A stretch of 64,000 nt of DNA. Source: Ruegeria arenilitoris. GTDB lineage: Bacteria > Pseudomonadota > Alphaproteobacteria > Rhodobacterales > Rhodobacteraceae. A model generated the notes under the pieces. The model was not told the origin of the DNA. It ran no database searches and saw only the letters and a program-made list of their open reading frames with translations. The position numbers were made by a program, and so were the translations under genes. Of the stretch, positions 1-64,000 are shown piece after piece. The stretch is taken from assembly GCF_013032855.1 (NCBI RefSeq), contig NZ_WQDA01000001.1, forward strand, positions 379,501-443,500, written 5' to 3'. Each line of letters starts with the position of its first letter. Positions within the stretch are counted from its first letter, which is position 1.

Positions 1-1180
1 CTACAATTTCGCCGAGGATGGCGGCGCCCGTCCTTTGGGCATCGACATCGCGGTGCCGGGCAATGAATACATTGGTGTTGTCGGTACCATCCACCACTGG
101 GGGCTGGAGGGCTGGGCGGTCTACGCCGCCGTGGGCCTGAGCCTTGCGATCTTCAGCTACAATCTCGGCCTGCCGCTGACCCTGCGCTCGGCCTTCTACC
201 CGTTGCTGGGCGAGCGTGTCTGGGGCTGGTGGGGCCATGCGATCGACACGCTGGCGGTGTTTGCCACCCTGTTCGGCCTGACCACATCGCTGGGGTTGGG
301 CGCGCAACAGGTTGCCGCCGGTCTCTACGAGGTGTTCGGCATCGAACCCAGCCCCACCGTCGTCGTCTTGCTGATCATCGGTATCACGATGATCGCGCTG
401 GGCTCGGTGCTGATGGGCATGGACGCGGGCGTGAAGCGGCTCAGCGAGATCAACATGATCATGGCCGTGGGCCTGTTCCTGTTCGTGATCGCAGTGACCG
501 GGATCGGCACGGCGATCTCGCGCTATTTCAGCGTGATGACCGATTACGTCAGGCTGCTGCCGGCCTTGTCGAACCCGTTCGGGCGCGAAGACACCAGCTT
601 CTTCCACGGTTGGACAACCTTCTACTGGGCCTGGTGGATCGCATGGTCGCCTTTCGTGGGCATGTTCATCGCCCGCATCTCCAAGGGGCGCACGGTGCGT
701 GAATTCGTGATCTGCGCGCTGTTGGCGCCGACGGCGGTCTGTGCGCTGTGGATGTCCACCTTCGGTGGCGCGGCCATCGACATGCTGAACGTCGGCGGTG
801 CCGAGGGCGTCAAGGCCACGGTGATCGACAGCTATGCCCCCGAAGGCGCGCTGTTCGGCTTCCTGAAAGAGCTTCCGCTCTACGGCATCGTGGCCCCGAT
901 CGCGCTGATTTTGATCGTGGTCTTCTTTGTCACCTCATCCGACTCGGGGTCGCTGGTGATCGATACGATCACCGCAGGCGGCAAGATGGACGCCCCGGTG
1001 GTGCAGCGTGTGTTCTGGTGCACGCTGGAAGGTCTGGTCGCGATCGCGCTGCTGCTGGGTGGCGGCCTTGCCGCGCTGCAAGGTGCGGCGGTGTCAACTG
1101 GCATCCCGTTCACGCTTGTGGTGCTGATCATGTGCTACTGTCTGTGGCTGGCGCTGAAGTCTGAGCGCGCCAAGATCTGA
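1..1180 (+). CDS. BCCT family (betaine/carnitine/choline) transporter, 5'-truncated
   Basis: This is the C-terminal part of an inner-membrane BCCT transporter, which takes up trimethylammonium compounds such as glycine betaine, choline or DMSP using an ion gradient or by exchange. The open frame runs in from the window edge (codons from base 2), so the true start lies outside; a TTG at 35 is only an internal codon. About 390 residues are visible, with many hydrophobic helices. The family signature is seen in the HHWG...W segment and in the aromatic-rich stretch FYWAWWIAWSPFVGMFIARI (near 616-675), which forms the ammonium-binding box in characterised members. It ends in a strong hairpin terminator. 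Substrate cannot be assigned from the sequence. The tmpAB operon 8 kb away makes glycine betaine, but I see no direct link. Confidence 0.93.
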   Translation, partial: YNFAEDGGARPLGIDIAVPGNEYIGVVGTIHHWGLEGWAVYAAVGLSLAIFSYNLGLPLTLRSAFYPLLGERVWGWWGHAIDTLAVFATLFGLTTSLGLGAQQVAAGLYEVFGIEPSPTVVVLLIIGITMIALGSVLMGMDAGVKRLSEINMIMAVGLFLFVIAVTGIGTAISRYFSVMTDYVRLLPALSNPFGREDTSFFHGWTTFYWAWWIAWSPFVGMFIARISKGRTVREFVICALLAPTAVCALWMSTFGGAAIDMLNVGGAEGVKATVIDSYAPEGALFGFLKELPLYGIVAPIALILIVVFFVTSSDSGSLVIDTITAGGKMDAPVVQRVFWCTLEGLVAIALLLGGGLAALQGAAVSTGIPFTLVVLIMCYCLWLALKSERAKI

Positions 1181-1201
1181 GCCGCCCTCGACGGCCTATG
1201 A

Positions 1202-1228
1202 ACGCCCGCCAATTGGCGGGTGTTTTTT
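1202..1228 (+). terminator. Rho-independent terminator of the BCCT gene
   Basis: A GC-rich hairpin (CCCGCC at 1205-1210, AATT loop, GGCGGG at 1215-1220, extended by flanking pairs) is followed by six T residues at 1223-1228. It sits 22 bases after the BCCT stop. There is no A-run on its left side, so it should act on the plus strand only. Confidence 0.9.
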
Positions 1229-1283
1229 CGCTTTAACCGGACCCAGCTGTAAGTTCCGAAGGTTTGACCCGGGTCGGAAGTCT

Positions 1284-1607
1284 CTATTCAGGATCTCGCA
1301 ACAAAGCCTTCGCAAATTGAATGAACATTGCGATGAACACGCCGACCCCGACGAAAATGTAGATCACGGTGAAGACCTTGCCGATCTTGGTCGCCGGGGA
1401 CAGATCGCCGAACCCGACCGTCGATAATGTGGTCGCGCTGAAATACAGCGCGTCAACCCAATGCCAGCCCTCGACGCTGCTGTAGAACAGCGTCCCGGAC
1501 AGAAGAATAAGAATACATAGCAGCAAACCGCCCCGAAAATGCGGATCATCCCACGATCGGACGATCGCCTTGAGCAGACGGTAGGCATTTAGGATCAGAG
1601 CTATCAT
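1284..1607 (-). CDS. Minimal two-helix potassium channel (Ion_trans_2 family)
   Basis: The 107-residue protein is a KcsA-like pore module: one transmembrane helix (about residues 27-43), a pore helix, the K+ selectivity filter TVGFGD at residues 63-68, and a second transmembrane helix (about 80-100). It has no cytoplasmic ligand-binding (RCK) or voltage-sensor domain, so it would work as a tetramer with gating set by the membrane helices alone. It is convergent with the BCCT gene and transcribed away from the amidohydrolase. A second gene of the same type lies at 23670-23999 (filter TVGFGD followed by FSP). Family is clear from the filter; physiological role is unknown. Confidence 0.9.
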   Translation of the reverse strand: MIALILNAYRLLKAIVRSWDDPHFRGGLLLCILILLSGTLFYSSVEGWHWVDALYFSATTLSTVGFGDLSPATKIGKVFTVIYIFVGVGVFIAMFIQFAKALLRDPE

Positions 1608-1724
1608 TCTATACGCCTTTGGGCTGTTTCGAGGATACGTTCAGGATGCATGTTTTTGATTGAAATTCCGCATGTACAAATCGGATTATTTGCTAAGATG
1701 GCGGTGTTTGACAGGAGATACTTC

Positions 1725-3047
1725 ATGCGTATTCATCTTTTGGTGGCGCTGCTTGCCGCCACCGCGGTTTCCGCGCAGCAAGACCCGGCTCAGACCCTGA
1801 TCACCAATGTGCATGTATTTGATGGCGTCAACGACGGGCGCATCGAGAACGCGAATGTTCTGATCGAGGGCAACCTGATTGCAGCTGTGTCGGCAGACCC
1901 GATCTCGGCCGAAGGAGCAACGGTGATCGACGGCGGTGGACGCACCCTGATCCCGGGTCTGATCGATGTACACTGGCACACGACATATGCGTATACGCCA
2001 GCAACCGTCTTGATCTTCAATCAAGGCGATATGTCGGAAGTGGCCATTCGTTCGATGACAGGGGCAAAGGAAACCCTGATGCGCGGCTTCACAACAGTGC
2101 GCGATCCCGGCGGCAATCCATTTGCAATCAAGAGACTGATCGATTCCGGCGAATACCCCGGGCACCGCATTCTGCCTTCGGGGCCGTTCATGAGCCAAAC
2201 ATCGGGTCATGCCGATTTCCACAGTTTGTTGGAAAACCCAAGAAACTCGACTTCCGAGTTGAGTTATTGGGAAAAGAACATGATGGCGATGGTGGCCGAT
2301 GGGGTCCCCGAGGTTCGCAAAAGGACCCGCGAGATTCTCAAGTACGGTGCCTCCCAAGTCAAAATAACCACGGGCGGTGGCGTATCCTCACAGTATGATC
2401 CGCTGGATGTGAGCGAATACTCTGTTGATGAGATCGAAGCGGTCGTCGAAGAAGCTGCGAACTTCAATACTTACGTACTGGCCCATGTAATGACGGACCG
2501 CGGGATTCGCACCTCAGTCGAAGCCGGCGTCATGAGCATCGAGCATGGTTTCTTCGCGTCTCGTGAAACGCTCGAGCTCATGAAAGAAAAAGGGGCATGG
2601 CTAAGCCCCCAGACCATGAAAGAAGAGGACATGGTCTGGGACAGCCCGGTCAGCGCGGCAAAATACAAGCAGGTCACAGATGCCGTTGCGAACCTGTACC
2701 CGATGGCCAAAGAGGTGGGGGTGAACCTGGCCTTTGGGACCGACCAGCTTCTGGACGCCTCCAAGGCGTATCAACAAAGCCTTTATCTGGTGCGATTGGG
2801 CGAATGGTTCACCCCGTATGAAGTGTTGAAAATCGCCACTTCTGAAAACGCCCGGTTGCTGGAACTGAGCGGCCCCCGGCACCCGTATCAAGACGGCCCG
2901 CTAGGGGTCATCAAAGAGGGTGCCTATGCCGACCTGATCCTCGTCGACGGCAATCCGCTTGAAAACCTTGAGTTGGTTGGGAATCCGGGCGAAAACTTCG
3001 ACCTGATCATGAAAGACGGTGTGGTCTACAAGAACGCGCTGGATTGA
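1725..3047 (+). CDS. Exported amidohydrolase family protein
   Basis: This is a metal-dependent hydrolase of the amidohydrolase superfamily. The start at 1725 is chosen because it gives a clean signal peptide (MRIHLLVALLAATAVSAQ) and follows an AGGAGA ribosome site; the open frame extends upstream to 1650 without such support. Visible metal ligands are H83 and H85 in DVHWHTTY, the lysine in QVKITTGGG, the histidines in LAHVMTD and IEHGFF, and the aspartate in FGTDQLL. This pattern is typical of imidazolonepropionase-like or prolidase-like exported amidohydrolases of about 430-450 residues. The final substrate (cyclic amide, dipeptide or lactone) cannot be told. It stands alone, with the rpsO terminator converging on its end. 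Confidence 0.88.
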   Translation: MRIHLLVALLAATAVSAQQDPAQTLITNVHVFDGVNDGRIENANVLIEGNLIAAVSADPISAEGATVIDGGGRTLIPGLIDVHWHTTYAYTPATVLIFNQGDMSEVAIRSMTGAKETLMRGFTTVRDPGGNPFAIKRLIDSGEYPGHRILPSGPFMSQTSGHADFHSLLENPRNSTSELSYWEKNMMAMVADGVPEVRKRTREILKYGASQVKITTGGGVSSQYDPLDVSEYSVDEIEAVVEEAANFNTYVLAHVMTDRGIRTSVEAGVMSIEHGFFASRETLELMKEKGAWLSPQTMKEEDMVWDSPVSAAKYKQVTDAVANLYPMAKEVGVNLAFGTDQLLDASKAYQQSLYLVRLGEWFTPYEVLKIATSENARLLELSGPRHPYQDGPLGVIKEGAYADLILVDGNPLENLELVGNPGENFDLIMKDGVVYKNALD

Positions 3048-3065
3048 ACACCGCGCTCCTCTGAC

Positions 3066-3092
3066 AAAAAACGCCCGCCATATGGCGGGCGT
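3066..3092 (-). terminator. Rho-independent terminator of rpsO
   Basis: A perfect 9-bp stem (ACGCCCGCC at 3071-3079 with GGCGGGCGT at 3084-3092, ATAT loop) is followed on the minus strand by a run of six T (plus-strand A at 3066-3071). It lies about 30 bases after the rpsO stop codon, so it terminates rpsO. Its plus-strand exit has no T-run. Confidence 0.88.
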
Positions 3093-3121
3093 CTCGAACT
3101 TGAAAGCGGTGTAGTCCGCGC

Positions 3122-3391
3122 TTAGCGGCGGATGCCCAGCTTTTTGATCAGGTCCTGGTAGCGCGCTTCTTCCTTGCCCTTCAGGTAGTCCAGCAGCTTG
3201 CGGCGCTGGGCGACCATCTTCAGAAGACCACGGCGGCCGTGATTGTCTTTCTTGTGGGTCTTGAAGTGCTCGGTCAGGGTGTTGATGCGCGAGGTCAGGA
3301 TAGCAACCTGGACTTCCGGCGAACCGGTGTCGCCGTCCTTGGTTGCGAATTCTTTCATGACGCGTGCTTTTTCTTCAGCAGTGATCGACAT
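3122..3391 (-). CDS. rpsO: 30S ribosomal protein S15
   Basis: S15 binds 16S rRNA in the central domain early in 30S assembly. The 89-residue length is exactly that of bacterial S15. The start at 3391 ([11 protein letters not shown]) follows a good GAAGGAGA ribosome site; the frame could extend five codons upstream but the conserved N-terminus argues against it. Hallmarks are the [10 protein letters not shown] segment, [12 protein letters not shown] and QRRKLLDYL. It is followed by its own terminator. rpsO is usually next to truB and rbfA in bacteria; here truB and rbfA lie about 2 kb upstream on the same strand, with the RTX and DUF1643 genes inserted between. Confidence 0.98.
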
Positions 3392-3535
3392 CGGGGTCTC
3401 CTTCAAAGGTTAGAGTTGATGGCGCAGGCCGGGATGTCGTCCAGCACAGGCCCATGGAGAAAACCGCACCGATTCCGATGCGGATGGGCGCGTATAGGCG
3501 CAATCGGAATAAATGGCAAAGGGATTCTGCGTATC

Positions 3536-4555
3536 TCAGCCCATGGGGCTGGTCAGGGTCGGGTCCAGACCCGGAGTCAGTTGAATATCCTCGGGCCCAA
3601 GACCTTGGGCGCCGAACAGATAGACCACCTCACGCCCGTTGACCAGAACGCGCGTCAGATCGGCGTTGTCCGCGTCTTGTTCGATCCCGATTTCGGGCGC
3701 GTCAGGGCCGTTCCATTCGATCAGCAGCTTGTCTTCTCCGGCGGTGAAATCCACGATGCTGACTTCCTTCCCGGTGCCCGTTCCATCGATGGCGATCTGG
3801 TCCGCTCCCTGACCGCCGGTGACGACATCTCCGGCACCTGTCAGGATCGTGTCGTCCCCCGCGCCGCCGTTCAGAAAATCGCTGGCGGGCGTGTCGCCAT
3901 CGTCCCGGCCGGTCAGCGTGTCGTTGCCATCACCGCCGAACAGCGTGTCTGCCCCTGCGCCGCCGGCGAGCATGTCTTCGCCGTCGCCGCCTTGCAGCGC
4001 GTCTTCGCCCTCACCCCCGGCAAGGTCATCGTTGCCCTGACCGCCGTACAGATCGTCATCGCCTTCGCCACCAACCAACTGGTCGTCGCCGGCATGACCG
4101 TACAAGATGTCGTCACCGGCATTCCCCGAGAGGTCATCGTGACCGTTGCCACCGTGCAGAACATCATTGCCAGTGTTTCCGTTTAGCGTGTCATCCCCGT
4201 CAGCGCCGAACAACGTATCATTTCCGGCGCCACCATCGATAATGTCATCGCCGTCATAGCCGTTGATCTGATCGTTGCCCTCGACCCCGCTCAGATTGTC
4301 CACGCCCGGTCCGCCGGCGATGACCAGGTTTCCGTCTACGTCCGAAAGTATGGTTCCGGTGGACGCATCCTCGGCCTCGGCCGGGTCTTCGAAAGAATCG
4401 TCAATCTCAAGCAGGTTTCCTTCGGGAATGTCTTCGACGGCATCTTCTTCGATGACATCGTCGTTGTCCTCGTCCTCATCCCCCGAGAATACGTCGCTGA
4501 TCGCGTATGCTGCGCCGCCCATTGCGGCCAGGCCGAACAATCCGAGCAGAAACAT
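3536..4555 (-). CDS. RTX-type hemolysin-like calcium-binding repeat protein
   Basis: The 339-residue product begins with a hydrophobic segment (FLLGLFGLAAMGGAAYAI), followed by an acidic linker (SGDEDEDNDDVIEED) and then roughly 15-20 nonapeptide repeats of the GGxGxDxL type (GGAGNDTLFG, GGEGDDDLYG, GGQGNDDLAG). Such repeats fold as a calcium-filled parallel beta roll. The C-terminal 100 residues carry a non-repeat beta domain. Start 4555 puts the hydrophobic helix at the extreme N-terminus, as in small Rhodobacteraceae relatives; the frame also opens at 4600. RTX proteins are usually type I secreted using a C-terminal signal, but no type I secretion genes are nearby, and the N-terminal helix suggests membrane anchoring or Sec export instead. 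Specific role unknown. Confidence 0.85.
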   Translation of the reverse strand: MFLLGLFGLAAMGGAAYAISDVFSGDEDEDNDDVIEEDAVEDIPEGNLLEIDDSFEDPAEAEDASTGTILSDVDGNLVIAGGPGVDNLSGVEGNDQINGYDGDDIIDGGAGNDTLFGADGDDTLNGNTGNDVLHGGNGHDDLSGNAGDDILYGHAGDDQLVGGEGDDDLYGGQGNDDLAGGEGEDALQGGDGEDMLAGGAGADTLFGGDGNDTLTGRDDGDTPASDFLNGGAGDDTILTGAGDVVTGGQGADQIAIDGTGTGKEVSIVDFTAGEDKLLIEWNGPDAPEIGIEQDADNADLTRVLVNGREVVYLFGAQGLGPEDIQLTPGLDPTLTSPMG

Positions 4556-4650
4556 GGGAACCCTACGAAAGCGTGCCGCCCCGAGTGTGAAATATCCCAT
4601 GTCGCCAGAGGGTTGGTCAAAGCCAACCTGAGTCTGTGGTTAACCCTTTG

Positions 4651-5160
4651 TCACCGGTTCCACGGTTCGGGTTGCTGGGTATACGCGATGTAGAGCGGAT
4701 GCTTGGGGTGGCCTGCCTTGCTGAGCCCCAGGTGGAACAGCGGCTGGCCGGTGCCGCGCAGCAGGCGCTCGACCGCCGGGCCGCGGTCCAGATGCGCGCC
4801 ATGGGTGCCCCAGGCGGCGATCACCTGATCGGCCCAGTCCACGCCGGCCAGAATGGCAGCGTCGTTCTCGGGCCCCACCGGGTCGGCCGCCGCGCGCATC
4901 TTGCGCGGGTCGGTGTCGCGCCAGGCAAAGATGTTGGTCACCTGGAACGCCCCGAACCCCAAGGCCCGCGCGCGCCGCTCGCAACGCTCGACGGTCGGGT
5001 CATTCTGCACCTCGGTCGCGGTCGAAGGGTTCAGCATCACGAACAGCGCCCGGCGCCCGGCCGGATCCCAGATGCGGGTCAGGCTGTAGCGATAGCGTTC
5101 GCAGTCGGAATAGACGGCTGTCGAGGGCGCGTCGCCCTTGGTGTGGGACCGGGTGATCAT
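4651..5160 (-). CDS. DUF1643 domain-containing protein
   Basis: The protein is a small soluble DUF1643 member of about 169 residues, whose biochemical function is not established. Typical features are the N-terminal RYSLTRIWD segment, the invariant FVMLNPSTA motif, ERCERRARALGFG, and the VTNIFAWRDTDP segment. Start 5160 is preferred to the upstream codon at 5217 because it has an AAGG-type ribosome site and avoids overlap with truB. It lies 22 bases downstream of truB on the same strand and is probably co-transcribed with it. A nucleoside or nucleic-acid related role has been guessed for the family from context, but nothing here proves it. Confidence 0.85.
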   Translation of the reverse strand: MITRSHTKGDAPSTAVYSDCERYRYSLTRIWDPAGRRALFVMLNPSTATEVQNDPTVERCERRARALGFGAFQVTNIFAWRDTDPRKMRAAADPVGPENDAAILAGVDWADQVIAAWGTHGAHLDRGPAVERLLRGTGQPLFHLGLSKAGHPKHPLYIAYTQQPEPWNR

Positions 5161-5182
5161 GCGCCTTCGCTTAGCACGGGAC

Positions 5183-6088
5183 CTAACCGGCGAACACCCG
5201 GCTGGGGTGCAGTTCACCGGATTTGTAGACCCCCACCGCCACGGCCTTGCCGTCGAACGATGCCCAGGCCTCGTCGCCGTATTCCACGTCGCCGGCTAGA
5301 ACCATGCCGGGGTTGCCGTTGCGCAGGCGGGTGGCGCCTTCGGGGGTGCATTTCAGCTCGGACAGGTCGGCCAGCCCTTCTTCCAGCGGGCGCAGGTGCT
5401 CATCCAGCGCCGGGGTTTTCGCCATCTCGTCGATCTGCTCGATGCTCAGGCCGTCCTCGGCCTCGAACGGGCCGGACCAGATCCGGCGCAGCTCCTTGAC
5501 GTGGCCATGGCAGTCCAGCGCCGCACCCAGGTCGCGCGCGATCGAGCGGACATAGCCACCCTTGCCGCAGGTCATTTCCAGCACGACATGGTCGGGGTCG
5601 GGCCGGTCGACCAGCACCAGTTCCTCGACCCACAGGGGCCGGGCGGCCAGTTCGACATCCTCGCCGTCGCGGGCCAGCTTGTAGGCGCGCTGACCGTCGA
5701 TCTTGACCGCCGAGAACTTGGGCGGCACCTGCATGATCTCGCCCACGAAGGGCAGCAGGGCCTGCTTGATCTCGTCATCGGTGGGGCGCAGGTCGCTTTC
5801 CGCGATCACTTCGCCCTCGGCATCGTCGGTATTGGTGGCCTGACCCAGCCGCACGGTAAAGGTATAGGCCTTGAGCGCATCGGTGATGTAGGGAACGGTC
5901 TTGGTGGCCTCGCCCAAAGCGACGGCCAGAACGCCGGTGGCTTCGGGGTCGAGCGTGCCGGCATGGCCCGCCTTCCTGGCATCCAGCGCCCAGCGGACCT
6001 TGTTGACCACGGCGGTCGAGGTCATGCCCGCGGGCTTGTCGACCACCAGCCAACCGGAAATGTCACGACCCTTGCGTTTGCGTCCCAT
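5183..6088 (-). CDS. truB: tRNA pseudouridine(55) synthase
   Basis: TruB isomerises U55 in the T-loop of elongator tRNAs to pseudouridine. The catalytic aspartate is D47 in the motif [12 protein letters not shown]. The N-terminal [13 protein letters not shown] segment and the VxCGKGxYxRS-like motif ([16 protein letters not shown]) are diagnostic, and the 301-residue length is normal. A C-terminal PUA-like part follows. It is the middle of a minus-strand group rbfA, phosphodiester glycosidase, truB, DUF1643. Association of truB with rbfA is conserved in bacteria. Confidence 0.97.
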
Positions 6089-6142
6089 GATGCACCTAGA
6101 ATTCTGCTGAGGCGCGCGACCTAGCGGATCGGTCCGGCGCTG

Positions 6143-6886
6143 TCAATTTGCCGGGATGTCCTCGACCACGCCGACGATCGGCCCCAGCGAGAATCCCACG
6201 TCCGACCGGTTCGCCGCCCGGTCATACATGCGCGAGATGTTGCCATCGAAAAACAGGGCGTTGGGCGTGTTCAGCACGTCGCGGAACAGGCGGCCGAATT
6301 CATGGAAGGTGACGTAATCCTCGGAGATCACGAACACCGCGCGGCTGCCATCGGCGCTGGTGCCCACCCCGTTGCGCACATAGCGCGAGGTCGAATCCTT
6401 TAGAAACCGCGGATGCAATTCGCCGTCGATCACCAGCATCGGGCCGGATTGGGTGGCAAAGCGGCAGTCGGGCTTGCGATCTAGATAGTCCAGCGTCTCG
6501 AACACGTCGGCACGGCCTTCGCGGATGCAGAACACCCCGTTGGGCAGCAGGCCGAAATTGCCGGGTCCGGCGTTGGGAATCACGCGCATGAGTTCCTGCC
6601 CGTCTTCGACATAGTGGCCCACGGGCGAGCGGTCCTCGTGATACATGCCGGCATTCATCGCAAAGCTCAGGCGTTGGCCCGCATCGGCCAGTTCCTCGTT
6701 CACCGACGAGAAGTGGCCCAGCACTTGGCCCGCTTCGTCATACAGGAACAGGCGCAGGTCCTCGGTGGTGGCGTCGACCTCGCACACGGTATAGCGCCGG
6801 TCTTCGTGTGCCACGCGCTCGCAGGTCACCGCACCGGCCTGTCCGGCCCAGAGCAATGCGATCAAAGCGGCGGTCCTGCGGATCAC
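6143..6886 (-). CDS. Exported phosphodiester glycosidase (NAGPA/DUF2233) family protein
   Basis: The 247-residue protein has a signal peptide ([19 protein letters not shown]) followed by a single NAGPA-type domain, named after the mammalian enzyme that uncovers mannose-6-phosphate by hydrolysing a phosphodiester glycoside. Recognisable blocks are [35 protein letters not shown] and [11 protein letters not shown]. The last block matches the DGG-like end of the domain, although here the usual second glycine is Asn. The start codon overlaps the rbfA stop (ATGA), so it is translationally coupled to rbfA. Such a coupling to a ribosome factor is odd but common in Rhodobacteraceae. Substrate is unknown; a periplasmic phosphodiester sugar is plausible. 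Confidence 0.85.
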
Positions 6887-7278
6887 TCGTCCAGGTCCCG
6901 GCGCACGGCGTCCTGTTCGAACATCCGGCGTGTGTCGTCCATGCGGTCGAACGTTTCGTCCAGCCGGAAGCGCAGGTCGGGGGCGAATTTCAGGCCGACC
7001 TTCTTGCCGACCATGCGGCGCAGCTCGCCCTTGTTGCGGGCCAGCAGCTCGATCACGGTGTCCTGCCCCTTGCCGCCCAGCGGCAGCACATAGGCCGTGG
7101 CGATCTTGAGATCGGGCGAGGTGCGCACTTCGCCCACGGTGATCGACAGGCGGTTCAGGTCGGGGTCGTGCACGTCGCCGCGCGCCAGCACCTCGGACAG
7201 GGTGCGGCGGATCAGTTCGCCGACGCGAAGCTGCCGTTGCGAGGGGCCGGGGCCGTCGTGGAATTTGTTCTTAGCCAT
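6883..7278 (-). CDS. rbfA: 30S ribosome-binding factor A
   Basis: RbfA binds the pre-30S particle and supports 16S rRNA 5' end maturation, especially in the cold. The 131-residue product has the KH-like fold signature: [17 protein letters not shown] at the N-terminus, [13 protein letters not shown]-like central block ([20 protein letters not shown]) and the C-terminal [18 protein letters not shown] segment. It is divergent from dapB, which starts 92 bases away, and is the first gene of the minus-strand group ending with DUF1643. Confidence 0.96.
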
Positions 7279-7370
7279 GTCCCCGATCTAAGCGCAAAGC
7301 GGGGCTTTGCCAAGCGGCCCCGAACCGGGTAGGAGGCTTTGAGCCGAATTTCAGAAGAAGGACCAGCGCA

Positions 7371-8176
7371 ATGACGCATATTCCGGGAATCGTCGTGACC
7401 GGGGCTTCGGGCCGGATGGGGCAGATGCTGATCAAGACCATCACCGACAGCGAACAGGCGCGGCTGGTCGGTGCGGTCGAGCGCACGGGCCATGACTGGA
7501 TCGGTCAGGACGTGGGCACCGCGATGGGCGGCCAGCCGCTGGGCGTGACCGTCACCGACGATCCGCTCGAGGCTTTTGCCCAGGCCCAGGCGGTGATCGA
7601 CTTCACCGCGCCCGAGGCGACGCTGGAGTTCGCCGCGCTGGCGGCGCAGGCGCGCTGCGTGCATGTGATCGGCACCACCGGCATGAGCGACGAACAGATC
7701 GCCGCGCTGGAACCCGCCGCGCGCCATGCGGTGATCGTGCGGGCCGGAAACATGAGCCTGGGCGTGAACCTGCTGGTGCAGCTGACCAAGAAGGTCGCCG
7801 CCGCGCTGGACGAGGATTTCGACATCGAGGTGATCGAGGCGCATCACCATCACAAGGTCGATGCGCCCTCGGGCACGGCCCTGATGCTGGGCGAGGCCGC
7901 GGCCGAGGGGCGCGGCGTGAACCTTGCCGATGTCGCCGACCGGGGCCGCGACGGGATCACCGGCGCCCGGCAGCGAGGCCATATCGGGTTCCACGCCATC
8001 CGCGGTGGCGACATCGTTGGCGAACACGACGTGCTGTTCGCCGCGCCGGGCGAACGGATCGTGCTGCGCCACGTGGCGACCGACCGGGCGATCTTTGCCC
8101 GTGGCGCGCTGAAGGCGGCGCTGTGGGGGCAGGGCAAGGCCCCCGGCCAATATGACATGGTGGATGTGCTGGGGCT

Positions 8177-8180
<4 letters not shown>
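7371..8180 (+). CDS. dapB: 4-hydroxy-tetrahydrodipicolinate reductase
   Basis: DapB performs the second committed step of the diaminopimelate/lysine route, reducing the product of DapA with NAD(P)H. The 269-residue protein has the N-terminal nucleotide-binding GASGRMGQ motif (residues 9-16), the central GTTGMSDEQ segment and the catalytic/substrate block [15 protein letters not shown]. An AGAAGGA ribosome site precedes the ATG. Its TAA stop overlaps the stop of the convergent tmpB by four bases, so the two transcripts must run into each other. Confidence 0.98.
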
Positions 8181-9954
<1,774 letters not shown>

Positions 9955-9998
9955 TTACGACAATTAAGGCTTGTTTCCTCTGAGAGTTGGAAAATCTA

Positions 9999-10859
9999 AT
10001 GAGCAAGAAAAAGGTCGGCCTGCCCCCGCTGGACTGGCTGCGCGTGTTCGAGGCGGCCGGGCGGCTGGGCGGATTCTCGGCCGCTGCGCGCGAGTTCGGC
10101 CTGACTCAGGCGGCGGTCAGCCAGCGCATCGCCAATCTGGAATCCTGGCTGGGCCGGTCCCTGTTCGTGCGCGAGGCGCGCGGCGTGTCGCTGACGGTCG
10201 AGGGCGAAAGCTATCTGCCGCTAGTGCAGGACAGCCTGCGCGCGTTGGAACGTAACACCGAGGATCTGTTCGGCACCGCCCCGCGCGCGTTGCGGGTGGC
10301 CGGGCTGTCCTCGCATATCCAGGCGCTGGTGCTGCCCAGCCTGGGGGCCTTTCGCGCCCTGCGGCCCGAGGTGCAGGTCACCACGGATTCGGTGGCGCGG
10401 CGGTCCTCGCTGGAGGACGAGCGGACCTGGCTTCAGATCCGCTATGGGCGCGGCAGCTGGCCGGGGCGCACCGCCGACCTGATCGCGCCCGAGGTTCTGA
10501 CCCCGATGGCGGCGCCGGGCGTCAGCTGGGGCGCGCCGGTGATCGATCTGCGCGGCGAACGGCCCGGTTGGCAGGACTGGATGCAGAAGACGGGCGACAC
10601 GGATCTGCCACGCACCGGTCTGAGCTTTGATTCGATGGAACATGCCCTGGGCGCGGCGCGGCAGGGGCTGGGGGTCGCCTTGGGGTCGGTCGCCCTGGCC
10701 TCGGCGGATCTGGCCTCGGGCCGTCTGATCCGGCTGGGGCGTCCCGATCTGGAAACCCGCGACGGATACTGGCTGACCTGGCCGCGGGACCGTGCGCAGT
10801 CGAAAAAGCAGCAGGCCCTGATCGGCGATTTCCTGCAGGCCCTGCGCGCGGCGGTCTGA
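9999..10859 (+). CDS. LysR family transcriptional regulator (GcvA-like), divergent to tmpAB
   Basis: A 286-residue LysR regulator: N-terminal winged helix (LPPLDWLRVFEAAGRLGGFS, then FGLTQAAVSQRIANLESWLG) and a C-terminal effector-binding domain. The N-terminal PPLDWLRVFEAA style is that of the GcvA subgroup. The ATG at 9999 is preferred to a TTG at 9987. Its divergent placement against tmpA, with a shared 98-base intergenic region, suggests it controls tmpAB, probably in response to the phosphonate. I could not identify a convincing T-N11-A operator by eye, so the target is inferred from position only. Confidence 0.9.
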   Translation: MSKKKVGLPPLDWLRVFEAAGRLGGFSAAAREFGLTQAAVSQRIANLESWLGRSLFVREARGVSLTVEGESYLPLVQDSLRALERNTEDLFGTAPRALRVAGLSSHIQALVLPSLGAFRALRPEVQVTTDSVARRSSLEDERTWLQIRYGRGSWPGRTADLIAPEVLTPMAAPGVSWGAPVIDLRGERPGWQDWMQKTGDTDLPRTGLSFDSMEHALGAARQGLGVALGSVALASADLASGRLIRLGRPDLETRDGYWLTWPRDRAQSKKQQALIGDFLQALRAAV

Positions 10860-10863
10860 ACGG

Positions 10864-11046
10864 TCAGAAATCGATCGCGATGCCCTTCTTCTCCCAATCG
10901 CCATAGCGCGCGGGATCGGGGCCGTCGCGCCCGCCCAGTTCCTTGGGCAGGGGTTTGGCCTCGGCTTCTGCCTTGCGCCGGCGCTCTTCGGCCTCGGCCA
11001 GGGCGCGCTGGGCGGCGGGCGGCAGGTCTGTGCGGTCGTCGCTCAT
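10864..11046 (-). CDS. DUF1674 protein, SdhAF4-like succinate dehydrogenase assembly factor
   Basis: A 60-residue charged protein beginning MSDDRTDLPPAAQRAL, with a Lys/Glu/Ala-rich helix, and ending in the family hallmark PARYGDWEKKGIAIDF. DUF1674 corresponds to the SDHAF4 family, which binds the flavinylated SdhA subunit during complex II assembly in mitochondria. The start at 11046 gives the normal bacterial length; the frame is open further upstream without support. It is convergent with the LysR gene (4-base gap) and divergent from rsmB-like. Confidence 0.88.
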   Translation of the reverse strand: MSDDRTDLPPAAQRALAEAEERRRKAEAEAKPLPKELGGRDGPDPARYGDWEKKGIAIDF

Positions 11047-11134
11047 GACATCGGGTTCCTTTCCGTGCATGGCCTTGATATACGCCCTCGTCCGCTGATG
11101 GCAATGCGGGCGAAAACCTTGCAAAGGCGGTTTC

Positions 11135-12394
11135 ATGACCAACACCCCGACTGCGGCGCGGCGCAGCGCCATCTATCTGCTGGATCAGATCCTGGGCGAG
11201 GGGCGCTTGCTGTCCGAATGCCTGGCGGCCGGGGCGCTGGATCGCCTAGCGCCCGAAGACCGCGCCCGGGCGCAGCGGCTGGCGCTGGAGACCCTGCGCG
11301 GGCTTGAGCGCGCCGACCGCCTGCTGGAGGAGCATCTGCGGCGCACACCGGCGCTGACCGTCCAAAACGCGCTGCGTCTGGGAACGGTCGAACTGTGCCA
11401 GGGCGAGGCTGCGCATGGCGTCGTGAACGCTATGGTCGAGATCGTCGGCCGCTCGCGCAAGCACGGGCGGCTCAAGGGGCTGGTCAACGCGGTTCTGCGC
11501 AAGATCGCCGCCGAAGGCCCCGAGGCCTGGCCGAAGATGCGGGTGCCGCGCCTGCCGGACTGGCTGCGCGAACCGCTGATCGCGGCCTGGGGCGCGGATG
11601 CGGTCAAGGGCATGGAGCAGGCCCATTTCGCCGGCGCGCCGCTGGACCTGACGCCAAAACCCGGCGCAACGATCCCCATGGGCACCGAACTGCCGACCGG
11701 CTCGGTGCGGGTTGCTGACGCGGGGCAGGTCTCGGCCCTGCCGGGCTATGCGGCCGGAGACTGGTGGGTGCAGGATGCCGCCGCCGCCTTGCCAGCGCGG
11801 ATTTTGACGCCCCGTCCGGGCGAGCGGGTTCTGGATATGTGCGCCGCGCCCGGCGGCAAGACGCTGCAACTGGCGGCGGCGGGGGCCGAGGTCACCGCGC
11901 TGGACATTTCCGAGGCCCGGCTGGCGCGGGTGCGGGAAAACCTCGAACGGACCGGGCTGTCGGCCCGGGTGGTCGCCGGCGACGCGCTGGACCATCAGGG
12001 CCAGTACGACGCGATCCTGCTGGACGCGCCCTGTTCGGCGACCGGCACCATCCGGCGGCACCCGGATCTGCCCTTTGCCAAGGACGGCTCCGAGTTCGGC
12101 GGCCTGATCGCGTTGCAGGCCCGGATGCTGGCCCATGCCTGGACCCTGCTGAAACCCGGCGGGCGGCTGGTCTATTGCACCTGCTCGCTGCTGCCCGACG
12201 AAGGCGAAGTGCAGATCGAAGAGGCTTTGCCGCAACATCCCGACATGCAGGTGGACCGCGCCGCGCTGCAGGTGCCCGGCGTTCAGCCCGACTGGCTGAC
12301 CGAGGAGGGCGGGTTACGCCTGCGTCCCGATTTTTGGCCTGATCTGGGCGGCATGGATGGGTTCTACATCGCCTGCCTGAACAAATCGGCCTGA
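11135..12394 (+). CDS. rsmB: RsmB/Sun-family 16S rRNA (cytosine-5) methyltransferase
   Basis: The 419-residue protein has an N-terminal NusB-like RNA-binding domain (residues about 5-140) and a C-terminal Rossmann methyltransferase domain. SAM binding is shown by LDMCAAPGGKTLQLAAAGAEV. The two cysteines of m5C methyltransferases are present: C300 in DAPCSATGT and the nucleophile C350 in CTCSLLPDEGE. In E. coli RsmB modifies C967 of 16S rRNA. It heads a plus-strand series rsmB, heparinase-like, purH, lspA that is conserved in Rhodobacteraceae. The assignment to position 967 rather than another cytosine is by family. Confidence 0.92.
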   Translation: MTNTPTAARRSAIYLLDQILGEGRLLSECLAAGALDRLAPEDRARAQRLALETLRGLERADRLLEEHLRRTPALTVQNALRLGTVELCQGEAAHGVVNAMVEIVGRSRKHGRLKGLVNAVLRKIAAEGPEAWPKMRVPRLPDWLREPLIAAWGADAVKGMEQAHFAGAPLDLTPKPGATIPMGTELPTGSVRVADAGQVSALPGYAAGDWWVQDAAAALPARILTPRPGERVLDMCAAPGGKTLQLAAAGAEVTALDISEARLARVRENLERTGLSARVVAGDALDHQGQYDAILLDAPCSATGTIRRHPDLPFAKDGSEFGGLIALQARMLAHAWTLLKPGGRLVYCTCSLLPDEGEVQIEEALPQHPDMQVDRAALQVPGVQPDWLTEEGGLRLRPDFWPDLGGMDGFYIACLNKSA

Positions 12395-12482
12395 CCGGTC
12401 GCTTTTCGATGACTTGACGAACCGGCCCGGCTATCGTTGGTTCAAACGCCAGCAGAGCGGCAGGGGCAGAGCAACACACGTC

Positions 12483-14222
12483 ATGTCGAATTCGGACACC
12501 ATGGCCAACCGATGGGTGCGGTTTCAGAACCGTCTCTACGCGCGCCTCAGCCAGCGCCGGAAACCCGTCAGCGGCTTTGTCGGTCAGCCCGAGCCGCGCA
12601 CCGTCGGTTCATTTGCGCGCGGGCGGCAACTGGTGGCGGGAAATCTATTGTTTGCCGGTTACCTTGTCGAAGCCCCGGACACGGGCTTGTGGGAGGTCGT
12701 GGCCCCCAACGCCGCATTCGATGCTGAACGCCACGGGTTTGCCTGGCTGGACGATCTGGCCGCGGTGGGTGATGCCGCGGCACGGGAAAAGGCGCAACGC
12801 TGGGTCTGGGGCTGGATCGAGTCCCACGGCAAGGGGCAGGGTCCGGGTTGGGCCCCGGACCTGACCGGGCGCCGCCTGATCCGCTGGATCAACCACGCGC
12901 TGTTCCTGCTGCGCGGTATGGACGAAGCCCACAGCCGCCTGTTTTTTCGCTCGCTGTCACAGCAGACCTGGTTCCTGTCCAAACGCTGGCACGCGGCGAC
13001 ACCGGGGCTGCCCCGTTTCGAGGCGCTGGCCGGCCTGGTTCAGGCCGGTTTGGCGCTGGAGGGAATGGAAGACATCTCGGACCCGGCCGTTCGGGCTTTG
13101 GCGCGGGAATGCGAGGCTCAGATCGACGCCCAAGGCGGCATTCCCACGCGGAATCCGGAGGAACTGCTCGAGGTCTTTACCCTACTGGCCTGGACATCCG
13201 CCGCGCTCAGCGAAGTGGGGCGCGGTACGCCCGCCGCTCAGACGGCAGCAATCAAACGGATTGCCCCGACCCTGCGCAGCCTGCGTCATGCAGACGGCGG
13301 GTTGGCCCGGTTTCACGGCGGTGGCCGCGGTATAGAAGGCCGGTTGGAACAGGCGCTGGCCCAAAGCGGGGTCAAGCCCAAACCCGTCAAAGGTCTGACC
13401 ATGGGCTATGCCCGTCTGGCCGCCGCCCGCACCACGGTGATCATCGACGCAGCACCCCCGGCCAAAGGGGCGGCCTCGTACATGGCGCACGCCTCGACGC
13501 TGGCTTTCGAGCTGACCTCGGGTCGTCGGCCATTGATCGTCAACTGCGGTTCGGGCGAAAGCTTCGGGTTGGAGTGGCGCCGGGCCGGGCGGGCCACGCC
13601 TTCGCACTCGACCCTTTGCCTGGATGGATACTCCAGCGCCCGGTTGGCTGCCCCGACCAAGGGAACCGCGAACGAAGCGCTGGTGGATGGCCCGAGCGAG
13701 GTGCCGGTAGAGTTCGAGGATTCGTTCGAAGGCGCGCGCGTGATGGCGGGCCATGATGGGTACGCCAAGGTGTTCGGACTTACCCATGCCCGTACGATTG
13801 AGCTGCGCTTTGACGGGCGCGAGGTAACAGGTGAAGACATCCTTCTGACGGCCACCGACAAGGCAAAACGCCAGTTCGACCGGGCGGTTGACGCATCCAA
13901 GCTGTCAGGGATCGGTTTTGACATCCGGTTTCACCTGCATCCGGACGTGGACGCAGCGCTGGATCTGGGGGGGTCTGCGGTGTCGATGGCGCTCAAAAGC
14001 GGCGAGATCTGGGTTTTCCGCCATGACGGCGCCGGAAAATTGTCTCTTGAGCCAAGCGTTTATCTGGAAAAAGGCCGTCTGAAGCCCCGCGCGACAAAAC
14101 AGATCGTTCTATCCGGCCGCGCAATCGAGTATGCGACGCGCATCCGGTGGACGCTGAGCAAGGCGCAGGATACAGCCTATGCCGTGCGCGACGTGCACCG
14201 GGACGAGCCCGATTTCGACTGA
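12483..14222 (+). CDS. Heparinase II/III family protein
   Basis: About 579 residues with start 12483 (MSNSDTMANRWV); the frame also opens at 12414. The N-terminal half is alpha-helical (alpha/alpha toroid, about residues 80-300) and the C-terminal half (from about 340) is a beta-rich heparinase II/III-like domain with VNCGSGESFG and HSTLCLDGYSS, where the conserved histidine of the lyase family is seen. Family members cleave acidic polysaccharides by beta-elimination, but this cytoplasmic-looking Rhodobacteraceae subgroup has no proven substrate. No signal peptide is visible. It lies between rsmB and purH with short gaps, suggesting a shared transcript. A role in envelope or capsule polysaccharide turnover is a guess. 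Confidence 0.82.
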   Translation: MSNSDTMANRWVRFQNRLYARLSQRRKPVSGFVGQPEPRTVGSFARGRQLVAGNLLFAGYLVEAPDTGLWEVVAPNAAFDAERHGFAWLDDLAAVGDAAAREKAQRWVWGWIESHGKGQGPGWAPDLTGRRLIRWINHALFLLRGMDEAHSRLFFRSLSQQTWFLSKRWHAATPGLPRFEALAGLVQAGLALEGMEDISDPAVRALARECEAQIDAQGGIPTRNPEELLEVFTLLAWTSAALSEVGRGTPAAQTAAIKRIAPTLRSLRHADGGLARFHGGGRGIEGRLEQALAQSGVKPKPVKGLTMGYARLAAARTTVIIDAAPPAKGAASYMAHASTLAFELTSGRRPLIVNCGSGESFGLEWRRAGRATPSHSTLCLDGYSSARLAAPTKGTANEALVDGPSEVPVEFEDSFEGARVMAGHDGYAKVFGLTHARTIELRFDGREVTGEDILLTATDKAKRQFDRAVDASKLSGIGFDIRFHLHPDVDAALDLGGSAVSMALKSGEIWVFRHDGAGKLSLEPSVYLEKGRLKPRATKQIVLSGRAIEYATRIRWTLSKAQDTAYAVRDVHRDEPDFD

Positions 14223-14243
14223 GCCAAAAGGATCTTTGGACCC

Positions 14244-15833
14244 ATGACCGACCTTCACCCCGTGCGCCGCGCGTTGCTTTCCGTTTCCGACAAGACCGGA
14301 TTGATCGATCTGGGCAAGGCCCTGGCCGACCGTGGGGTCGAGCTGCTGTCGACCGGCGGCACCGCCAAGGCGCTGCGTGATGCGGGGCTTGCGGTCAAGG
14401 ATGTCAGCGAGGTCACGGGGTTCCCCGAGATGATGGATGGCCGGGTCAAGACGCTGCACCCGATGGTGCATGGTGGCCTGCTGGCGCTGCGCGACAATGA
14501 CGCCCATGCGGCGGCGATGCAGGAGCATGGCATCGGCCCGATCGACCTGCTGGTGGTCAACCTCTACCCGTTCGAAGAAACGGTGGCCAAGGGCGCGGGC
14601 TATGACGAATGCATCGAAAACATCGACATCGGCGGCCCCGCGATGATCCGCGCCGCGGCCAAGAACCACACCTTCGTCAACGTGGTGGTCGATGTCGAAG
14701 ACTACTCGGCCCTGCTGGATCAGCTCGAGGAAAACTACGGCAAGACGTCGCTGGGCTTCCGCCAGTGGCTGGCGCAGAAGGCCTATGCCCGCACCGGAGC
14801 CTATGACGCGGCCGTGTCCAGCTGGCTTGCCGACGCGCTGCAAATCGACACCCCCAAGCGCCGCGTGTTCGCAGGCGAGCTGAAACAACCCCTGCGCTAT
14901 GGCGAGAACAGCCACCAGCAGGCGGCGTTCTATGTCGATGGCTCGGGCCGTCCCGGTGTCGCCACAGCCGTTCAGCATCAGGGCAAGGAGCTGAGCTACA
15001 ACAACATCAACGACACCGACGCCGCCTTTGAACTGGTGGCCGAGTTCGACCCGCGCGACAGCGCCGCGTGTGCTATCATCAAGCACGCGAATCCCTGCGG
15101 CGTTGCAACGGGCGCCACGTTGCTCGAGGCATACAAGGCGGCGTTCGACTGCGACCGGACCTCGGCCTTTGGCGGGATCGTGGCGCTGAACCGGCCGCTG
15201 GACGCGGAAACCGCGCGCGAAATCACCGGCATCTTCACCGAGGTCGTGATCGCCCCCGGCGGCACCGACGAGGCCAAGGCGATCTTTGCCGCCAAGAAGA
15301 ACCTGCGCCTGCTGACCACCGAGGCGCTGCCCGACGTGCGCGCCGGCGGCAAGACCGTGCGCCAGGTGGCCGGCGGGCTGCTGGTGCAGGACAAGGACAA
15401 CGGGCATATCGAGATGGATGACCTGAAGGTGGTGACCAAGCTGGCCCCCACGCCCGAGCAGATGCGCGATCTGCTGTTTGCCTGGAAAGTGGCCAAGCAC
15501 GTCAAGTCGAACGCCATCGTCTACGTCAAGAACGAGGCCACGGTGGGCGTCGGCGCCGGCCAGATGAGCCGGGTGGATTCCGCCCTGATCGCCGCCAAAA
15601 AGGCCGAGCGTATGGCTGAAAGTCTGGGCCTGCCCGAACCGCTGACCATCGGCTCGGCCGTGGCCTCGGACGCGTTCTTCCCCTTCCCCGACGGGCTGAT
15701 GGAGGCCGCCGCCGCAGGCGCGACCTGCGTGATCCAGCCGGGCGGGTCGATGCGCGATGACGAGGTGATCGCCGCCGCCGACGAAGCGGGCCTGGCCATG
15801 GTGTTCACCGGCATGCGGCACTTCCGTCACTGA
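14244..15833 (+). CDS. purH: Bifunctional AICAR transformylase/IMP cyclohydrolase
   Basis: PurH performs the last two steps of de novo purine synthesis: formylation of AICAR and ring closure to IMP. The 529-residue length is standard. The N-terminal IMP cyclohydrolase domain (residues 1-200) shows [20 protein letters not shown] and the [16 protein letters not shown] block. The transformylase domain shows [14 protein letters not shown], the catalytic KHANPCG motif (Lys and His) and [10 protein letters not shown]. Its stop overlaps the lspA start by one base. Confidence 0.98.
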
Positions 15834-16309
15834 TGCGGGTCCGGGTTCTGCTCTGGGCCGGGCTGGCCGCATTTGTGATCGACCAGCTCAGCAAGTACCT
15901 GGTGGTCCACGTGTTGCGCGTGGCCGACCGGCCCGGCGGCATCGACGTACTGCCGCCGCTGCTGACTTTTCGGTACGGCGAGAACCGCGGCATCAATTTC
16001 GGCCTGTTTCAGGGCAATTCCGAAGCCGCGCGCTGGTTTCTCATCGCTATTTCGCTGGCCATCAGCATCGGCGTTTTCGTCTGGCTCTGGCGAACGGCCG
16101 CATCAACGCGGATGCTGGTTCTCGGCGGATTGCTGATCGGCGGAGCGTTGGGGAACGTGGTTGACCGGGTGCTGTATGGATACGTTCTGGATTTCCTGAA
16201 CATGTCCTGCTGTGGCATCAACAACCCGTTCGTCTTCAACCTCGCCGACGTGTTCATTTTCGCGGGTGCCCTCGGGTTGGTGCTGTTCGAAGGCAAAAAG
16301 CCCTCGTGA
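15833..16309 (+). CDS. lspA: Lipoprotein signal peptidase (signal peptidase II)
   Basis: LspA is an inner-membrane aspartyl protease that removes signal peptides from diacylated prolipoproteins. The 158-residue protein has four transmembrane helices, the DQLSKYL motif at the first helix, YGENRGINFGLF, and the catalytic aspartates D120 (YVLDFLN) and D139 (FNLADVFI), nineteen residues apart as in the solved enzymes. The ATG overlaps the purH TGA. The next gene encodes a lipoprotein that would be a substrate. Confidence 0.97.
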   Translation: MRVRVLLWAGLAAFVIDQLSKYLVVHVLRVADRPGGIDVLPPLLTFRYGENRGINFGLFQGNSEAARWFLIAISLAISIGVFVWLWRTAASTRMLVLGGLLIGGALGNVVDRVLYGYVLDFLNMSCCGINNPFVFNLADVFIFAGALGLVLFEGKKPS

Positions 16310-16359
16310 CGCGCCGGATGTTATGCGATAAAAGCGCCTGAAACAGGCTGGAGACCAAG

Positions 16360-16875
16360 ATGCGGATGCCGCGCGCCATTATTGCTCTGACACTTGCTGC
16401 TGCGGTCGCAGGATGTTCCGATATCGGCCTGCGCCATCTCGAAGCGCCAGGGCCCGGGCCCGACGAGTTTTCGGTCATGCCGGTCAAGCCACTGACCCAG
16501 CCCAAAGATTATGCGTTCCTGCCCGCGCCGACGCCGGGTGGCGCGAACCTGACCGACCCGAACCCGAATGCCGATGCCGTGGCTGCGTTGGGTGGCAATC
16601 CCGGGGCGCTGAACCCCGGCACTGGTATTCCGTCGTCGGACGGGGCGCTGGTGACGGCTTCCAGCCGCTATGGCGTTTCCCCCAACACCCGCCAGGTTCT
16701 GGCGCAGGAAGATGCGGATTTCCGCAAGCGTCAAAGCCGGTGGACGCGGTTGCGCCTGTTCAAGGTGGACCGCTATTCGCAGGTCTACAAGCGCAATTCC
16801 ATCGATCCCCAGGTGCAGACCGAAGCTTTGCGCAGACAGGGCGTGGAAACACCCTCGTCGCCGCCGGATGAATAA
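16360..16875 (+). CDS. DUF3035 lipoprotein, BamF-like
   Basis: A 171-residue lipoprotein: signal peptide with a lipobox ending VAGCSD (Cys at about residue 20), followed by a Pro/Asp-rich low-complexity body (LEAPGPGPDEFSV, LTDPNPNADAVAALGG). The layout matches DUF3035, a family assigned as subunit BamF of the alphaproteobacterial outer-membrane protein assembly complex. It follows lspA directly and precedes the two M16 peptidase genes, the usual order in Rhodobacteraceae. Function is by family name, not shown here. Confidence 0.85.
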   Translation: MRMPRAIIALTLAAAVAGCSDIGLRHLEAPGPGPDEFSVMPVKPLTQPKDYAFLPAPTPGGANLTDPNPNADAVAALGGNPGALNPGTGIPSSDGALVTASSRYGVSPNTRQVLAQEDADFRKRQSRWTRLRLFKVDRYSQVYKRNSIDPQVQTEALRRQGVETPSSPPDE

Positions 16876-16955
16876 TTCTTAACTTTCCGTCATCGCTCTT
16901 GAACCCGTTCGGCGTCACCGTAGTTTGAACACCGTAACGAAACGGAGGATGCCCC

Positions 16956-18296
16956 ATGGCTCGGGCCTTGGCGTTTTGCGCCGCTTTGATGACCGCAACC
17001 CCGGTTTTGGCCGAAACCGGGCACGAGGCCGTCACCACTTTTACCCTGGACAACGGCATGGATGTCGTCGTGGTCGAAGATCACCGCGCGCCCGTGGTTC
17101 AGCACATGGTCTGGTATCGGGCCGGATCGGCGGATGAGCCGATCGGGTCGTCAGGTGTGGCGCATTTCCTCGAGCATCTTCTGTTCAAGGCCACCGATAC
17201 GATGGAGGCGGGCGAGCTTTCGGCCACCGTTGCGGCCAATGGGGGCAACGACAACGCTTTCACCTCGTATGACTACACAGCCTATTTCCAGCGCGTCGCG
17301 GCCGACCGGCTGGAGTTGATGATGAAGATGGAGGCCGACCGGATGCGCAACATCCGGCTGACCGAGAGCGACATCGCAACCGAACGCGACGTGATCCTGG
17401 AAGAGCGCAACCAGCGCACCGAGAACAACCCCCGCGCCCTGTTCGGCGAACAGATGAGCGCGGCGCAGTATCTCAACCACCGCTACGGCGTTCCGGTGAT
17501 CGGCTGGAAGCACGAGATGGAGACATTGGACATGGAGGACGCGCTGTCCTTCTACCAGACCTATTACGCGCCCAACAATGCGATCCTGGTGGTGACTGGC
17601 GATGTGGACCCCGACGAGGTCAAAGCCTTGGCCGAGACGTATTATGGCGTGATCCCCGCCAACCCGGACCTGCCTGAACGGGTCCGATCGCAGGAACCGC
17701 CGCAGACCGCCGAGCGGCGTCTGACCTTCAAGGATGCGCGGGTTTCGCAACCATATGTTCAGCGCAGCTACCTCGCGCCCGAGCGTGATGCCGGTGCACA
17801 GGAAAAGGCTGCCGCGTTGTTCTTGCTGGCCGAACTGCTGGGCGGCAGCACCACGTCCTACCTGAACGAGAAACTGCAGCTTGAGCAGCAACTGGCTGTA
17901 TATGCCGGGGCGTTTTATCGTGGGGTGTCGTTGGATGACACGACCTTTGATCTGATCGTTGTTCCGGCTGAAGGCGTGTCGCTGCAAGAGGCCGAGGATG
18001 CGATGGATCAGGCGGTGGTCGATTTCATCGCAGAAGGCGTCAACCCGGAGGATCTGGACCGGATCAAGATGCAGCTGCGCGCCGCACAGGTCTATGCCCG
18101 AGACAATGTCGATGGAATCGGCAACCGCTATGGTCGGGCGCTGACCAGCGGCCTGACGGTCGAGGACGTGCAGGCCTGGCCCGACATCTTGCAGGCCGTC
18201 ACCGGCGAAGAAATCATCGCCGCCGCGCGCGAGGTGCTTCAGCCCGAAGCGTCTGTCACCGGCTGGCTGATGCGTGATGACGAGGTGACCCAATGA
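16956..18296 (+). CDS. M16 family zinc metallopeptidase, catalytic subunit
   Basis: A periplasmic insulinase-like protease of 446 residues with a signal peptide (MARALAFCAALMTATPVLA). The inverted zinc motif HxxEH is intact: H70-F-L-E73-H74 in VAHFLEHLLFKAT, with the downstream glutamate in the ATERDVILEE region. The LDNGMDVVVVEDHRAPVV start is typical of the bacterial pitrilysin-like pairs. It overlaps the following M16 gene by four bases (ATGA). The two products are expected to form an active/inactive heterodimer, as in mitochondrial processing peptidase. Substrate unknown. Confidence 0.94.
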   Translation: MARALAFCAALMTATPVLAETGHEAVTTFTLDNGMDVVVVEDHRAPVVQHMVWYRAGSADEPIGSSGVAHFLEHLLFKATDTMEAGELSATVAANGGNDNAFTSYDYTAYFQRVAADRLELMMKMEADRMRNIRLTESDIATERDVILEERNQRTENNPRALFGEQMSAAQYLNHRYGVPVIGWKHEMETLDMEDALSFYQTYYAPNNAILVVTGDVDPDEVKALAETYYGVIPANPDLPERVRSQEPPQTAERRLTFKDARVSQPYVQRSYLAPERDAGAQEKAAALFLLAELLGGSTTSYLNEKLQLEQQLAVYAGAFYRGVSLDDTTFDLIVVPAEGVSLQEAEDAMDQAVVDFIAEGVNPEDLDRIKMQLRAAQVYARDNVDGIGNRYGRALTSGLTVEDVQAWPDILQAVTGEEIIAAAREVLQPEASVTGWLMRDDEVTQ

Positions 18297-19603
18297 TCCG
18301 TTTCCTTGCCCCCTTGATCGCCCTGCTGATCGCTCTGCCTGCCTGGGCCGAGATCAAGATTCAGGAGGTCACCTCGCCCGGCGGCATCCGGGCCTGGCTG
18401 GTCGAGGATCACTCGATCCCGTTCACTGCGCTGGAACTGCGGTTCCGCGGGGGCACGTCACTGGACGATCCCGACAAACGCGGCGCGGTCTATCTGATGA
18501 GCGGCCTTCTCGAAGAAGGCGCGGGCGACATGGATTCCCGCACCTATGCGCGGGCGCTGGAATCCCTGGCGGCGTCGATCGGATACAGGGCCACGGATGA
18601 CAGTGTTGCGATCTCGGCCCAGTTCCTAACTGAAAACCGGGACGACGCCGTTGACCTGCTGCGCACCACCATCCAGAAACCGCGCTTTGATCAGGACGCG
18701 ATCGACCGGGTTCGGGCGCAGGTCCTGTCCGGGCTGCGCTCGGAACAGACCGACCCCAATGACATCGCGGGTGAGGCATTCGCCAAAATGGCCTATGGCG
18801 ATCATCCGTATGGATCCAACGGCAAAGGCTCGATCGACAGCGTATCGGCCCTGACCCGTGACGATATCATCGACGCATACAAAGGCGTCTTCGCCAAGGA
18901 CCGTCTGTATGTGGGCGCAGTGGGCGACATCACACCCCAAGAGTTGGGTGCGTTGCTGGACAATCTGTTGTCGGACCTTCCCGAAACGGGCAAACCGATT
19001 CCCGGGAATGCCGAGGTAACGATCCCCGGTGGCGTCACGGTGGTCGAGTTCGACACGCCGCAATCAGTGGCGCTGTTCGGCCAGAAGGGCATCGACCGCG
19101 ACGATCCGGATTTCTTTGCAGCCTACATCCTGAACCACATCCTCGGCGGCGGCGGCTTTGAAAGCCGCCTGATGCAGGAAGTGCGCGAAAAACGCGGCCT
19201 GACCTATGGCGTCGGGACCTATCTGGTGCCCAAGGATCTGGCCTCGGTCTATCTTGGGTCGGTATCCTCGGCCAATGACCGGATCGGGCAGGCTATCGAG
19301 GTAATTCGCGACGAATGGCGGCGCGCGGCGACCGAAGGCGTAACCCAGAAAGAGCTGGACGACGCCAAGACCTATCTGACCGGCGCTTATCCGTTGCGCT
19401 TTGACGGCAATGCCCAGATCGCGGGCATCATGGTGGGCATGCAGATGGAAGATCTTCCGATCGACTACATCGCGACCCGAAACGACAAGGTGAACGCGGT
19501 TACGCTGGACGAGGTGAACCGCGTCGCGGCCGAGCTGCTGGACCCGGACGGGCTGCATTTCGTGGTTGTGGGCAAACCCGAGGGGCTTGAGACCACGAAC
19601 TGA
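18293..19603 (+). CDS. M16 family peptidase-like protein, non-catalytic partner
   Basis: 436 residues with a signal peptide (MIRFLAPLIALLIALPAWA). It shares the M16 fold, but the HxxEH zinc motif is absent: the matching position reads GAVYLMSGLLEEGAG. The C-terminal half keeps the glycine-rich loop (ILGGGGFESRLMQEVREKRG) and the RxxxYG-like LTYGVGTY block that bind peptide substrates in M16 dimers. It therefore looks like the substrate-binding, regulatory half of a pair with the upstream catalytic gene, to which it is translationally coupled. Confidence 0.93.
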   Translation: MIRFLAPLIALLIALPAWAEIKIQEVTSPGGIRAWLVEDHSIPFTALELRFRGGTSLDDPDKRGAVYLMSGLLEEGAGDMDSRTYARALESLAASIGYRATDDSVAISAQFLTENRDDAVDLLRTTIQKPRFDQDAIDRVRAQVLSGLRSEQTDPNDIAGEAFAKMAYGDHPYGSNGKGSIDSVSALTRDDIIDAYKGVFAKDRLYVGAVGDITPQELGALLDNLLSDLPETGKPIPGNAEVTIPGGVTVVEFDTPQSVALFGQKGIDRDDPDFFAAYILNHILGGGGFESRLMQEVREKRGLTYGVGTYLVPKDLASVYLGSVSSANDRIGQAIEVIRDEWRRAATEGVTQKELDDAKTYLTGAYPLRFDGNAQIAGIMVGMQMEDLPIDYIATRNDKVNAVTLDEVNRVAAELLDPDGLHFVVVGKPEGLETTN

Positions 19604-19854
19604 CGCGAAGGGCCGGCAGTCGGCAGGCCTTTTGCAGAATTCTTGACGAGCGGCCATTCAGCGCCGCTCGCCCCGGGTCCCTTGAACCGGAAGCGTCCGC
19701 AACCTGTGGATCGTCCGCGTATCCGCCACCTGTTCCGTAAAACCGGTACGGTATTCACGGTCATGCGCGTCCGCCGGCGGGCTTGTTTCACTTGATGGAC
19801 AGATGTCATCATGAAGCGGAACTATTTTCGCGGGTAAGGAAGGAGGGGTCATCG

Positions 19855-20319
19855 ATGCCCTATCATTTCTGGCATTCGAAGTTGACCGACCCTCCCATCC
19901 ACGTCCCGGCGATCGGACTGCAGTTGTTTGTCCGGATACCGCACGACACCACCGACGATAATATCTCGGTCATAGAGACAATAAATGAACCGGGGTTTGG
20001 CCCGCCTCTGCACCGTCACCCACAAACTGAGATCTTTCGCGTTTTGGACGGGCGGTATCTCTACGAGTGCGATGGAAAGCGTTTTGTTGCAGAAACAGGC
20101 GACGTCGTAACGATCCCCGGGGGCGCCGCGCACGCATTTCGCAATCTTTCCGACGGGCCAGCGCGGCAACTGGTCATGATACTGCCATCCTTCGACACGG
20201 TCGCCTTCTTCAACGGGCTGGGAGACATCATGGCAGACGGAGTTCCCGACCGGGACGTGCTGAATGCATTCTCCGAGAAATGGCAGATCGAGTTTCTGGG
20301 GCCGCCCCTGCAACTTTGA
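19855..20319 (+). CDS. Cupin domain-containing protein
   Basis: A 154-residue single-domain cupin. The start at 19855 follows a strong AAGGAGGGG ribosome site (19839-19848); the open frame upstream lacks one. Cupin motif 1 is seen as GFGPPLHRHPQTEIFRVLDG and motif 2 as GDVVTIPGGAAHAFRN, giving the usual His/His/Glu/His metal site. The C-terminal helical tail (VAFFNGLGDIMADG) resembles quercetinase-like small cupins of unknown role. It stands alone between the M16 pair and the convergent membrane operon, preceded by about 250 bases without a gene. Confidence 0.85.
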   Translation: MPYHFWHSKLTDPPIHVPAIGLQLFVRIPHDTTDDNISVIETINEPGFGPPLHRHPQTEIFRVLDGRYLYECDGKRFVAETGDVVTIPGGAAHAFRNLSDGPARQLVMILPSFDTVAFFNGLGDIMADGVPDRDVLNAFSEKWQIEFLGPPLQL

Positions 20320-20361
20320 TGTCAGTCCGATTTGCCTCGGGCGCCAAAGTTGGCGGCTGCG

Positions 20362-21378
20362 TCATGCATTCACCGGGTTTTCGCGTTTCTTTTCCGGCCA
20401 GAACTCATCCACGACCACGTAGGCTATGATGACGAACAGGGCCGCGCTTGCGACTTGCAGAACGCGAGTGATGCTTTTGACATCGGCCTCGTCCGAAAAC
20501 GGTGAAATCGACCCGCCGTAGACAATCAGGACCGTCGTCAGGGCCGATCCGGCGGCGGCGGCCAGCGGGATCTGGGATTTGCCGAGCGCGCCCAGCGTCA
20601 CACAGGCGAAAAAGCACAGCAGGATCGGCGTGAGAATGACCGGCGCGATGACGTTGACTTCGTAGCAGATGATGGACGCGGCTGCGCCGAGCAGGTTTGC
20701 CGTCAGCATCGCCTTGGCCACGGCTTTGCCGGCGGCAGGCATCGCAGCGAGCTGCTGGCTGAGAAGAGCCACAAAGAACAGAACCAGCAGGGCAGACGCC
20801 CCAGACACAAAAAATGCCAGGGCGAAAGGAACCGTGACAAGAGACATTCTGACGATGCGCCGATGCTTGTCAAAGTCAGCGGCGGATGCGGCTTTGCCCT
20901 GCGTGGCGTTCTGGGGGGCGGCCGGAATAAGCGTGAACATCAACGTCGATACGAAACCGGCAAACAACAGGTTCAGCGGGATCCAGAATACAAGCACTAG
21001 CGCCAGATCCGGAGATTGCAGAACGAGGTTGGGGATCATCAGCGCCCCCATCAGGGCGATGACGCCCGGCAGGACACCGGCGCCTGACACGGACCATATG
21101 AAGGACAGGATTATCCCGATCGCCACCAGTATCAGAAACACGACCGGATAGGGCGCGAAAACCGATGAGAGCAGGAAAGAAACGAACATCAACGCAATCG
21201 AGAAAACGAACAGTTTCGCAAACGCGGCCAGGGGCAACGCGGTAGGTGCCTGAAGGAAGAGCGCGGTGAACACCGCGCCAACAACCGCCAATGGCCACCC
21301 AAGGAAAAGCCCCAGAGAAAAGACGCCGGTCACACCCAGTGCAAGTCTGTAAACGGCGTGTCTGTCCTCAGTACGCAT
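20362..21378 (-). CDS. DUF2955 integral membrane protein (FUSC/aromatic-acid-exporter-like)
   Basis: A 338-residue protein with about ten transmembrane helices in two halves separated by a basic cytoplasmic loop (ADFDKHRRIVRMS, about residue 165-180). The organisation matches DUF2955, related to the FUSC/AaeB permeases of tripartite exporters. Its start overlaps the HlyD stop by 11 bases, so it is the last gene of a coupled AI-2E/HlyD/DUF2955 operon. Working together with the HlyD adaptor, it likely exports a small organic compound, but no outer-membrane factor is encoded nearby. Confidence 0.82.
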   Translation of the reverse strand: MRTEDRHAVYRLALGVTGVFSLGLFLGWPLAVVGAVFTALFLQAPTALPLAAFAKLFVFSIALMFVSFLLSSVFAPYPVVFLILVAIGIILSFIWSVSGAGVLPGVIALMGALMIPNLVLQSPDLALVLVFWIPLNLLFAGFVSTLMFTLIPAAPQNATQGKAASAADFDKHRRIVRMSLVTVPFALAFFVSGASALLVLFFVALLSQQLAAMPAAGKAVAKAMLTANLLGAAASIICYEVNVIAPVILTPILLCFFACVTLGALGKSQIPLAAAAGSALTTVLIVYGGSISPFSDEADVKSITRVLQVASAALFVIIAYVVVDEFWPEKKRENPVNA

Positions 21379-22432
21379 AAGAAAAGATCGAAACCAAACG
21401 AATGTATGTCCGACCGACCGCGTTCAGTATCCCGTTGTCGCTGAGGTACATGATGACATCCGCCTGACCGTTCAACTGAAACCTCAGGTCGTCTTCCGCG
21501 CTTCCGGCCTCGTAGCCCGGCAGTATGATGCGCACGGGAAACCGTTCAGGTTCGCGCAGAAAGCCTTTGGTGCTCGGCGGGCTTGCCAATTGTCCGGGTG
21601 TGTCGCCGCCACTCAGCGAGACCGCCGCGCTGAAGCTTTCGATTTTGCCCGGGATGATCTGACCGGGGTGCATATCCAGCACGACATCCACCGGAGACCC
21701 GACGGTGGCGCGCCCCAGATTGTTCTCGGTGAAATACGCCTCGATCCACACGTCCGTCGCATCAAGAAACGTCAGCAGATCCTGGCCGGACCGGGCGTAT
21801 GTGCCGGGTGCAATCAACAAGTTGGATATGACGCCCGTAGCCGGCGCGCGCAGTTCGGTCCATTCCAGATTGAGCTCGGCATCGGCCAAAGCCGCCAAGG
21901 CACGTTGGATTTTGGGATTCTCATTCCCTTCGTCCCCAAGCCTTTGCTTGGCCTTCTCCAGATCTGCTTTGGCGTTTTCATAGTTCGCCTCGGACTCGGC
22001 CAGCTGGCCTCGGGCATCGTCGGCTTTCGAGATGGCAATCAGCCCTTTCTTCTCGAGCGCGAAGACCCGCTCCGTCTGAATGCGCATCGTATCCAGATCG
22101 CTCTGCGCGCGGGCCAACTTGGCTTGCGCCGCACTTACCTCGGCCGAGGATGCGCCGACCTCCTGAGTGGCCGCCTCAAGGTCGGCCTGGGCTCTGTCGC
22201 GATCAATCTCGTAGGGTCTCGGGTCGATCCGAACCAGCAGATCGCCGGCCGAGACGACCTGCCCGTTTTCTACCAATACCTCGATCACGGTTCCCGTGAC
22301 CTGCGGAACGATTTGGGTCGCCACGGCCTTTACCCGTGCGTTCCCGGTGAACGGCGTCTTGCGGTCGGCAACCAGATACCAGATGAGGAAGATGAGAATG
22401 ACGGCCAGTGTCGTCCAGATCGTCTTCCTCAT
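21368..22432 (-). CDS. HlyD/EmrA-type membrane-fusion (periplasmic adaptor) protein
   Basis: A 354-residue periplasmic adaptor: one N-terminal transmembrane anchor (ILIFLIWYLVAD), a biotinyl-lipoyl half motif (TGTVIEVLVENGQVVSAGDL), a long alpha-helical hairpin coiled coil (about residues 75-170, rich in Ala/Glu/Lys), the second lipoyl half (LRAPATGVISNLLIAPGTY) and a beta-barrel. The FTGNARVKAVATQIVPQVTG start is typical of the EmrA/AaeA branch. It is coupled on both sides (4-bp overlap with AI-2E, 11-bp with DUF2955). Confidence 0.92.
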   Translation of the reverse strand: MRKTIWTTLAVILIFLIWYLVADRKTPFTGNARVKAVATQIVPQVTGTVIEVLVENGQVVSAGDLLVRIDPRPYEIDRDRAQADLEAATQEVGASSAEVSAAQAKLARAQSDLDTMRIQTERVFALEKKGLIAISKADDARGQLAESEANYENAKADLEKAKQRLGDEGNENPKIQRALAALADAELNLEWTELRAPATGVISNLLIAPGTYARSGQDLLTFLDATDVWIEAYFTENNLGRATVGSPVDVVLDMHPGQIIPGKIESFSAAVSLSGGDTPGQLASPPSTKGFLREPERFPVRIILPGYEAGSAEDDLRFQLNGQADVIMYLSDNGILNAVGRTYIRLVSIFSYAY

Positions 22433-23508
22433 TTTGCGGCTCCCTCGGCGGTGTCATCGGTCGCTGGTGAGGCGTCGATCCAGACCTTGAACAACTCGTA
22501 GAAGACGGCGAACAAGACCGGACCCATGAAGATGCCGATCAGGCCATAGGCCATCATCCCGCCCAGAACCCCGATGAGGATCACGAGCATCGGTGTCTCC
22601 AGGCCTTTTGAGATGAAAACCGGCCGCAGGAAGCTGTCCATTATGCTGACGGGAATGGCCAGAACGGTGAAGATCAGCGCCGCTCCGCCGGACATGGAAC
22701 TCCATGCATAGATGACCAGCGGCAGAAGAACGAGGCCGGGGCCGATCTGGATGATCGAGAGAATCAGGCAGATGAACGCCAGAGTCGCGGCCGAGGATAT
22801 CCCGAACAGCGCCAACAAGACCCAAACAACGACGGCCTGAATGGCGGCAACGCCGATTACACCCTTGGTGACGTTCCGGATCGTGGCCCCTGCCAGAGTG
22901 ACGAATTCGCCGCCGCGTGGCGCAAATACGCGGTTGGCAAAGCGCTGAAGGCCCTGCACCAGATCCGGTCCGGGGCTGAACAGGGCGCCCATGATCAACA
23001 CCGACAGGGCAAGGCCGAGAAGCCCGATTCCGATCCCCAGGACTTTGCCAAAGAGCGATTTGGTGATCTCGAGGATTTGCGCGCCGTATTTTGCAAGCGC
23101 ACCATCCAAGTTCCGTTCAAACATGCCCCAGGCATCGGCAAGCTTGGCGCCGACCAGAGGCAGATCCTTCAGGCCTTCCGGTGCCGGCGGTATCTTCAAC
23201 TCGCCCTTGTCAGCCTGCTCGGCGAACTCGGACCCCAGTTCCGCAGCCCCAGATACCGCCGTTGCTACCGGCCCCAATGTGAGAACCAGACCCAGTAAAA
23301 CCAGGATCGTCGTTGCCAGCTTCTTCCGTCCTCCCAGCTTGGACTGAAGCCAATCGAAGGCGGGATAAAGCGCGACGCAGAGAATTGTGGCCCAGATGAC
23401 GACGCTTGCAAGCGGGGCAACCATGACCAAGGCGCTGTAGAGAAACAGCCCGAGAAACAGTAACCTTATCGCAAGGTCGACAATCTTTGCGTCCTGAGTC
23501 TTTTCCAT
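22429..23508 (-). CDS. AI-2E family transporter
   Basis: A 359-residue membrane protein with seven to eight helices of the AI-2E exporter family (TqsA/YdiK/PerM). The N-terminal VIWATILCVALYPAFDWL and C-terminal LRPVFISKGLETPMLVILIGVLGG blocks are family hallmarks. Start 23508 has an AGGGGGATGGA ribosome site; the open frame to 23658 is not convincing. Members export quorum signals or, in some cases, antiport ions; the substrate here is unknown. It is the first gene of a coupled operon with HlyD and DUF2955 genes, which is unusual because AI-2E transporters usually act alone. Confidence 0.9.
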   Translation of the reverse strand: MEKTQDAKIVDLAIRLLFLGLFLYSALVMVAPLASVVIWATILCVALYPAFDWLQSKLGGRKKLATTILVLLGLVLTLGPVATAVSGAAELGSEFAEQADKGELKIPPAPEGLKDLPLVGAKLADAWGMFERNLDGALAKYGAQILEITKSLFGKVLGIGIGLLGLALSVLIMGALFSPGPDLVQGLQRFANRVFAPRGGEFVTLAGATIRNVTKGVIGVAAIQAVVVWVLLALFGISSAATLAFICLILSIIQIGPGLVLLPLVIYAWSSMSGGAALIFTVLAIPVSIMDSFLRPVFISKGLETPMLVILIGVLGGMMAYGLIGIFMGPVLFAVFYELFKVWIDASPATDDTAEGAAK

Positions 23509-23669
23509 TCCATCCCCCTGGTATGTTTTTCCGTATGTTACACTCAAAAAAGCAAATATGTATATTTTTGAGCTCTTAGTGGTTTCCGGCAGTGTGGTGG
23601 TTGACTCAGCCCCCACTTTGCAAGCGGATCCTGAGGTGCAAAGCACGCTGTGGCTCACCTTGCCAGAGC

Positions 23670-23999
23670 CTATTTTTTCGGAGTCTCATCCTCCTGGGAC
23701 AGGATCGTGTCGGCCACGGTCGTGGCGGCGGTGACGAAGATACCCAGACCCACGATTATGTACGCCATCGTAAAGATCTTGCCCGCAGCGGTTTCAGGAG
23801 AAAAGTCGCCAAAACCCACGGTCGAGATCGTCACTACGGAAAAATAGATAGAGTCCAACCAACTCCACCCCTCGACAAAATGGTAGAACACGGACGCCCA
23901 AAGGATCATTCCGACGGTGAAGGCGAGTATGCCCTTCACTCTGCCGTCCTTGAATGCGACACCTATCCCACGCGTTATTCTGGTTAGTGAATTCATCAT
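23670..23999 (-). CDS. Minimal two-helix potassium channel (second copy)
   Basis: A 109-residue paralogue of the channel at 1284-1607. It has two transmembrane helices (about residues 24-40 and 74-95) around a pore loop with the K+ filter TVGFGD at residues 60-65. The start at 23999 is preceded by AGGG; a tandem ATG follows at 23996 and the frame extends to 24023. No regulatory domain is present. It lies upstream of the AI-2E operon on the same strand, with 161 bases between them, so it probably has its own transcript. GC content around it is lower than in the neighbouring genes. Confidence 0.9.
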   Translation of the reverse strand: MMNSLTRITRGIGVAFKDGRVKGILAFTVGMILWASVFYHFVEGWSWLDSIYFSVVTISTVGFGDFSPETAAGKIFTMAYIIVGLGIFVTAATTVADTILSQEDETPKK

Positions 24000-24184
24000 G
24001 CCCTCATTCGCAAAAGAATTCACATATAGCAGTAAATGGATGATTGTGTGAATCCAAAGGGTGAGTTGGCCCGGGCAACGGCAATCTCGTGGCCTCAGAA
24101 GGCGCGCGAAACATGTATTCCATTAACATGATGGATAAATGCTCTAGGGTAATCACATGCTGAATCGGGACGCTGAGGGGAAAC

Positions 24185-26833
24185 GTGCGAATAATTGTCA
24201 AAGGTGTCTTGATCTGTTGCGCGGTCGCGCTTGTGGTTTTTGCCGCGGCTTGGCTGTTTCTGTCTTCCGCTTTGTTCTCGTCGGTGCGGACCAGTTTCGT
24301 TGAGAACCTGATCTCAAGGAAGCTGGGTCAGCAGGTCTTGATTGAGGATGAGGTGCGTTTGGGCCTTGGTCGTCAGTTGCAGGTATCAGCAGCTGGACTG
24401 GTATTGCCCGCCACACCCAAGGCCGAGGCGGATCTGGCAGCGATTGATCAGATCGAGTTCGACGTATCTGCACGGGACCTGTGGAACAGCAAGCTGTCGG
24501 TGAGCAATCTTTCAGTGTCGGGGGTTCATCTGAACCTGATCACAGACGAAGAAGGCGTGACCAACTGGCAGTTCTTTTCGCGCACCGGGGCCGAAACCGA
24601 CAAGGCTTCGGAACGTCCGGCCCAGCCTTTGGCCGGAATTCTGACGGATCGCACGATCGACCTGAAAGATGTCACCGTACTCTATCAGAACGACCTGAAT
24701 GGCATTGGACTGGACTTGCAGCTTCCAGAACTGGTTTTGCAGCGCGATGCCGAAACCGATGTTGCCTCGGCGGTCGGAACGGGGTCGCTCAACGGTCAGA
24801 GTTTTGACTTGAAGGGCACGTTCCCGCCCCAGGACCCGTTCCAAGTGGCATGGAACTTTGATCAGATTTCGGTCGAAGCCCAACAGATTCCTGTGGAGAC
24901 TGGCCTTCAGGTCAAGGCGACCCTCGAGGTCGATCAGTTGGGTCAACTGCTCGATGTCTTGAAACTCAACCGCGTGTTGGAGGGTTCGGGCAATGTTGGT
25001 GCAACATTCAAACTGGCAGACGGCGTCGCACGGGTTGATGACCTGTCTGTTCTGGCCGAGCTGGATGGTGGCCAAAGCCTTTCCGTCACCGGACAAATCG
25101 GGAAATTGGGCAATCCGGAAGATGTTTCTCTGACGACCCGCATTCGCCTGTATCCTGAGGATGCCGAGCCGGCTCCGGCTGCCTCGCGGTATGACCTCAA
25201 GCTTATTGCTGTGGATATGGTCATCGACAGTGTCTCGGGACAGGTCCCGCAACGGCAGATGGTCATCAAGACGAACGGTTTCACGCTGGACACCTCTGGT
25301 GAGGGCCCGCCGCCGATCAAATTCTCCGAGCTTGCCAGAACGCCCGAAGGTGCCCTGAGCGTGGGCAACATCAATTTGAGGATCGGAAACCCCGCCGATC
25401 CGTTTATCATTCTGACCGGTTCGGTCGAGGATGCGTTGCAGTTGCAGGGCGTATCCGCCGAGGGTTTGATTGATATTCCGGCAAGCAGTCTGATCTCGCC
25501 CGAACTGCTGGGCCCCGATGACCAGCTGGGCAGGTTTTCGGGAGACTTTCATTTGAACGGAAACATCGAACAGCTTGCTTTGACCAATCTGGATGGTCAG
25601 ACAAGCGAAACCGAGGTCTGGAGCCTGGAGGTGCACGGATCCGTAGAAAATGTCCTCAAGTTCGAGAATCTGGATCTGGCAATCGACGTGGATGTTCCGT
25701 CGGGCGCAGATCTTCTGAAGGCCTTGTCGCTGGAGCCGGTGGACACCGGTCGGGCCCATCTTGAAATCGACCTGGTAAGTGAAGGCACCGATTGGAATGC
25801 CAACGCCAATGTCGAGGTTTCCGAGTCGGTCTTGAAAATCGCGGCGGATCTTGATGACGCAACAAGCGATCCCGTGCTGCAGGGGTCGATCGAGAGCGAT
25901 CTGATAAAAATCGATCAAATCCGGACCATCGTTCAGGCGGCCGCCCAACTGCGCAAGATAGGTGGTTCACCGCCGGAGCAGGAAGATGCCGAGCAAGGCG
26001 ACGGTGACACAGGTCCGTTGAGGGATGTGACCCTCAAACCCATCGGGCGGGCCATTTTGCTGTCGGGTGTGAATGTAGATGTCGACATAGACCTGCGTCA
26101 CATTGAGGGTGCAAAGGGCATCAGCAGCCTGCAGAGCGAACTGACTCTGGACGAAAACGAGCTACGGGCCGGACCTCTGAAGTTTGAATACGGAGGTGGT
26201 CATTTCGACGTCAGCGGGCAAATGGATCTTTCGAATGAGGCACATCTGCTGACCCTGACCGGAAAGGCGGGCGGATGGCAGTTGGATGACCTTCTGCAAA
26301 ACCTGAACTTCAAGAAAGGCGCCAGCGGCACGGTGTACGCAGATTTCTCGGTTACGGGGGGCACGGATACCGTCAAGCAATTCGTCGGCAGCATGAGTGG
26401 CAATGCCACGGTTTCCATGCGTGACGGTTCGATCGAAACCCAGCTTCTGGATCTGGCCGGGCTGGGTATTCTTCCGTGGGTATTTACCAAGGAAAAACAG
26501 AAAGTGGCGCCAATCGTGTGCCTGCGCGCGCCGATCAGCATTTCCAACGGAAAAATTGAGACGAAACAGACGACGCTGGAAACAGATCATGTTCAGGTCG
26601 TTGTCTTTGGCGCTGTCGACCTGACGGACAAGGTGTTGGACCTGAACATCCAGCCAAGAAAGATTGGCGAGCCACTTGCGCGCAGCCCGTGGCCAGTGAC
26701 ACTGAGGGGAGCGCTCGCTGAGCCCAAGGTCAAAGTCAAGGATGGTCCGAAAAGGCTGAAGCGGTCGGATGGTGCAGACCAGATGCCGGCACAAAGAAAG
26801 CTCTGCATCCCGGATATCCTGCAGTTGCAGTAG
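24185..26833 (+). CDS. AsmA family protein
   Basis: An 882-residue AsmA-like protein with one N-terminal transmembrane helix (residues about 5-27) and a long periplasmic beta-rich body, thought in this family to form a bridge for phospholipid transport to the outer membrane. The N-terminal AsmA domain is visible as SVRTSFVENLISRKLGQQV and WNSKLSVSNLSVSGVHLNL; the C-terminal AsmA domain contains GTVYADFSVTGGTD and GNATVSMRDGSIE. The start is GTG at 24185, supported by an AGGGG site seven bases upstream. A Glu/Asp-rich linker (QEDAEQGDGDTG) splits the two halves. Confidence 0.9.
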   Translation: MRIIVKGVLICCAVALVVFAAAWLFLSSALFSSVRTSFVENLISRKLGQQVLIEDEVRLGLGRQLQVSAAGLVLPATPKAEADLAAIDQIEFDVSARDLWNSKLSVSNLSVSGVHLNLITDEEGVTNWQFFSRTGAETDKASERPAQPLAGILTDRTIDLKDVTVLYQNDLNGIGLDLQLPELVLQRDAETDVASAVGTGSLNGQSFDLKGTFPPQDPFQVAWNFDQISVEAQQIPVETGLQVKATLEVDQLGQLLDVLKLNRVLEGSGNVGATFKLADGVARVDDLSVLAELDGGQSLSVTGQIGKLGNPEDVSLTTRIRLYPEDAEPAPAASRYDLKLIAVDMVIDSVSGQVPQRQMVIKTNGFTLDTSGEGPPPIKFSELARTPEGALSVGNINLRIGNPADPFIILTGSVEDALQLQGVSAEGLIDIPASSLISPELLGPDDQLGRFSGDFHLNGNIEQLALTNLDGQTSETEVWSLEVHGSVENVLKFENLDLAIDVDVPSGADLLKALSLEPVDTGRAHLEIDLVSEGTDWNANANVEVSESVLKIAADLDDATSDPVLQGSIESDLIKIDQIRTIVQAAAQLRKIGGSPPEQEDAEQGDGDTGPLRDVTLKPIGRAILLSGVNVDVDIDLRHIEGAKGISSLQSELTLDENELRAGPLKFEYGGGHFDVSGQMDLSNEAHLLTLTGKAGGWQLDDLLQNLNFKKGASGTVYADFSVTGGTDTVKQFVGSMSGNATVSMRDGSIETQLLDLAGLGILPWVFTKEKQKVAPIVCLRAPISISNGKIETKQTTLETDHVQVVVFGAVDLTDKVLDLNIQPRKIGEPLARSPWPVTLRGALAEPKVKVKDGPKRLKRSDGADQMPAQRKLCIPDILQLQ

Positions 26834-26902
26834 CGGCGGTTTGCCAAGCGGCCACGGCCCTGCCTGTGTTCGGCAAGGCCGGCCAAGCCTGTCGGACGCG
26901 GA

Positions 26903-27712
26903 TCACCCCTTTTTCATGCTGCGCAGCATCTGCCCCATCATCTGGCCGAACTGACCCGAGCCGCGCTGATACAGCGCCCCGTCCACGGCCAGAACCGTAC
27001 CGCTGACATAGCTGGCCATGTCCGAGGCCAGGAACAGACAGGCGTTGGCTACGTCCTGAGGCGTGCCCCAGCGGCCCAGCGGCACGTCTCGGCGCAGCTG
27101 CTCGCCCGCGTCGGGGGTGGGGGCCAGACGCTTGGCGCCCTCGGTGCCCTCGATGAAACCCGGCACCACCGAGTTCACCCGGATGCCTTCCACGCCCCAT
27201 TCCATCGACAGGGTGCGGGTGATCTGATCGACACCCGCCTTGGCCGCGCAGACATGGGCCTGGCCCTCGTAGGGCAGGTAAGATTGCGGGGCCGAAATGT
27301 TGATGATGTTGCCGCCGGGCCGTTTCAGATAGGGATAGGCGCCTTTCAGCACATGCACAGTACCCATCAGGTCGATCTCGACCACGGTGCGGAAAGCGTT
27401 GACCGACATCTCCGCCATCAGCGCCGGGAAGTTGCCCGCCGCCCCCGAAACCAGCACGTCGAAATCACCGAGTTTCGCGTGGAACTGTTCCAGCCCCGCC
27501 GCGACCGCTTCGGCGTCGCGCACGTCGAAGGCCGCGCCGATGGCCTCGGCCGCGCCGGCCGCCTTCAGCGCGGCGATGGTGTCGTCCACCTTCTCCTGCG
27601 AGCGGCTGGCCACGGCCAGTTTGGCGCCCGAGGCCGCGAAGGCCTCGGCGATGCCCCGATTGATACCGCTGGTCCCGCCGATGACGATGACCGTCTTTCC
27701 TGCAAAGTCCAT
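26903..27712 (-). CDS. SDR family oxidoreductase, DECR2-like (2,4-dienoyl-CoA reductase)
   Basis: 269 residues with an NADP-binding GGTSGINRGIAEAF motif (residues 12-25). The sequence follows peroxisomal 2,4-dienoyl-CoA reductase closely: SGAAGNFPALMAEMSVNAF, GQAHVCAAKAGVDQITRTL and PGFIEGTEGAKRL. As in that family, the usual SDR Tyr-x-x-x-Lys is missing its tyrosine; only the lysine in CAAKAG remains. Dienoyl-CoA reductases serve beta-oxidation of unsaturated fatty acids. It is the last gene after deoC and ALDH16, 27 bases behind the latter. The link to deoxyribose catabolism is unclear, so it may simply share the transcript. Confidence 0.85.
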   Translation of the reverse strand: MDFAGKTVIVIGGTSGINRGIAEAFAASGAKLAVASRSQEKVDDTIAALKAAGAAEAIGAAFDVRDAEAVAAGLEQFHAKLGDFDVLVSGAAGNFPALMAEMSVNAFRTVVEIDLMGTVHVLKGAYPYLKRPGGNIINISAPQSYLPYEGQAHVCAAKAGVDQITRTLSMEWGVEGIRVNSVVPGFIEGTEGAKRLAPTPDAGEQLRRDVPLGRWGTPQDVANACLFLASDMASYVSGTVLAVDGALYQRGSGQFGQMMGQMLRSMKKG

Positions 27713-27739
27713 GTAGAGCCTCCCGCTTTGGAAGGGGCC

Positions 27740-30073
27740 CTACTCGCCGTAGGGCACCCAGATGTTCTTGATATCGGTCGCAGCCTGCAGGAAGCGGCGG
27801 GTGTGGTCCATGCCCCAATCGATTGCCGTCGCGTTATTGACCCAGGTCCGTTTCAGGTTCCCGGCCGAGACGACCTCGATCTTCGCTGACAGGTCCGACG
27901 ACGAGAAGGACCAAACCGCATCCACGTTCAGATGCGAGGCCAGCGGTTTGGCCAGTTCCTCATGACTGCCGGTCAGGATGTTGACCACGCCTGCGGGCAC
28001 GTCCGAGGTGTCCAGTACCTGATAGAAATCGGTGGCCGCCAGCGGATAGGGCTCGGACGCCACCAGAACCACCCGGTTGCCCATCGCGATCGCCGGGGCC
28101 ATGGCCGAGACCAGACCCAGCAGCGGCGCCTCGTCGGCACAAAGCGCGCCGATCACGCCCACCGGTTCCTTCATCGCAATCGCCACGCCCCGGATCGGAA
28201 CGCCATGCACCTGGCCGTCATACTTGTCGGCCCAGGCGGCTGCGGTGAACAGGCGCTGGATTGCGGCGTCGACCTCTTTCGCGCCGTCCTTGCGGCCGGT
28301 CATCGCGTCGATGCGATGCGCGAACTCGTCGGCGCGGGCCGAGAGGTTCTCGCCGATGTAATACAGAATCTGCGCCCGCAGATGGCCGGTGGTCTTGGAC
28401 CAGCCCGCCGCCCCCGCCGCAGCCTCGACCGCGTTGCGCACGTCCTTGCGGTTGGCCAGACCCACATGGCCCAGCAGCCCCGCCTTGCCCCAGACCGCGC
28501 GGGAATAGCCGCCATCGGGCCGCGCCTGCTTGCCGCCGACATACAGTTTGGCCGTGCGGTCGACCGAATCGACCGGGCCGCCTTCGCCCACAATAGGTTC
28601 GATCTTGGCCAGCGGCTTGGCTTTGCCCTTGGGCTTGGTATAGGCGCTCAGCCCTTCCCAGCCGCCTTCGCGGCCAAAACCGCTTTCGCGCACGCCGCCA
28701 AAGCCCGCGGCCGCGTCGAACAGGTTGGTGGCATTGACCCAGACCACGCCCGCGACCAGCTTGGGCGCGATGTCCAGCGCGAGGTTGACGTTCTCGGTCC
28801 AGACCGTGGCCGCCAGTCCGTAACGGGTGTTGTTGGCCAGCTCGACCGCCTCGGCCGGGGTGCGGAAGGTTGATGAGACCAGAACCGGACCGAATATCTC
28901 CTCCTGCATCAGCGGGTCCGAGGTCTCGAGTCCGGTGATCAGCGTTGGCGGGTAGTAGCAGCCGTTCGCGGGCAACTCACAGGCGGGTTGGTAAACCTGG
29001 CCTACCGCGTTGCCCTCGACCATCGACTTGATGGTCTGCAGCTGCACCGGGTCCACCACGGCGCCCACGTCGATGCATTTGTCCAGCGGGTTGCCGATGC
29101 GCAGCGTGTCCATGCGGGCGCGCAGCTTGGCATAGAACCGCTCGGCGATGCCCTCCTGCACCAGCAGGCGCGAGCCCGCGCAGCAGACCTGGCCCTGGTT
29201 GAACCAGATCGCATCGACCAGACCTTCGATGGCACAGTCGACATCGGCGTCGTCAAAGACGATATAGGGCGACTTGCCGCCCAGCTCGAGCGTCAGGGAC
29301 TTGCCCGACCCGGCGGTGGCCTCGCGGATGCGGCGCCCCACGATCGTCGAGCCGGTAAAGGCGATCTTGTCCACGTCTGCCTTCACGATCATCTCGCCCA
29401 CCGCGCCGTCGCCGGTGACGATGTTGACCACGCCTTTGGGCAGACCGGCCTGCATGCAGATATCGGCAAACAGCAGCGCCGTCAGCGATGTGTATTCGGC
29501 GGGCTTCAGAACCACCGTGTTGCCCATGGCCAGCGCCGGGGCCACCTTCCACGCCAGCATCAGCAGCGGGAAGTTCCACGGGATGATCTGGCCGCAGACC
29601 CCCAGCGCCTGTGCGTCGGGCAGCTCGGTTTCCATCAGCTGGGCCATACCCGCGTGATAGTAGAAATGCCGCTGCACCAGTGGAATGTCGATGTCGCGCG
29701 ATTCCCGGATCGGCTTGCCGTTGTCGAGCGTCTCCAGCACCGCGAACAGGCGGGCGTGTTTCTGGATCAGCCGCGCGATTGCATATAGGTATCGGGCGCG
29801 GGCGGGGCCGCCCAGCTTTTCCCATTTGGGTTGCGCCTTGCGAGCGGCGGCGACGGCGGCGTCCACATCGGCCTGCGTGGCCTGGGTCAGCTTGGCCAGA
29901 ACCTCGCCGGTGGCCGGGTTGCGGCTTTCAAATCCTTTGCCGGGCTTGGTAAAGGCGCCGTCGATGAAATGGCCGAACTTGTCGCCCTGATCGACCAGCC
30001 ATGCCAGGGCCTCGGCGGCACTTTCCGGGGCGGGTCCGTATTCCATGGTCGCGAAAATCTCTTTGACTGTCAT
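27740..30073 (-). CDS. Two-domain aldehyde dehydrogenase, ALDH16 family
   Basis: A 777-residue protein made of a complete ALDH domain (residues about 1-490) and a second, shorter ALDH-like domain (about 520-777). The first has the general base in LELGGKSPYIVF and the nucleophilic cysteine in NQGQVCCAGSRLL, so it should be active. The second lacks a catalytic cysteine (its matching part reads KEPVGVIGALCADEAPLLG) and is presumably structural. This is the architecture of ALDH16, for which a structure from the Rhodobacterales genus Loktanella exists. It lies 11 bases after deoC. DeoC releases acetaldehyde, so oxidation of that aldehyde is a sensible, unproven role. Confidence 0.93.
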   Translation of the reverse strand: MTVKEIFATMEYGPAPESAAEALAWLVDQGDKFGHFIDGAFTKPGKGFESRNPATGEVLAKLTQATQADVDAAVAAARKAQPKWEKLGGPARARYLYAIARLIQKHARLFAVLETLDNGKPIRESRDIDIPLVQRHFYYHAGMAQLMETELPDAQALGVCGQIIPWNFPLLMLAWKVAPALAMGNTVVLKPAEYTSLTALLFADICMQAGLPKGVVNIVTGDGAVGEMIVKADVDKIAFTGSTIVGRRIREATAGSGKSLTLELGGKSPYIVFDDADVDCAIEGLVDAIWFNQGQVCCAGSRLLVQEGIAERFYAKLRARMDTLRIGNPLDKCIDVGAVVDPVQLQTIKSMVEGNAVGQVYQPACELPANGCYYPPTLITGLETSDPLMQEEIFGPVLVSSTFRTPAEAVELANNTRYGLAATVWTENVNLALDIAPKLVAGVVWVNATNLFDAAAGFGGVRESGFGREGGWEGLSAYTKPKGKAKPLAKIEPIVGEGGPVDSVDRTAKLYVGGKQARPDGGYSRAVWGKAGLLGHVGLANRKDVRNAVEAAAGAAGWSKTTGHLRAQILYYIGENLSARADEFAHRIDAMTGRKDGAKEVDAAIQRLFTAAAWADKYDGQVHGVPIRGVAIAMKEPVGVIGALCADEAPLLGLVSAMAPAIAMGNRVVLVASEPYPLAATDFYQVLDTSDVPAGVVNILTGSHEELAKPLASHLNVDAVWSFSSSDLSAKIEVVSAGNLKRTWVNNATAIDWGMDHTRRFLQAATDIKNIWVPYGE

Positions 30074-30084
30074 TGTTCCTGTCC

Positions 30085-31083
30085 TCAGCCCATCGGGTGC
30101 CGGTAACCGGCCGAGTATGCCCCGGTGACGAAATGTTCCAACTGCCGCTCGATATCGCCCAGCAGCGACGACGCGCCGAACCGGAACAGGTCGGGTTGCA
30201 GCCAGCGGTCGCCCAGCTCGTCCTTGATCAGCGACAGGTAGACCAGCGCATCCTTGGCCTTGGAAATCCCGCCCGCGGGTTTGTAGCCCACGCGATAGCC
30301 GGTACGGTCATAATAGTCGCGGATGGCGCGGATCATCACCAGCGACACGGGCAGGGTGGCGTTGACGCTTTCCTTGCCGGTCGAGGTCTTGATGAAATCC
30401 GCCCCCGCCATCATGCAGACCAGCGAGGCGCGCGCCACGTTGCGCAGGCTGCCCAGCTCGCCGGTGGCGAGGATGGCCTTTACATGCGCCTCGCCGCAGG
30501 CTGCGCGGAACGCCTTCATCTCGTCATACAGCGCCTGCCAGTTGCCCTGCAGCACATGGCGGCGCGAGATCACGATGTCGATCTCCTCGGCCCCCGCCTT
30601 CACGCTCTCCTCAATCTCGGCCACGCGCAGGTGGAAGGGCGACAGGCCCGCCGGAAAGCCGGTGGACACGGCGGCGACCGGAATGCCGGTGCCTTTCAGC
30701 GCATCCACCGCCGTTTCGATCATGTCGTGATAGACACAGACCGCGCCGGTGGTGATCGGCGGCATGTCCAGCGCCCTCAGCAGGGCGGGGGACACCGGCT
30801 GCCGTGCCTTGGCGCACAGGCGGCGCACGCGGCCCTCGGTGTCATCGCCGGACAGGGTGGTCAGGTCGATCATGGTGATCGCCTTCAGCAGCCAGGCGGC
30901 CTGATGCTCTTTCTTGACCGACCGGCGCCCGGGCAGGGTCGCGGCCCGGCGCTCGATGGCCGAGGTGTTGGCCTGCACGGCGCGCACCCAGTCCAGGTCC
31001 AGATTCATGCCGGGGTTTCGGGGCTCGGTCACTTGCGGCAGATGCGCGGTGCGCACGGGGCTTTCTGAGCTCTGCGTATCCAT
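30085..31083 (-). CDS. deoC: Deoxyribose-phosphate aldolase
   Basis: DeoC splits 2-deoxyribose-5-phosphate into glyceraldehyde-3-phosphate and acetaldehyde through a Schiff base. The 332-residue protein belongs to the longer DeoC type; the Schiff-base lysine is in ADFIKTSTGK and the second active-site lysine in VGYKPAGGI. ATG at 31083 is preferred over a GTG two codons upstream because AAAGGA lies seven bases before it. It heads the minus-strand group deoC, ALDH16, SDR and is divergent from the sit operon. Confidence 0.96.
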   Translation of the reverse strand: MDTQSSESPVRTAHLPQVTEPRNPGMNLDLDWVRAVQANTSAIERRAATLPGRRSVKKEHQAAWLLKAITMIDLTTLSGDDTEGRVRRLCAKARQPVSPALLRALDMPPITTGAVCVYHDMIETAVDALKGTGIPVAAVSTGFPAGLSPFHLRVAEIEESVKAGAEEIDIVISRRHVLQGNWQALYDEMKAFRAACGEAHVKAILATGELGSLRNVARASLVCMMAGADFIKTSTGKESVNATLPVSLVMIRAIRDYYDRTGYRVGYKPAGGISKAKDALVYLSLIKDELGDRWLQPDLFRFGASSLLGDIERQLEHFVTGAYSAGYRHPMG

Positions 31084-31196
31084 TGTCACGTCCTTTGGGA
31101 GGTTTGCGCCAAAATCGCACGGGAAACGGCCAAAGGAAAGGCAAACCGGGCGCCTTAGGCCACTTTTTTGACCAAATGGACAAATTCAGCTTTTTC

Positions 31197-31247
31197 TTGC
31201 GAGTAATTCGCAACACGGTTGACTTAGTTGCGAATGGTTCGCATATT
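31197..31247 (+). promoter_or_regulatory. sitABCD promoter with two matched metal-repressor operators
   Basis: Two inverted repeats of the same type lie exactly 31 bases apart: TTGCGA-N5-TCGCAA (31197-31213) and TTGCGA-N5-TCGCAT (31228-31244). A sigma-70 promoter fits between and over them: -35 TTGACT (31219-31224), 17-base spacer, -10 CATATT (31242-31247). The second operator therefore fills the spacer, and the first lies just upstream of the -35 box on about the same DNA face. This is the geometry of repression by a Fur-family dimer, most likely the manganese regulator Mur of alphaproteobacteria. Regulator identity is inferred from the downstream genes. Confidence 0.78.
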
Positions 31248-31280
31248 CATTCTTAACTGGTACTCGGAACGAGGTCACAT

Positions 31281-32234
31281 ATGATTCGCCGCAGTTTTCT
31301 TTTTGCCCTTGCTCTTGGTGCCGCGCTGCCCTTGGCGGCGTGGGCCGAGGCGCCGCTGAAGGTCGTGGCGACGACCGGAATGATTGCGGACGCCGTGCAG
31401 CAGGTCGGCGGTGATCAGGTCGAGGTCAAAGGGCTGATGGGTCCCGGTGTCGACCCGCACGGCTATCGCCAGACCCGCAGCGATATCGTTGCCGCGACAA
31501 GGGCCGATCTGGTCTTGTGGCACGGCTTGTATCTTGAGGCGCAGATGGAAGACTTCTTCCACGACCTCGGGCGCAAACGCAAAGTCGTTGCCGTGGCGGA
31601 TGCCATCGACAAGCAGAAACTGCGTGCGCATGCCGACTATGCCGACAAATACGATCCACATGTGTGGATGAGCCCGGTCTTGTGGAAGGATGTCGTCGTC
31701 GAGGTGCAAAAGGCGCTGACCGACGTGCGGCCAGACTCCGCCGCTTATTTCGCCGCCAACGCCCAGCGTTTTCTGGCTGGAATCGACCAGTTGGACGCTT
31801 ATGGGAAAAAGGTGCTGACCCAGGTACCCGAAGACAACCGGGTGCTGGTCACTGCCCATGACGCCTTTGCCTATTTCGGCGAGGAATTCGGGTTCGAAGT
31901 GTTGGGGATACAGGGTATCTCGACCCAGTCCGAGGCGGGGCTGAACCGGATCGGAGAATTGGTCAACACTTTGGTCGCGCGCAACCTGACTGCCGTCTTC
32001 GTCGAAAGCTCGGTCTCGGATCGGTCGATGCGGGCGTTGATCGAGGGTGCGGCGGCGAAGGGTCATACCGTCTCGGTCGGGGGTGAGTTGTATTCGGACG
32101 CCATGGGCGAGCCGGGCACCTACGAGGGCACCTATATCGGGATGCTGGATCACAACATCACGGTCATTGCACGGGGCCTGGGTGCGGATGTGCCCGAACG
32201 CGGCATGTCCGGCAAGCTGTCGGCGGGGTTCTGA
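31281..32234 (+). CDS. sitA: Manganese/zinc ABC transporter substrate-binding protein
   Basis: A 317-residue periplasmic cluster A-I binding protein with a signal peptide (MIRRSFLFALALGAALPLAAWA). Metal ligands expected for the PsaA/MntC type are visible: His in VDPHGYRQTRSD, His in YDPHVWMSP, Glu in FVESSVSD, and Asp in ELYSDAMGEPG. There is no His-rich loop, which argues for manganese (or iron) over zinc. It is first in sitABCD and follows the paired operators. In Roseobacter bacteria sitABCD is the main Mn importer. Confidence 0.92.
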   Translation: MIRRSFLFALALGAALPLAAWAEAPLKVVATTGMIADAVQQVGGDQVEVKGLMGPGVDPHGYRQTRSDIVAATRADLVLWHGLYLEAQMEDFFHDLGRKRKVVAVADAIDKQKLRAHADYADKYDPHVWMSPVLWKDVVVEVQKALTDVRPDSAAYFAANAQRFLAGIDQLDAYGKKVLTQVPEDNRVLVTAHDAFAYFGEEFGFEVLGIQGISTQSEAGLNRIGELVNTLVARNLTAVFVESSVSDRSMRALIEGAAAKGHTVSVGGELYSDAMGEPGTYEGTYIGMLDHNITVIARGLGADVPERGMSGKLSAGF

Positions 32235-32236
32235 CC

Positions 32237-33040
32237 ATGTTGGAGCTTGCGGCTGGCAAATCGTCATCAAGCGGGGACCTGACGGTGCATGACAGCCCGC
32301 TTGTGATCCGGGGGATGACGGTATCCTACGGTCAGAAACCGGCCATTTTCTCGGTAGACATGACGGTGCAACCCGGAGCCATGACGGCCATCATCGGACC
32401 GAACGGCGCTGGCAAATCGACGCTGCTCAAGGCGGCGCTGGGTATCGTCAAGCCGCTGTCGGGCCAGGTGCTGGTGTTCGGCAAGGCGTTGGACCGGCAG
32501 CGGGCCCGAATCGCCTATGTGCCGCAGCGCGCCAGCGTCGATTGGGATTTCCCGACGCGGGTCATCGACGTGGTCCTGATGGGCCTGTCGCGGGAACTGG
32601 GCTTGCTGGGCCGGGTCCGGATGCGACACATGGCCCACGCGATGGAGTGCCTGCATCGGGTCGGGATGCATGAGTTTGCGGACCGCCAGATCGGCCAGCT
32701 TTCGGGTGGTCAGCAGCAACGGGTGTTCCTCGCGCGCGCACTTGCTCAGGATGCCGATCTGTACCTGCTGGATGAACCGTTTGCCGGGGTCGATGCCGCC
32801 ACCGAAAAAGCCATCATCTCGGTCCTCAAATCCCTTAAGGAAGCCGGCAAGACGGTGGTCGTGGTCCACCATGACCTTGCCACGGTCACGGATTATTTCG
32901 ACCACGTGTTCCTGATCAATACCCGCAAGGTCGCTGAGGGCCCGGTCGAGCAGGCCTTTACCGCCGAGACTCTTCAGGCCGCGTACGGGGGGCGGCTTGC
33001 CACCGCCCAGATCGACCAGATCTCGGGCACTGCGGGCTGA
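32237..33040 (+). CDS. sitB: Metal ABC transporter ATP-binding protein
   Basis: The 267-residue ATPase has Walker A GPNGAGKST, Q-loop near YVPQRASVDWDFP, the signature LSGGQQQRVFLARAL and Walker B LYLLDEPFAG. The QRASVDWDFPTRV segment is typical of Mn/Zn importer ATPases. A short N-terminal extension (about 20 residues) precedes the ABC domain. It starts two bases after sitA and is followed by two permease genes. Confidence 0.94.
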   Translation: MLELAAGKSSSSGDLTVHDSPLVIRGMTVSYGQKPAIFSVDMTVQPGAMTAIIGPNGAGKSTLLKAALGIVKPLSGQVLVFGKALDRQRARIAYVPQRASVDWDFPTRVIDVVLMGLSRELGLLGRVRMRHMAHAMECLHRVGMHEFADRQIGQLSGGQQQRVFLARALAQDADLYLLDEPFAGVDAATEKAIISVLKSLKEAGKTVVVVHHDLATVTDYFDHVFLINTRKVAEGPVEQAFTAETLQAAYGGRLATAQIDQISGTAG

Positions 33041-33043
33041 CAC

Positions 33044-34249
33044 ATGCTGTGGGACGCTCTGACCCTGCAATTGGGGTACAACGCCACCTTGGTTGCCATC
33101 GGCGCCACGCTGCTTGGGTTTTCGGCCGGCGTGACGGGCACCTTCCTGTTTCTGCGCAAGCGGGCGCTGGTCAGTGACGCCATCAGCCACGCGACCCTTC
33201 CGGGCGTCTGCATCGCCTTTATGGTTTTGGTGGCGCTGGGCGGAACCGGGCGAAACCTGATCGGATTGCTGTCCGGCTCCGCGATTTCGGCCGCCGTGGG
33301 TCTGTTGTGCATGAACTGGCTGATCCGCCGCACCCGTCTGGCCGAGGACGCGGCGATCGGGGCGGTCCTGTCGGTCTTCTTCGGCTTTGGTATCGTTCTG
33401 CTGACAATCATCCAGACCATGGGGGTGGGCCGACAGGCCGGGCTTGAGGGGTTCTTGCTGGGCTCGACGGCCGGGATGCTGTGGTCCGACGCTCTGATCA
33501 TCGCGATCGGCGGCGCTGCAACGCTGCTGCTCGTCATGATCATCCGCCGCCCCATGATGATGGTGGCGTTCGATTCCGAATATGCGGCCGCCTTGGGGCT
33601 GCCAGTGCATCGCATCGACCTTGCGATGATGGGGCTTGTCATGGCGGTCACGGTTGTCGGGCTGAAGATCGTCGGATTGATCCTGATCGTGGCTTTGCTG
33701 ATCATACCCGCCGTCACGGCGCGGTTCTGGTCGGACCGGTCCGACCATGTGGTGCTGTTGTCGGGGGTCATTGGTGGGTTGTCGGGCTATCTGGGTGCGG
33801 CGGTGTCCGCCTCGGCGCCCAACTTGCCGACCGGACCGATCATCGTCCTGTTCAGCTTTGGCTTTTTTGTCCTATCGCTGTTTCTGGCTCCGGTGCGCGG
33901 CGTATTGGCCGCGATCGTGCGGCATCTACGGTTCCAGCGGCGGGTTCACATCCGACAGGGGTTGCTGGCGCTTGCTCAAGGCCAGAACATCTATGAACCC
34001 TACACATTGCGCCTGCTGCGTCAGGCCGGACTTGCCCGGCCCGACGGGGTGGCTACGGATGCCGGCAGAGCGCAGGCGGCCAAGGCGCTGCGCGACGAGA
34101 AACGCTGGGAAATCGTACGCGCCGACAATGCGCACGAGGCAGCCGCCGCCCTGTATGACGGGTTGCGCGACATCGAAACGGTTCTGACCCGTGACCAGAT
34201 CGACGACATCGACCGCCGCATTGGCGGACCACGGGAGGTTCGCCCATGA
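33044..34249 (+). CDS. sitC: Metal ABC transporter permease with C-terminal extension
   Basis: A 401-residue permease of the ABC-3 family with eight or nine transmembrane helices in the first 290 residues (DAISHATLPGVCIAF is the usual cytoplasmic coupling region). The last 110 residues form a hydrophilic extension that is not part of the transporter fold; it reads like a small winged-helix (YEPYTLRLLRQAGLARPDG, then VATDAGRAQAAKALRDEKRW) and ends with an acidic helix. Such extensions are found in SitC of related bacteria; a regulatory role is possible. It overlaps sitD by four bases. Confidence 0.92.
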   Translation: MLWDALTLQLGYNATLVAIGATLLGFSAGVTGTFLFLRKRALVSDAISHATLPGVCIAFMVLVALGGTGRNLIGLLSGSAISAAVGLLCMNWLIRRTRLAEDAAIGAVLSVFFGFGIVLLTIIQTMGVGRQAGLEGFLLGSTAGMLWSDALIIAIGGAATLLLVMIIRRPMMMVAFDSEYAAALGLPVHRIDLAMMGLVMAVTVVGLKIVGLILIVALLIIPAVTARFWSDRSDHVVLLSGVIGGLSGYLGAAVSASAPNLPTGPIIVLFSFGFFVLSLFLAPVRGVLAAIVRHLRFQRRVHIRQGLLALAQGQNIYEPYTLRLLRQAGLARPDGVATDAGRAQAAKALRDEKRWEIVRADNAHEAAAALYDGLRDIETVLTRDQIDDIDRRIGGPREVRP

Positions 34250-35175
34250 GCGGTGAAGAATTCGTTCCCCTGTCCCTGACGCCGCTGTTGATCGGGACCT
34301 TCGCGGCCATCGCCTGCGCATTGCCCGGAAACTTCCTTGTGCTCCGCAAACAGGCACTGATCGGCGACGCCATCAGCCATGTGGTTCTGCCCGGAATCGT
34401 CGTGGCCTTTCTTGTCACCGGCGCGATCTCGACCTGGCCGATGATGCTGGGCGCCGCGGGCGCGGCGGTTGTCGCCGTTGTGCTGATCGAGACCATCCGG
34501 AGGCTGGGCCAGATCGAACCGGGCGCTGCAATGGGCGTCGTGTTCACCACCATGTTCGCCGGAGGGGTGCTGTTGTTGGAGCAGACCGACACTTCGAGCG
34601 TTCATCTGGATGTCGAACACGCACTCTATGGCAGCCTGGAAAGCCTGATCTGGCTTGACGCGACTGGCTGGTCCTCGCTGCTGGATCCGGTCGCGCTGGC
34701 CGGCCTGCCACCCGAGCTTGCTCGGATCGCCCTGACCCTGGTGGGTGTCAGCCTGTTCGTCTGGCTGTTCTGGCGGCCGCTCAAGATCTCGACCTTCGAC
34801 GAAGGCTTTGCCCGGACGATCGGAATTCGAACCGGGGCGCTGGGAATGGCGCTGGTGATTTCGGCGGCGATTGCAGCCGTGGCCGCGTTTGATGCCGTCG
34901 GCTCGATCATCGTGATCGCGATGTTCATCTGCCCGCCGGCCGCCGCCCGGATGATGACCGACCGGCTTGAGACCCAGATTGCCTGGAGTGTTGTCTTCGC
35001 CATCCTATCCGCCGTGTCCGGCTATATCCTGGCTGGATATGGCCCGCTGTGGTTGGGCGGGTCGGACTCCGTCAGTGCGGCCGGGATGATTGCCACCATG
35101 TCCGGCCTGATTCTGGCTTTCGCGGCCGTGTTTGGCCCCTGCCGGATGCGCGCAGCAGCGCCGGGTCCGGGCTGA
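34246..35175 (+). CDS. sitD: Metal ABC transporter permease
   Basis: A 309-residue ABC-3 family permease, eight or more helices, with the coupling segment GDAISHVVLPGIVVAF and the AAIAAVAAFDAVGSIIVIAM helix common to Mn/Zn permeases. It pairs with SitC to form the membrane channel. Unlike SitC it has no long C-terminal extension. It is the last gene of the operon; 282 bases without a recognisable gene follow before mutL. Confidence 0.93.
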   Translation: MSGEEFVPLSLTPLLIGTFAAIACALPGNFLVLRKQALIGDAISHVVLPGIVVAFLVTGAISTWPMMLGAAGAAVVAVVLIETIRRLGQIEPGAAMGVVFTTMFAGGVLLLEQTDTSSVHLDVEHALYGSLESLIWLDATGWSSLLDPVALAGLPPELARIALTLVGVSLFVWLFWRPLKISTFDEGFARTIGIRTGALGMALVISAAIAAVAAFDAVGSIIVIAMFICPPAAARMMTDRLETQIAWSVVFAILSAVSGYILAGYGPLWLGGSDSVSAAGMIATMSGLILAFAAVFGPCRMRAAAPGPG

Positions 35176-35457
35176 TCCGGCGTGTTCCCGCCGCCCGGTC
35201 CGGTCGGTGATCGGCCAAACTTTGCCCACCAAACGGGGCAAGCGAACCTTAAGCAGATTTGTCCAACGCACCGTGTTAGACACCGCGCCATTACATCGTT
35301 AATGACCACCACTCACCACGGATCGTCCGGGCAATCGTGAAACTTATGGCAACCAATTCGGGTTGTGCATCTCGATTGGCCGGGCGATCCGACCCCCTAT
35401 ACCAAAGCAGCGTAAACCGGTGGCAGAATCGCGTGCGATTGTGCTAGGTCTAGCGGT

Positions 35458-37314
35458 ATGGCGCAGGCAAACCCCAATATCAGCGAAAATCGCCCGGTAA
35501 TCCGGCAACTCGACGAGGCCGCGATCAACCGCATCGCCGCCGGTGAAGTGGTCGAACGCCCCGCTTCCGCCGTTAAGGAACTGGTGGAGAACGCGATCGA
35601 CGCCGGCGCGACCCGGATCGCCATCGACATCGCCGATGGCGGCAAGACCTTGATTCGCGTCACCGACGATGGATGCGGTATCGCGCCCGAGGATCTGCCG
35701 CTGGCCCTGTCGCGCCACGCGACCTCCAAGATCGACGGGTCGGACCTGCTCAACATTCACACCTTCGGGTTCCGGGGCGAGGCGCTGCCCTCGCTGGGCG
35801 CGGTGGGGCGCCTGACCATCACCAGCCGCGCGACGGGGACCGAGGCGGCCCAGATCCGCGTGGCCGGCGGCAAGATGGAACCGGTGAAGCCCGCCGCCCT
35901 GCGCGCCGGCACCGTAGTCGAGCTGCGCGACCTGTTCTATGCCACGCCCGCGCGGCTGAAATTCATGCGCACCGACCGGGCCGAGGCTCAGGCGATCTCG
36001 GACACGGTCAAGCGGCTGGCCATGGCGGAACCCTCCATCACCTTCACCCTGCGCGATGTCTCGGGCGGGGGCGAGGGGCGCGTGGTGTTCCGCGCCGACC
36101 GCGAGAACGGAGACCTGTTCGACGCGCTGCACGCCCGCCTGGCCCGCATTCTGGGGCGCGAGTTTGCCGAGAATGCCTTGCAGATCGACGCCACCCGCGA
36201 GGGGATCAGGCTGTACGGATATGCCGCTCTGCCCACCTATTCGCGCGGCGCGGCGGTGGCGCAGTTCCTGTTCGTCAACGGCCGGCCGGTGCGCGACAAG
36301 ATGCTGACCGGGGCGCTGCGGGCGGCCTATTTCGATTTCCTCAGCCGCGACCGGCACCCGGCGGCGGCCCTGTTCATCGACTGCGAGCCGACTCTGGTCG
36401 ACGTGAACGTGCACCCCGCGAAATCCGAGGTGCGGTTCCGCGATCCCGGTGTGGCGCGCGGGCTGATCGTCTCGAGCCTGCGGCATGCGCTGGCCGAGGC
36501 GGGGCACCGCGCCTCGACCACCGTGGCCAACGCGACGCTGGGCGCGATGCGGCCCGAACCGGCCCCGGCGGCGCCCGCGCGGGTCTATCAGATGGACCGG
36601 CCGTCACCAGCGGCGCGGGCCGTGGCCTATCAAGCGCAGGCACCCGGCTTTGCCGATCTGGCCAATGCCTACAGCGGCAGCGTGGTCGAACCAGTGGCCG
36701 AACCGTCGCAGTCCGACCAGACCCCGCCCGAGCATCTGCCGCTTGGGGCCGCGCGTGGGCAGGTGCATGAAAACTACATCATCGCCCAGACCGCCGACGG
36801 CATGGTGATCGTGGACCAGCACGCCGCGCATGAACGGCTGGTCTACGAGAAACTCAAGACACAGATGGCCGAGAACGGCGTGGCCGCGCAGGCGCTGCTG
36901 ATCCCCGAGATCGTCGAACTGTCCGAGGGCGACTGCGCCCGCCTGCTCGCGGTGGCCGACGACCTGTCGCGCCTGGGCCTGACCATCGAGCCCTTCGGCG
37001 GCGGCGCGGTGGCGGTGCGCGAGACCCCAGCCATTCTGGGCGAGGTCAGCGCGCGGGCGATGATCCTCGACATTCTGGACGAGCTGGCCGATCAGGGCGA
37101 AAGCCAGACGGTGCAGGCGCGGATCGAGGCGATCCTCAGCCGGGTGGCCTGCCATGGCTCGGTCCGCTCGGGCCGCCGGATGCGCGCCGAAGAGATGAAC
37201 GCCCTGCTGCGCGAGATGGAGGCCACGCCCCATTCCGGCCAGTGCAACCACGGGCGGCCGACTTACGTTGAGCTGAAGCTGAGCGATATCGAACGGTTGT
37301 TCGGCCGCAGTTGA
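35458..37314 (+). CDS. mutL: DNA mismatch repair protein MutL
   Basis: 618 residues. The N-terminal GHKL ATPase has the motifs [25 protein letters not shown] and [10 protein letters not shown]. The C-terminal dimerisation domain carries the endonuclease motif DQHA-x2-E-x4-E beginning at D453, together with ACHGSVRSG and the QCNHGRPT block. MutL is therefore a nicking endonuclease, as expected in bacteria without MutH. The start at 35458 gives [18 protein letters not shown]; the canonical [17 protein letters not shown] follows. It is followed by rmuC on the same strand after 57 bases. Confidence 0.97.
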
Positions 37315-37371
37315 TCCGGCCGCCGATCGGCGGTAGAAAAGAAGAAACAAAACAAGAACGCGCAGGTTGAG

Positions 37372-38610
37372 ATGATCGAGATTGCAGGCACCCGATATTC
37401 GCTGGAAGACCCCATGGTGATGGCCGCCCTGATCGGGGCGGGGGTGGTTCTGTTGATCCTCGTCCTGCTGTTTCTGGCCGTGCGCGCGGCCAACCGCTCG
37501 GCCCGGATGGCCGAGCCGCTGGCGCAGCAGCTGGCCTATCTGGGCCAGCATGTGCAGCAGTTGGGGCAGGGGCAGGAGCAATTGCGCGGCGGGTTGCAGC
37601 ATGTCTCGGACACGCAGGCCAATGCGCAGGTGCAGGTGATCCAGACGGTCGAGGCGCGGCTGTCGGCGGTGCAGCAGCACATGAACGACCGGCTGGCCGA
37701 CAACGCCATGAAATCCGCCCGCGCGCTGGCCGAGATGCAGGAGCGGATGAAGGAAACCCTGCATGGGTCGTCGAAACAGACAGCGACCTCGCTGACCCAG
37801 TTGCAGGAACGGCTGGCCGCCATCGACAAGGCGCAGGACAACATCACCAAACTGTCGGGCGACGTGCTGTCGCTGCAGGACATCCTGTCGAACAAGCAGA
37901 CCCGCGGTGCCTTCGGCGAGATACAGCTGAACGACATCGTGTCCAAGGCGCTGCCCTCGGACAGCTATGTGCTGCAGGCGACCCTGTCGAACGGCAGACG
38001 CGCCGACTGTCTGATCCGCCTGCCCAACCCGCCGGGGCCCATCGTGATCGACAGCAAATTCCCGCTGGAGGCCTATGAGGCGCTGGTGGGCGCGGGCAAT
38101 GACATGGAGTTGAAGGCGGCGGTGCAGATGTTCCGCAGCACGGTGCGCAAGCACATCACCGACATCTCGACCAAGTACATCCTGGACGGTGAAACCGCCG
38201 ACGGGGCGCTGATGTTCCTGCCCTCCGAGGCGGTCTATGCCGAGCTGCACGCCAAGTTCCCCGAACTGGTGCAGGAGAGTTTCTCGAAACGGGTCTGGAT
38301 CGTCTCGCCGACCACCTGCATGGCCACGTTGAACACGATGCGGGCGATCCTCAAGGACGCGCGGATGCGCGAACAGGCGGGCGCGATCCGCAAGGAACTG
38401 GGCATGCTGCACAAGGATGTGGAACGTCTGGGCGACCGGGTGGCAAATCTCGACCGGCATTTCGGTCAGGCGGCCAAGGATATCTCGGAAATCAAGATCA
38501 GCGCCGAAAAGGCCGGCAGGCGGGCGCAGCGGCTGGACAATTTCGATTTCGAGGAACTGGCCCCCGAGGACCGCGCCAACGTGGTGCCGTTGGGCAAGTC
38601 CGAGGGCTGA
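37372..38610 (+). CDS. rmuC: DNA recombination protein RmuC
   Basis: A 412-residue RmuC-family protein: one N-terminal transmembrane helix (about residues 14-36), a long coiled coil (about 40-160, with repeated Gln/Glu/Leu) and a C-terminal PD-(D/E)xK-like nuclease domain. Diagnostic blocks are RGAFGEIQLNDIV, VIDSKFPLEAYEAL, FLPSEAVYAELHAKFPEL and VSPTTCMATLNTMRAIL. RmuC limits inversions at short inverted repeats in E. coli. It converges on the PliG-like gene with only three bases between stops. Confidence 0.95.
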   Translation: MIEIAGTRYSLEDPMVMAALIGAGVVLLILVLLFLAVRAANRSARMAEPLAQQLAYLGQHVQQLGQGQEQLRGGLQHVSDTQANAQVQVIQTVEARLSAVQQHMNDRLADNAMKSARALAEMQERMKETLHGSSKQTATSLTQLQERLAAIDKAQDNITKLSGDVLSLQDILSNKQTRGAFGEIQLNDIVSKALPSDSYVLQATLSNGRRADCLIRLPNPPGPIVIDSKFPLEAYEALVGAGNDMELKAAVQMFRSTVRKHITDISTKYILDGETADGALMFLPSEAVYAELHAKFPELVQESFSKRVWIVSPTTCMATLNTMRAILKDARMREQAGAIRKELGMLHKDVERLGDRVANLDRHFGQAAKDISEIKISAEKAGRRAQRLDNFDFEELAPEDRANVVPLGKSEG

Positions 38611-38613
38611 GGT

Positions 38614-39018
38614 CTACTGGATGGACAGGTCCAGATTGTAGCCGGCGGTCTTGCCGGTATCCCGGTCATTGCCCATCAAGTAGACGCGGATGGTATAATC
38701 CCCGTCCTCGGGCAGGGTGATGCGGGCTGTGTTGCCGTCGATCGAGCCGTTGTAGATCGCTACCCCGTCGCTGCCCGGCGGCAAGATGTTGAAATAGACT
38801 ACGCCGCTGCCGTTGGTATCACTGACCTGAAGTTCGGCAAACAATTCCTGCCCGCCTTTCGCACCCAGCACGTAGTCGAAATATTCATCACCCGTAATGG
38901 TGCCGTTGACCATTGTGCCGAAGTTTCCGGGCTGGAATTTCACCTCGGCCGTCCTTTGGGCCGAGGCCGGCAGGGCCACAACGGCAATGAACAGGGCTGC
39001 CAGACCTTGTTTCAACAT
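38614..39018 (-). CDS. Periplasmic lysozyme inhibitor, PliG/PliI-like (inferred)
   Basis: A 134-residue exported protein: signal peptide (MLKQGLAALFIAVVALPASA) followed by a small beta-sandwich. The pattern EVKFQPGNFGTMVNGTITG, YVLGAKGGQELFAEL, LPEDGDYTIRVYLMGNDR and TAGYNLDLSIQ agrees with inhibitors of g-type lysozyme (PliG of E. coli), including the Gly-rich turns and the final Tyr-Asn-x-Asp strand. Start 39018 is supported by AGGA and by the signal peptide. I am fairly sure of the fold family but not of the target. It lies between rmuC and the chrR gene, in the same direction as chrR. Confidence 0.68.
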   Translation of the reverse strand: MLKQGLAALFIAVVALPASAQRTAEVKFQPGNFGTMVNGTITGDEYFDYVLGAKGGQELFAELQVSDTNGSGVVYFNILPPGSDGVAIYNGSIDGNTARITLPEDGDYTIRVYLMGNDRDTGKTAGYNLDLSIQ

Positions 39019-39074
39019 TCTGCATATCCTCCCGGTGATTCCCGGCTCCAAGCCTAGCACAACTGAGGGGCCGT

Positions 39075-39725
39075 TCAGATTCGCAGGAAGGGCTGCACCA
39101 ATCGTGGGATCAGGCTGTTGAACTTCAGCGGAGCGTCGGTCACGGCCAGGCAGATGCAGTCCTCGGACATGTCGGCCACGGGTGTGTGTTCCAGATCCTC
39201 GTCTGCAATCTCGACATCGCCGCGGGCGAAATGATCCACCTCGTCGGAAAACGCGCCTTGCAGAACCATGGTCAGTTCCATGCCCTTGTGGCCGTGGTCC
39301 GGTACCGCCGCACCGGCCGGGATGAACAACAGGCGCGCCGTAGCGTCGCGCGATGTTGGCAGAATGGCCTGCTTGACGCCCATCCCAATCGGCTTCCAGC
39401 GGATGCTGTGCACGTCACCGCCGACGTAATCCTGCAATGGGGCCGGCAGAACGTCGCATTTCGCGCGCGCGGGCCTGGGGGTCGGAGCACCCTGCGCGAT
39501 CAGAGCCATTGTCGATGACAAGGCATCCGCGGACAAAGGTGCGGCTTCGACCTGGTCCTCAAGCATGTGTCCGCCCACCGCGTCATAACTCTCAGCGCGG
39601 GCGCGACAATGGTCGCACAGGGACAGGTGGGTCGCAACCATCAGGTCGAACGCTTCGGGCAGTGTGCCCGAGGCGTAGGCCATCAGCAGGTCGTCCGTCA
39701 GGTGATGTTTGATCTCTTTGCTCAT
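39075..39725 (-). CDS. chrR: ChrR family anti-sigma-E factor
   Basis: A 216-residue zinc anti-sigma factor. The N-terminal ASD/ZAS domain has the ligands His in KEIKHHLTDDLL and HLSLCDHC (His-x3-Cys-x2-Cys), and the C-terminal half is a cupin (MGVKQAILPTSRDATARLLF, VPDHGHKGMELTMVLQGAF) that senses singlet oxygen in Rhodobacter sphaeroides. The start is placed at 39725 (MSKEIKHHL); another ATG three codons upstream is also possible. It follows rpoE with almost no gap, so sigma and anti-sigma are co-translated. Confidence 0.93.
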   Translation of the reverse strand: MSKEIKHHLTDDLLMAYASGTLPEAFDLMVATHLSLCDHCRARAESYDAVGGHMLEDQVEAAPLSADALSSTMALIAQGAPTPRPARAKCDVLPAPLQDYVGGDVHSIRWKPIGMGVKQAILPTSRDATARLLFIPAGAAVPDHGHKGMELTMVLQGAFSDEVDHFARGDVEIADEDLEHTPVADMSEDCICLAVTDAPLKFNSLIPRLVQPFLRI

Positions 39726-39735
39726 CTCTATCATC

Positions 39736-40293
39736 TCAGTTCATCGCGTGGCGCAAGCGGTCCAGCGCCAGCCTAATTCTCGATTTGATGGTGCCCAACG
39801 GAAGCCCGGTCTGCGAGGCGATCTCGCGATGGCTCAGGTCACCAAAATATGCCTTCTCGATCAGTTCCCGCTGTGCCTCGGGTAATTGCAGCAGGGCCGT
39901 TTTCAGTTGCGCCGTTTCCTGTTGCAGCGCGATTACGTCTTCCTGTTCGGGTTCCGCTTCGGGACCCCATGTCAGTTCTTCCGGTTCAGGACGCCGCTGT
40001 TTGCGAATGGCGTCGATGCGTTTGTTCCGCGCGATCGTAAAGACCCATGTAGCCACGGTAGCCCGTGACGGATCAAACAGATGCGCCTTGTGCCACAACG
40101 TGGCCATGACTTCCTGCGCGCATTCCTCGGCCAACGTCGCGTCCGAACCCGACCGGATCAGGAACGCTTTGACCCGAGGGGCAAAGTGTTGGAACAGCTC
40201 GGCAAACGCCGCCTGATCCTGCGACTGCCGGATGCGTTGGACGTGGGACACCCACTCGCATCTTGCTGCGCCATTATTCTTCGTACCGTTCAC
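39736..40293 (-). CDS. rpoE: ECF sigma factor RpoE (singlet-oxygen stress)
   Basis: A 185-residue ECF sigma factor with start GTG at 40293. Region 2 is AAFAELFQHFAPRVKAFLIR and the TVATWVFTIARNKRIDAIRK block; region 4 is the helix-turn-helix LSHREIASQTGLPLGTIKSR. The annotated frame is open to 40479, but the upstream ATG codons (40392, 40380) lie on or next to the predicted promoter and lack ribosome sites, while AAGGGA sits six bases before GTG 40293 and the length then matches other RpoE proteins. The partner chrR follows directly. By homology it directs the singlet-oxygen response and is held by ChrR until released. Confidence 0.92.
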   Translation of the reverse strand: MNGTKNNGAARCEWVSHVQRIRQSQDQAAFAELFQHFAPRVKAFLIRSGSDATLAEECAQEVMATLWHKAHLFDPSRATVATWVFTIARNKRIDAIRKQRRPEPEELTWGPEAEPEQEDVIALQQETAQLKTALLQLPEAQRELIEKAYFGDLSHREIASQTGLPLGTIKSRIRLALDRLRHAMN

Positions 40294-40397
40294 CGACGAT
40301 CCCTTGGTTCGTTTCGTGCCGCGCCCAGCTGGCCGCGCCGCCGGGGCGGTCGCGACATCGTCCGGAACAACGGTGTCCATCTCGGTAAACATAACTG

Positions 40398-40426
40398 TAT
40401 TACGCTGCCGTACCCAAGTCGGATCA
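40398..40426 (-). promoter_or_regulatory. Candidate autoregulatory sigma-E promoter of rpoE-chrR
   Basis: On the minus strand TGATCC (40426-40421) is followed after exactly 18 bases by TAATA (40402-40398). The known sigma-E promoter of Rhodobacter sphaeroides is TGATCC-N18-TAAGA, so this is a close match. Transcription would start near 40391, leaving a leader of about 98 bases before the GTG start chosen for rpoE. Autoregulation of rpoE-chrR is known in the family. Confidence 0.78.
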
Positions 40427-40443
40427 CGCCTGCCCGAGATTTT

Positions 40444-40472
40444 TGATCCGGTCGCGCGTTTTTTTCGTATCA
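40444..40472 (+). promoter_or_regulatory. Candidate sigma-E promoter of the DUF1365 gene
   Basis: TGATCC at 40444-40449 is followed after 18 bases by TATCA (40468-40472), a weaker match to TAAGA. It points toward the DUF1365 gene, with a leader of roughly 60 bases. It lies back to back with the rpoE promoter: the two TGATCC boxes are 17 bases apart. DUF1365 genes next to rpoE are part of the sigma-E regulon in Rhodobacter sphaeroides, which supports the call. Confidence 0.62.
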
Positions 40473-40542
40473 TAATCATGGATGTTCGCTGAAAAACCCA
40501 GCCGATCCAGAATGTTGACCGCTAGAAAAGATCAGTCAGACC

Positions 40543-41313
40543 ATGCCAGAAATCGACTTCGTTCCGGCCCATACCTTTCACGGAAGGAAAGGTGCCATCG
40601 AGAACGCCTTTCGCTACTCGGTCGACTACATCCTGCTGGATCCCGAACAGGCGGCGGAAACGCCCGCGTTGTTTTCGGTAGATAGACCCAACCTCACCGG
40701 CTGGCGGACCCGCGATCACGGAGGGGAGCCCGGCGATGGTCGGGGTGCCCCGTGGCTCCGCGACAGTCTGCGGGCGATGCAAATCCCCCAACCCGCGCAG
40801 GTTCTGTTGCTGACCCAACCCCGGGTGCTGGGCCACGTATTCAACCCGGTCAGTTTCTGGTTTTGCCTGAATGACGCAGGCGCACTGTTTGCCGTGGTGG
40901 CCGAGGTCACCAACACTCATGGAACGCGGCACAGTTATGTCTGCCACAAGCCGGGGTTTGACTTGATCGCTCCTTCTGACCGGATTTGCGCGACCAAGGT
41001 CATGCATGTCTCGCCGTTTCAAAAGATCGAGGGCACTTACACTTTCCGGTTCGACCTGCGCCCGGACCGGGTCGGGGTTTGGATCGACTACGGCCGCGAC
41101 GGGGGCGGTTTGATTGCTACGCTCACGGGCGTCCGGCAACCTCTCACCAATGGCGCGATCCTTCGTTCGCTGCTGCGACGCCCGTTTGGCGCGCGGCGGG
41201 CGGTTGCATTGATCCACTGGCAGGCGCTGAAACTGTGGATCAAGAAGGCCACTTTCCGACCGTTCCGCACCGCGCCGGTGCCATCTCACCCCGTCTCGCG
41301 CCCACGCGAGTGA
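40543..41313 (+). CDS. DUF1365 family protein, likely sigma-E regulon member
   Basis: A 256-residue DUF1365 protein: the hallmark FNPVSFWFCLNDAGALFAVV, the VTNTHGTRHSYV block and KVMHVSPFQKIEGTYTFRF are all present. The family is usually found with an FAD amine oxidase and a cyclopropane-fatty-acid-synthase-like protein, and is linked to fatty-acid modification under singlet oxygen. Here neither partner is adjacent; the next genes are DUF3775 and an exported protein. It is divergent from rpoE with a candidate sigma-E promoter between. Biochemical role is not established. Confidence 0.88.
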   Translation: MPEIDFVPAHTFHGRKGAIENAFRYSVDYILLDPEQAAETPALFSVDRPNLTGWRTRDHGGEPGDGRGAPWLRDSLRAMQIPQPAQVLLLTQPRVLGHVFNPVSFWFCLNDAGALFAVVAEVTNTHGTRHSYVCHKPGFDLIAPSDRICATKVMHVSPFQKIEGTYTFRFDLRPDRVGVWIDYGRDGGGLIATLTGVRQPLTNGAILRSLLRRPFGARRAVALIHWQALKLWIKKATFRPFRTAPVPSHPVSRPRE

Positions 41314-41400
41314 CGATCTGCAGTTTGCGCAAGATCAAGGACGCAGGCGCGATGCAATGGTTGAGATGGACTTCAATTGCGGACAGAGGAGTTGAAACCA

Positions 41401-41718
41401 ATGCTGGAAATCTCGCCAACCAAAGTCGCCCAGGTCGCCATGATGGGCCGCGAGCTGGATCGCGCCGAGGGCGAGCTGCGGGCTTTTATCGATCGCATGG
41501 ACGAGGACGAGCAAGCCGAGTTGGTGGCGATCATGTGGATTGGACGTGAAAGCTTTTTCCCGGACGACCTCAGCGAGGCGATCGCTACGGCCAAGGCCGA
41601 GGCCTCGACGCCATGTGCCGATTACCTGATCGGCACGCCGCATCTGTCGGATCACCTTGAGAACGGGTTGGACGCGCTGGGCATCTCGGCCGAAGATGTC
41701 GAGAACGACCTGATGTAG
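41401..41718 (+). CDS. DUF3775 domain-containing protein
   Basis: A 105-residue acidic soluble protein of the DUF3775 family, showing LEISPTKVAQVAMMGRELD, the DEDEQAELVAIMWIGRESF block and CADYLIGTPHLSDHLENGL. The ATG at 41401 follows a GAGGAG site (41385-41390). A TTG eight codons upstream is unlikely. No function is known for the family. It stands between the DUF1365 gene and an exported protein gene, in the same direction. Confidence 0.85.
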   Translation: MLEISPTKVAQVAMMGRELDRAEGELRAFIDRMDEDEQAELVAIMWIGRESFFPDDLSEAIATAKAEASTPCADYLIGTPHLSDHLENGLDALGISAEDVENDLM

Positions 41719-41809
41719 ACTTGGTCGCCCGCACGGTGTTTCTGCGCTATGCTCCGGGGCAGAGGGCGCCGTGTATTGCACAGCGCCCGGTCCACAGCAG
41801 GGGCGCCAG

Positions 41810-42883
41810 ATGCCGCGTATGTTGAAGACGATATTGGTGTTGGCCCTTATGGCCGTTCCGGCGTGGCCGCAGCGTCCGGCGCTGGCCTGCACCGTTTGTC
41901 TGGCACTTCCCGAAAACTCTCTGGCCGACCGGTTGTTGTCTGCTTCGGTCATCGTTCTGGCCGCGCCCGCGCCCGACGACCCGTTCCGCTATGCACCCGT
42001 CGGGTTGCTGAAAGGCAGTTGGGACGAGGTTGCAGACCTCCCCCAGATACCGTTTCTGGTGGACAGCAGCACCCGGAATGCCTTGCGCGCCGATCCTGAC
42101 CGGGTGGTCTTGATGATCTATGGCCCAGGCCGCCGGGACAAGGCCGGGCGCGCCTTTGATCAGTCCTGGACCAAGGGATTTCTGATGACGCCGCAGCGGG
42201 CCGATTTTGTTGCCGAGGTACAGGCGCAAGGCCAAGGCTGGCGGTTGGACGGATCCCGATCCGCCGAGCGCGCCGCGTTTTTCGCGGCCTATCTGAATTC
42301 CGGAGACCGGTTGTTGCGGAACACCGCTCTCATTGAACTCCACCGGGCACCCTATGCGTCTGTGCGCGGCCTGCGCGACGCTGCTGCAACCCCGGATCTT
42401 CTGCGCGATTTGCGGAGCCTGAATCGCGTAGCCTATGCCCCGGCAACGATCCGGCTGCTGGGCCTGCAATCTGATCCGGCCGCGGCAGAGGCGGTGCGCA
42501 CGGTCTATCCAAAGGCGGTCGCCACCGGAGGGTTCAACCTGCGCGAATGGGCGCTTGCCGGTATCGAAATCGACGGCGACCAAGCCCTGAATACGATCCA
42601 GGAGGCTCTGACCGCCAGCCCGCTTTCTCCAAAGGATCGCCAGGCGATCATCGCGGCGCTGATCGACGGCGGCGATGCGATGCCGGAACACCGCGGGAAG
42701 ATCCTGGATATCTTTGTCGGTGAGATAGCGCGCGACCAAAGCACGGCCGGGCAGATCGCCCTGGCCACGCGCGATTGGGGGGATGATACGCTTGCCCCTG
42801 CGCTGCGGGCGCTTCTGGCTGACCCGCAGATCGACCCCGCCACCGCCTTCGCCATCCGGGTGGCCCTGCCATCCGGTCAGTGA
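41810..42883 (+). CDS. Exported protein of unknown function
   Basis: I do not recognise a named family. The start at 41810 gives a signal peptide (MPRMLKTILVLALMAVPAWP), with AGCAGGGG upstream; the frame extends to 41771. The mature protein of about 335 residues has one CxxC pair just after the signal (ACTVCLALPENS), a predicted beta-rich N-terminal domain (to about residue 140) and an alpha-helical C-terminal region with repeated helix pairs (for example ALNTIQEALTASPLSPKDRQ) that could be HEAT-like. It has its own position between DUF3775 and the DUF1127 genes. The N-terminal cysteines might form a disulfide or bind a metal, but that is a guess. Confidence 0.75.
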   Translation: MPRMLKTILVLALMAVPAWPQRPALACTVCLALPENSLADRLLSASVIVLAAPAPDDPFRYAPVGLLKGSWDEVADLPQIPFLVDSSTRNALRADPDRVVLMIYGPGRRDKAGRAFDQSWTKGFLMTPQRADFVAEVQAQGQGWRLDGSRSAERAAFFAAYLNSGDRLLRNTALIELHRAPYASVRGLRDAAATPDLLRDLRSLNRVAYAPATIRLLGLQSDPAAAEAVRTVYPKAVATGGFNLREWALAGIEIDGDQALNTIQEALTASPLSPKDRQAIIAALIDGGDAMPEHRGKILDIFVGEIARDQSTAGQIALATRDWGDDTLAPALRALLADPQIDPATAFAIRVALPSGQ

Positions 42884-43004
42884 CCCCGCCAACCCTGACG
42901 TAAGGTTAACAAAGCTTAATCCGTTGGTCCGGAACCGTTAACGCGGCGTCCTTTTATCTGATGACAGTACTGCAATGCAGTTCGGATTTCAGGAAGACAA
43001 ACCA

Positions 43005-43232
43005 ATGGCAACCGCACAAACCACACAGTCGAACCACAGCCTGTTTCATGACCTTTTTGCAAAATACGCCGAGGCCAAGACCGAACGGTTTCGGAAGCAG
43101 ATCTTTGCGAAGACGGTCCGTGACCTCGAACGCCTGAGCGACCAGCAGCTGCACGATATCGGCATCACCCGCTCAGACATCCCCCAAACGGCCTATCAGA
43201 GCGTCTATCAGCGCGCCGCGTTGACGCAGTAA
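43005..43232 (+). CDS. DUF1127 small protein
   Basis: A 75-residue basic protein of the DUF1127 family: a long helix (AEAKTERFRKQIFAKTVRDL) followed by the hallmark LERLSDQQLHDIGITRSDIP. The ATG at 43005 has AGGAAG upstream. DUF1127 proteins are small RNA-binding or regulatory proteins in alphaproteobacteria (CcaF1 in Rhodobacter sphaeroides is one example). It forms a pair with the next DUF1127 gene, 50 bases downstream, suggesting tandem duplication. Confidence 0.88.
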   Translation: MATAQTTQSNHSLFHDLFAKYAEAKTERFRKQIFAKTVRDLERLSDQQLHDIGITRSDIPQTAYQSVYQRAALTQ

Positions 43233-43282
43233 CCGGGGTCGCGCCCCACCAGGACACCGGCCAAACAGGGAGGAAACAGCCG

Positions 43283-43486
43283 ATGCTCGACACAATGCAA
43301 CCGACTCAACAACCCTGCCCATCCGCCAGCGCGCTGCTTCTGTTCGACCGCGCCATGCGCATCCGGGCGGTCAAGGATGACATCGTACGCGCGGCGCAAC
43401 ATCTGAGCGGTCTGGATGACCGGCAGTTGTCCGAGCTTGGCATCAACCGCAGCGATCTTGAGGAAACGATCGAGCGCTACATCTGA
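43283..43486 (+). CDS. DUF1127-like small protein (second copy)
   Basis: A 67-residue protein with the DUF1127 tail LDDRQLSELGINRSDLEETI. The N-terminal half (MLDTMQPTQQPCPSASALLL) differs from the first copy and lacks its basic helix, so the two have diverged. An AGGGAGGAAAC ribosome site lies just upstream. A strong bidirectional terminator follows about 40 bases after the stop. Confidence 0.85.
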   Translation: MLDTMQPTQQPCPSASALLLFDRAMRIRAVKDDIVRAAQHLSGLDDRQLSELGINRSDLEETIERYI

Positions 43487-43525
43487 ACCACAAGCGCCAA
43501 TCCAAAGGTTGGTGAAAACACCAGA

Positions 43526-43560
43526 AAAAAGCCATTCCGGTGCGTCCGGAATGGCTTTTT
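43526..43560. terminator. Bidirectional terminator between DUF1127 and the saccharopine genes
   Basis: A perfect 15-bp stem (43526-43540 with 43546-43560) around the five-base loop TGCGT. The A-run on the left and T-run on the right serve as tails for both directions, so it can terminate the DUF1127 transcript and the convergent saccharopine transcript, whose stop is eight bases away. Confidence 0.92.
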
Positions 43561-43567
43561 GGTTGGG

Positions 43568-44710
43568 TCAGGCCAGGTGGTCGACCACCTGCAGGTGCTG
43601 TGCCAGCTTGTCGATCTCGGCCATCCAGCTCTGAACCAGTTTCGGATCGCTGGGCGCGGCATGGACGCCGGCGGGGATGGCGCGGTTCAGCACCGCCTCG
43701 ACCGCAAGCGAGACCGGGATCGACACCAGACGCGCCATCGCGCTGCCGCGTGCGTCGCCCCAGGCGTCCATCACATAGGTCTTGTGCCAGACCGGTATGC
43801 CGTCCTTCTCGGCCTTCAGGCCGACGCAGAGCACGACGCGGTCCGGCTCGCCCTCTTCATAGGCGTTCTCGGCCCAGAACTGGTCGGACATTTCCTTGAG
43901 CCGGGCATCGCCCTCGGGGCCTTCCAGCGTTTCGATCTCGCGGAACACGTCCGACCACGCATCCGACCAGCCGTTCAGCCGCAGAGTGCCGCGGACGAAT
44001 TCCTTGACCGGCCAGTGCTCCTCGAAATGGTACTGCTGCATGAAGGGGATCGAGTCGCGGTTGGGATAGACCTCGAAGCTTTCGGGCGTGGGCAGCGGGG
44101 CGACATAGGTGCTGATCGCGTCCCAGGGCCGGGCCACGTCCAGCGGGGCATAGTCGCGGATCGACCGCGAGGGCGAGCGCAGCGCCTTGAGCACGCCCAG
44201 GGGCGACCAGCTGAACTTGTAGCGGAACGGGTTGGGGTTCTTGGGGATGCCGCCGCAATAGGAAATGAAGCTGAGGTGGTTTTCCGGGTCGAAGGCGTCG
44301 GACGCGCGGTAGTCATCGACCAGCGCGTGGGCCATCAGGTGGTCGATGCCGGGGTCCAGCCCGACCTCGTTGACCAGCGCGACGCCGGCTTCGCGGGCCT
44401 TGTCGTCCAGCGCGCGCATCTCGGGCGCGATATACGAGGACGAGACGAAATTCGCGCCCTTCTCGATCGCCAGTTCCGCCAGCGGCACGTGCCAGTCGCC
44501 CGGCAGCATCGAGACGATCACGTCGCCCTTTTCCAGCACCGCGCTCAGAGCATCAATGTCGAAGGCCCGGATGTCGTCGGTCAGGTCGCCGACCTCGGCG
44601 CGGGCCTTGTCGACGGTCCGGTTCCAGACGGTGATCTTGTGGCCGGCCTCGATCAGGCGGCGCAGGCCGGGGATGGCCGACAGGCCGGTGCCACACCAGT
44701 GAATCGTCAT
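43568..44710 (-). CDS. Saccharopine dehydrogenase-family protein (glutamate-forming type)
   Basis: A 380-residue protein beginning MTIHWCGTGLSAIPGLRRLI, with an N-terminal Rossmann fold and the VSMLPGDWHVPLAELAIEKG and NEVGLDPGIDHLMAHAL blocks that define saccharopine reductase/LYS9-like enzymes. It would act on saccharopine to give 2-aminoadipate-6-semialdehyde and glutamate, or the reverse. It lies directly after the LYS1-like gene (three-base gap). Together they make a two-gene saccharopine route, which is a lysine catabolic pathway in several alphaproteobacteria. Confidence 0.9.
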   Translation of the reverse strand: MTIHWCGTGLSAIPGLRRLIEAGHKITVWNRTVDKARAEVGDLTDDIRAFDIDALSAVLEKGDVIVSMLPGDWHVPLAELAIEKGANFVSSSYIAPEMRALDDKAREAGVALVNEVGLDPGIDHLMAHALVDDYRASDAFDPENHLSFISYCGGIPKNPNPFRYKFSWSPLGVLKALRSPSRSIRDYAPLDVARPWDAISTYVAPLPTPESFEVYPNRDSIPFMQQYHFEEHWPVKEFVRGTLRLNGWSDAWSDVFREIETLEGPEGDARLKEMSDQFWAENAYEEGEPDRVVLCVGLKAEKDGIPVWHKTYVMDAWGDARGSAMARLVSIPVSLAVEAVLNRAIPAGVHAAPSDPKLVQSWMAEIDKLAQHLQVVDHLA

Positions 44711-44713
44711 GGC

Positions 44714-45769
44714 TCAGATCCTTTCGATATGGGATTTGAAGGTGTCCTCGGCCCGCGCCCAAACGCCCGAGGTCAGGTCTGTCAGGGTCAGCAACGAGGG
44801 CAGAAGTTGCGCGGCGTAGTCTTCCGAGCTTTCGACCGGCAGCATTGAGGGCAGGTTGTCGATGGCCATCACGTCCAGCACCGGGTCGGTGGCCACGCGC
44901 AGGGCGGGTTCTTCCCAGGTTGTGGCGCGGTCATAGACCGGCACCGGGTTGTAGTCGCTGTCGGGGTCGCAGGCCACGTCGCCGATGGCGGTCAGCTGGC
45001 GCGGGGCATTCAGCGCCTCGCGCGGGACGAAGACCGGGGTTCCTGGGCGGGCGAAGATGCAGTTGAGGAAGATGTCGTGTTCCAGGATTTCCGGGAACGG
45101 CCCGCCATGGGCGGTTTCCGCCATGTCCCATTTCGTCACTTCGACTCCCATCGCCTCGCACAGGTCGGACGCGCCGGTGCCGACGCGGCCAAGCGCACCG
45201 ATGACGATGGCGCGGGGGCGGGGCGCTCTGGTGGCGTCCAGCTCGGCCAGAAGCTCGGCGTTCAGCGTGTCCTTGCTGGGATAGACACCGACGGGGCCGC
45301 AGATCTCACTGCGCTGCTGCGCCGCCCAGGTCTTGAGCGTGACCGCCGCGCCCGCGTAGCCCGCCCAGTAGCCGAAGGCCGCGACCCGCCGTCCGGTTTC
45401 ATCGACGAGATATTCCAGATCATACAGCGTGCCGCCGCCGGCCTTGAAGCGCTCCAGCAGCTTGCGGCCCGAATGCTGACCCTTGAAGGCATGGCCGAAC
45501 ATGATGTGGCGATGCGGCAGAGGCGTACCGTCCTCGGGCAGTTCCTTGAGACCGAAGATGATCGCGTCCAGCGGCGCATCCGGCCACGAGTTCTCCGGCG
45601 CGATTTCGCAGCCCGCGTCGCGGTAGCCGTCGATCGGGATGGCCCGGACATGGCTTTCCTCGACCGTCACGCGAATGCCGGCGGCGATCAGTTGTGCAGC
45701 GCCATCGGGCGTCAGGCCAACCCGTTCCTCGTTCGGGCGTTGTTCAGCCCGGACCCAGAGATGTGTCAT
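44714..45769 (-). CDS. Saccharopine dehydrogenase (L-lysine-forming type, LYS1-like)
   Basis: A 351-residue protein of the AlaDH/PNT-fold LYS1 family. The N-terminal LWVRAEQRPNEERVGLTPDG holds the two residues (Arg and Glu) that bind lysine and 2-oxoglutarate in the yeast enzyme; IIFGLKELPEDG, MFGHAFKGQHSG and FGYWAGYAGAAVTL are further hallmarks. In catabolic direction it condenses lysine and 2-oxoglutarate to saccharopine. It is first in the operon with the LYS9-like gene. The pair is separate here, whereas many organisms fuse the two as LKR/SDH. Confidence 0.92.
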   Translation of the reverse strand: MTHLWVRAEQRPNEERVGLTPDGAAQLIAAGIRVTVEESHVRAIPIDGYRDAGCEIAPENSWPDAPLDAIIFGLKELPEDGTPLPHRHIMFGHAFKGQHSGRKLLERFKAGGGTLYDLEYLVDETGRRVAAFGYWAGYAGAAVTLKTWAAQQRSEICGPVGVYPSKDTLNAELLAELDATRAPRPRAIVIGALGRVGTGASDLCEAMGVEVTKWDMAETAHGGPFPEILEHDIFLNCIFARPGTPVFVPREALNAPRQLTAIGDVACDPDSDYNPVPVYDRATTWEEPALRVATDPVLDVMAIDNLPSMLPVESSEDYAAQLLPSLLTLTDLTSGVWARAEDTFKSHIERI

Positions 45770-45783
45770 GCGATGTCCTTTTG

Positions 45784-46398
45784 TCAGAGCATTCCGGCGG
45801 CCCGTACCGCCTGAACCGCGGGTCGGGCCTCCATCGCCGCGCGGAAGGCCTGGATCTTGGGAAAGGCCGTGACATCGACACCGTCACCTTCCAACCAGCT
45901 GCAAACCACGTAGAGATAGGCGTCGGCCAGCGAGAATGCCTCGCCTAAAACAAACGGACCGCGCAGCCCGTTTGACGAGATGTAAGCGCAGGACTCAGTC
46001 ATGGTCTGGGCCACTTTGCCCTTCATGTCCTGCCAGCTGGCCTCCTGATCTGCCCAGCGGTGACCGCGCATCTTGTGCGCATGGTTCACATGCATGGTCG
46101 AGGCCAGGTAATACATCACCTCGCGCATCCGCGCGGCCAGGACCGGATCGTCTGGAACAAGCCCGGCCTTCGGGGCCTTGGCTGCAATGTATTCAAGCAG
46201 AGCGCCGGTTTCCGTCAGAATGCCACCATCGACCACCAGAGCGGGAACGCGACCTTTGGGGTTGATCTGCTTGTAAACCGCCGTCGTCTGCTCGCCCGCA
46301 GCGAAGTCCAGCTTGATCGCCTCATAGTCCAGACCGGCTTCCTCAAGCGCGATGACGACAGCGATCGAGATAGTGCGGGGTGCGTAGTAGATCTGCAT
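45784..46398 (-). CDS. Glutathione S-transferase family protein
   Basis: A 204-residue GST with the thioredoxin-like N-terminal domain (YYAPRTISIAVVIALEEAG, INPKGRVPALVVDGG, LTETGALLEYIA) and an all-helical C-terminal domain ending LADAYLYVVCSWLEG. The catalytic residue would be the serine in TISIA, as in beta/theta-type bacterial GSTs. It is upstream of the saccharopine genes on the same strand with 14 bases between, so may be co-transcribed. Substrate unknown. Confidence 0.93.
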   Translation of the reverse strand: MQIYYAPRTISIAVVIALEEAGLDYEAIKLDFAAGEQTTAVYKQINPKGRVPALVVDGGILTETGALLEYIAAKAPKAGLVPDDPVLAARMREVMYYLASTMHVNHAHKMRGHRWADQEASWQDMKGKVAQTMTESCAYISSNGLRGPFVLGEAFSLADAYLYVVCSWLEGDGVDVTAFPKIQAFRAAMEARPAVQAVRAAGML

Positions 46399-46416
46399 CT
46401 GGGACCTCCGATCCGG

Positions 46417-47067
46417 TTACAGGTGGGTCTGGGCGAAATGCCGGTCCGGCGCTTCCAGATGTGGAACCGCGTTGAACAGAACCGGGCTCAGGTCCGCTCC
46501 GATCGGGTGCAGACGATGCAATGAGGTGTTCATGATGGCAAGGGCCACGCGCGCCATTGCCGGAATGTCCAGCCCCATCGCCTGCCGCACCACCATCGAG
46601 ATCAACCCACCCGAGGTCACCACGATGGCCGGCCCGTCGCCGTCATGGATTTCGCGCAGAGCGTCCGAGACGCGGGTTTCAAACTGCTCGAAGGTTTCGG
46701 GCGCGTTCCGAATGTCGCCGTTGGCCCAGGCCTTGAAGGTCAGCGGCAGGTGCTGAACGAAGCCTTCGCGGTCCGTCGGGATCGTCACGCCGTGCTGTTC
46801 CTCGAACAGTTGCGCAAGGGTGAAATACTCGATTTCATTCAGACGTGTATCGCGGACGGGTTCCGGCAGACCCATGCTTGCCGCCGTTTCCACATGCCGG
46901 GTCAGGGTGCCGCAAAACACCCGTGGATAATGGGCTTTGGTCTCGCGCAGATGGGCCCCAAGCCAGCGCGCCTGCTGATGCCCAAGCTCGCTGAGCTTGT
47001 CATAACTGTCTTCGTCTCGTGCGGTGGTGTTGGCCTGCCCGTGGCGTACCAATGTGATGTATGACAT
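46417..47067 (-). CDS. Histidine phosphatase family protein
   Basis: A 216-residue phosphoglycerate-mutase-like protein. The RHG catalytic motif is [20 protein letters not shown], the second arginine is in [11 protein letters not shown], and the distal histidine/glutamate motif is in [13 protein letters not shown], where the usual His is replaced by Ser (SGG instead of HGG-like). This last change may lower phosphatase activity. It lies 18 bases upstream of the GST gene. Confidence 0.88.
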
Positions 47068-47225
47068 GTCGGTCCCTCTTGGCCCGAAGTCTTAGGGCAG
47101 CTTGCACGCAGGGGCCAGAGGTGTTCGGCCGGTTGCCGTCAAAAAACCGGGACAGGCTGCAACCGGGCTTGCGGGCGGACGGCCCGGCGATAGAGTTGCG
47201 GCAAGCGACAAGAAAGGACAGCGCA

Positions 47226-48407
47226 ATGGCCGTGAATGCGCAGAGGTTTCTGGATGATCTGCACAAGCTGCGGGAATTCGGGGCTGCGGGGGTGGGTAAG
47301 GGCGTCGTGCGCGCGGCATATTCAGACGCGGACATTGCGGCGCGGCGATGGCTGGCCGACCGGTTTCAGGAGGCCGGGCTGCAACCGCATTTTGATCCGG
47401 TCGGAAACCTGTTCGGTCTGGCATCCGCGCCGTCGCTTTTGATGGGGTCACATTCAGACAGCCAGCCCGAGGGCGGTTGGCTGGATGGCGCGCTGGGCGT
47501 AATCGCGGCGTTGGAGCTGGCTCGCTCCAGCCAGCGCCCGATCTCGGTGGTCAGCTTTCAGGATGAGGAGGGCCGGTTCGGCGTCACGACCGGATCAGCC
47601 ATCTGGTCCGGCAAGTTGCCCCTTGCGCAGGCCGACGACCTGACCGACCACGCGGGCATAGGGTTTGGCGATGCGCGCGCTCGGATGCAAAGTCTGACGC
47701 AGGATTTTGTGAACCCCGCCCAATTCACCGGGTTCATCGAAATGCATATCGAGCAGGGTCCGGTTCTGGATGCCAACGCCGAGGCCATCGGTGTGGTCTC
47801 GGACATCGTGGGCATTCGCGACGTGGTCATCGAGTTTTCCGGCCAGCAGAACCACGCCGGCACGACGCCGATGCACCTGCGCCGAGACGCGTTCCAGGCT
47901 CTGACGATCTTCAATGGCCTGATCAACGAGCGGTTCCGCAACGTGGTGACCCCGCAGACGGTCTGGACGATCGGTCATGTTGAGCTGTCTCCGAATGCCT
48001 CGTCAATCGTTCCCGGCCGGGTCCGTTTCTCGATGCAGTGGCGCGATCAGGAGACGGATCGTCTGGCCCGAATGGAAAGCATCATTCGTACGACCGCCCA
48101 AGAGGTGAGTGAATCCTTCGGGGGCGATGCGCAGTTCGGGCCAATGTTGGGCATCGAACCGGTTGAGATGGATCCAACCCTCCGGCGGTCGCTGGAACAC
48201 GGAGCCCAGACCGTCGCGCCCGGCAACTGGCGGGTCATGCCATCCGGGGCCTTGCACGATGCGTCGAACGTGGCAGCCTTGATGCCGGTCGGAATGCTGT
48301 TCGTGCCATCCATCAACGGTATCAGTCATGACTTCGCGGAGGACACTGCCGAAGACGATCTGGTGACGGGGTTGAAGGCCCTGGCGGCGGCACTTGCCGA
48401 TCGCTGA
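47226..48407 (+). CDS. Zn-dependent hydantoinase/carbamoylase-family amidase (M20)
   Basis: A 393-residue enzyme of the M20/M28-like carbamoylase family. Metal ligands appear in [14 protein letters not shown] (His, Asp), [10 protein letters not shown] (Glu-Glu) and [11 protein letters not shown] (His), with the C-terminal zinc-site His in [11 protein letters not shown]. Start 47226 is preferred to the open frame from 47061 because an AAAGGA site precedes it. Family members hydrolyse N-carbamoyl amino acids, ureidoglycolate or allantoate. It is divergent from the histidine phosphatase group and its substrate is not evident from neighbours. Confidence 0.9.
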
Positions 48408-48723
48408 GGTATGGGGCCGCCGACCGTGAATATTGCAATTTCAGCTGTTGCGTAACGGAAAAAAGTTTCCTATACGACACAAAGCTGCAGCATGCAGATG
48501 TATACTCCTTGTCCATGAGCGATTTAGGCCGTGATGAATACCTGCGATCTGAAGTTGGACGGAACACCGCCAGCCGCGAAGTTGCCGGTACCGGAAAATG
48601 CATGTCGCCCAGCCAGAATTCCACTGACTCGATCCGGAAAGGCTGCCGTGGCATGCTATTCCCAGCCATGTGCTTTTGGATCCGGTCCATCGCGCCACTT
48701 TTGCCAAAAGAAAGAACACTGAC
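48408..48723 (+). other. Intergenic region upstream of gcvT with long leader
   Basis: These 316 bases hold no convincing gene. A possible promoter is TTGCGT (48448-48453), 17-base spacer, TATACG (48471-48476), which would leave a leader of about 240 bases before gcvT. Part of the region is AT-richer than the surroundings. I looked for a glycine riboswitch, which often precedes gcvT, but found neither of its conserved core segments. A short frame at 48509-48736 overlaps the gcvT start and is not supported. Confidence 0.5.
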
Positions 48724-49818
48724 ATGCCTGGAATGAAGCGCACGCCGTTGTATGACCTTCATGTTGAGTTGGGAGGCAAGCTGGTTGATTTTGCGGGCTG
48801 GGAGATGCCCGTTCAGTATCCTTTGGGAATCATGGGCGAGCACAAGCAATGCCGCGAGAAGGCGGCGCTGTTCGATGTGAGCCACATGGGCCAGGTGATC
48901 CTTCGGGGAGAGAATGTGGGCGAGAAGCTCGAGGCGCTGTGCCCGCAGGCTTTTGCGACATTGCCCGAGGGCAAGGCGCGCTATGGGTTCTTCACCAACG
49001 AGGACGGCGGGATTATGGACGATCTGATCGTGTCGAACGCGGGCGATCATTTCTTCGTGGTGGTGAACGCGGCGCTGCGCGATCAGGACATTCCGCACAT
49101 GCGCGCGCACCTGGACGGGGTCGAGGTGACCGAGATCTTCGACCGCGCGCTGGTGGCGGTTCAGGGCCCTAAAGCCGAGGACGTGGTGGGCGCGCTGTGC
49201 CCGGCGGCGCGCGATCTGAAGTTTATGGAAACCACCGTGGCCCCGATCGACGGAGTCGAATGCCGGATCTCGCGACTTGGTTACACGGGCGAGGACGGCT
49301 ATGAGATCTCGATCCCCGAGGACAAGGCGATCGAGGTCACCCGCGCCCTGTTGGCGCATGAGGATTGCGAACCGGCGGGCCTGGGCGCGCGCGACAGCCT
49401 GCGGCTGGAGGCGGGTCTGTGCCTGTATGGCAATGACATCGACCAGAGCACTTCGCCGATCGAGGCCAACCTGGCCTGGGCGATCCAGAAGCGGCGCAAG
49501 GAAGAGGGCGGCTTTCCCGGCGCGGATCGCATCCAGCGCGAACTGGCCGAAGGCCCGGCACGCAAGCTGGTGGGGATCAAGCCCGATGGCCGCGCCCCGG
49601 CGCGACAGGGGGTCGAGGTGCAGGATCTTCAGGGCAACACGATCGGTCAGATCACCTCGGGCGGGTTCGGGCCAACGGTCGGCGGCCCGGTTGCGATGGG
49701 GTATGTCGCGGTCGGTCATACCGAGCCGGGCGAACAGGTGAATCTGATCATCCGGGGCAAGGCGCAGCCGGCGCGGATCGTGGCGCTGCCCTTCGTCAAA
49801 CAGAATTACAAGCGTTGA
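48724..49818 (+). CDS. gcvT: Glycine cleavage system aminomethyltransferase (T protein)
   Basis: GcvT transfers the aminomethyl group from lipoyl-GcvH to tetrahydrofolate, releasing ammonia. The 364-residue protein shows KRTPLYDLHVELGGKLVDFA, EHKQCREKAALFDVSHMGQV, the catalytic Asp block and FTNEDGGIMDDLIV, and GLGARDSLRLEAGLCLYGND in the folate region. The ATG at 48724 is followed by the conserved MKRTPLYDLH. It heads gcvT-gcvH-gcvP. Confidence 0.97.
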   Translation: MPGMKRTPLYDLHVELGGKLVDFAGWEMPVQYPLGIMGEHKQCREKAALFDVSHMGQVILRGENVGEKLEALCPQAFATLPEGKARYGFFTNEDGGIMDDLIVSNAGDHFFVVVNAALRDQDIPHMRAHLDGVEVTEIFDRALVAVQGPKAEDVVGALCPAARDLKFMETTVAPIDGVECRISRLGYTGEDGYEISIPEDKAIEVTRALLAHEDCEPAGLGARDSLRLEAGLCLYGNDIDQSTSPIEANLAWAIQKRRKEEGGFPGADRIQRELAEGPARKLVGIKPDGRAPARQGVEVQDLQGNTIGQITSGGFGPTVGGPVAMGYVAVGHTEPGEQVNLIIRGKAQPARIVALPFVKQNYKR

Positions 49819-49836
49819 AGTCAGGAGAGAGACAGC

Positions 49837-50202
49837 ATGGCAACCTATTATTCCGAAGAACATGAATGGCTGACGGTCGAGGGCGACACGGCCACGCTGG
49901 GCATCACCAAGCATGCGGCCGAGCAGCTGGGCGAGGTGGTGTTCGTCGAGCAGCAGGACGTGGGTGAGGAGTTCGCGAAGGACGGTGAGATCGGGGTGAT
50001 CGAATCCGTCAAGGCGGCCTCCGAGATCTATGCCCCGGTCGATGGCGAGATCCTCGAGGTGAACGAGGCGCTGGCCGACAATCCGGGCGCGCTGAACGAG
50101 GATCCCGAGGGCGAGGCGTGGATCTACAAGATCAAGATCACCGATGCCGCGCAGTTGGAAGATCTGATGGACGAGGCCGGCTACAAGGCGTTCATCGGCT
50201 AA
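49837..50202 (+). CDS. gcvH: Glycine cleavage system H protein
   Basis: The 121-residue lipoyl carrier shuttles the aminomethyl group between GcvP, GcvT and the dihydrolipoamide dehydrogenase. The lipoylated lysine is K59 in IGVIESVKAASEIYAPV, and the EEHEWLTVEGDTATLGIT N-terminus is standard. A GGAGAGAGA ribosome site precedes the ATG. It is 18 bases after gcvT. Confidence 0.97.
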   Translation: MATYYSEEHEWLTVEGDTATLGITKHAAEQLGEVVFVEQQDVGEEFAKDGEIGVIESVKAASEIYAPVDGEILEVNEALADNPGALNEDPEGEAWIYKIKITDAAQLEDLMDEAGYKAFIG

Positions 50203-50279
50203 ACCCACGGGGTCCCGGCCTGGGGCTCCATCGTTTTGACTTGTGCCGCCGAATTTGGGCTCCGCCCGTTCGGGCCTGA

Positions 50280-50298
50280 AACTGTCCACCGGACAGTT
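50280..50298. repeat. Palindromic repeat element in the gcvH-gcvP gap
   Basis: AACTGTCC (50280-50287), loop ACC, GGACAGTT (50291-50298) form a perfect 8-bp hairpin inside a 172-base spacer otherwise rich in GC blocks. The same kind of hairpin (stem around CCACCGG) recurs between genes in many Roseobacter genomes as I recall, so it may be a REP-like intergenic element rather than a specific regulator. It has no T-run and no obvious terminator function. Confidence 0.5.
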
Positions 50299-50374
50299 CC
50301 CGGGACGGCCCCTACTCCCCGCCGGAGGCTTCCTCAGTCTCCGTCGGGCCTGACCTATCCATGGGAGCGCTGCA

Positions 50375-53230
50375 ATGGCCTTCAAACTGACCGACTACGA
50401 AGCCTATGACTTTGCCAACCGTCGCCATATCGGTCCCAGCCCGACCGAGATGCGCGACATGCTCAAGGTGATCGGCTTCAAGACGCTGGACGATCTGATC
50501 GACGCCACCGTCCCCCCGGCGATCCGGCAGAAAGAGCCGCTGGACTGGGGCCCGGCGATGACGGAACGCGACGCGCTCTATCACATGAAAAAAGTGGCGG
50601 GGAAGAACAAGGTTCTGACCTCGCTGATCGGTCAGGGCTATTACGGCACCACCACCCCGGCGCCGATCCTGCGCAACATCCTGGAGAACCCGGCCTGGTA
50701 CACCGCCTACACGCCCTATCAGCCCGAGATCAGCCAGGGCCGGCTCGAGGCGCTGCTGAACTTCCAGACCATGGTCAGCGACCTGACCGGGCTCGATGTG
50801 GCCAACGCATCCTTGCTGGACGAGGCGACCGCGGCGGCCGAAGCGATGGCGATGGCCAAGCGCGGCGGTCGGTCCAAGGCCAACAACGCGGCCTTCTTCG
50901 TGGACCGCAACTGCCACCCGCAGACCATCGCGGTGATCAAAACCCGGGCCGAGCCTTTGGGCATCGACGTCAAGGTCGCCGACCCTGACGAGCTGGATGC
51001 GGGCGCCGTGTTCGGCGCGATCTTCCAGTATCCGGGCACCTATGGCCATGTGCGCGACTTCACATCGGAAATCGCGGCGCTGCATGAACACAACGCCATC
51101 GCCATCGTGGCCGCCGACATCCTGTCGCTGGCGCTGCTGAAATCCCCGGGCGAGATGGGGGCCGACATCGCCGTGGGCTCGACCCAGCGCTTCGGCGTGC
51201 CGATGGGCTATGGCGGCCCGCACGCCGCCTACATGGCCACCACCGACAAGCTGAAACGGGCGATGCCGGGCCGGATCATCGGCGTCAGCATCGACAGCCG
51301 CGGCAACAAGGCCTATCGCCTGGCGCTGCAGACCCGCGAGCAGCATATCCGCCGCGAGAAGGCCAACTCGAACGTCTGCACCGCGCAGGCGCTGCTGGCG
51401 GTGATCGCCTCGATGTATGCCGTGTACCACGGCCCCGACGGGATCAAGGCGATCGCGCAGTCGGTGCACCGCAAGACCTCGCGCCTGGCGGCCGGGCTGG
51501 AAGAGCACGGCTTCAAGGTCGAGCCCGAGGTGTTCTTCGACACGATCACGGTCGAGGTCGGCCCGCTGCAGAAGACCGTCATGGAGGCGGCGGTGGCGCG
51601 CGGCGTCAACCTGCGCAAGGTCGGCGAGACCCGCGTCGGCATCAGCCTGGATGAACAGACCCGCGCCGAAACGATCGAGGCGGTCTGGGGCGCCTTCGGC
51701 ATCGACAAGAAGGACGACAGCTCGAACAAGCAGTATCGCCTGCCGGACTATGCGCTGCGCGAGACGCCCTATCTGACCCACCCGATCTTCCACAAGAACC
51801 GGGCCGAGGCCGAGATGACCCGCTACATGCGCCGCCTGGCCGACCGCGACCTGGCGCTGGACCGGGCGATGATCCCGCTGGGCAGCTGCACCATGAAGCT
51901 GAACGCGACGATCGAGATGATCCCGGTCACCTGGCCCGAGTTCGCCAACATGCACCCGTTCGTGCCGGAAGATCAGGCGCAGGGATATCACGAGATGATC
52001 GCCGATCTGAACGACAAGCTGTGCCAGATCACCGGCTATGACGCGATCAGCCAGCAGCCCAACTCGGGCGCGCAGGGCGAATATGCGGGCCTGCTGACGA
52101 TCCGCAACTATCACATCGCCAACGGGCAGGGGCACCGCAACGTCTGCCTGATCCCGACCTCGGCGCATGGGACCAACCCGGCCTCGGCGCAGATGGTCGG
52201 CTGGCAGGTGGTGCCGGTGAAGGCCGACGCGAAGGGCAACATCGATCTGACCGACTTCCGCGAGAAGGCCGAGAAGCACTCGGACAACCTGGCCGCCTGC
52301 ATGATCACCTACCCCTCGACCCACGGCGTGTTCGAGGAAACCGTGCAGGAGGTCTGCCGGATCACCCATGACCACGGCGGGCAGGTCTATATCGACGGGG
52401 CCAACATGAACGCCATGGTGGGCCTGTCGCGCCCCGGCGACATCGGCGGCGACGTCAGCCACCTGAACCTGCACAAGACCTTCTGCATCCCGCATGGCGG
52501 CGGCGGCCCCGGCATGGGCCCGATCGGGGTCAAGGCGCATCTGGCCGAGCACCTGCCGGGCCACCCGGAGTACGGCACCGCCGTGGGTCCGGTTTCGGCG
52601 GCGCCCTTCGGCTCGCCCTCGATCCTGCCGGTCAGCTGGGCCTATGTCCTGCTGATGGGCGGCGCGGGTCTGACCCAGGCGACCAAAGTGGCGATCCTGA
52701 ACGCCAACTACATCGCCGCACGTCTGCAGGAGGCCTATCCGATCCTCTACACCTCCGAATCTGGCCGGGTGGCGCATGAATGCATCCTCGACACCCGCCC
52801 ACTGGCCGAGGCCGGCAACATCACCGTCGACGACGTGGCCAAGCGGCTGATCGACAGCGGCTTCCACGCGCCGACCATGTCATGGCCGGTGGCCGGCACG
52901 CTGATGGTCGAGCCGACGGAATCCGAGCCCAAGGACGAGCTGGACCGGTTCTGCGACGCGATGCTGTCGATCCGCGCCGAGGCGCAGGACGTGATCGACG
53001 GCAAGATCGACCCCGAGAACAACCCGCTGAAGAACGCCCCCCACACCGTGCGCGACCTGGTGGGTGAGTGGGACCGACCCTACACCCGCGAACAGGCCTG
53101 CTTCCCGCCGGGATCGATGGGCGTCGACAAATACTGGTCGCCCGTCAACCGCGTCGACAACGCGTACGGCGACCGGAACCTCGTATGCACATGCCCGCCG
53201 ATGGAGGCTTACGAAGAAGCCGCCGAATAA
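50375..53230 (+). CDS. gcvP: Glycine dehydrogenase (decarboxylating), P protein
   Basis: The 951-residue GcvP decarboxylates glycine with PLP and passes the aminomethyl group to GcvH. It is the single-chain type with an N-terminal non-PLP half (to about 450) and a C-terminal half holding the Schiff-base lysine in [33 protein letters not shown] at the N-terminus and [13 protein letters not shown] in the middle are diagnostic. It is 172 bases after gcvH and ends in a strong terminator. Confidence 0.98.
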
Positions 53231-53237
53231 TAACACC

Positions 53238-53267
53238 AAAACCCCCGCCCGATCCGGCGGGGGTTTT
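53238..53267. terminator. Bidirectional terminator after gcvP
   Basis: ACCCCCGCC (53241-53249) and GGCGGGGGT (53256-53264) pair around CGATCC; AAA on the left and TTT on the right extend the stem and provide tails both ways. It separates gcvP from the convergent cytochrome c peroxidase gene, whose stop is at 53270. Confidence 0.92.
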
Positions 53268-53269
53268 TC

Positions 53270-54565
53270 TCAGGGCTTGAAGCCCGCGGGCACGCCAAAG
53301 GGCGGCGTCTCCACGCTGGTCCCGGTCAGGGCGTGCAGGAACGCCACCAGCTGCGCGATTTCACCGTCGCTCAGGTCAACTGGCGTGATATCGAGCTTGG
53401 CGCGTTGGCGCGCCATCTCGAACCGGTCTTGCCAGACGACGAAATCGCCCTGTTCCAGCCACGGCACCTTGGGCAGCGCGGCCTGATCGGTCGTCCAGCG
53501 TGACAGGCTGGTTGCCGGGTTCAGGTGGTGGCGGATGATCCCTTCGAGGTCGGGAAAGGCGCCGTTGTGGCCGTAGGGCGCCGTCAGCGCCACGTTGCGC
53601 AGCATGGGCGTGCGGAACCGGTAGGCGTCCTCCAGCCGGTCGCTTTCGCCCATGCGACCCACGTCGCGGGCATAGGCGTCCCATTGTCGGGTGCGGCCGG
53701 GGCCGAATGGCGGCAGGGCCAGCGCGTGGAATTTCTGATCCGACAGCAGCGGCCCCGAATGGCAGGTGGCGCACCGCGCCTTGCCGTAGAACAGCTGCAT
53801 CCCGGCCTTCTGATCAGGGGTCAGGGCGGTCTCGTCTCCGGCCAGGTACTGGTCGAACGGGCTGTCGGTGCTGCGCCATTCGATGGCCATGAAAGCGGCC
53901 AGAGCGTTGGCGACATGGGTGATGGTGATGTCCTCGGTGCTGTCCACGTCGTCAAAGGCGGCCACCATCGCCGGGCCGTATTTCGGGTCGGTCCGCACCC
54001 GTTTGGCGATGATCGGCCAGCCCTTGTCGATCCGGTCATGCACGGCGCCGGTGACCTGGTTCTCGGCCACGTTCCCAGCCATTTCGAACTGAGCGGTCAG
54101 CGGAAACAGCGCCTGTGCGGCCAGCAGCGAGTTCAGCCCTTCGGGCAGCCATTCCTGCGCGGGCGAGTTGAACCCGTTGCCATAGACGTCCGACAGGCTG
54201 AGCCGCCCGTCATGGAACATCGTGTGGATGTCGCGCGCGCCCAGGTTCCACAGGCCCGGCGCGTTGCGCGGGATGCGCTTGCGGATGCGGTCCGCCCCGG
54301 TGCCGGGCGTGCGGTCGGGGCCTAGACCCTGGCCGCCCTCGCCGATGCCCAGCGACAGGCCGTCGGAGGTGCCGAAATCGGGGTGGTGGCAATGGGCGCA
54401 GCTGATGTTGCGGTTGCCCGACAGGATCGGGTCATAAAATAGCTGGTGACCGATCGCGGCCTGTTCCCTATCAAAGAACAGAAAGTCGTCATCGGTCAGC
54501 GGCGCGGGCAGGTCCTGCGCCCAGGCCGCCCCGCAGAACAGGAGACCCGCCGCCCCATGCGCCAG
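53270..54565 (-). CDS. Di-heme cytochrome c peroxidase/MauG family protein, non-standard start
   Basis: A periplasmic di-heme enzyme with two c-type heme sites: CAHCH in RNISCAHCHHPDFG and CATCH in KARCATCHSGPLLSD, plus the CCP/MauG blocks TPGTGADRIRKRIPRNAPGL and TPMLRNVALTAPYGHNGAFP. It should reduce H2O2 or modify a partner protein. The start is the problem: the signal-peptide-like stretch LAHGAAGLLFCGAAWAQ is in frame, but no ATG, GTG or TTG lies within dozens of codons upstream. A CTG at 54565 is the nearest usable codon. An ATG at 54558 is in the next frame, separated only by a GGGG run, so a one-base indel is an alternative explanation. The 5' end overlaps the divergent Sel1-like gene. 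Confidence 0.85.
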   Translation of the reverse strand: MAHGAAGLLFCGAAWAQDLPAPLTDDDFLFFDREQAAIGHQLFYDPILSGNRNISCAHCHHPDFGTSDGLSLGIGEGGQGLGPDRTPGTGADRIRKRIPRNAPGLWNLGARDIHTMFHDGRLSLSDVYGNGFNSPAQEWLPEGLNSLLAAQALFPLTAQFEMAGNVAENQVTGAVHDRIDKGWPIIAKRVRTDPKYGPAMVAAFDDVDSTEDITITHVANALAAFMAIEWRSTDSPFDQYLAGDETALTPDQKAGMQLFYGKARCATCHSGPLLSDQKFHALALPPFGPGRTRQWDAYARDVGRMGESDRLEDAYRFRTPMLRNVALTAPYGHNGAFPDLEGIIRHHLNPATSLSRWTTDQAALPKVPWLEQGDFVVWQDRFEMARQRAKLDITPVDLSDGEIAQLVAFLHALTGTSVETPPFGVPAGFKP

Positions 54566-55027
54566 CTTGTGCTTGCCCTTTGTCTTGCCGCCACGCCCGT
54601 CTGGGCCGAACTGGAACAGGCCCGCGATCTGATGGAAGCAGGCGAGTTTGCCGCCGCGCGCGAACAGCTTCTGCCGGCGGCCCGGTCGGGCAACGCCGAG
54701 GCCGAGGAGCTGATCGGCGTGATGTACGGCCTTGGTCTTGGGGTCGAGCAGGACTACGAACGCGCGTTCGAATGGTATCTGCGGGCCTCGATGAAGGGGC
54801 ATCCGGGCGCGCAATCGGGTGTCGGGTGGTATTACGAGCTGGGCCTGGGCCTGCCTGCGCCCGATCTGGTGCGGGCCTACATGTGGTACACGCTCAGCGC
54901 CATCGGCGGCGACCCCGATGCGGCGATCAGCCTGGAAGAGGTGGTCAAGAAGATGACGCCCGAACAGATCGAAAAGGCCCATGTGTTGGTCAATGACTAC
55001 AAGGGGTGGATGTACCCCTTTCGGTAA
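54557..55027 (+). CDS. Sel1-like repeat (TPR-type) exported protein
   Basis: A 156-residue protein with a signal peptide (MRQLVLALCLAATPVWA) followed by Sel1-like repeats: AAREQLLPAARSGNAEAEEL, IGVMYGLGLGVEQDYERAFE, WYLRASMKGHPGAQSGVGWY. Such helical repeats act in protein-protein contacts in the periplasm. The start is the ATG at 54557, which gives the signal peptide; its 5' end overlaps the oppositely directed cytochrome peroxidase gene. It converges with dctP, with a 9-bp GC hairpin between the stops. Confidence 0.88.
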   Translation: MRQLVLALCLAATPVWAELEQARDLMEAGEFAAAREQLLPAARSGNAEAEELIGVMYGLGLGVEQDYERAFEWYLRASMKGHPGAQSGVGWYYELGLGLPAPDLVRAYMWYTLSAIGGDPDAAISLEEVVKKMTPEQIEKAHVLVNDYKGWMYPFR

Positions 55028-55030
55028 AGG

Positions 55031-55060
55031 CGGGCCGGGATGACGCGACACCCCGGCCCG
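55031..55060. terminator. GC hairpin between convergent Sel1-like and dctP genes
   Basis: CGGGCCGGG (55031-55039) and CCCGGCCCG (55052-55060) form a perfect 9-bp stem with a 12-base loop, placed four bases after the Sel1 stop and seven before the dctP stop. No T-run is present on either side, so it may be a weak or Rho-assisted end for both transcripts. Confidence 0.55.
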
Positions 55061-55067
55061 AACCGTA

Positions 55068-56129
55068 TCAGTTCAGGTCGGCGGCGCGTTCCGCGTTGAT
55101 CTCGGCCTCGGCCTCGGCCACGGCCGCGGTCAGAGCGCCATAGATCTCGTCCCCGCGCGCGACGTTCTGCTGGAACCAGTCATAGACCGGGGTCGCGGCC
55201 TGCTTGAACGCTTCTTTTTCCTCGGGGGTCGGCACGTACAGGTCGCCGCCACCGGCCACGAAATCCTCGTAGGCCTGGATCGACTTGCGCTTGGGCGAGG
55301 CAAAGGTGGCCTGCTGCAGCGCATAGAACCCATCGACGACGACACGGCGCAGGTCTTCGGGCATTTCCTGGAACTTGGCGTTGTTCATCCACCAAAGCGC
55401 GCCCATATAGGCGTGCCCGTCCAGCGTGACGTATTGCAGGCCGGCATCGGGGAATTTCATGCCCATGATGTCGGTGATGCCGTTTTTCGAGCCGTCAACC
55501 ACGCCGGTCTGGAAACTGGTGAAGAGTTCCGGCCACGGGATCGGAGTGGGCGAGGCGCCCAGGGCCTTGACCAGTTCCTGCGGCAGGTCTGCGACCACGG
55601 TGCGGATCTTCAGCCCGTCCATGTCGGACGGCTGGGTCACGCGGCGCTTGGTGTTGGCGAAATTGCGCCAGCCGCCGGTGTTGCCAATGGTCATCAGGCG
55701 GATCGCGCCGCCCGAATCCTCCAGCGCCATTTCGCGCATCTTGCGGGTGAAATCACCCGACAGGACCCGCTCGGCGATGCGGTCGTCGGCCATCAGATAG
55801 GGCAGGTCCAGAACCTGCACATACGGAAAGATGCCCGAGGCCCCGCCCGAGGTCGAGATGTAGATGTCGATGGTGCCGTCGGCCACGCCCTGCAGGCATT
55901 CGGCCCCGTTCGAGCACAGCTGCGTGCCGATGAACAGCTCGACCTCGATCGCGCCATTCGAGGCGTTCTCGACGAAGTTCTTGAACACGACCAGGCCGTC
56001 ATAGTCCTCGTCGTTTTCGTTCGAGTTGGCGGTGGCGCGCAGCGTATAGTCGGCCGCCGAGGCCGCCAGCGCCGAGGCCGCCACCAGCGACGTGGCGAGT
56101 GCTGTGGTTTTGAAGAATGTTCTGAGCAT
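55068..56129 (-). CDS. TRAP transporter substrate-binding protein (DctP type)
   Basis: A 352-residue periplasmic DctP-family receptor with a signal peptide (about 25 residues, ending ASALAASAADYTLR). The conserved arginine that binds the carboxylate of TRAP ligands is in GLKIRTVVADLPQELVKALG, and the FQTGVVDGSKNGITDIMG block is typical. GGGAGGAAA precedes the start at 56129. It is last in the operon monooxygenase-AKR-flavin reductase-dctQ-dctM-dctP. Substrate is unknown; from context a sulfonate such as sulfoquinovose or its glycoside is suggested, which would be unusual for TRAP. Confidence 0.92.
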   Translation of the reverse strand: MLRTFFKTTALATSLVAASALAASAADYTLRATANSNENDEDYDGLVVFKNFVENASNGAIEVELFIGTQLCSNGAECLQGVADGTIDIYISTSGGASGIFPYVQVLDLPYLMADDRIAERVLSGDFTRKMREMALEDSGGAIRLMTIGNTGGWRNFANTKRRVTQPSDMDGLKIRTVVADLPQELVKALGASPTPIPWPELFTSFQTGVVDGSKNGITDIMGMKFPDAGLQYVTLDGHAYMGALWWMNNAKFQEMPEDLRRVVVDGFYALQQATFASPKRKSIQAYEDFVAGGGDLYVPTPEEKEAFKQAATPVYDWFQQNVARGDEIYGALTAAVAEAEAEINAERAADLN

Positions 56130-56154
56130 GCGTTTCCTCCCTGTGGTACTCAGT

Positions 56155-57444
56155 CTAGTTTGCAAATCCCGTCAAACGCGGGATCGTCATGGATATTGCG
56201 GGGACATAGGTGATCAGGAAGATCACCGCGATTTCGACGGCCAGGAACGGCAGGATCGCCTTGGCGATGGTTTCCACCCGTTCGCGTGACACGGCGGCGG
56301 CCACGAACAGCACCAGCCCCATGGGCGGCGTGGCCAGGCCAACGGTCAGGTTGACGCTCATGATGATGGCGAAATGGATCGGGTCGACCCCCAGGCTGGT
56401 GAAGATCGGGCCCAAGATCGGACCCAGGATGATGATCGCCGGACCGGCATCCAGGAACATGCCTACGACGAACAGCAGCAGGTTGATCAGGAACAGCAGG
56501 ATCAGCGGGTTTTCCGATAGTCCGAGGATCAGCGCGGCCAGTTGCTCGGGCGCGTGGCTGAGGCTGACCACGGTCTTGAACGCCATCGCCGCCCCCACCA
56601 GCAGCAGCACCACGGCCGAGGTCATACCCGCATTGCTGAGAACGTCGGGCACCTCTTTCAAGGTCAGCGTGCGCAGCACGAAAAACCCGATGAGGAAGGC
56701 ATAACCCACCGCGACGGCGGCGGCCTCGGTCGGGGTGAAGATGCCGCCCAGAATGCCGCCCAGAATGATCACCGGCGTCATCAGCGGGAAAAAGGCCTTG
56801 AGGCTGGCCTGACCGCGCTCGGGCCAGGTGTATTTGCGGCTGGCCACCGGGAAATCATACCGGTTGGCCATGACCTTGATCATCAGCATCAGGCCGATGC
56901 CCACCATGACACCCGGCACAATGCCGGCCAGGAACAGGGCCGCGACGCTTTCGCCCATGACATAGGCATAGATGATCATGATCCCCGAGGGCGGGATGAT
57001 CGGCCCGATGACCGAGCTGGCGGCGGTGATCGCGGCGGCGAATTTGCGGGTATAGCCCTGCTTCTCCATTGCCGGGATCAGCATCGAGCCCAGCGCCGAG
57101 GTATCGGCCACCGCCGAGCCCGACAGCCCCGCGAAGAGGATCGAGCTGAGCACGTTCACATGCGCCAGCCCGCCGCGCAGATGCCCCATCAGCGCCTGGC
57201 TGAACTCGACCAGACGGATGGTGATGCCGCCGCGGTTCATCAGTTCTCCGGCCAGCATGAAGAAGGGGATAGCCATCAGCGGGAAGCTGTCCATCCCGTT
57301 GTAGACGTTGCGATAAAGCAAGGTGATGTCGTTGGTCTGGCCGTTTAGCCACAGCAGCAGGCCGGGCGCGGCCAGCAGCGCGAAAAAGACCGGCAGGCCG
57401 ATCAGCAGAAACACCAGAAAGACGGGCAGGAACCAGACCAGCAT
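56155..57444 (-). CDS. TRAP transporter large permease (DctM type)
   Basis: A 429-residue ion-coupled permease with about 12-13 helices. The DctM hallmarks are GQTNDITLLYRNVYNGMDSF, AGELMNRGGITIRLVEFSQA, the IPPSGIMIIYAY loop and the glycine-rich helices near the C-terminus (VGLATPPMGLVLFVAAAVSR). Its start codon directly abuts the dctQ stop. Together with DctQ and DctP it forms a complete Na+-dependent TRAP system. Confidence 0.94.
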   Translation of the reverse strand: MLVWFLPVFLVFLLIGLPVFFALLAAPGLLLWLNGQTNDITLLYRNVYNGMDSFPLMAIPFFMLAGELMNRGGITIRLVEFSQALMGHLRGGLAHVNVLSSILFAGLSGSAVADTSALGSMLIPAMEKQGYTRKFAAAITAASSVIGPIIPPSGIMIIYAYVMGESVAALFLAGIVPGVMVGIGLMLMIKVMANRYDFPVASRKYTWPERGQASLKAFFPLMTPVIILGGILGGIFTPTEAAAVAVGYAFLIGFFVLRTLTLKEVPDVLSNAGMTSAVVLLLVGAAMAFKTVVSLSHAPEQLAALILGLSENPLILLFLINLLLFVVGMFLDAGPAIIILGPILGPIFTSLGVDPIHFAIIMSVNLTVGLATPPMGLVLFVAAAVSRERVETIAKAILPFLAVEIAVIFLITYVPAISMTIPRLTGFAN

Positions 57445-58032
57445 CTATTCGGCCCCCACGGCGGCTTCGGGGATCTCGGGCAGCAGGTCACCGCCGCCCA
57501 GCATGGTGATGATCGACCGCAGGATCAGTTCGATGTTGACCGACAGCAGCAGGATCACGCCCACCAGCAGGGAGGCCATCATCCAGCTGCGCGGGATCCG
57601 GTACCATTCGTCAAAGCCCAGCGAAGTGGGCAGGTACAGCGCTGCGGTGGCGAAACGCCCGCCAAAGCCCGTGACCTCGGACCAGCCGATGCGTACGGCG
57701 ACCACCAGAACCGTCAGGCTGAGCAGCAGCAGAAACAGGTTCAGCAACTGGCCGGGTACGCGCGGCAGAAAGCGGACCAGCATGTCGATGGCCACGAACC
57801 CGCCGCGCCGGAAGGCGGTGGGTGCCATCAGGCCGGTCATCCACAACATGCAGAACCGCGCGGCCTCGTCAGGCCAGGGCAGGGCGTTGCCCAGAACGTA
57901 TCGGAAGAACACCTGGATCAGGATCGCGATCACCATGAAGGCGATCGCAACGACACCAACCGCGCGGCCCAGACGCAGCGCGGTTTCGTTCACGAATGCA
58001 ATCGGCGCAAGCACCGACGTCAATCCGCCCAT
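57445..58032 (-). CDS. TRAP transporter small permease (DctQ type)
   Basis: A 195-residue four-helix protein that holds DctM in the TRAP complex. Visible: FRYVLGNALPWPDEAARFCM between helices 2 and 3, GFVAIDMLVRFLPRV, and four hydrophobic segments. It follows the flavin reductase gene by 52 bases and is immediately followed by dctM. Confidence 0.92.
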   Translation of the reverse strand: MGGLTSVLAPIAFVNETALRLGRAVGVVAIAFMVIAILIQVFFRYVLGNALPWPDEAARFCMLWMTGLMAPTAFRRGGFVAIDMLVRFLPRVPGQLLNLFLLLLSLTVLVVAVRIGWSEVTGFGGRFATAALYLPTSLGFDEWYRIPRSWMMASLLVGVILLLSVNIELILRSIITMLGGGDLLPEIPEAAVGAE

Positions 58033-58084
58033 GCGGTTCCTCCCTGTTCAGGCCGCGGGTTTGGCCCGCGACCGTGTCCCGCGC

Positions 58085-58603
58085 TTATTGGTGCGCGAAT
58101 TGGCCGAGCTTGCCGGCGTAAAAGGTCAGCGCGTCTCCGTCCGCCATGCTGGCCCGCAAGACCTTGCCCACCACGATAACGTGATCGCCCGCATCGTGAT
58201 ACGCATGTTGTTCACATTCGAACCGCGCCAGGCATCCGCGCAGCAGCGGCGTTCCGTTTTCGCAGCGGTCGTGGTCGATGTCGCGCAGGGCAAAGGCGTC
58301 TTTCGAGCAGCCAAAGCACAGCTCGGCCTGGTCGGCCGAGAGAACATGAACACTGAAATGACGCGCCTTGTGAAAATAGGGGAACCGGCGCGAATTCCGG
58401 TCGCCGGCCCACATCACCAAAGGCGGGTCCAGCGACAGCGAGGAAAAGCTGTTGGCCGTGATGCAGACCGGCCCGTCGGGGCTGTCGCAGGTCACGACGG
58501 TGACGCCGGTGGCGAACCGGCCGAAAGCGTCCCGCAGGGTGCGGGTGTCGTCCTTGTGCGGAATGAAGGTGCGCGCCATGTCGTTCGAGAATGCGTTCAT
58601 CAT
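58085..58603 (-). CDS. Flavin reductase, SmoA-like by context
   Basis: A 172-residue flavin reductase of the HpaC/NTA-reductase family: FGRFATGVTVVTCDSPDG, ITANSFSSLSLDPPLVMW and HFSVHVLSADQAEL form the FMN/FAD-binding split barrel. It would make free reduced flavin from NAD(P)H for the LLM monooxygenase two genes upstream. The start overlaps the aldo/keto reductase stop by four bases (ATGA). In the sulfo-SMO pathway this role is filled by SmoA. Confidence 0.88.
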   Translation of the reverse strand: MMNAFSNDMARTFIPHKDDTRTLRDAFGRFATGVTVVTCDSPDGPVCITANSFSSLSLDPPLVMWAGDRNSRRFPYFHKARHFSVHVLSADQAELCFGCSKDAFALRDIDHDRCENGTPLLRGCLARFECEQHAYHDAGDHVIVVGKVLRASMADGDALTFYAGKLGQFAHQ

Positions 58604-59490
58604 GGTACCTCATGCCCCAGCGCCGCCTCGTAGAGACGGAACCAGGCTTCACGATCCAGATTGACTTTCAGGGCGTCCGAAATGCGCTTGATGCGGTCCA
58701 GGCTGTTGGTGCCCAGAACCGGCAGGATGCCGGCCGGATGGGCCAGCAGGAAGGCCACGGCCACCGCGGCCCGGTCGACGCCGAACTGCGCGCCGATCTC
58801 ATCCGCGACCACGCCCACCGGAGGATTACCCGCCATCAGCGCTCCGCCGCCCAGCGGCGACCACGCCATCACCGGGTGGCCGTGCTGCTGGTGAAAGGCC
58901 AGATCGCCATTGGTGAACGGAGCGATCGCGCCCAGAGAAATCTCGATCTGGTTGGTCACCAGCGGGGTCTTCATGGCCGATTGCAGCAGTTGCCAGTCCC
59001 AGGGGCGGAAATTCGACACGCCCACCGCGCGGACCTTGCCGCTGGCCACCACCTCGTCCAGCGCGGCGCCGGTTTCATGGTGGTCCATGATCGGATCGGG
59101 GCGGTGGATCAGCAGCAGGTCGATATGGTCGATCGCCATTTCCCGCAGCGAGGTGTCGACCGATTTCAGGATATGCGCGCGCGAGGTGTCATAGTATTTC
59201 ACCTTGGCATCCGCATAGCGCCCGCAGGGGGCGACGATGTCGCATTTGGTAACGATCTCCATCCGGTCGCGCAGGCCGGGATTGGCGCGCAGGGCGTTGC
59301 CCAGAATCGCCTCGGCGCCATAGTCGCCATAGATGTCGGCCTGATCGAAGCTGGTGATGCCCTGATCCAGACAGGCGTGGATCTTGGCCGCCACATGCGC
59401 GGCCGAGGTGTCGCTGTCATCGCCCAGCCGCCACATGCCATAGACAAGGCGGCTCAGTTCCAAGGTGTCAGAAAGCTTGATACGTTGCAT
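58600..59490 (-). CDS. Aldo/keto reductase, SmoB-like by context
   Basis: A 296-residue AKR starting MQRIKLSDTLELSRLVYG. The catalytic tetrad is visible as Asp and Tyr in FDQADIYGDYG, Lys in IVTKCDIV and His in LLLIHRPDP, and the NADPH-binding C-terminus is present (ILPVLGTNSLDRIKRISDAL). In the sulfo-SMO pathway SmoB reduces 6-dehydro-D-glucose, the desulfonation product, to glucose. The ATG at 59490 overlaps the monooxygenase TGA by one base. Class membership is firm; the sugar aldehyde substrate is inferred from the three-gene set. Confidence 0.87.
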   Translation of the reverse strand: MQRIKLSDTLELSRLVYGMWRLGDDSDTSAAHVAAKIHACLDQGITSFDQADIYGDYGAEAILGNALRANPGLRDRMEIVTKCDIVAPCGRYADAKVKYYDTSRAHILKSVDTSLREMAIDHIDLLLIHRPDPIMDHHETGAALDEVVASGKVRAVGVSNFRPWDWQLLQSAMKTPLVTNQIEISLGAIAPFTNGDLAFHQQHGHPVMAWSPLGGGALMAGNPPVGVVADEIGAQFGVDRAAVAVAFLLAHPAGILPVLGTNSLDRIKRISDALKVNLDREAWFRLYEAALGHEVP

Positions 59491-60644
59491 CAACGACGAA
59501 CTCCGTTGCCCAGCGGCGTCGCCGGGGTGTCAGCAGGGACCCTTCCATAGGCTTCGGGAAGAGAGCAGGTTTTCAGATGTGGCATCACACGGGTGCCGAA
59601 ATGGCGGGCCTCGTCCATATGCGGATAGCCCGAGAAGATGAAGGCGCGGATGCCCATCTTCTGATACTCTTCGATCTTCGACAGAACTTGGTCTGTCGAC
59701 CCCACCAGCGCCGCGCCGCAGCCTGACCGCGCCCGGCCGACGCCCGTCCACAGGCCCGGCTCGACATAGCCGTATTTGTCGGCCAACTCGCGGTTCCTGG
59801 CCTGATGCGAAACACCCAATGAGGTGGCGTCCAGCGCCCGTTCACGGATCGCGCGGCCGTATTCGTCATCCAGCTTCGACACGATGTAGTCGGCATATTC
59901 CTTGGCCTCGGCCTCGGTGTCGCGCACGATCATGTGCACCCGCAGACCATAGTCCAGCGTGCGGCCGTATTCGTCGGCCACCGCGTGCACGGCCTTCATC
60001 CGCTCGGCCAGCTGGTCCTTGGTTTCTGGCCACATCAGATAGACGTCGCAATGCTGGCCGCACAGCTTCAGCGCATCGGGCGAGTACCCCCCGAAATACA
60101 GCAGCGGCCCGCCAGTCTGATAGGGTTTGGCCGGATCGGTCGTCAGGCCCGAGAAATTGTAGACCTGACCCTGGTAATTAATCTCATCCTGCGTCCAGGC
60201 CTGTTTCAGAATCTCGACCACCTCGCGCGAGCGCTGGTAGCGATAGCTGCTTTCGGCCTTTTCCCCCGGAAAATCCGACGAGATGATGTTGACCGTCAGC
60301 CGACCCTTCAGCATGTGGTCCAGCGTCGCGATGGTGCGCGCCAGCATGATCGGCTGCATCTCGCCGCAGCGCACGGCGGCCAGCAGGTTGATCTTTTCGG
60401 TGATCGGGGCGCAGCCGGCGACAAAGCTCAGCGTGTCCTGCCCCACCTGATACGAGGACGGGCACAGGATGTTGCGGAAGCCCTGCGCCTCGGCCTCTTT
60501 CACGATGCCCGAGCAATGTTCCCAGCTGGAGCGCAGATCGCCGTCGGGCACGCCGAGAAACTGATAATCGTCCGAGCACAGCGCCGCGAACCACGAAACC
60601 TCGGCCGCATCCAGATCGGGGGATGTGATGGGGACGATCGTCAT
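59490..60644 (-). CDS. LLM-class FMNH2-dependent monooxygenase, SmoC/SsuD-like by context
   Basis: A 384-residue TIM-barrel flavin monooxygenase of the luciferase-like family, nearest to alkanesulfonate monooxygenase SsuD. Typical blocks are NLLAAVRCGEMQPIMLARTI, LTVNIISSDFPGEK, the SREVVEILKQAW segment, LLYFGGYSPDALKLC and GSTDQVLSKIEEYQKMGIRA. Start 60644 has an AGGAGAGAG site. It would use reduced flavin and O2 to cleave a C-S bond, yielding sulfite and an aldehyde. With AKR and flavin reductase downstream in C-B-A order it matches SmoCBA, the sulfoquinovose oxidative desulfonation enzymes. It is the first gene of the operon. Confidence 0.85.
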   Translation of the reverse strand: MTIVPITSPDLDAAEVSWFAALCSDDYQFLGVPDGDLRSSWEHCSGIVKEAEAQGFRNILCPSSYQVGQDTLSFVAGCAPITEKINLLAAVRCGEMQPIMLARTIATLDHMLKGRLTVNIISSDFPGEKAESSYRYQRSREVVEILKQAWTQDEINYQGQVYNFSGLTTDPAKPYQTGGPLLYFGGYSPDALKLCGQHCDVYLMWPETKDQLAERMKAVHAVADEYGRTLDYGLRVHMIVRDTEAEAKEYADYIVSKLDDEYGRAIRERALDATSLGVSHQARNRELADKYGYVEPGLWTGVGRARSGCGAALVGSTDQVLSKIEEYQKMGIRAFIFSGYPHMDEARHFGTRVMPHLKTCSLPEAYGRVPADTPATPLGNGVRR

Positions 60645-60693
60645 CTGATTCTCTCTCCTGCCGGGCTCAACTTTTCTCTTGCGTAGCAACCAC

Positions 60694-60720
60694 ATTGATG
60701 TAGATCAATAGTGTATCAAT
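60694..60720. promoter_or_regulatory. Candidate operator of the GntR/UTRA regulator
   Basis: In the 104-base divergent region between the monooxygenase and regulator genes, ATTGAT (60694-60699), GTAG, ATCAAT (60704-60709) form an inverted repeat, and a further ATCAAT half-site lies at 60715-60720, one helical turn (11 bases) later. A site shared by both divergent promoters fits a repressor that senses the pathway substrate. Not proven. Confidence 0.5.
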
Positions 60721-60748
60721 TTTTTCTGCGACCAAGTGAAGCGCCCGC

Positions 60749-61459
60749 GTGCCCCCATCCAACAGAAACTCCAACGCCCTGCCGATCTATGTGCAGATCG
60801 CCGAGCTGCTGATCCGCGATATCGCCGCCGGCCGGCTGATCGATGGCGAGCGTCTGCCGCCCGAACGGGACATGGCGGCGCAGTTGAACGTCTCGGTCGG
60901 GACGCTGCGAAAATCGCTCGCCGAGCTGGAAAAAAAGGGGATGCTCGAGCGGATCCAGGGCTCGGGCAACTATGTGCGCGAGACCGGGACCCAGAACAGC
61001 GTCTATGCCATGTTCCGGCTGGAACTGCCCGAGGGCGGCGGCCTGCCGCGCGCCGACATCCTGTCGGTCGATCACCTGGACAAGCCCGCCGACCTGCCCG
61101 ATTTCGGCACCTCGCGGCGCGGGTCGCGCGTGCGGCGGATGCGCTATCTGAATGACACAATCATCGCGGTCGAGGAGATCTGGCTGGACGAATCAGCCGG
61201 TCTGATCGACCGGCGGCTGCTGTCGGACTCGCTGTATCGCTATTACCAGCAGCAGCTTGGGTTCTGGATCACCCGCGCCGAGGATCGGGTTTCGGTCGGT
61301 CGGCTGCCCGATTGGACCCCCGCGAACTTCACACGGCCGGCGGGCGAGACCGTCGGTTACATCGAGCGGTTCAGCTGGTCGGAACGGCCTGAACCCGTCG
61401 AGTTTTCGAAAACCTGGTTCGACCCGGACCGGGCAACTTACGTCCAACGACTGAAATGA
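60749..61459 (+). CDS. GntR family regulator with UTRA domain
   Basis: A 236-residue HutC-type regulator. The winged helix (residues about 10-75) is LIDGERLPPERDMAAQLNVS, then VGTLRKSLAELEKKGMLERI and GSGNYVRETG; the UTRA ligand-binding domain follows (about 85-236), with SRRGSRVRRMRYLND and VEEIWLDESAGLIDRRLLSD. The start is GTG at 60749. It is divergent from the desulfonation operon and followed by the Gfo/Idh gene after 13 bases. By position it probably controls both, responding to a sugar-type effector. Confidence 0.9.
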   Translation: MPPSNRNSNALPIYVQIAELLIRDIAAGRLIDGERLPPERDMAAQLNVSVGTLRKSLAELEKKGMLERIQGSGNYVRETGTQNSVYAMFRLELPEGGGLPRADILSVDHLDKPADLPDFGTSRRGSRVRRMRYLNDTIIAVEEIWLDESAGLIDRRLLSDSLYRYYQQQLGFWITRAEDRVSVGRLPDWTPANFTRPAGETVGYIERFSWSERPEPVEFSKTWFDPDRATYVQRLK

Positions 61460-61472
61460 CGAGGAAACGCGC

Positions 61473-62573
61473 ATGACCCGGACCATCAACTACGGGCTGA
61501 TCGGATGTGGCATGATGGGGCAGGAACACCTGCACAACATCGCTCTGCTGGAGGGCACGCAAGTGGCCGCCATTTTCGAGCCCGACCCCGAGATGGCACG
61601 CGCCGCGCAGGCGATTGCGCCGGGGGCCAGAATGGTGGCTTCGGTGCAGGATCTGCTGGCGGTCGAGGAGTTGGACTGCCTGGTCATCGCCAGCCCCAAC
61701 CATCTGCATGTGGATCAGATCGCCCAGATCGCCCAGACCCGTCCCTTGCCGCTGTTGGTGGAAAAGCCGCTGTTCACCAACCCCGGCGATGCGGCCCGTT
61801 TGGCCGAGATCGAGCGCAGCTATCCCTGTCCGATCTGGCTGGCGATGGAATATCGCTACATGCCGCCCATCGCCGCCCTGATCACCGAGGCGCAGGACAC
61901 CAGCGGCGGGGTCAAGATGCTGAGCATCCGCGAACACCGCTTTCCGTTCCTGGAAAAGGTCGGCAACTGGAACCGGTTCAACCGCAACACGGGCGGCACC
62001 TTCGTCGAGAAATGCTGTCATTTCTTCGACCTGATGCGCCTGATCCTGCAATCCGATCCTGTACGCGTCAGCGCCAGCGGCGGGCAGGCCGTGAACCATC
62101 TGGACGAAACCTATGACGGCGAGACGCCCGACATCCTCGACCACGGCTATGTCATCGTCGATTTCGCCTCGGGCGCGCGGGCGATGCTGGAGCTGTGTAT
62201 GTTCGCCGAAGGTGCGCAGTATCAGGAGGAAATCTCGGTCGTCGGCCCCAAGGCCAAGATCGAGGCGCTGGTCCCCGGGCCGGGCCGGTTCTGGCCCGAA
62301 CATCTGGGCGCGCCGCCGGTGCCGCAGCTGATCGTCAGCCCGCGCGACCCCAAGGGCCCTGTCGCCCGCGACATTCCCGTCGACCCGCGCCTGCTGGCGG
62401 CGGGCGACCACAACGGCTCGACCTTCTATCAGCACCAGGGCTTTCTGGCGCTGGTGCGCGGTGAGCGCGACGCCCCGGATGTCAGCCTGACCGACGGCAT
62501 GTGGGCAGTACGCATGGGTCTGGCGGCGCAGCAATCGCTGGCCACGGGCGAAACCGTCCGGCTGGATCGCTGA
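61473..62573 (+). CDS. Gfo/Idh/MocA family protein, candidate NAD-dependent sulfoquinovosidase
   Basis: A 366-residue protein with an N-terminal Rossmann fold (YGLIGCGMMGQEHLHNI), the EKP motif (LLVEKPLFTN) and the family catalytic block with Lys-x-x-His-x-x-Asp (FVEKCCHFFDLM). Ordinary members are sugar dehydrogenases. One branch of this fold works as NAD+-dependent sulfoquinovosidases (GH188, SqgA), which release sulfoquinovose from its glycosides by transient oxidation. Since no GH31 sulfoquinovosidase is seen next to the operon, this protein is the natural candidate. An ordinary inositol or sugar dehydrogenase is the alternative. Confidence 0.82.
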   Translation: MTRTINYGLIGCGMMGQEHLHNIALLEGTQVAAIFEPDPEMARAAQAIAPGARMVASVQDLLAVEELDCLVIASPNHLHVDQIAQIAQTRPLPLLVEKPLFTNPGDAARLAEIERSYPCPIWLAMEYRYMPPIAALITEAQDTSGGVKMLSIREHRFPFLEKVGNWNRFNRNTGGTFVEKCCHFFDLMRLILQSDPVRVSASGGQAVNHLDETYDGETPDILDHGYVIVDFASGARAMLELCMFAEGAQYQEEISVVGPKAKIEALVPGPGRFWPEHLGAPPVPQLIVSPRDPKGPVARDIPVDPRLLAAGDHNGSTFYQHQGFLALVRGERDAPDVSLTDGMWAVRMGLAAQQSLATGETVRLDR

Positions 62574-62683
62574 GGTCTTTCTGCGGGTGCAAAATGCGCC
62601 GATCGGAAACCTGTGTTCCGATTTGGCGTCACCGCCCGTGTCGTTTTTGATATTCAAAGCGTCTTTTCCGCTTGCCCGCCCAA

Positions 62684-62731
62684 CCGCGGCCCCCTAGGTC
62701 TGGCCGCGGGACACCCCTCCCCAACGAGGGG
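62684..62731 (+). ncRNA. Candidate serC RNA motif (two hairpins) in the serC leader
   Basis: Two hairpins lie just before serC: CCGCGGCC (62684-62691) with GGCCGCGG (62702-62709), an 8-bp stem with a 10-base loop; and CCCCTC (62714-62719) with GAGGGG (62726-62731). The ribosome site GGAAGG follows after about 10 bases. The serC motif, a conserved structured RNA upstream of serC in alphaproteobacteria, has this position and two-hairpin layout. I cannot verify the conserved nucleotides without the covariance model. Confidence 0.55.
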
Positions 62732-62755
62732 CGTATATCTGGAAGGGTAACACCA

Positions 62756-63910
62756 ATGACCATCGAACGACCGGCAGCGCGGCCGGCCAATCCGCGTTTT
62801 TCCTCGGGCCCCTGCGCCAAACCCCCTACATTCGAGCTGAACAAGCTGGCTGGTGCCGCGCTGGGCCGATCGCACCGCGCCGCCGTCGGCAAGGACAAGC
62901 TGAAGGCCGCCATCGAAGGCACGCGCGAGCTGCTGGGCATTCCGGCCGACTATCGGATCGGGATCGTTCCGGCCTCGGATACCGGCGCGGTGGAAATGGC
63001 GCTGTGGTCGCTTCTGGGCGAACGCAAGGTCGAGATGCTGGCCTGGGAAAGCTTTGGCGCGGGTTGGGTTACCGACGTGGTCAAACAGCTGAAGATCGAC
63101 GCCGAGGTGAAAACCGCCGATTACGGACAGATCGTCGATCTGGCGTCCATCGATTTCAACAATGACGTGGTCTTTACCTGGAACGGGACCACCTCGGGCG
63201 TGCGGGTTCCGAATGGCGACTGGATCGCCGATGACCGCGCCGGCCTGACCATCTGCGACGCCACCAGCGCCGCTTTCGCGATGGACCTGCCCTGGGACAA
63301 GCTGGATGTCACCACCTTCAGCTGGCAGAAGGTTTTGGGTGGCGAGGCGGCGCATGGCATGCTGATCCTCAGCCCCCGCGCGGTCGAGCGACTGGAAAGC
63401 TATACCCCCGCGTGGCCGCTGCCGAAGATCTTCCGTCTGACCAAGGGCGGCAAGCTGATCGAGGGCATCTTCCAAGGTGCCACCATCAACACGCCGTCGA
63501 TGCTGGCGGTCGAGGATTACCTGTTCGCGCTGGACTGGGCGCGCTCGGTCGGCGGGCTGCAGGGCCTGATCGCCCGCGCCGATGCCAATGCGCAGGCGAT
63601 CTTTGACTTCTGCGACCAGAACGACTGGATCGACAACCTGGCCGAGGACCCGGCCACCCGGTCGAATACCAGCGTTTGCCTGAAGTTCACCGATCCGCGC
63701 ATTCGCGACGGCGCAAGCTTTGCCAAGGCGGTCGCCAAGCGGCTGGAGGCCGAGAACGTGGCACTGGACATCGGCGCGTATCGCGACGCGCCGGCCGGGC
63801 TGCGCATCTGGTGCGGCGGCACGGTCGAAACGTCCGACATCCAGGCGATGCTGCCCTGGCTGAAATGGGCGTTCGAGGCCGAGATCGCAGCCCAGGCCGA
63901 AGCCGCCTGA
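62756..63910 (+). CDS. serC: Phosphoserine aminotransferase
   Basis: A 384-residue PLP enzyme that makes O-phosphoserine from 3-phosphohydroxypyruvate and glutamate (and acts in pyridoxal synthesis in some bacteria). It has [20 protein letters not shown] at the N-terminus and the PLP lysine in [16 protein letters not shown]. The start at 62756 follows GGAAGG and matches the family length; the longer open frame from 62672 covers the leader hairpins. serA begins 68 bases downstream, the usual serC-serA order. Confidence 0.97.
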
Positions 63911-63928
63911 CTCCTTTCCCCGACAAGA

Positions 63929-63950
63929 TCCGGGCCGCGTCCGGCCCGGA
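63929..63950 (+). other. Hairpin in the serC-serA gap
   Basis: TCCGGGCC (63929-63936) and GGCCCGGA (63943-63950) form an 8-bp stem with a six-base loop. There is no T-run, so it is unlikely to stop transcription fully; it could set the relative expression of serC and serA. Confidence 0.5.
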
Positions 63951-63978
63951 GTCATCATTCCATTCAAGGACCACGCAC

Positions 63979-64000
63979 ATGGCCCCCAAAGTACTCGTAT
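63979..64000 (+). CDS. serA: D-3-phosphoglycerate dehydrogenase, first codons only
   Basis: Only seven codons are in the window (MAPKVLV). The AAGGA site at 63966-63970 and the position directly after serC match serA, the first enzyme of serine synthesis, and the residues agree with alphaproteobacterial SerA N-termini. The gene continues beyond the window. Confidence 0.82.

Follow-up and report, generated by a model that had tools for sequence, protein, structure and literature searches.

Sulfoquinovose (SQ) is a sulfonated sugar which is abundant in plant and algal sulfolipids, and the chemistry of the sulfo-SMO pathway, by which it can be desulfonated, is established. TRAP systems are ion-driven importers. 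The amount of SQ made is put at ~10 billion tons per year in a passage of PMC10755693. The closest described systems are the sulfo-SMO (sulfo-ASMO) pathways of Agrobacterium tumefaciens and Novosphingobium aromaticivorans, which, as passages of PMC9594981 and PMC12890257 describe them, convert SQ to sulfite and glucose; an ABC importer is described for Agrobacterium (passages of PMC9594981 and PMC11659671). In marine Roseobacters the combination of sulfo-SMO genes with a sulfoquinovosidase of family GH188 is described as near-universal (Kaur et al. 2023, passages of PMC10755693). The words TRAP, tripartite, transporter, importer and DctP have zero occurrences in the main text of that paper. 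In the full texts searched, no literature tying TRAP or DctP to SQ import was found, though an earlier depiction elsewhere is possible. The wording "trap" in passages of PMC12421959, PMC11659671 and PMC5770400 concerns trap columns, ion trap and transporter counts.

The stretch of DNA analysed here (the window, 64,000 nucleotides from Ruegeria arenilitoris) contains a locus which resembles these systems in having a SmoC-type monooxygenase, a SmoB-type reductase and a flavin reductase, and shares with the Roseobacter clusters the pairing of GH188 with sulfo-SMO genes; it differs from Agrobacterium in having a TRAP system in place of the ABC importer (Table 1). The original prediction described a minus-strand operon for these enzymes and DctQ, DctM and DctP, with a GntR/UTRA regulator and a Gfo/Idh protein divergent from it. 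The order and place of the eight genes were borne out, Pfam agrees for every family, and the predicted overlaps are real: 1 base between the monooxygenase (LLM class) and the aldo/keto reductase and 4 bases between the latter and the flavin reductase. DctQ and DctM abut without overlap, and there are gaps of 52 bases between flavin reductase and DctQ and of 25 between DctM and DctP. For smoC, a longer open reading frame beginning at 60695 is less likely than the start which we have used (60644) because the homologs begin at MTVVP. None of the cluster's eight genes codes for an ABC binding protein or permease of a SmoEFGH-type importer.

Table 1. Features of the SQ locus and its neighbours (positions in the window)
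Feature	Position	Strand	Basis
smoC-type FMNH2-dependent SQ monooxygenase, LLM class	59490..60644	-	79% identity, 724 bits vs 7olf
smoB-type aldo/keto reductase (predicted 6-dehydroglucose to glucose)	58600..59490	-	417 bits vs 7bby/7bbz
smoA-type flavin reductase	58085..58603	-	PF01613; evidence at family level only
dctQ, TRAP small permease	57445..58032	-	PF04290
dctM, TRAP large permease	56155..57444	-	PF06808; TIGR00786 434 bits, cut-off 268
dctP, TRAP solute-binding protein, proposed SQ/SQ-glycoside binder	55068..56129	-	PF03480; NF037995; genome context; model
GntR/UTRA, putative regulator of the divergent operon	60749..61459	+	PF00392 + PF07702
GH188 NAD+-dependent sulfoquinovosidase, SqgA type	61473..62573	+	585 bits vs 8zn9; conserved residues
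Perfect palindrome TTGAT-N4-ATCAA, probable operator	60695..60708	between smoC and gntR	occurs exactly once in the 64 kb window
MauG-like di-haem protein, probably periplasmic, 5' end approximate	53270..54475	-	PF03150, two CxxCH motifs
Sel1-repeat protein, convergent with dctP, signal peptide judged by eye	54554..55027	+	PF08238

We read the locus as one for sulfolytic SQ utilisation that includes a dedicated importer, comprising DctPQM for uptake, GH188, SmoCAB and the GntR/UTRA regulator, and give this reading a probability of roughly 85%. It proposes that free SQ, sulfoquinovosyl glycerol or both would pass the inner membrane through DctPQM and that the cytoplasmic, NAD+-dependent GH188 enzyme would release SQ. 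SmoC, supplied with FMNH2 from SmoA, would then cut the C-S bond to give sulfite and 6-dehydroglucose, which SmoB would reduce to glucose, and the GntR/UTRA protein would control the divergent operon.

The enzymes were compared with solved protein chains. The monooxygenase scores 724 bits to 7olf and 719 to 7oh2, which we take to be SmoC proteins and whose database records are labelled methanesulfonate sulfonatase and alkanesulfonate monooxygenase, against 190 bits (7jv3) and 180 bits (1nqk, 1m41) for SsuD-like chains and 94 bits for the SfnG-type 8t0u. With the NCBIfam SsuD model TIGR03565 the score is 241 bits at a cut-off of 518, and with the SfnG model 160 at a cut-off of 383. A grouping with SsuD or SfnG/MsuD, which would have told against the sulfoquinovose claim, is absent from the sequence comparison; an SsuD, MsuD or SfnG identity was ruled out by the scores, and on overall similarity the protein is assigned to a SmoC type distinct from SsuD and SfnG. 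The aldo/keto reductase scores 417 bits to 7bby/7bbz, presumably SmoB although their records read aryl-alcohol dehydrogenase; its next relative, YdhF, scores 208 and was rejected as an identity. The flavin reductase lies in the same operon and its PF01613 match is unspecific to SmoA. Taken together these three genes support the sulfo-SMO reading that had been put forward, and judged by homology this marine Ruegeria-type bacterium is predicted to encode a complete gene set for desulfonating SQ. For disposal of the sulfite, searches of the genome with SorA-type PF03404 and with PF03601 gave no match.

The Gfo/Idh protein, which the original prediction treated as a mere side gene, has to be corrected to a GH188 sulfoquinovosidase. 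It scores 585 bits to 8zn9, the record of which reads only "oxidoreductase, putative", 384 to 8qc2 and 380 to 8qc3, and the next chain follows at 57 bits; 8qc2 and 8qc3 are SqgA proteins according to passages of PMC10755693. In the alignment the sulfonate clamp R166, L170 and K172 is present as R156, L160 and K162, and K107, Y136, E189, H193 and H321 are present as K98, Y127, E179, H183 and H313. It should be noted that the catalytic-site glutamate printed as Glu163 is position 164 in the alignment register (163 is V in ArSqgA) and corresponds to E154 here. An inositol-type dehydrogenase was considered and rejected (TIGR04380, 94 of 355 bits), the GH188 chains giving the best scores. A. tumefaciens has a sulfoquinovosidase of its own, which we take to be a GH31 enzyme; the locus described here has GH188 instead, and since no GH31 match was found in its own genome, GH188 can fill the sulfoquinovosidase role. 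No signal peptide is seen by eye in the GH188 protein, and the importer would therefore be expected to transport sulfoquinovosyl glycosides as well as free SQ.

The palindrome TTGAT-N4-ATCAA, in the 104-base region between smoC and gntR, is probably an operator. Among 78 smoC-gntR intergenic regions it is perfect in 50, has one mismatch in 5 and is absent from 23, and some loci without the full box retain a half-site with a CTAC spacer. Its form fits the FNR consensus, but the half-sites with the CTAC spacer suit a GntR operator too.

The three TRAP proteins are encoded by consecutive genes. DctP scores 132 bits with NF037995 (cut-off 50) and 148 bits with TIGR00787, below its cut-off of 175; its structure model (pLDDT 92) has the DctP fold. 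A fold search gave 587 PDB matches at E<=0.001, and the 50 matches listed are TRAP binding proteins. R176 is invariant in 56 sequences and corresponds to the canonical TRAP arginine, which, as we understand the work on SiaP, binds the acid group of the ligand. Among the matches listed, the best is the isethionate protein IseP (8t9t/8te9), which shares the DctP fold and has a sulfonate ligand, but it is only ~23% identical to the DctP here and isethionate is not a sugar. As its score nearly ties with those of sialate and other DctPs, the match is no evidence for a ligand, and the fold search was set aside for that purpose. The original prediction called SQ an unusual ligand class for DctP proteins; this is less odd than stated, as structures of DctPs for a sulfonate (isethionate, 8t9t/8te9) and for sugar acids (SiaP, DctPAm) have been solved.

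Evidence on what the importer carries comes from genome context. The family survey covered 345 genomes of 344 genera, and the context of DctP was surveyed in 345 + 385 genomes; DctP orthologs are 67-100% identical and the next best 50%. SmoC was found in 147, the DctP ortholog in 123 and both in 94 of the 345 family genomes, and in 89 of these 94 the two genes lie on one contig and strand at a median distance of 4.6 kb. At the 5 loci with DctP and SmoC on different contigs, neither SQ pathway has a core gene near the TRAP genes in 3. Among the named SmoC loci, the best 80 of 548 confirmed, DctP is at the same place in 58, which puts the arrangement far beyond chance; it is absent from 19, and 3 have only DctQ/DctM (the locus is interrupted in L052 and meets a contig end in L066 and L077). 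Since 53 of the 147 SmoC genomes are without this DctP, the TRAP system is not required; some smo clusters without it have other transporters nearby, for example ABC permeases after smoA in L074. Among Roseobacters the TRAP-smo arrangement is common; it is also present in Roseibium and on a plasmid of Rhizobium, and Ruegeria sp. TM1040 has the cluster on its megaplasmid. Of 12 matching records in the plasmid collection, 11 call the protein simply DctP and 1 leaves it unlabelled. The association is genomic, and many of the genomes are relatives of one another: close Ruegeria make up 20 of the 59 SMO rows in the tree, the window included. Genome context supports the proposal that a TRAP system has taken the place of the ABC importer.

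The same DctP also occurs beside another SQ pathway. Of 29 genomes with DctP and no full SmoC, 20 have an SQ isomerase, a sulfofructose kinase and GH188 near the TRAP genes, which resembles sulfo-EMP/EMP2-type clusters; the isomerase matches its model below the curated cut-off, and 2rbc, an unassigned sugar kinase, scores equal to sulfofructose kinase. These clusters differ from the present locus in using an isomerase/kinase/aldolase route without C-S cleavage by SmoC, and in having a DeoR gene (17/20) where a GntR gene is found here. A sulfo-ED pathway was rejected, the enzymes being EMP-type. The other 9 genomes have parts of a smo cluster in 6 cases; in the remaining 3, as in the class-level locus L134, no core SQ-pathway gene (SMO or EMP) is near the TRAP genes. 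On the DctP tree the SMO and EMP contexts are intermixed and a minimum of 7 changes is needed; many nodes are weak, and the starred branches alone force 2 (SMO) and 5 (EMP) changes. A more distant TRAP system in Photobacterium, with a DctP of 45%, has YihS- and YihU-type genes as neighbours (701 bits to 7ag4 for YihS; 509 bits at a cut-off of 348 for YihU). In the Ruegeria, SQ is very probably taken up through DctPQM, a TRAP system which relatives would use with other SQ pathways too.

Three other explanations have to be weighed. If the monooxygenase were an ordinary SsuD/MsuD-type alkanesulfonate enzyme for sulfur scavenging, the cluster would be a sulfonate assimilation operon; the enzyme does belong to the same Pfam family, PF00296, and its match to SsuD is clear but distant, yet that match is far under the cut-off, the score to 7olf is 724 bits against 180-190 to SsuD-like chains, and a SmoB-type reductase and GH188 alongside would be needless for sulfur scavenging, which makes this explanation extremely improbable. 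A second proposal accepts the sulfo-SMO enzymes and lets the TRAP system import a co-used anion such as a sugar acid, glycerate or a C2/C3 sulfonate (isethionate, DHPS, sulfolactate). DctP keeps R176, isethionate, sialic acid and sugar acids are the ligands of the folds nearest to it, and possible C3-product enzymes are found near the EMP-type TRAP genes (aldehyde dehydrogenase in 11/20, 2-hydroxyacid dehydrogenase in 15/20). In sulfo-SMO a C3 sulfonate is neither product nor substrate, but that pathway shares the TRAP system with the EMP-type clusters; what the two pathways have in common is SQ and its glycosides, which supports the assignment proposed for the importer, and the repeated context switches on the DctP tree point the same way. 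We consider the co-used anion unlikely.

A narrower form of the preferred reading is that the TRAP system imports free SQ only, GH188 acting on leaked or internal glycosides. The ligands named in matching solved TRAP structures are small acids, SQ is smaller than SQ-glycerol, and beside the Photobacterium TRAP no GH188 match was found. This is to be set against the presence of GH188 with the TRAP genes in both contexts (57 of the 58 named TRAP loci from the best 80 of 548, and 20/20 EMP-type loci) and against the enzyme itself, which is NAD+-dependent and has no apparent signal peptide, so that its substrate must enter the cell. Transport may be confined to SQ or to the glycoside; restriction to free SQ has something to be said for it, and we still regard it as the less probable course.

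Two neighbours, the MauG-like di-haem protein and the Sel1 protein, mostly travel together with the TRAP genes. The Sel1 gene adjoins DctP in both SMO and EMP contexts. MauG homologs of 49-57% identity adjoin smoA in genomes without the TRAP system (L147-L150, L152, L153), which weakens the idea of MauG as a TRAP-only partner. An open reading frame ("c3") taken as a candidate dehydratase was rejected, as it consists of the MauG gene plus part of the Sel1 gene read antisense. A speculative and rather doubtful proposal is that DctPQM, Sel1 and the MauG-like protein form a portable periplasmic module for uptake of sulfolipid sugars, swapped repeatedly between C-S- and C-C-cleaving pathways. The di-haem enzyme would oxidise something periplasmic needed for uptake, for example a residue of DctP or, in sulfoquinovosyl glycerol, the glycerol moiety, to allow binding by the TRAP protein. 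DctP holds a conserved cysteine pair, C72/C78, which is one candidate site of oxidation. Through the MauG-like partner, a redox step in the uptake of sulfosugars could be tested directly.

GH188 together with sulfo-SMO was already known from the Roseobacter clusters; what the present analysis adds is the link of a TRAP system to SQ across pathways. With an SQ-binding DctP, the known TRAP ligands would come to include a sulfonated sugar or its glycoside. If a DctP family marked SQ uptake irrespective of the pathway that follows, it would serve as a simple marker in genomes and would separate users of sulfoglycosides from look-alikes. Roseobacters are among the marine degraders of SQ, and what is usable to them depends on the importer.

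The eight genes of the original prediction were all found where it had placed them, with their families confirmed, and the overlaps it claimed (1 base between smoC and smoB, 4 bases between smoB and smoA) are both present. Among named records Ruegeria intermedia DSM 29341 is the closest, its cluster proteins being 96-100% identical. The window covers positions 379501-443500 of contig 1. A search of the 3.8 Mb genome gave one full SmoC match, the second match being a 29% stretch. The smoC-gntR intergenic region contains a perfect palindrome, TTGAT-N4-ATCAA (60695-60708), which is perfect in 50 of 78 such regions and looks like an FNR box or a GntR operator.

Genes of the predicted sulfoquinovose cluster and its proposed importer
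Gene	Position	Strand	Remark
smoC-like monooxygenase gene	60644..59490	minus	
smoB-like reductase gene	59490..58600	minus	
smoA-like flavin reductase gene	58603..58085	minus	
dctQ	58032..57445	minus	same strand as smo genes
dctM	57444..56155	minus	
dctP	56129..55068	minus	
gntR	60749..61459	plus	divergent from smo-dct genes
Gfo/Idh gene (GH188)	61473..62573	plus	divergent

The proposed sulfo-SMO pathway is supported by the monooxygenase, which scores 724/719 bits to 7olf/7oh2 versus 180-190 for SsuD-like chains and is 79% identical to 7olf over 384 columns. The reductase scores 417 bits to 7bby/7bbz versus 208 to YdhF. These four structures, whose PDB records bear general names, we take to be SmoC and SmoB. 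An identity of the monooxygenase as SsuD or SfnG was rejected, its scores being far under both NCBIfam cut-offs. For the flavin reductase the assignment stops at the family.

The Gfo/Idh gene does stand divergently as predicted, but its identity had been missed: the sequence points to a GH188 NAD+-dependent sulfoquinovosidase. The SqgA chains 8qc2/8qc3 match at 384/380 bits (next chain 57), below the best chain, 8zn9 (585 bits), whose record name is only 'oxidoreductase, putative'. The substrate-binding and catalytic residues of GH188 are given in the main text of PMC10755693, and by residue mapping in its numbering the sulfonate clamp R166/L170/K172 is conserved, as are K107, Y136, E189, H193, H321 and a glutamate printed there as 163 which aligns at 164. 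No GH31 match was found anywhere in the genome searched. The GH188 protein has its Rossmann motif right at the start and, by visual inspection, no signal peptide; glycosides should therefore be cleaved in the cytoplasm, and a cell living on sulfolipid-derived sulfoquinovosyl glycerol would thus require an importer that carries the glycoside.

The TRAP system very probably belongs to the sulfoquinovose (SQ) pathway, and three tests agree on this: conservation, co-occurrence and association with a second pathway. Among the named SmoC loci (the best 80 of 548 confirmed) DctP is in place in 58, DctQ/DctM alone in 3 and none in 19; GH188 is present in 57 of the 58. The Rhodobacteraceae sample of 345 genomes from 344 genera has SmoC in 147 and a DctP ortholog in 123, the ortholog group being sharply bounded (67-100% identity, then a drop to 50%). 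Both occur in 94 genomes, SmoC alone in 53, DctP alone in 29 and neither in 169 (Fisher p ~2e-21, uncorrected for relatedness). They share contig and strand in 89 of the 94, at a median distance of 4.6 kb. In the five genomes where they lie on different contigs smoB/smoA adjoin TRAP in two loci (L141, L142) and are absent beside it in L140, L143 and L144.

For each of the 29 genomes that have DctP but no full SmoC, the surroundings of the TRAP genes were viewed. Genes for an SQ isomerase, a sulfofructose-type kinase and GH188 lie close to TRAP in 20, with a DeoC/LacD-family aldolase in 19 and a DeoR gene in 17 of these. The enzymes were typed on example proteins. At E<=1e-20 the isomerase has a single NCBIfam match, to SftI sulfoquinovose isomerase (258 bits, under the cut-off of 700); its Pfam fucose isomerase domain is slightly below cut-off, and no PDB chain matched at E<=1e-10. 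The kinase scores 171 bits to sulfofructose kinase 7ag6, level with the unassigned sugar kinase 2rbc (170), and 104 to ribokinases; the aldolase scores 314 bits to 8tnf, 137 to tagatose-bisphosphate aldolases and 74 to YihT. Taken together, these typings predict that the 20 loci encode an EMP-type (isomerase/kinase/aldolase) SQ pathway without SmoC. Six of the 29 have a partial smo cluster (L087, L088, L094, L096, L103, L109). In L087, L094 and L103 smoB and TRAP are found with no smoC at the locus, which may mean that smoC was lost or that another C-S cleaving enzyme is encoded elsewhere; smoB of L087 lies ~280 bases from gntR. The other three neighbourhoods (L085, L101 and L111, the last on a contig of 3.6 kb) contain none of the tested SQ genes.

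For TRAP-less clusters chosen neighbour genes were scanned, and among the 53 SmoC-only genomes six smo loci were viewed (L145-L150). ABC permeases immediately follow smoA in L074, L071 has a binding protein among the scanned neighbours, L054 has an ABC ATPase and an MFS protein around the cluster, and ABC genes are at least 6 kb off in L058; the remaining clusters showed no importer among the neighbours scanned. Importer exchange would fit this pattern. Four TRAP-less clusters (L147, L149, L150, L153) have an ORF of a recurring type, 1361-1732 aa, on the regulator/GH188 side. A PF03601-type putative sulfate exporter occurs at L157:10258-11283 and 12 further loci, including SMO clusters of TM1040, Roseibium and a Rhizobium plasmid; the window's genome gave no match to it.

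Two family genomes have DctP at 49-50% identity, one with kinase, GH188 and isomerase nearby (L112), the other with kinase only (L113). Among 385 alphaproteobacterial genomes 16 match DctP at E<=1e-60, five of them from the family. Six non-family genomes at 80-83% identity comprise two SMO loci, two EMP-type loci, L134 (no tested SQ genes save a 35% aldehyde dehydrogenase match) and L120, a 3.2 kb contig. EMP-type genes are still close to DctP at 52% (L135) and 41% (L137) identity; none of the tested SQ genes were near DctP at 44, 37 and 36% (L136, L138, L139). Twelve plasmid records match DctP, and four were viewed: the smo order is the same on the Ruegeria sp. TM1040 megaplasmid, a Paracoccus seriniphilus plasmid and a Rhizobium plasmid, and on a Photobacterium sp. 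DA100 replicon (L155:67-9936, 45% DctP) TRAP adjoins a YihS-type isomerase and YihU. This isomerase scores 701 bits to the sulfoquinovose isomerase 7ag4, with an NCBIfam match to D-mannose isomerase below cut-off, and YihU 509 bits against a cut-off of 348. A PfkB-type kinase, at 38% to its EMP-type counterpart, stands at this locus too, as do a mutarotase and a class II aldolase. L155 would be a third SQ pathway context for a related TRAP, in another class.

A quick DctP tree built from 102 rows mixes the SMO and EMP contexts, and parsimony needs no fewer than 7 changes. Many of its nodes are weak; when only well-supported branches are counted, 2 changes are forced for SMO and 5 for EMP. The likely ligand is sulfoquinovose and its glycosides, because these are common to the pathways found with TRAP. 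The DctP model (56 sequences, mean pLDDT 92, pTM 0.87) gave 50 listed PDB matches, all TRAP binding proteins, among which the isethionate protein IseP ranks first; since many tie with IseP, the fold match gives no ligand inference. R176 and R155 are invariant. The pair C72/C78 (precursor numbering), a possible disulfide, is near-invariant and also found in three rows of ~50% identity.

Directly downstream of dctP (53270-55027) are a Sel1-repeat gene and a MauG-like di-haem gene, whose product has two CxxCH motifs. With the ortholog line at >=58% identity, set once the list had been viewed, MauG is found in 95 of 345 family genomes, 94 of which also have DctP; in 76 of these MauG is no more than 6.5 kb away, and in 18 it lies elsewhere or on a different contig. 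It occurs in 70 of the 94 genomes that have DctP plus SmoC, in 24 of the 29 that have only DctP and in none of the 53 that have only SmoC. Orthologs are found in both pathway contexts. Of the 58 named loci with TRAP, 47 have both MauG and Sel1; of the 19 lacking TRAP, 1 has MauG. Five SmoC-only genomes (G218, G154, G025, G262, G330) have MauG at 50-57% identity, and in these and G097 it adjoins smoA. Because MauG also sits beside smoA in TRAP-less genomes, its link may be to SQ use and not to TRAP itself. Our literature search, as far as the sources were accessible, found no paper that relevantly links sulfoquinovose to MauG or cytochrome c peroxidase.

The combination of sulfo-SMO and GH188 in Roseobacters has already been published, in the main text of PMC10755693, where TRAP, transporter and DctP are all absent; neither TRAP nor tripartite occurs in the main text of PMC12890257, PMC9594981 or PMC13372026. 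As the search covered main texts, a TRAP importer may be drawn in some published cluster. The SQ pathway was known already; what would be new is the type of importer and its sharing between pathways.
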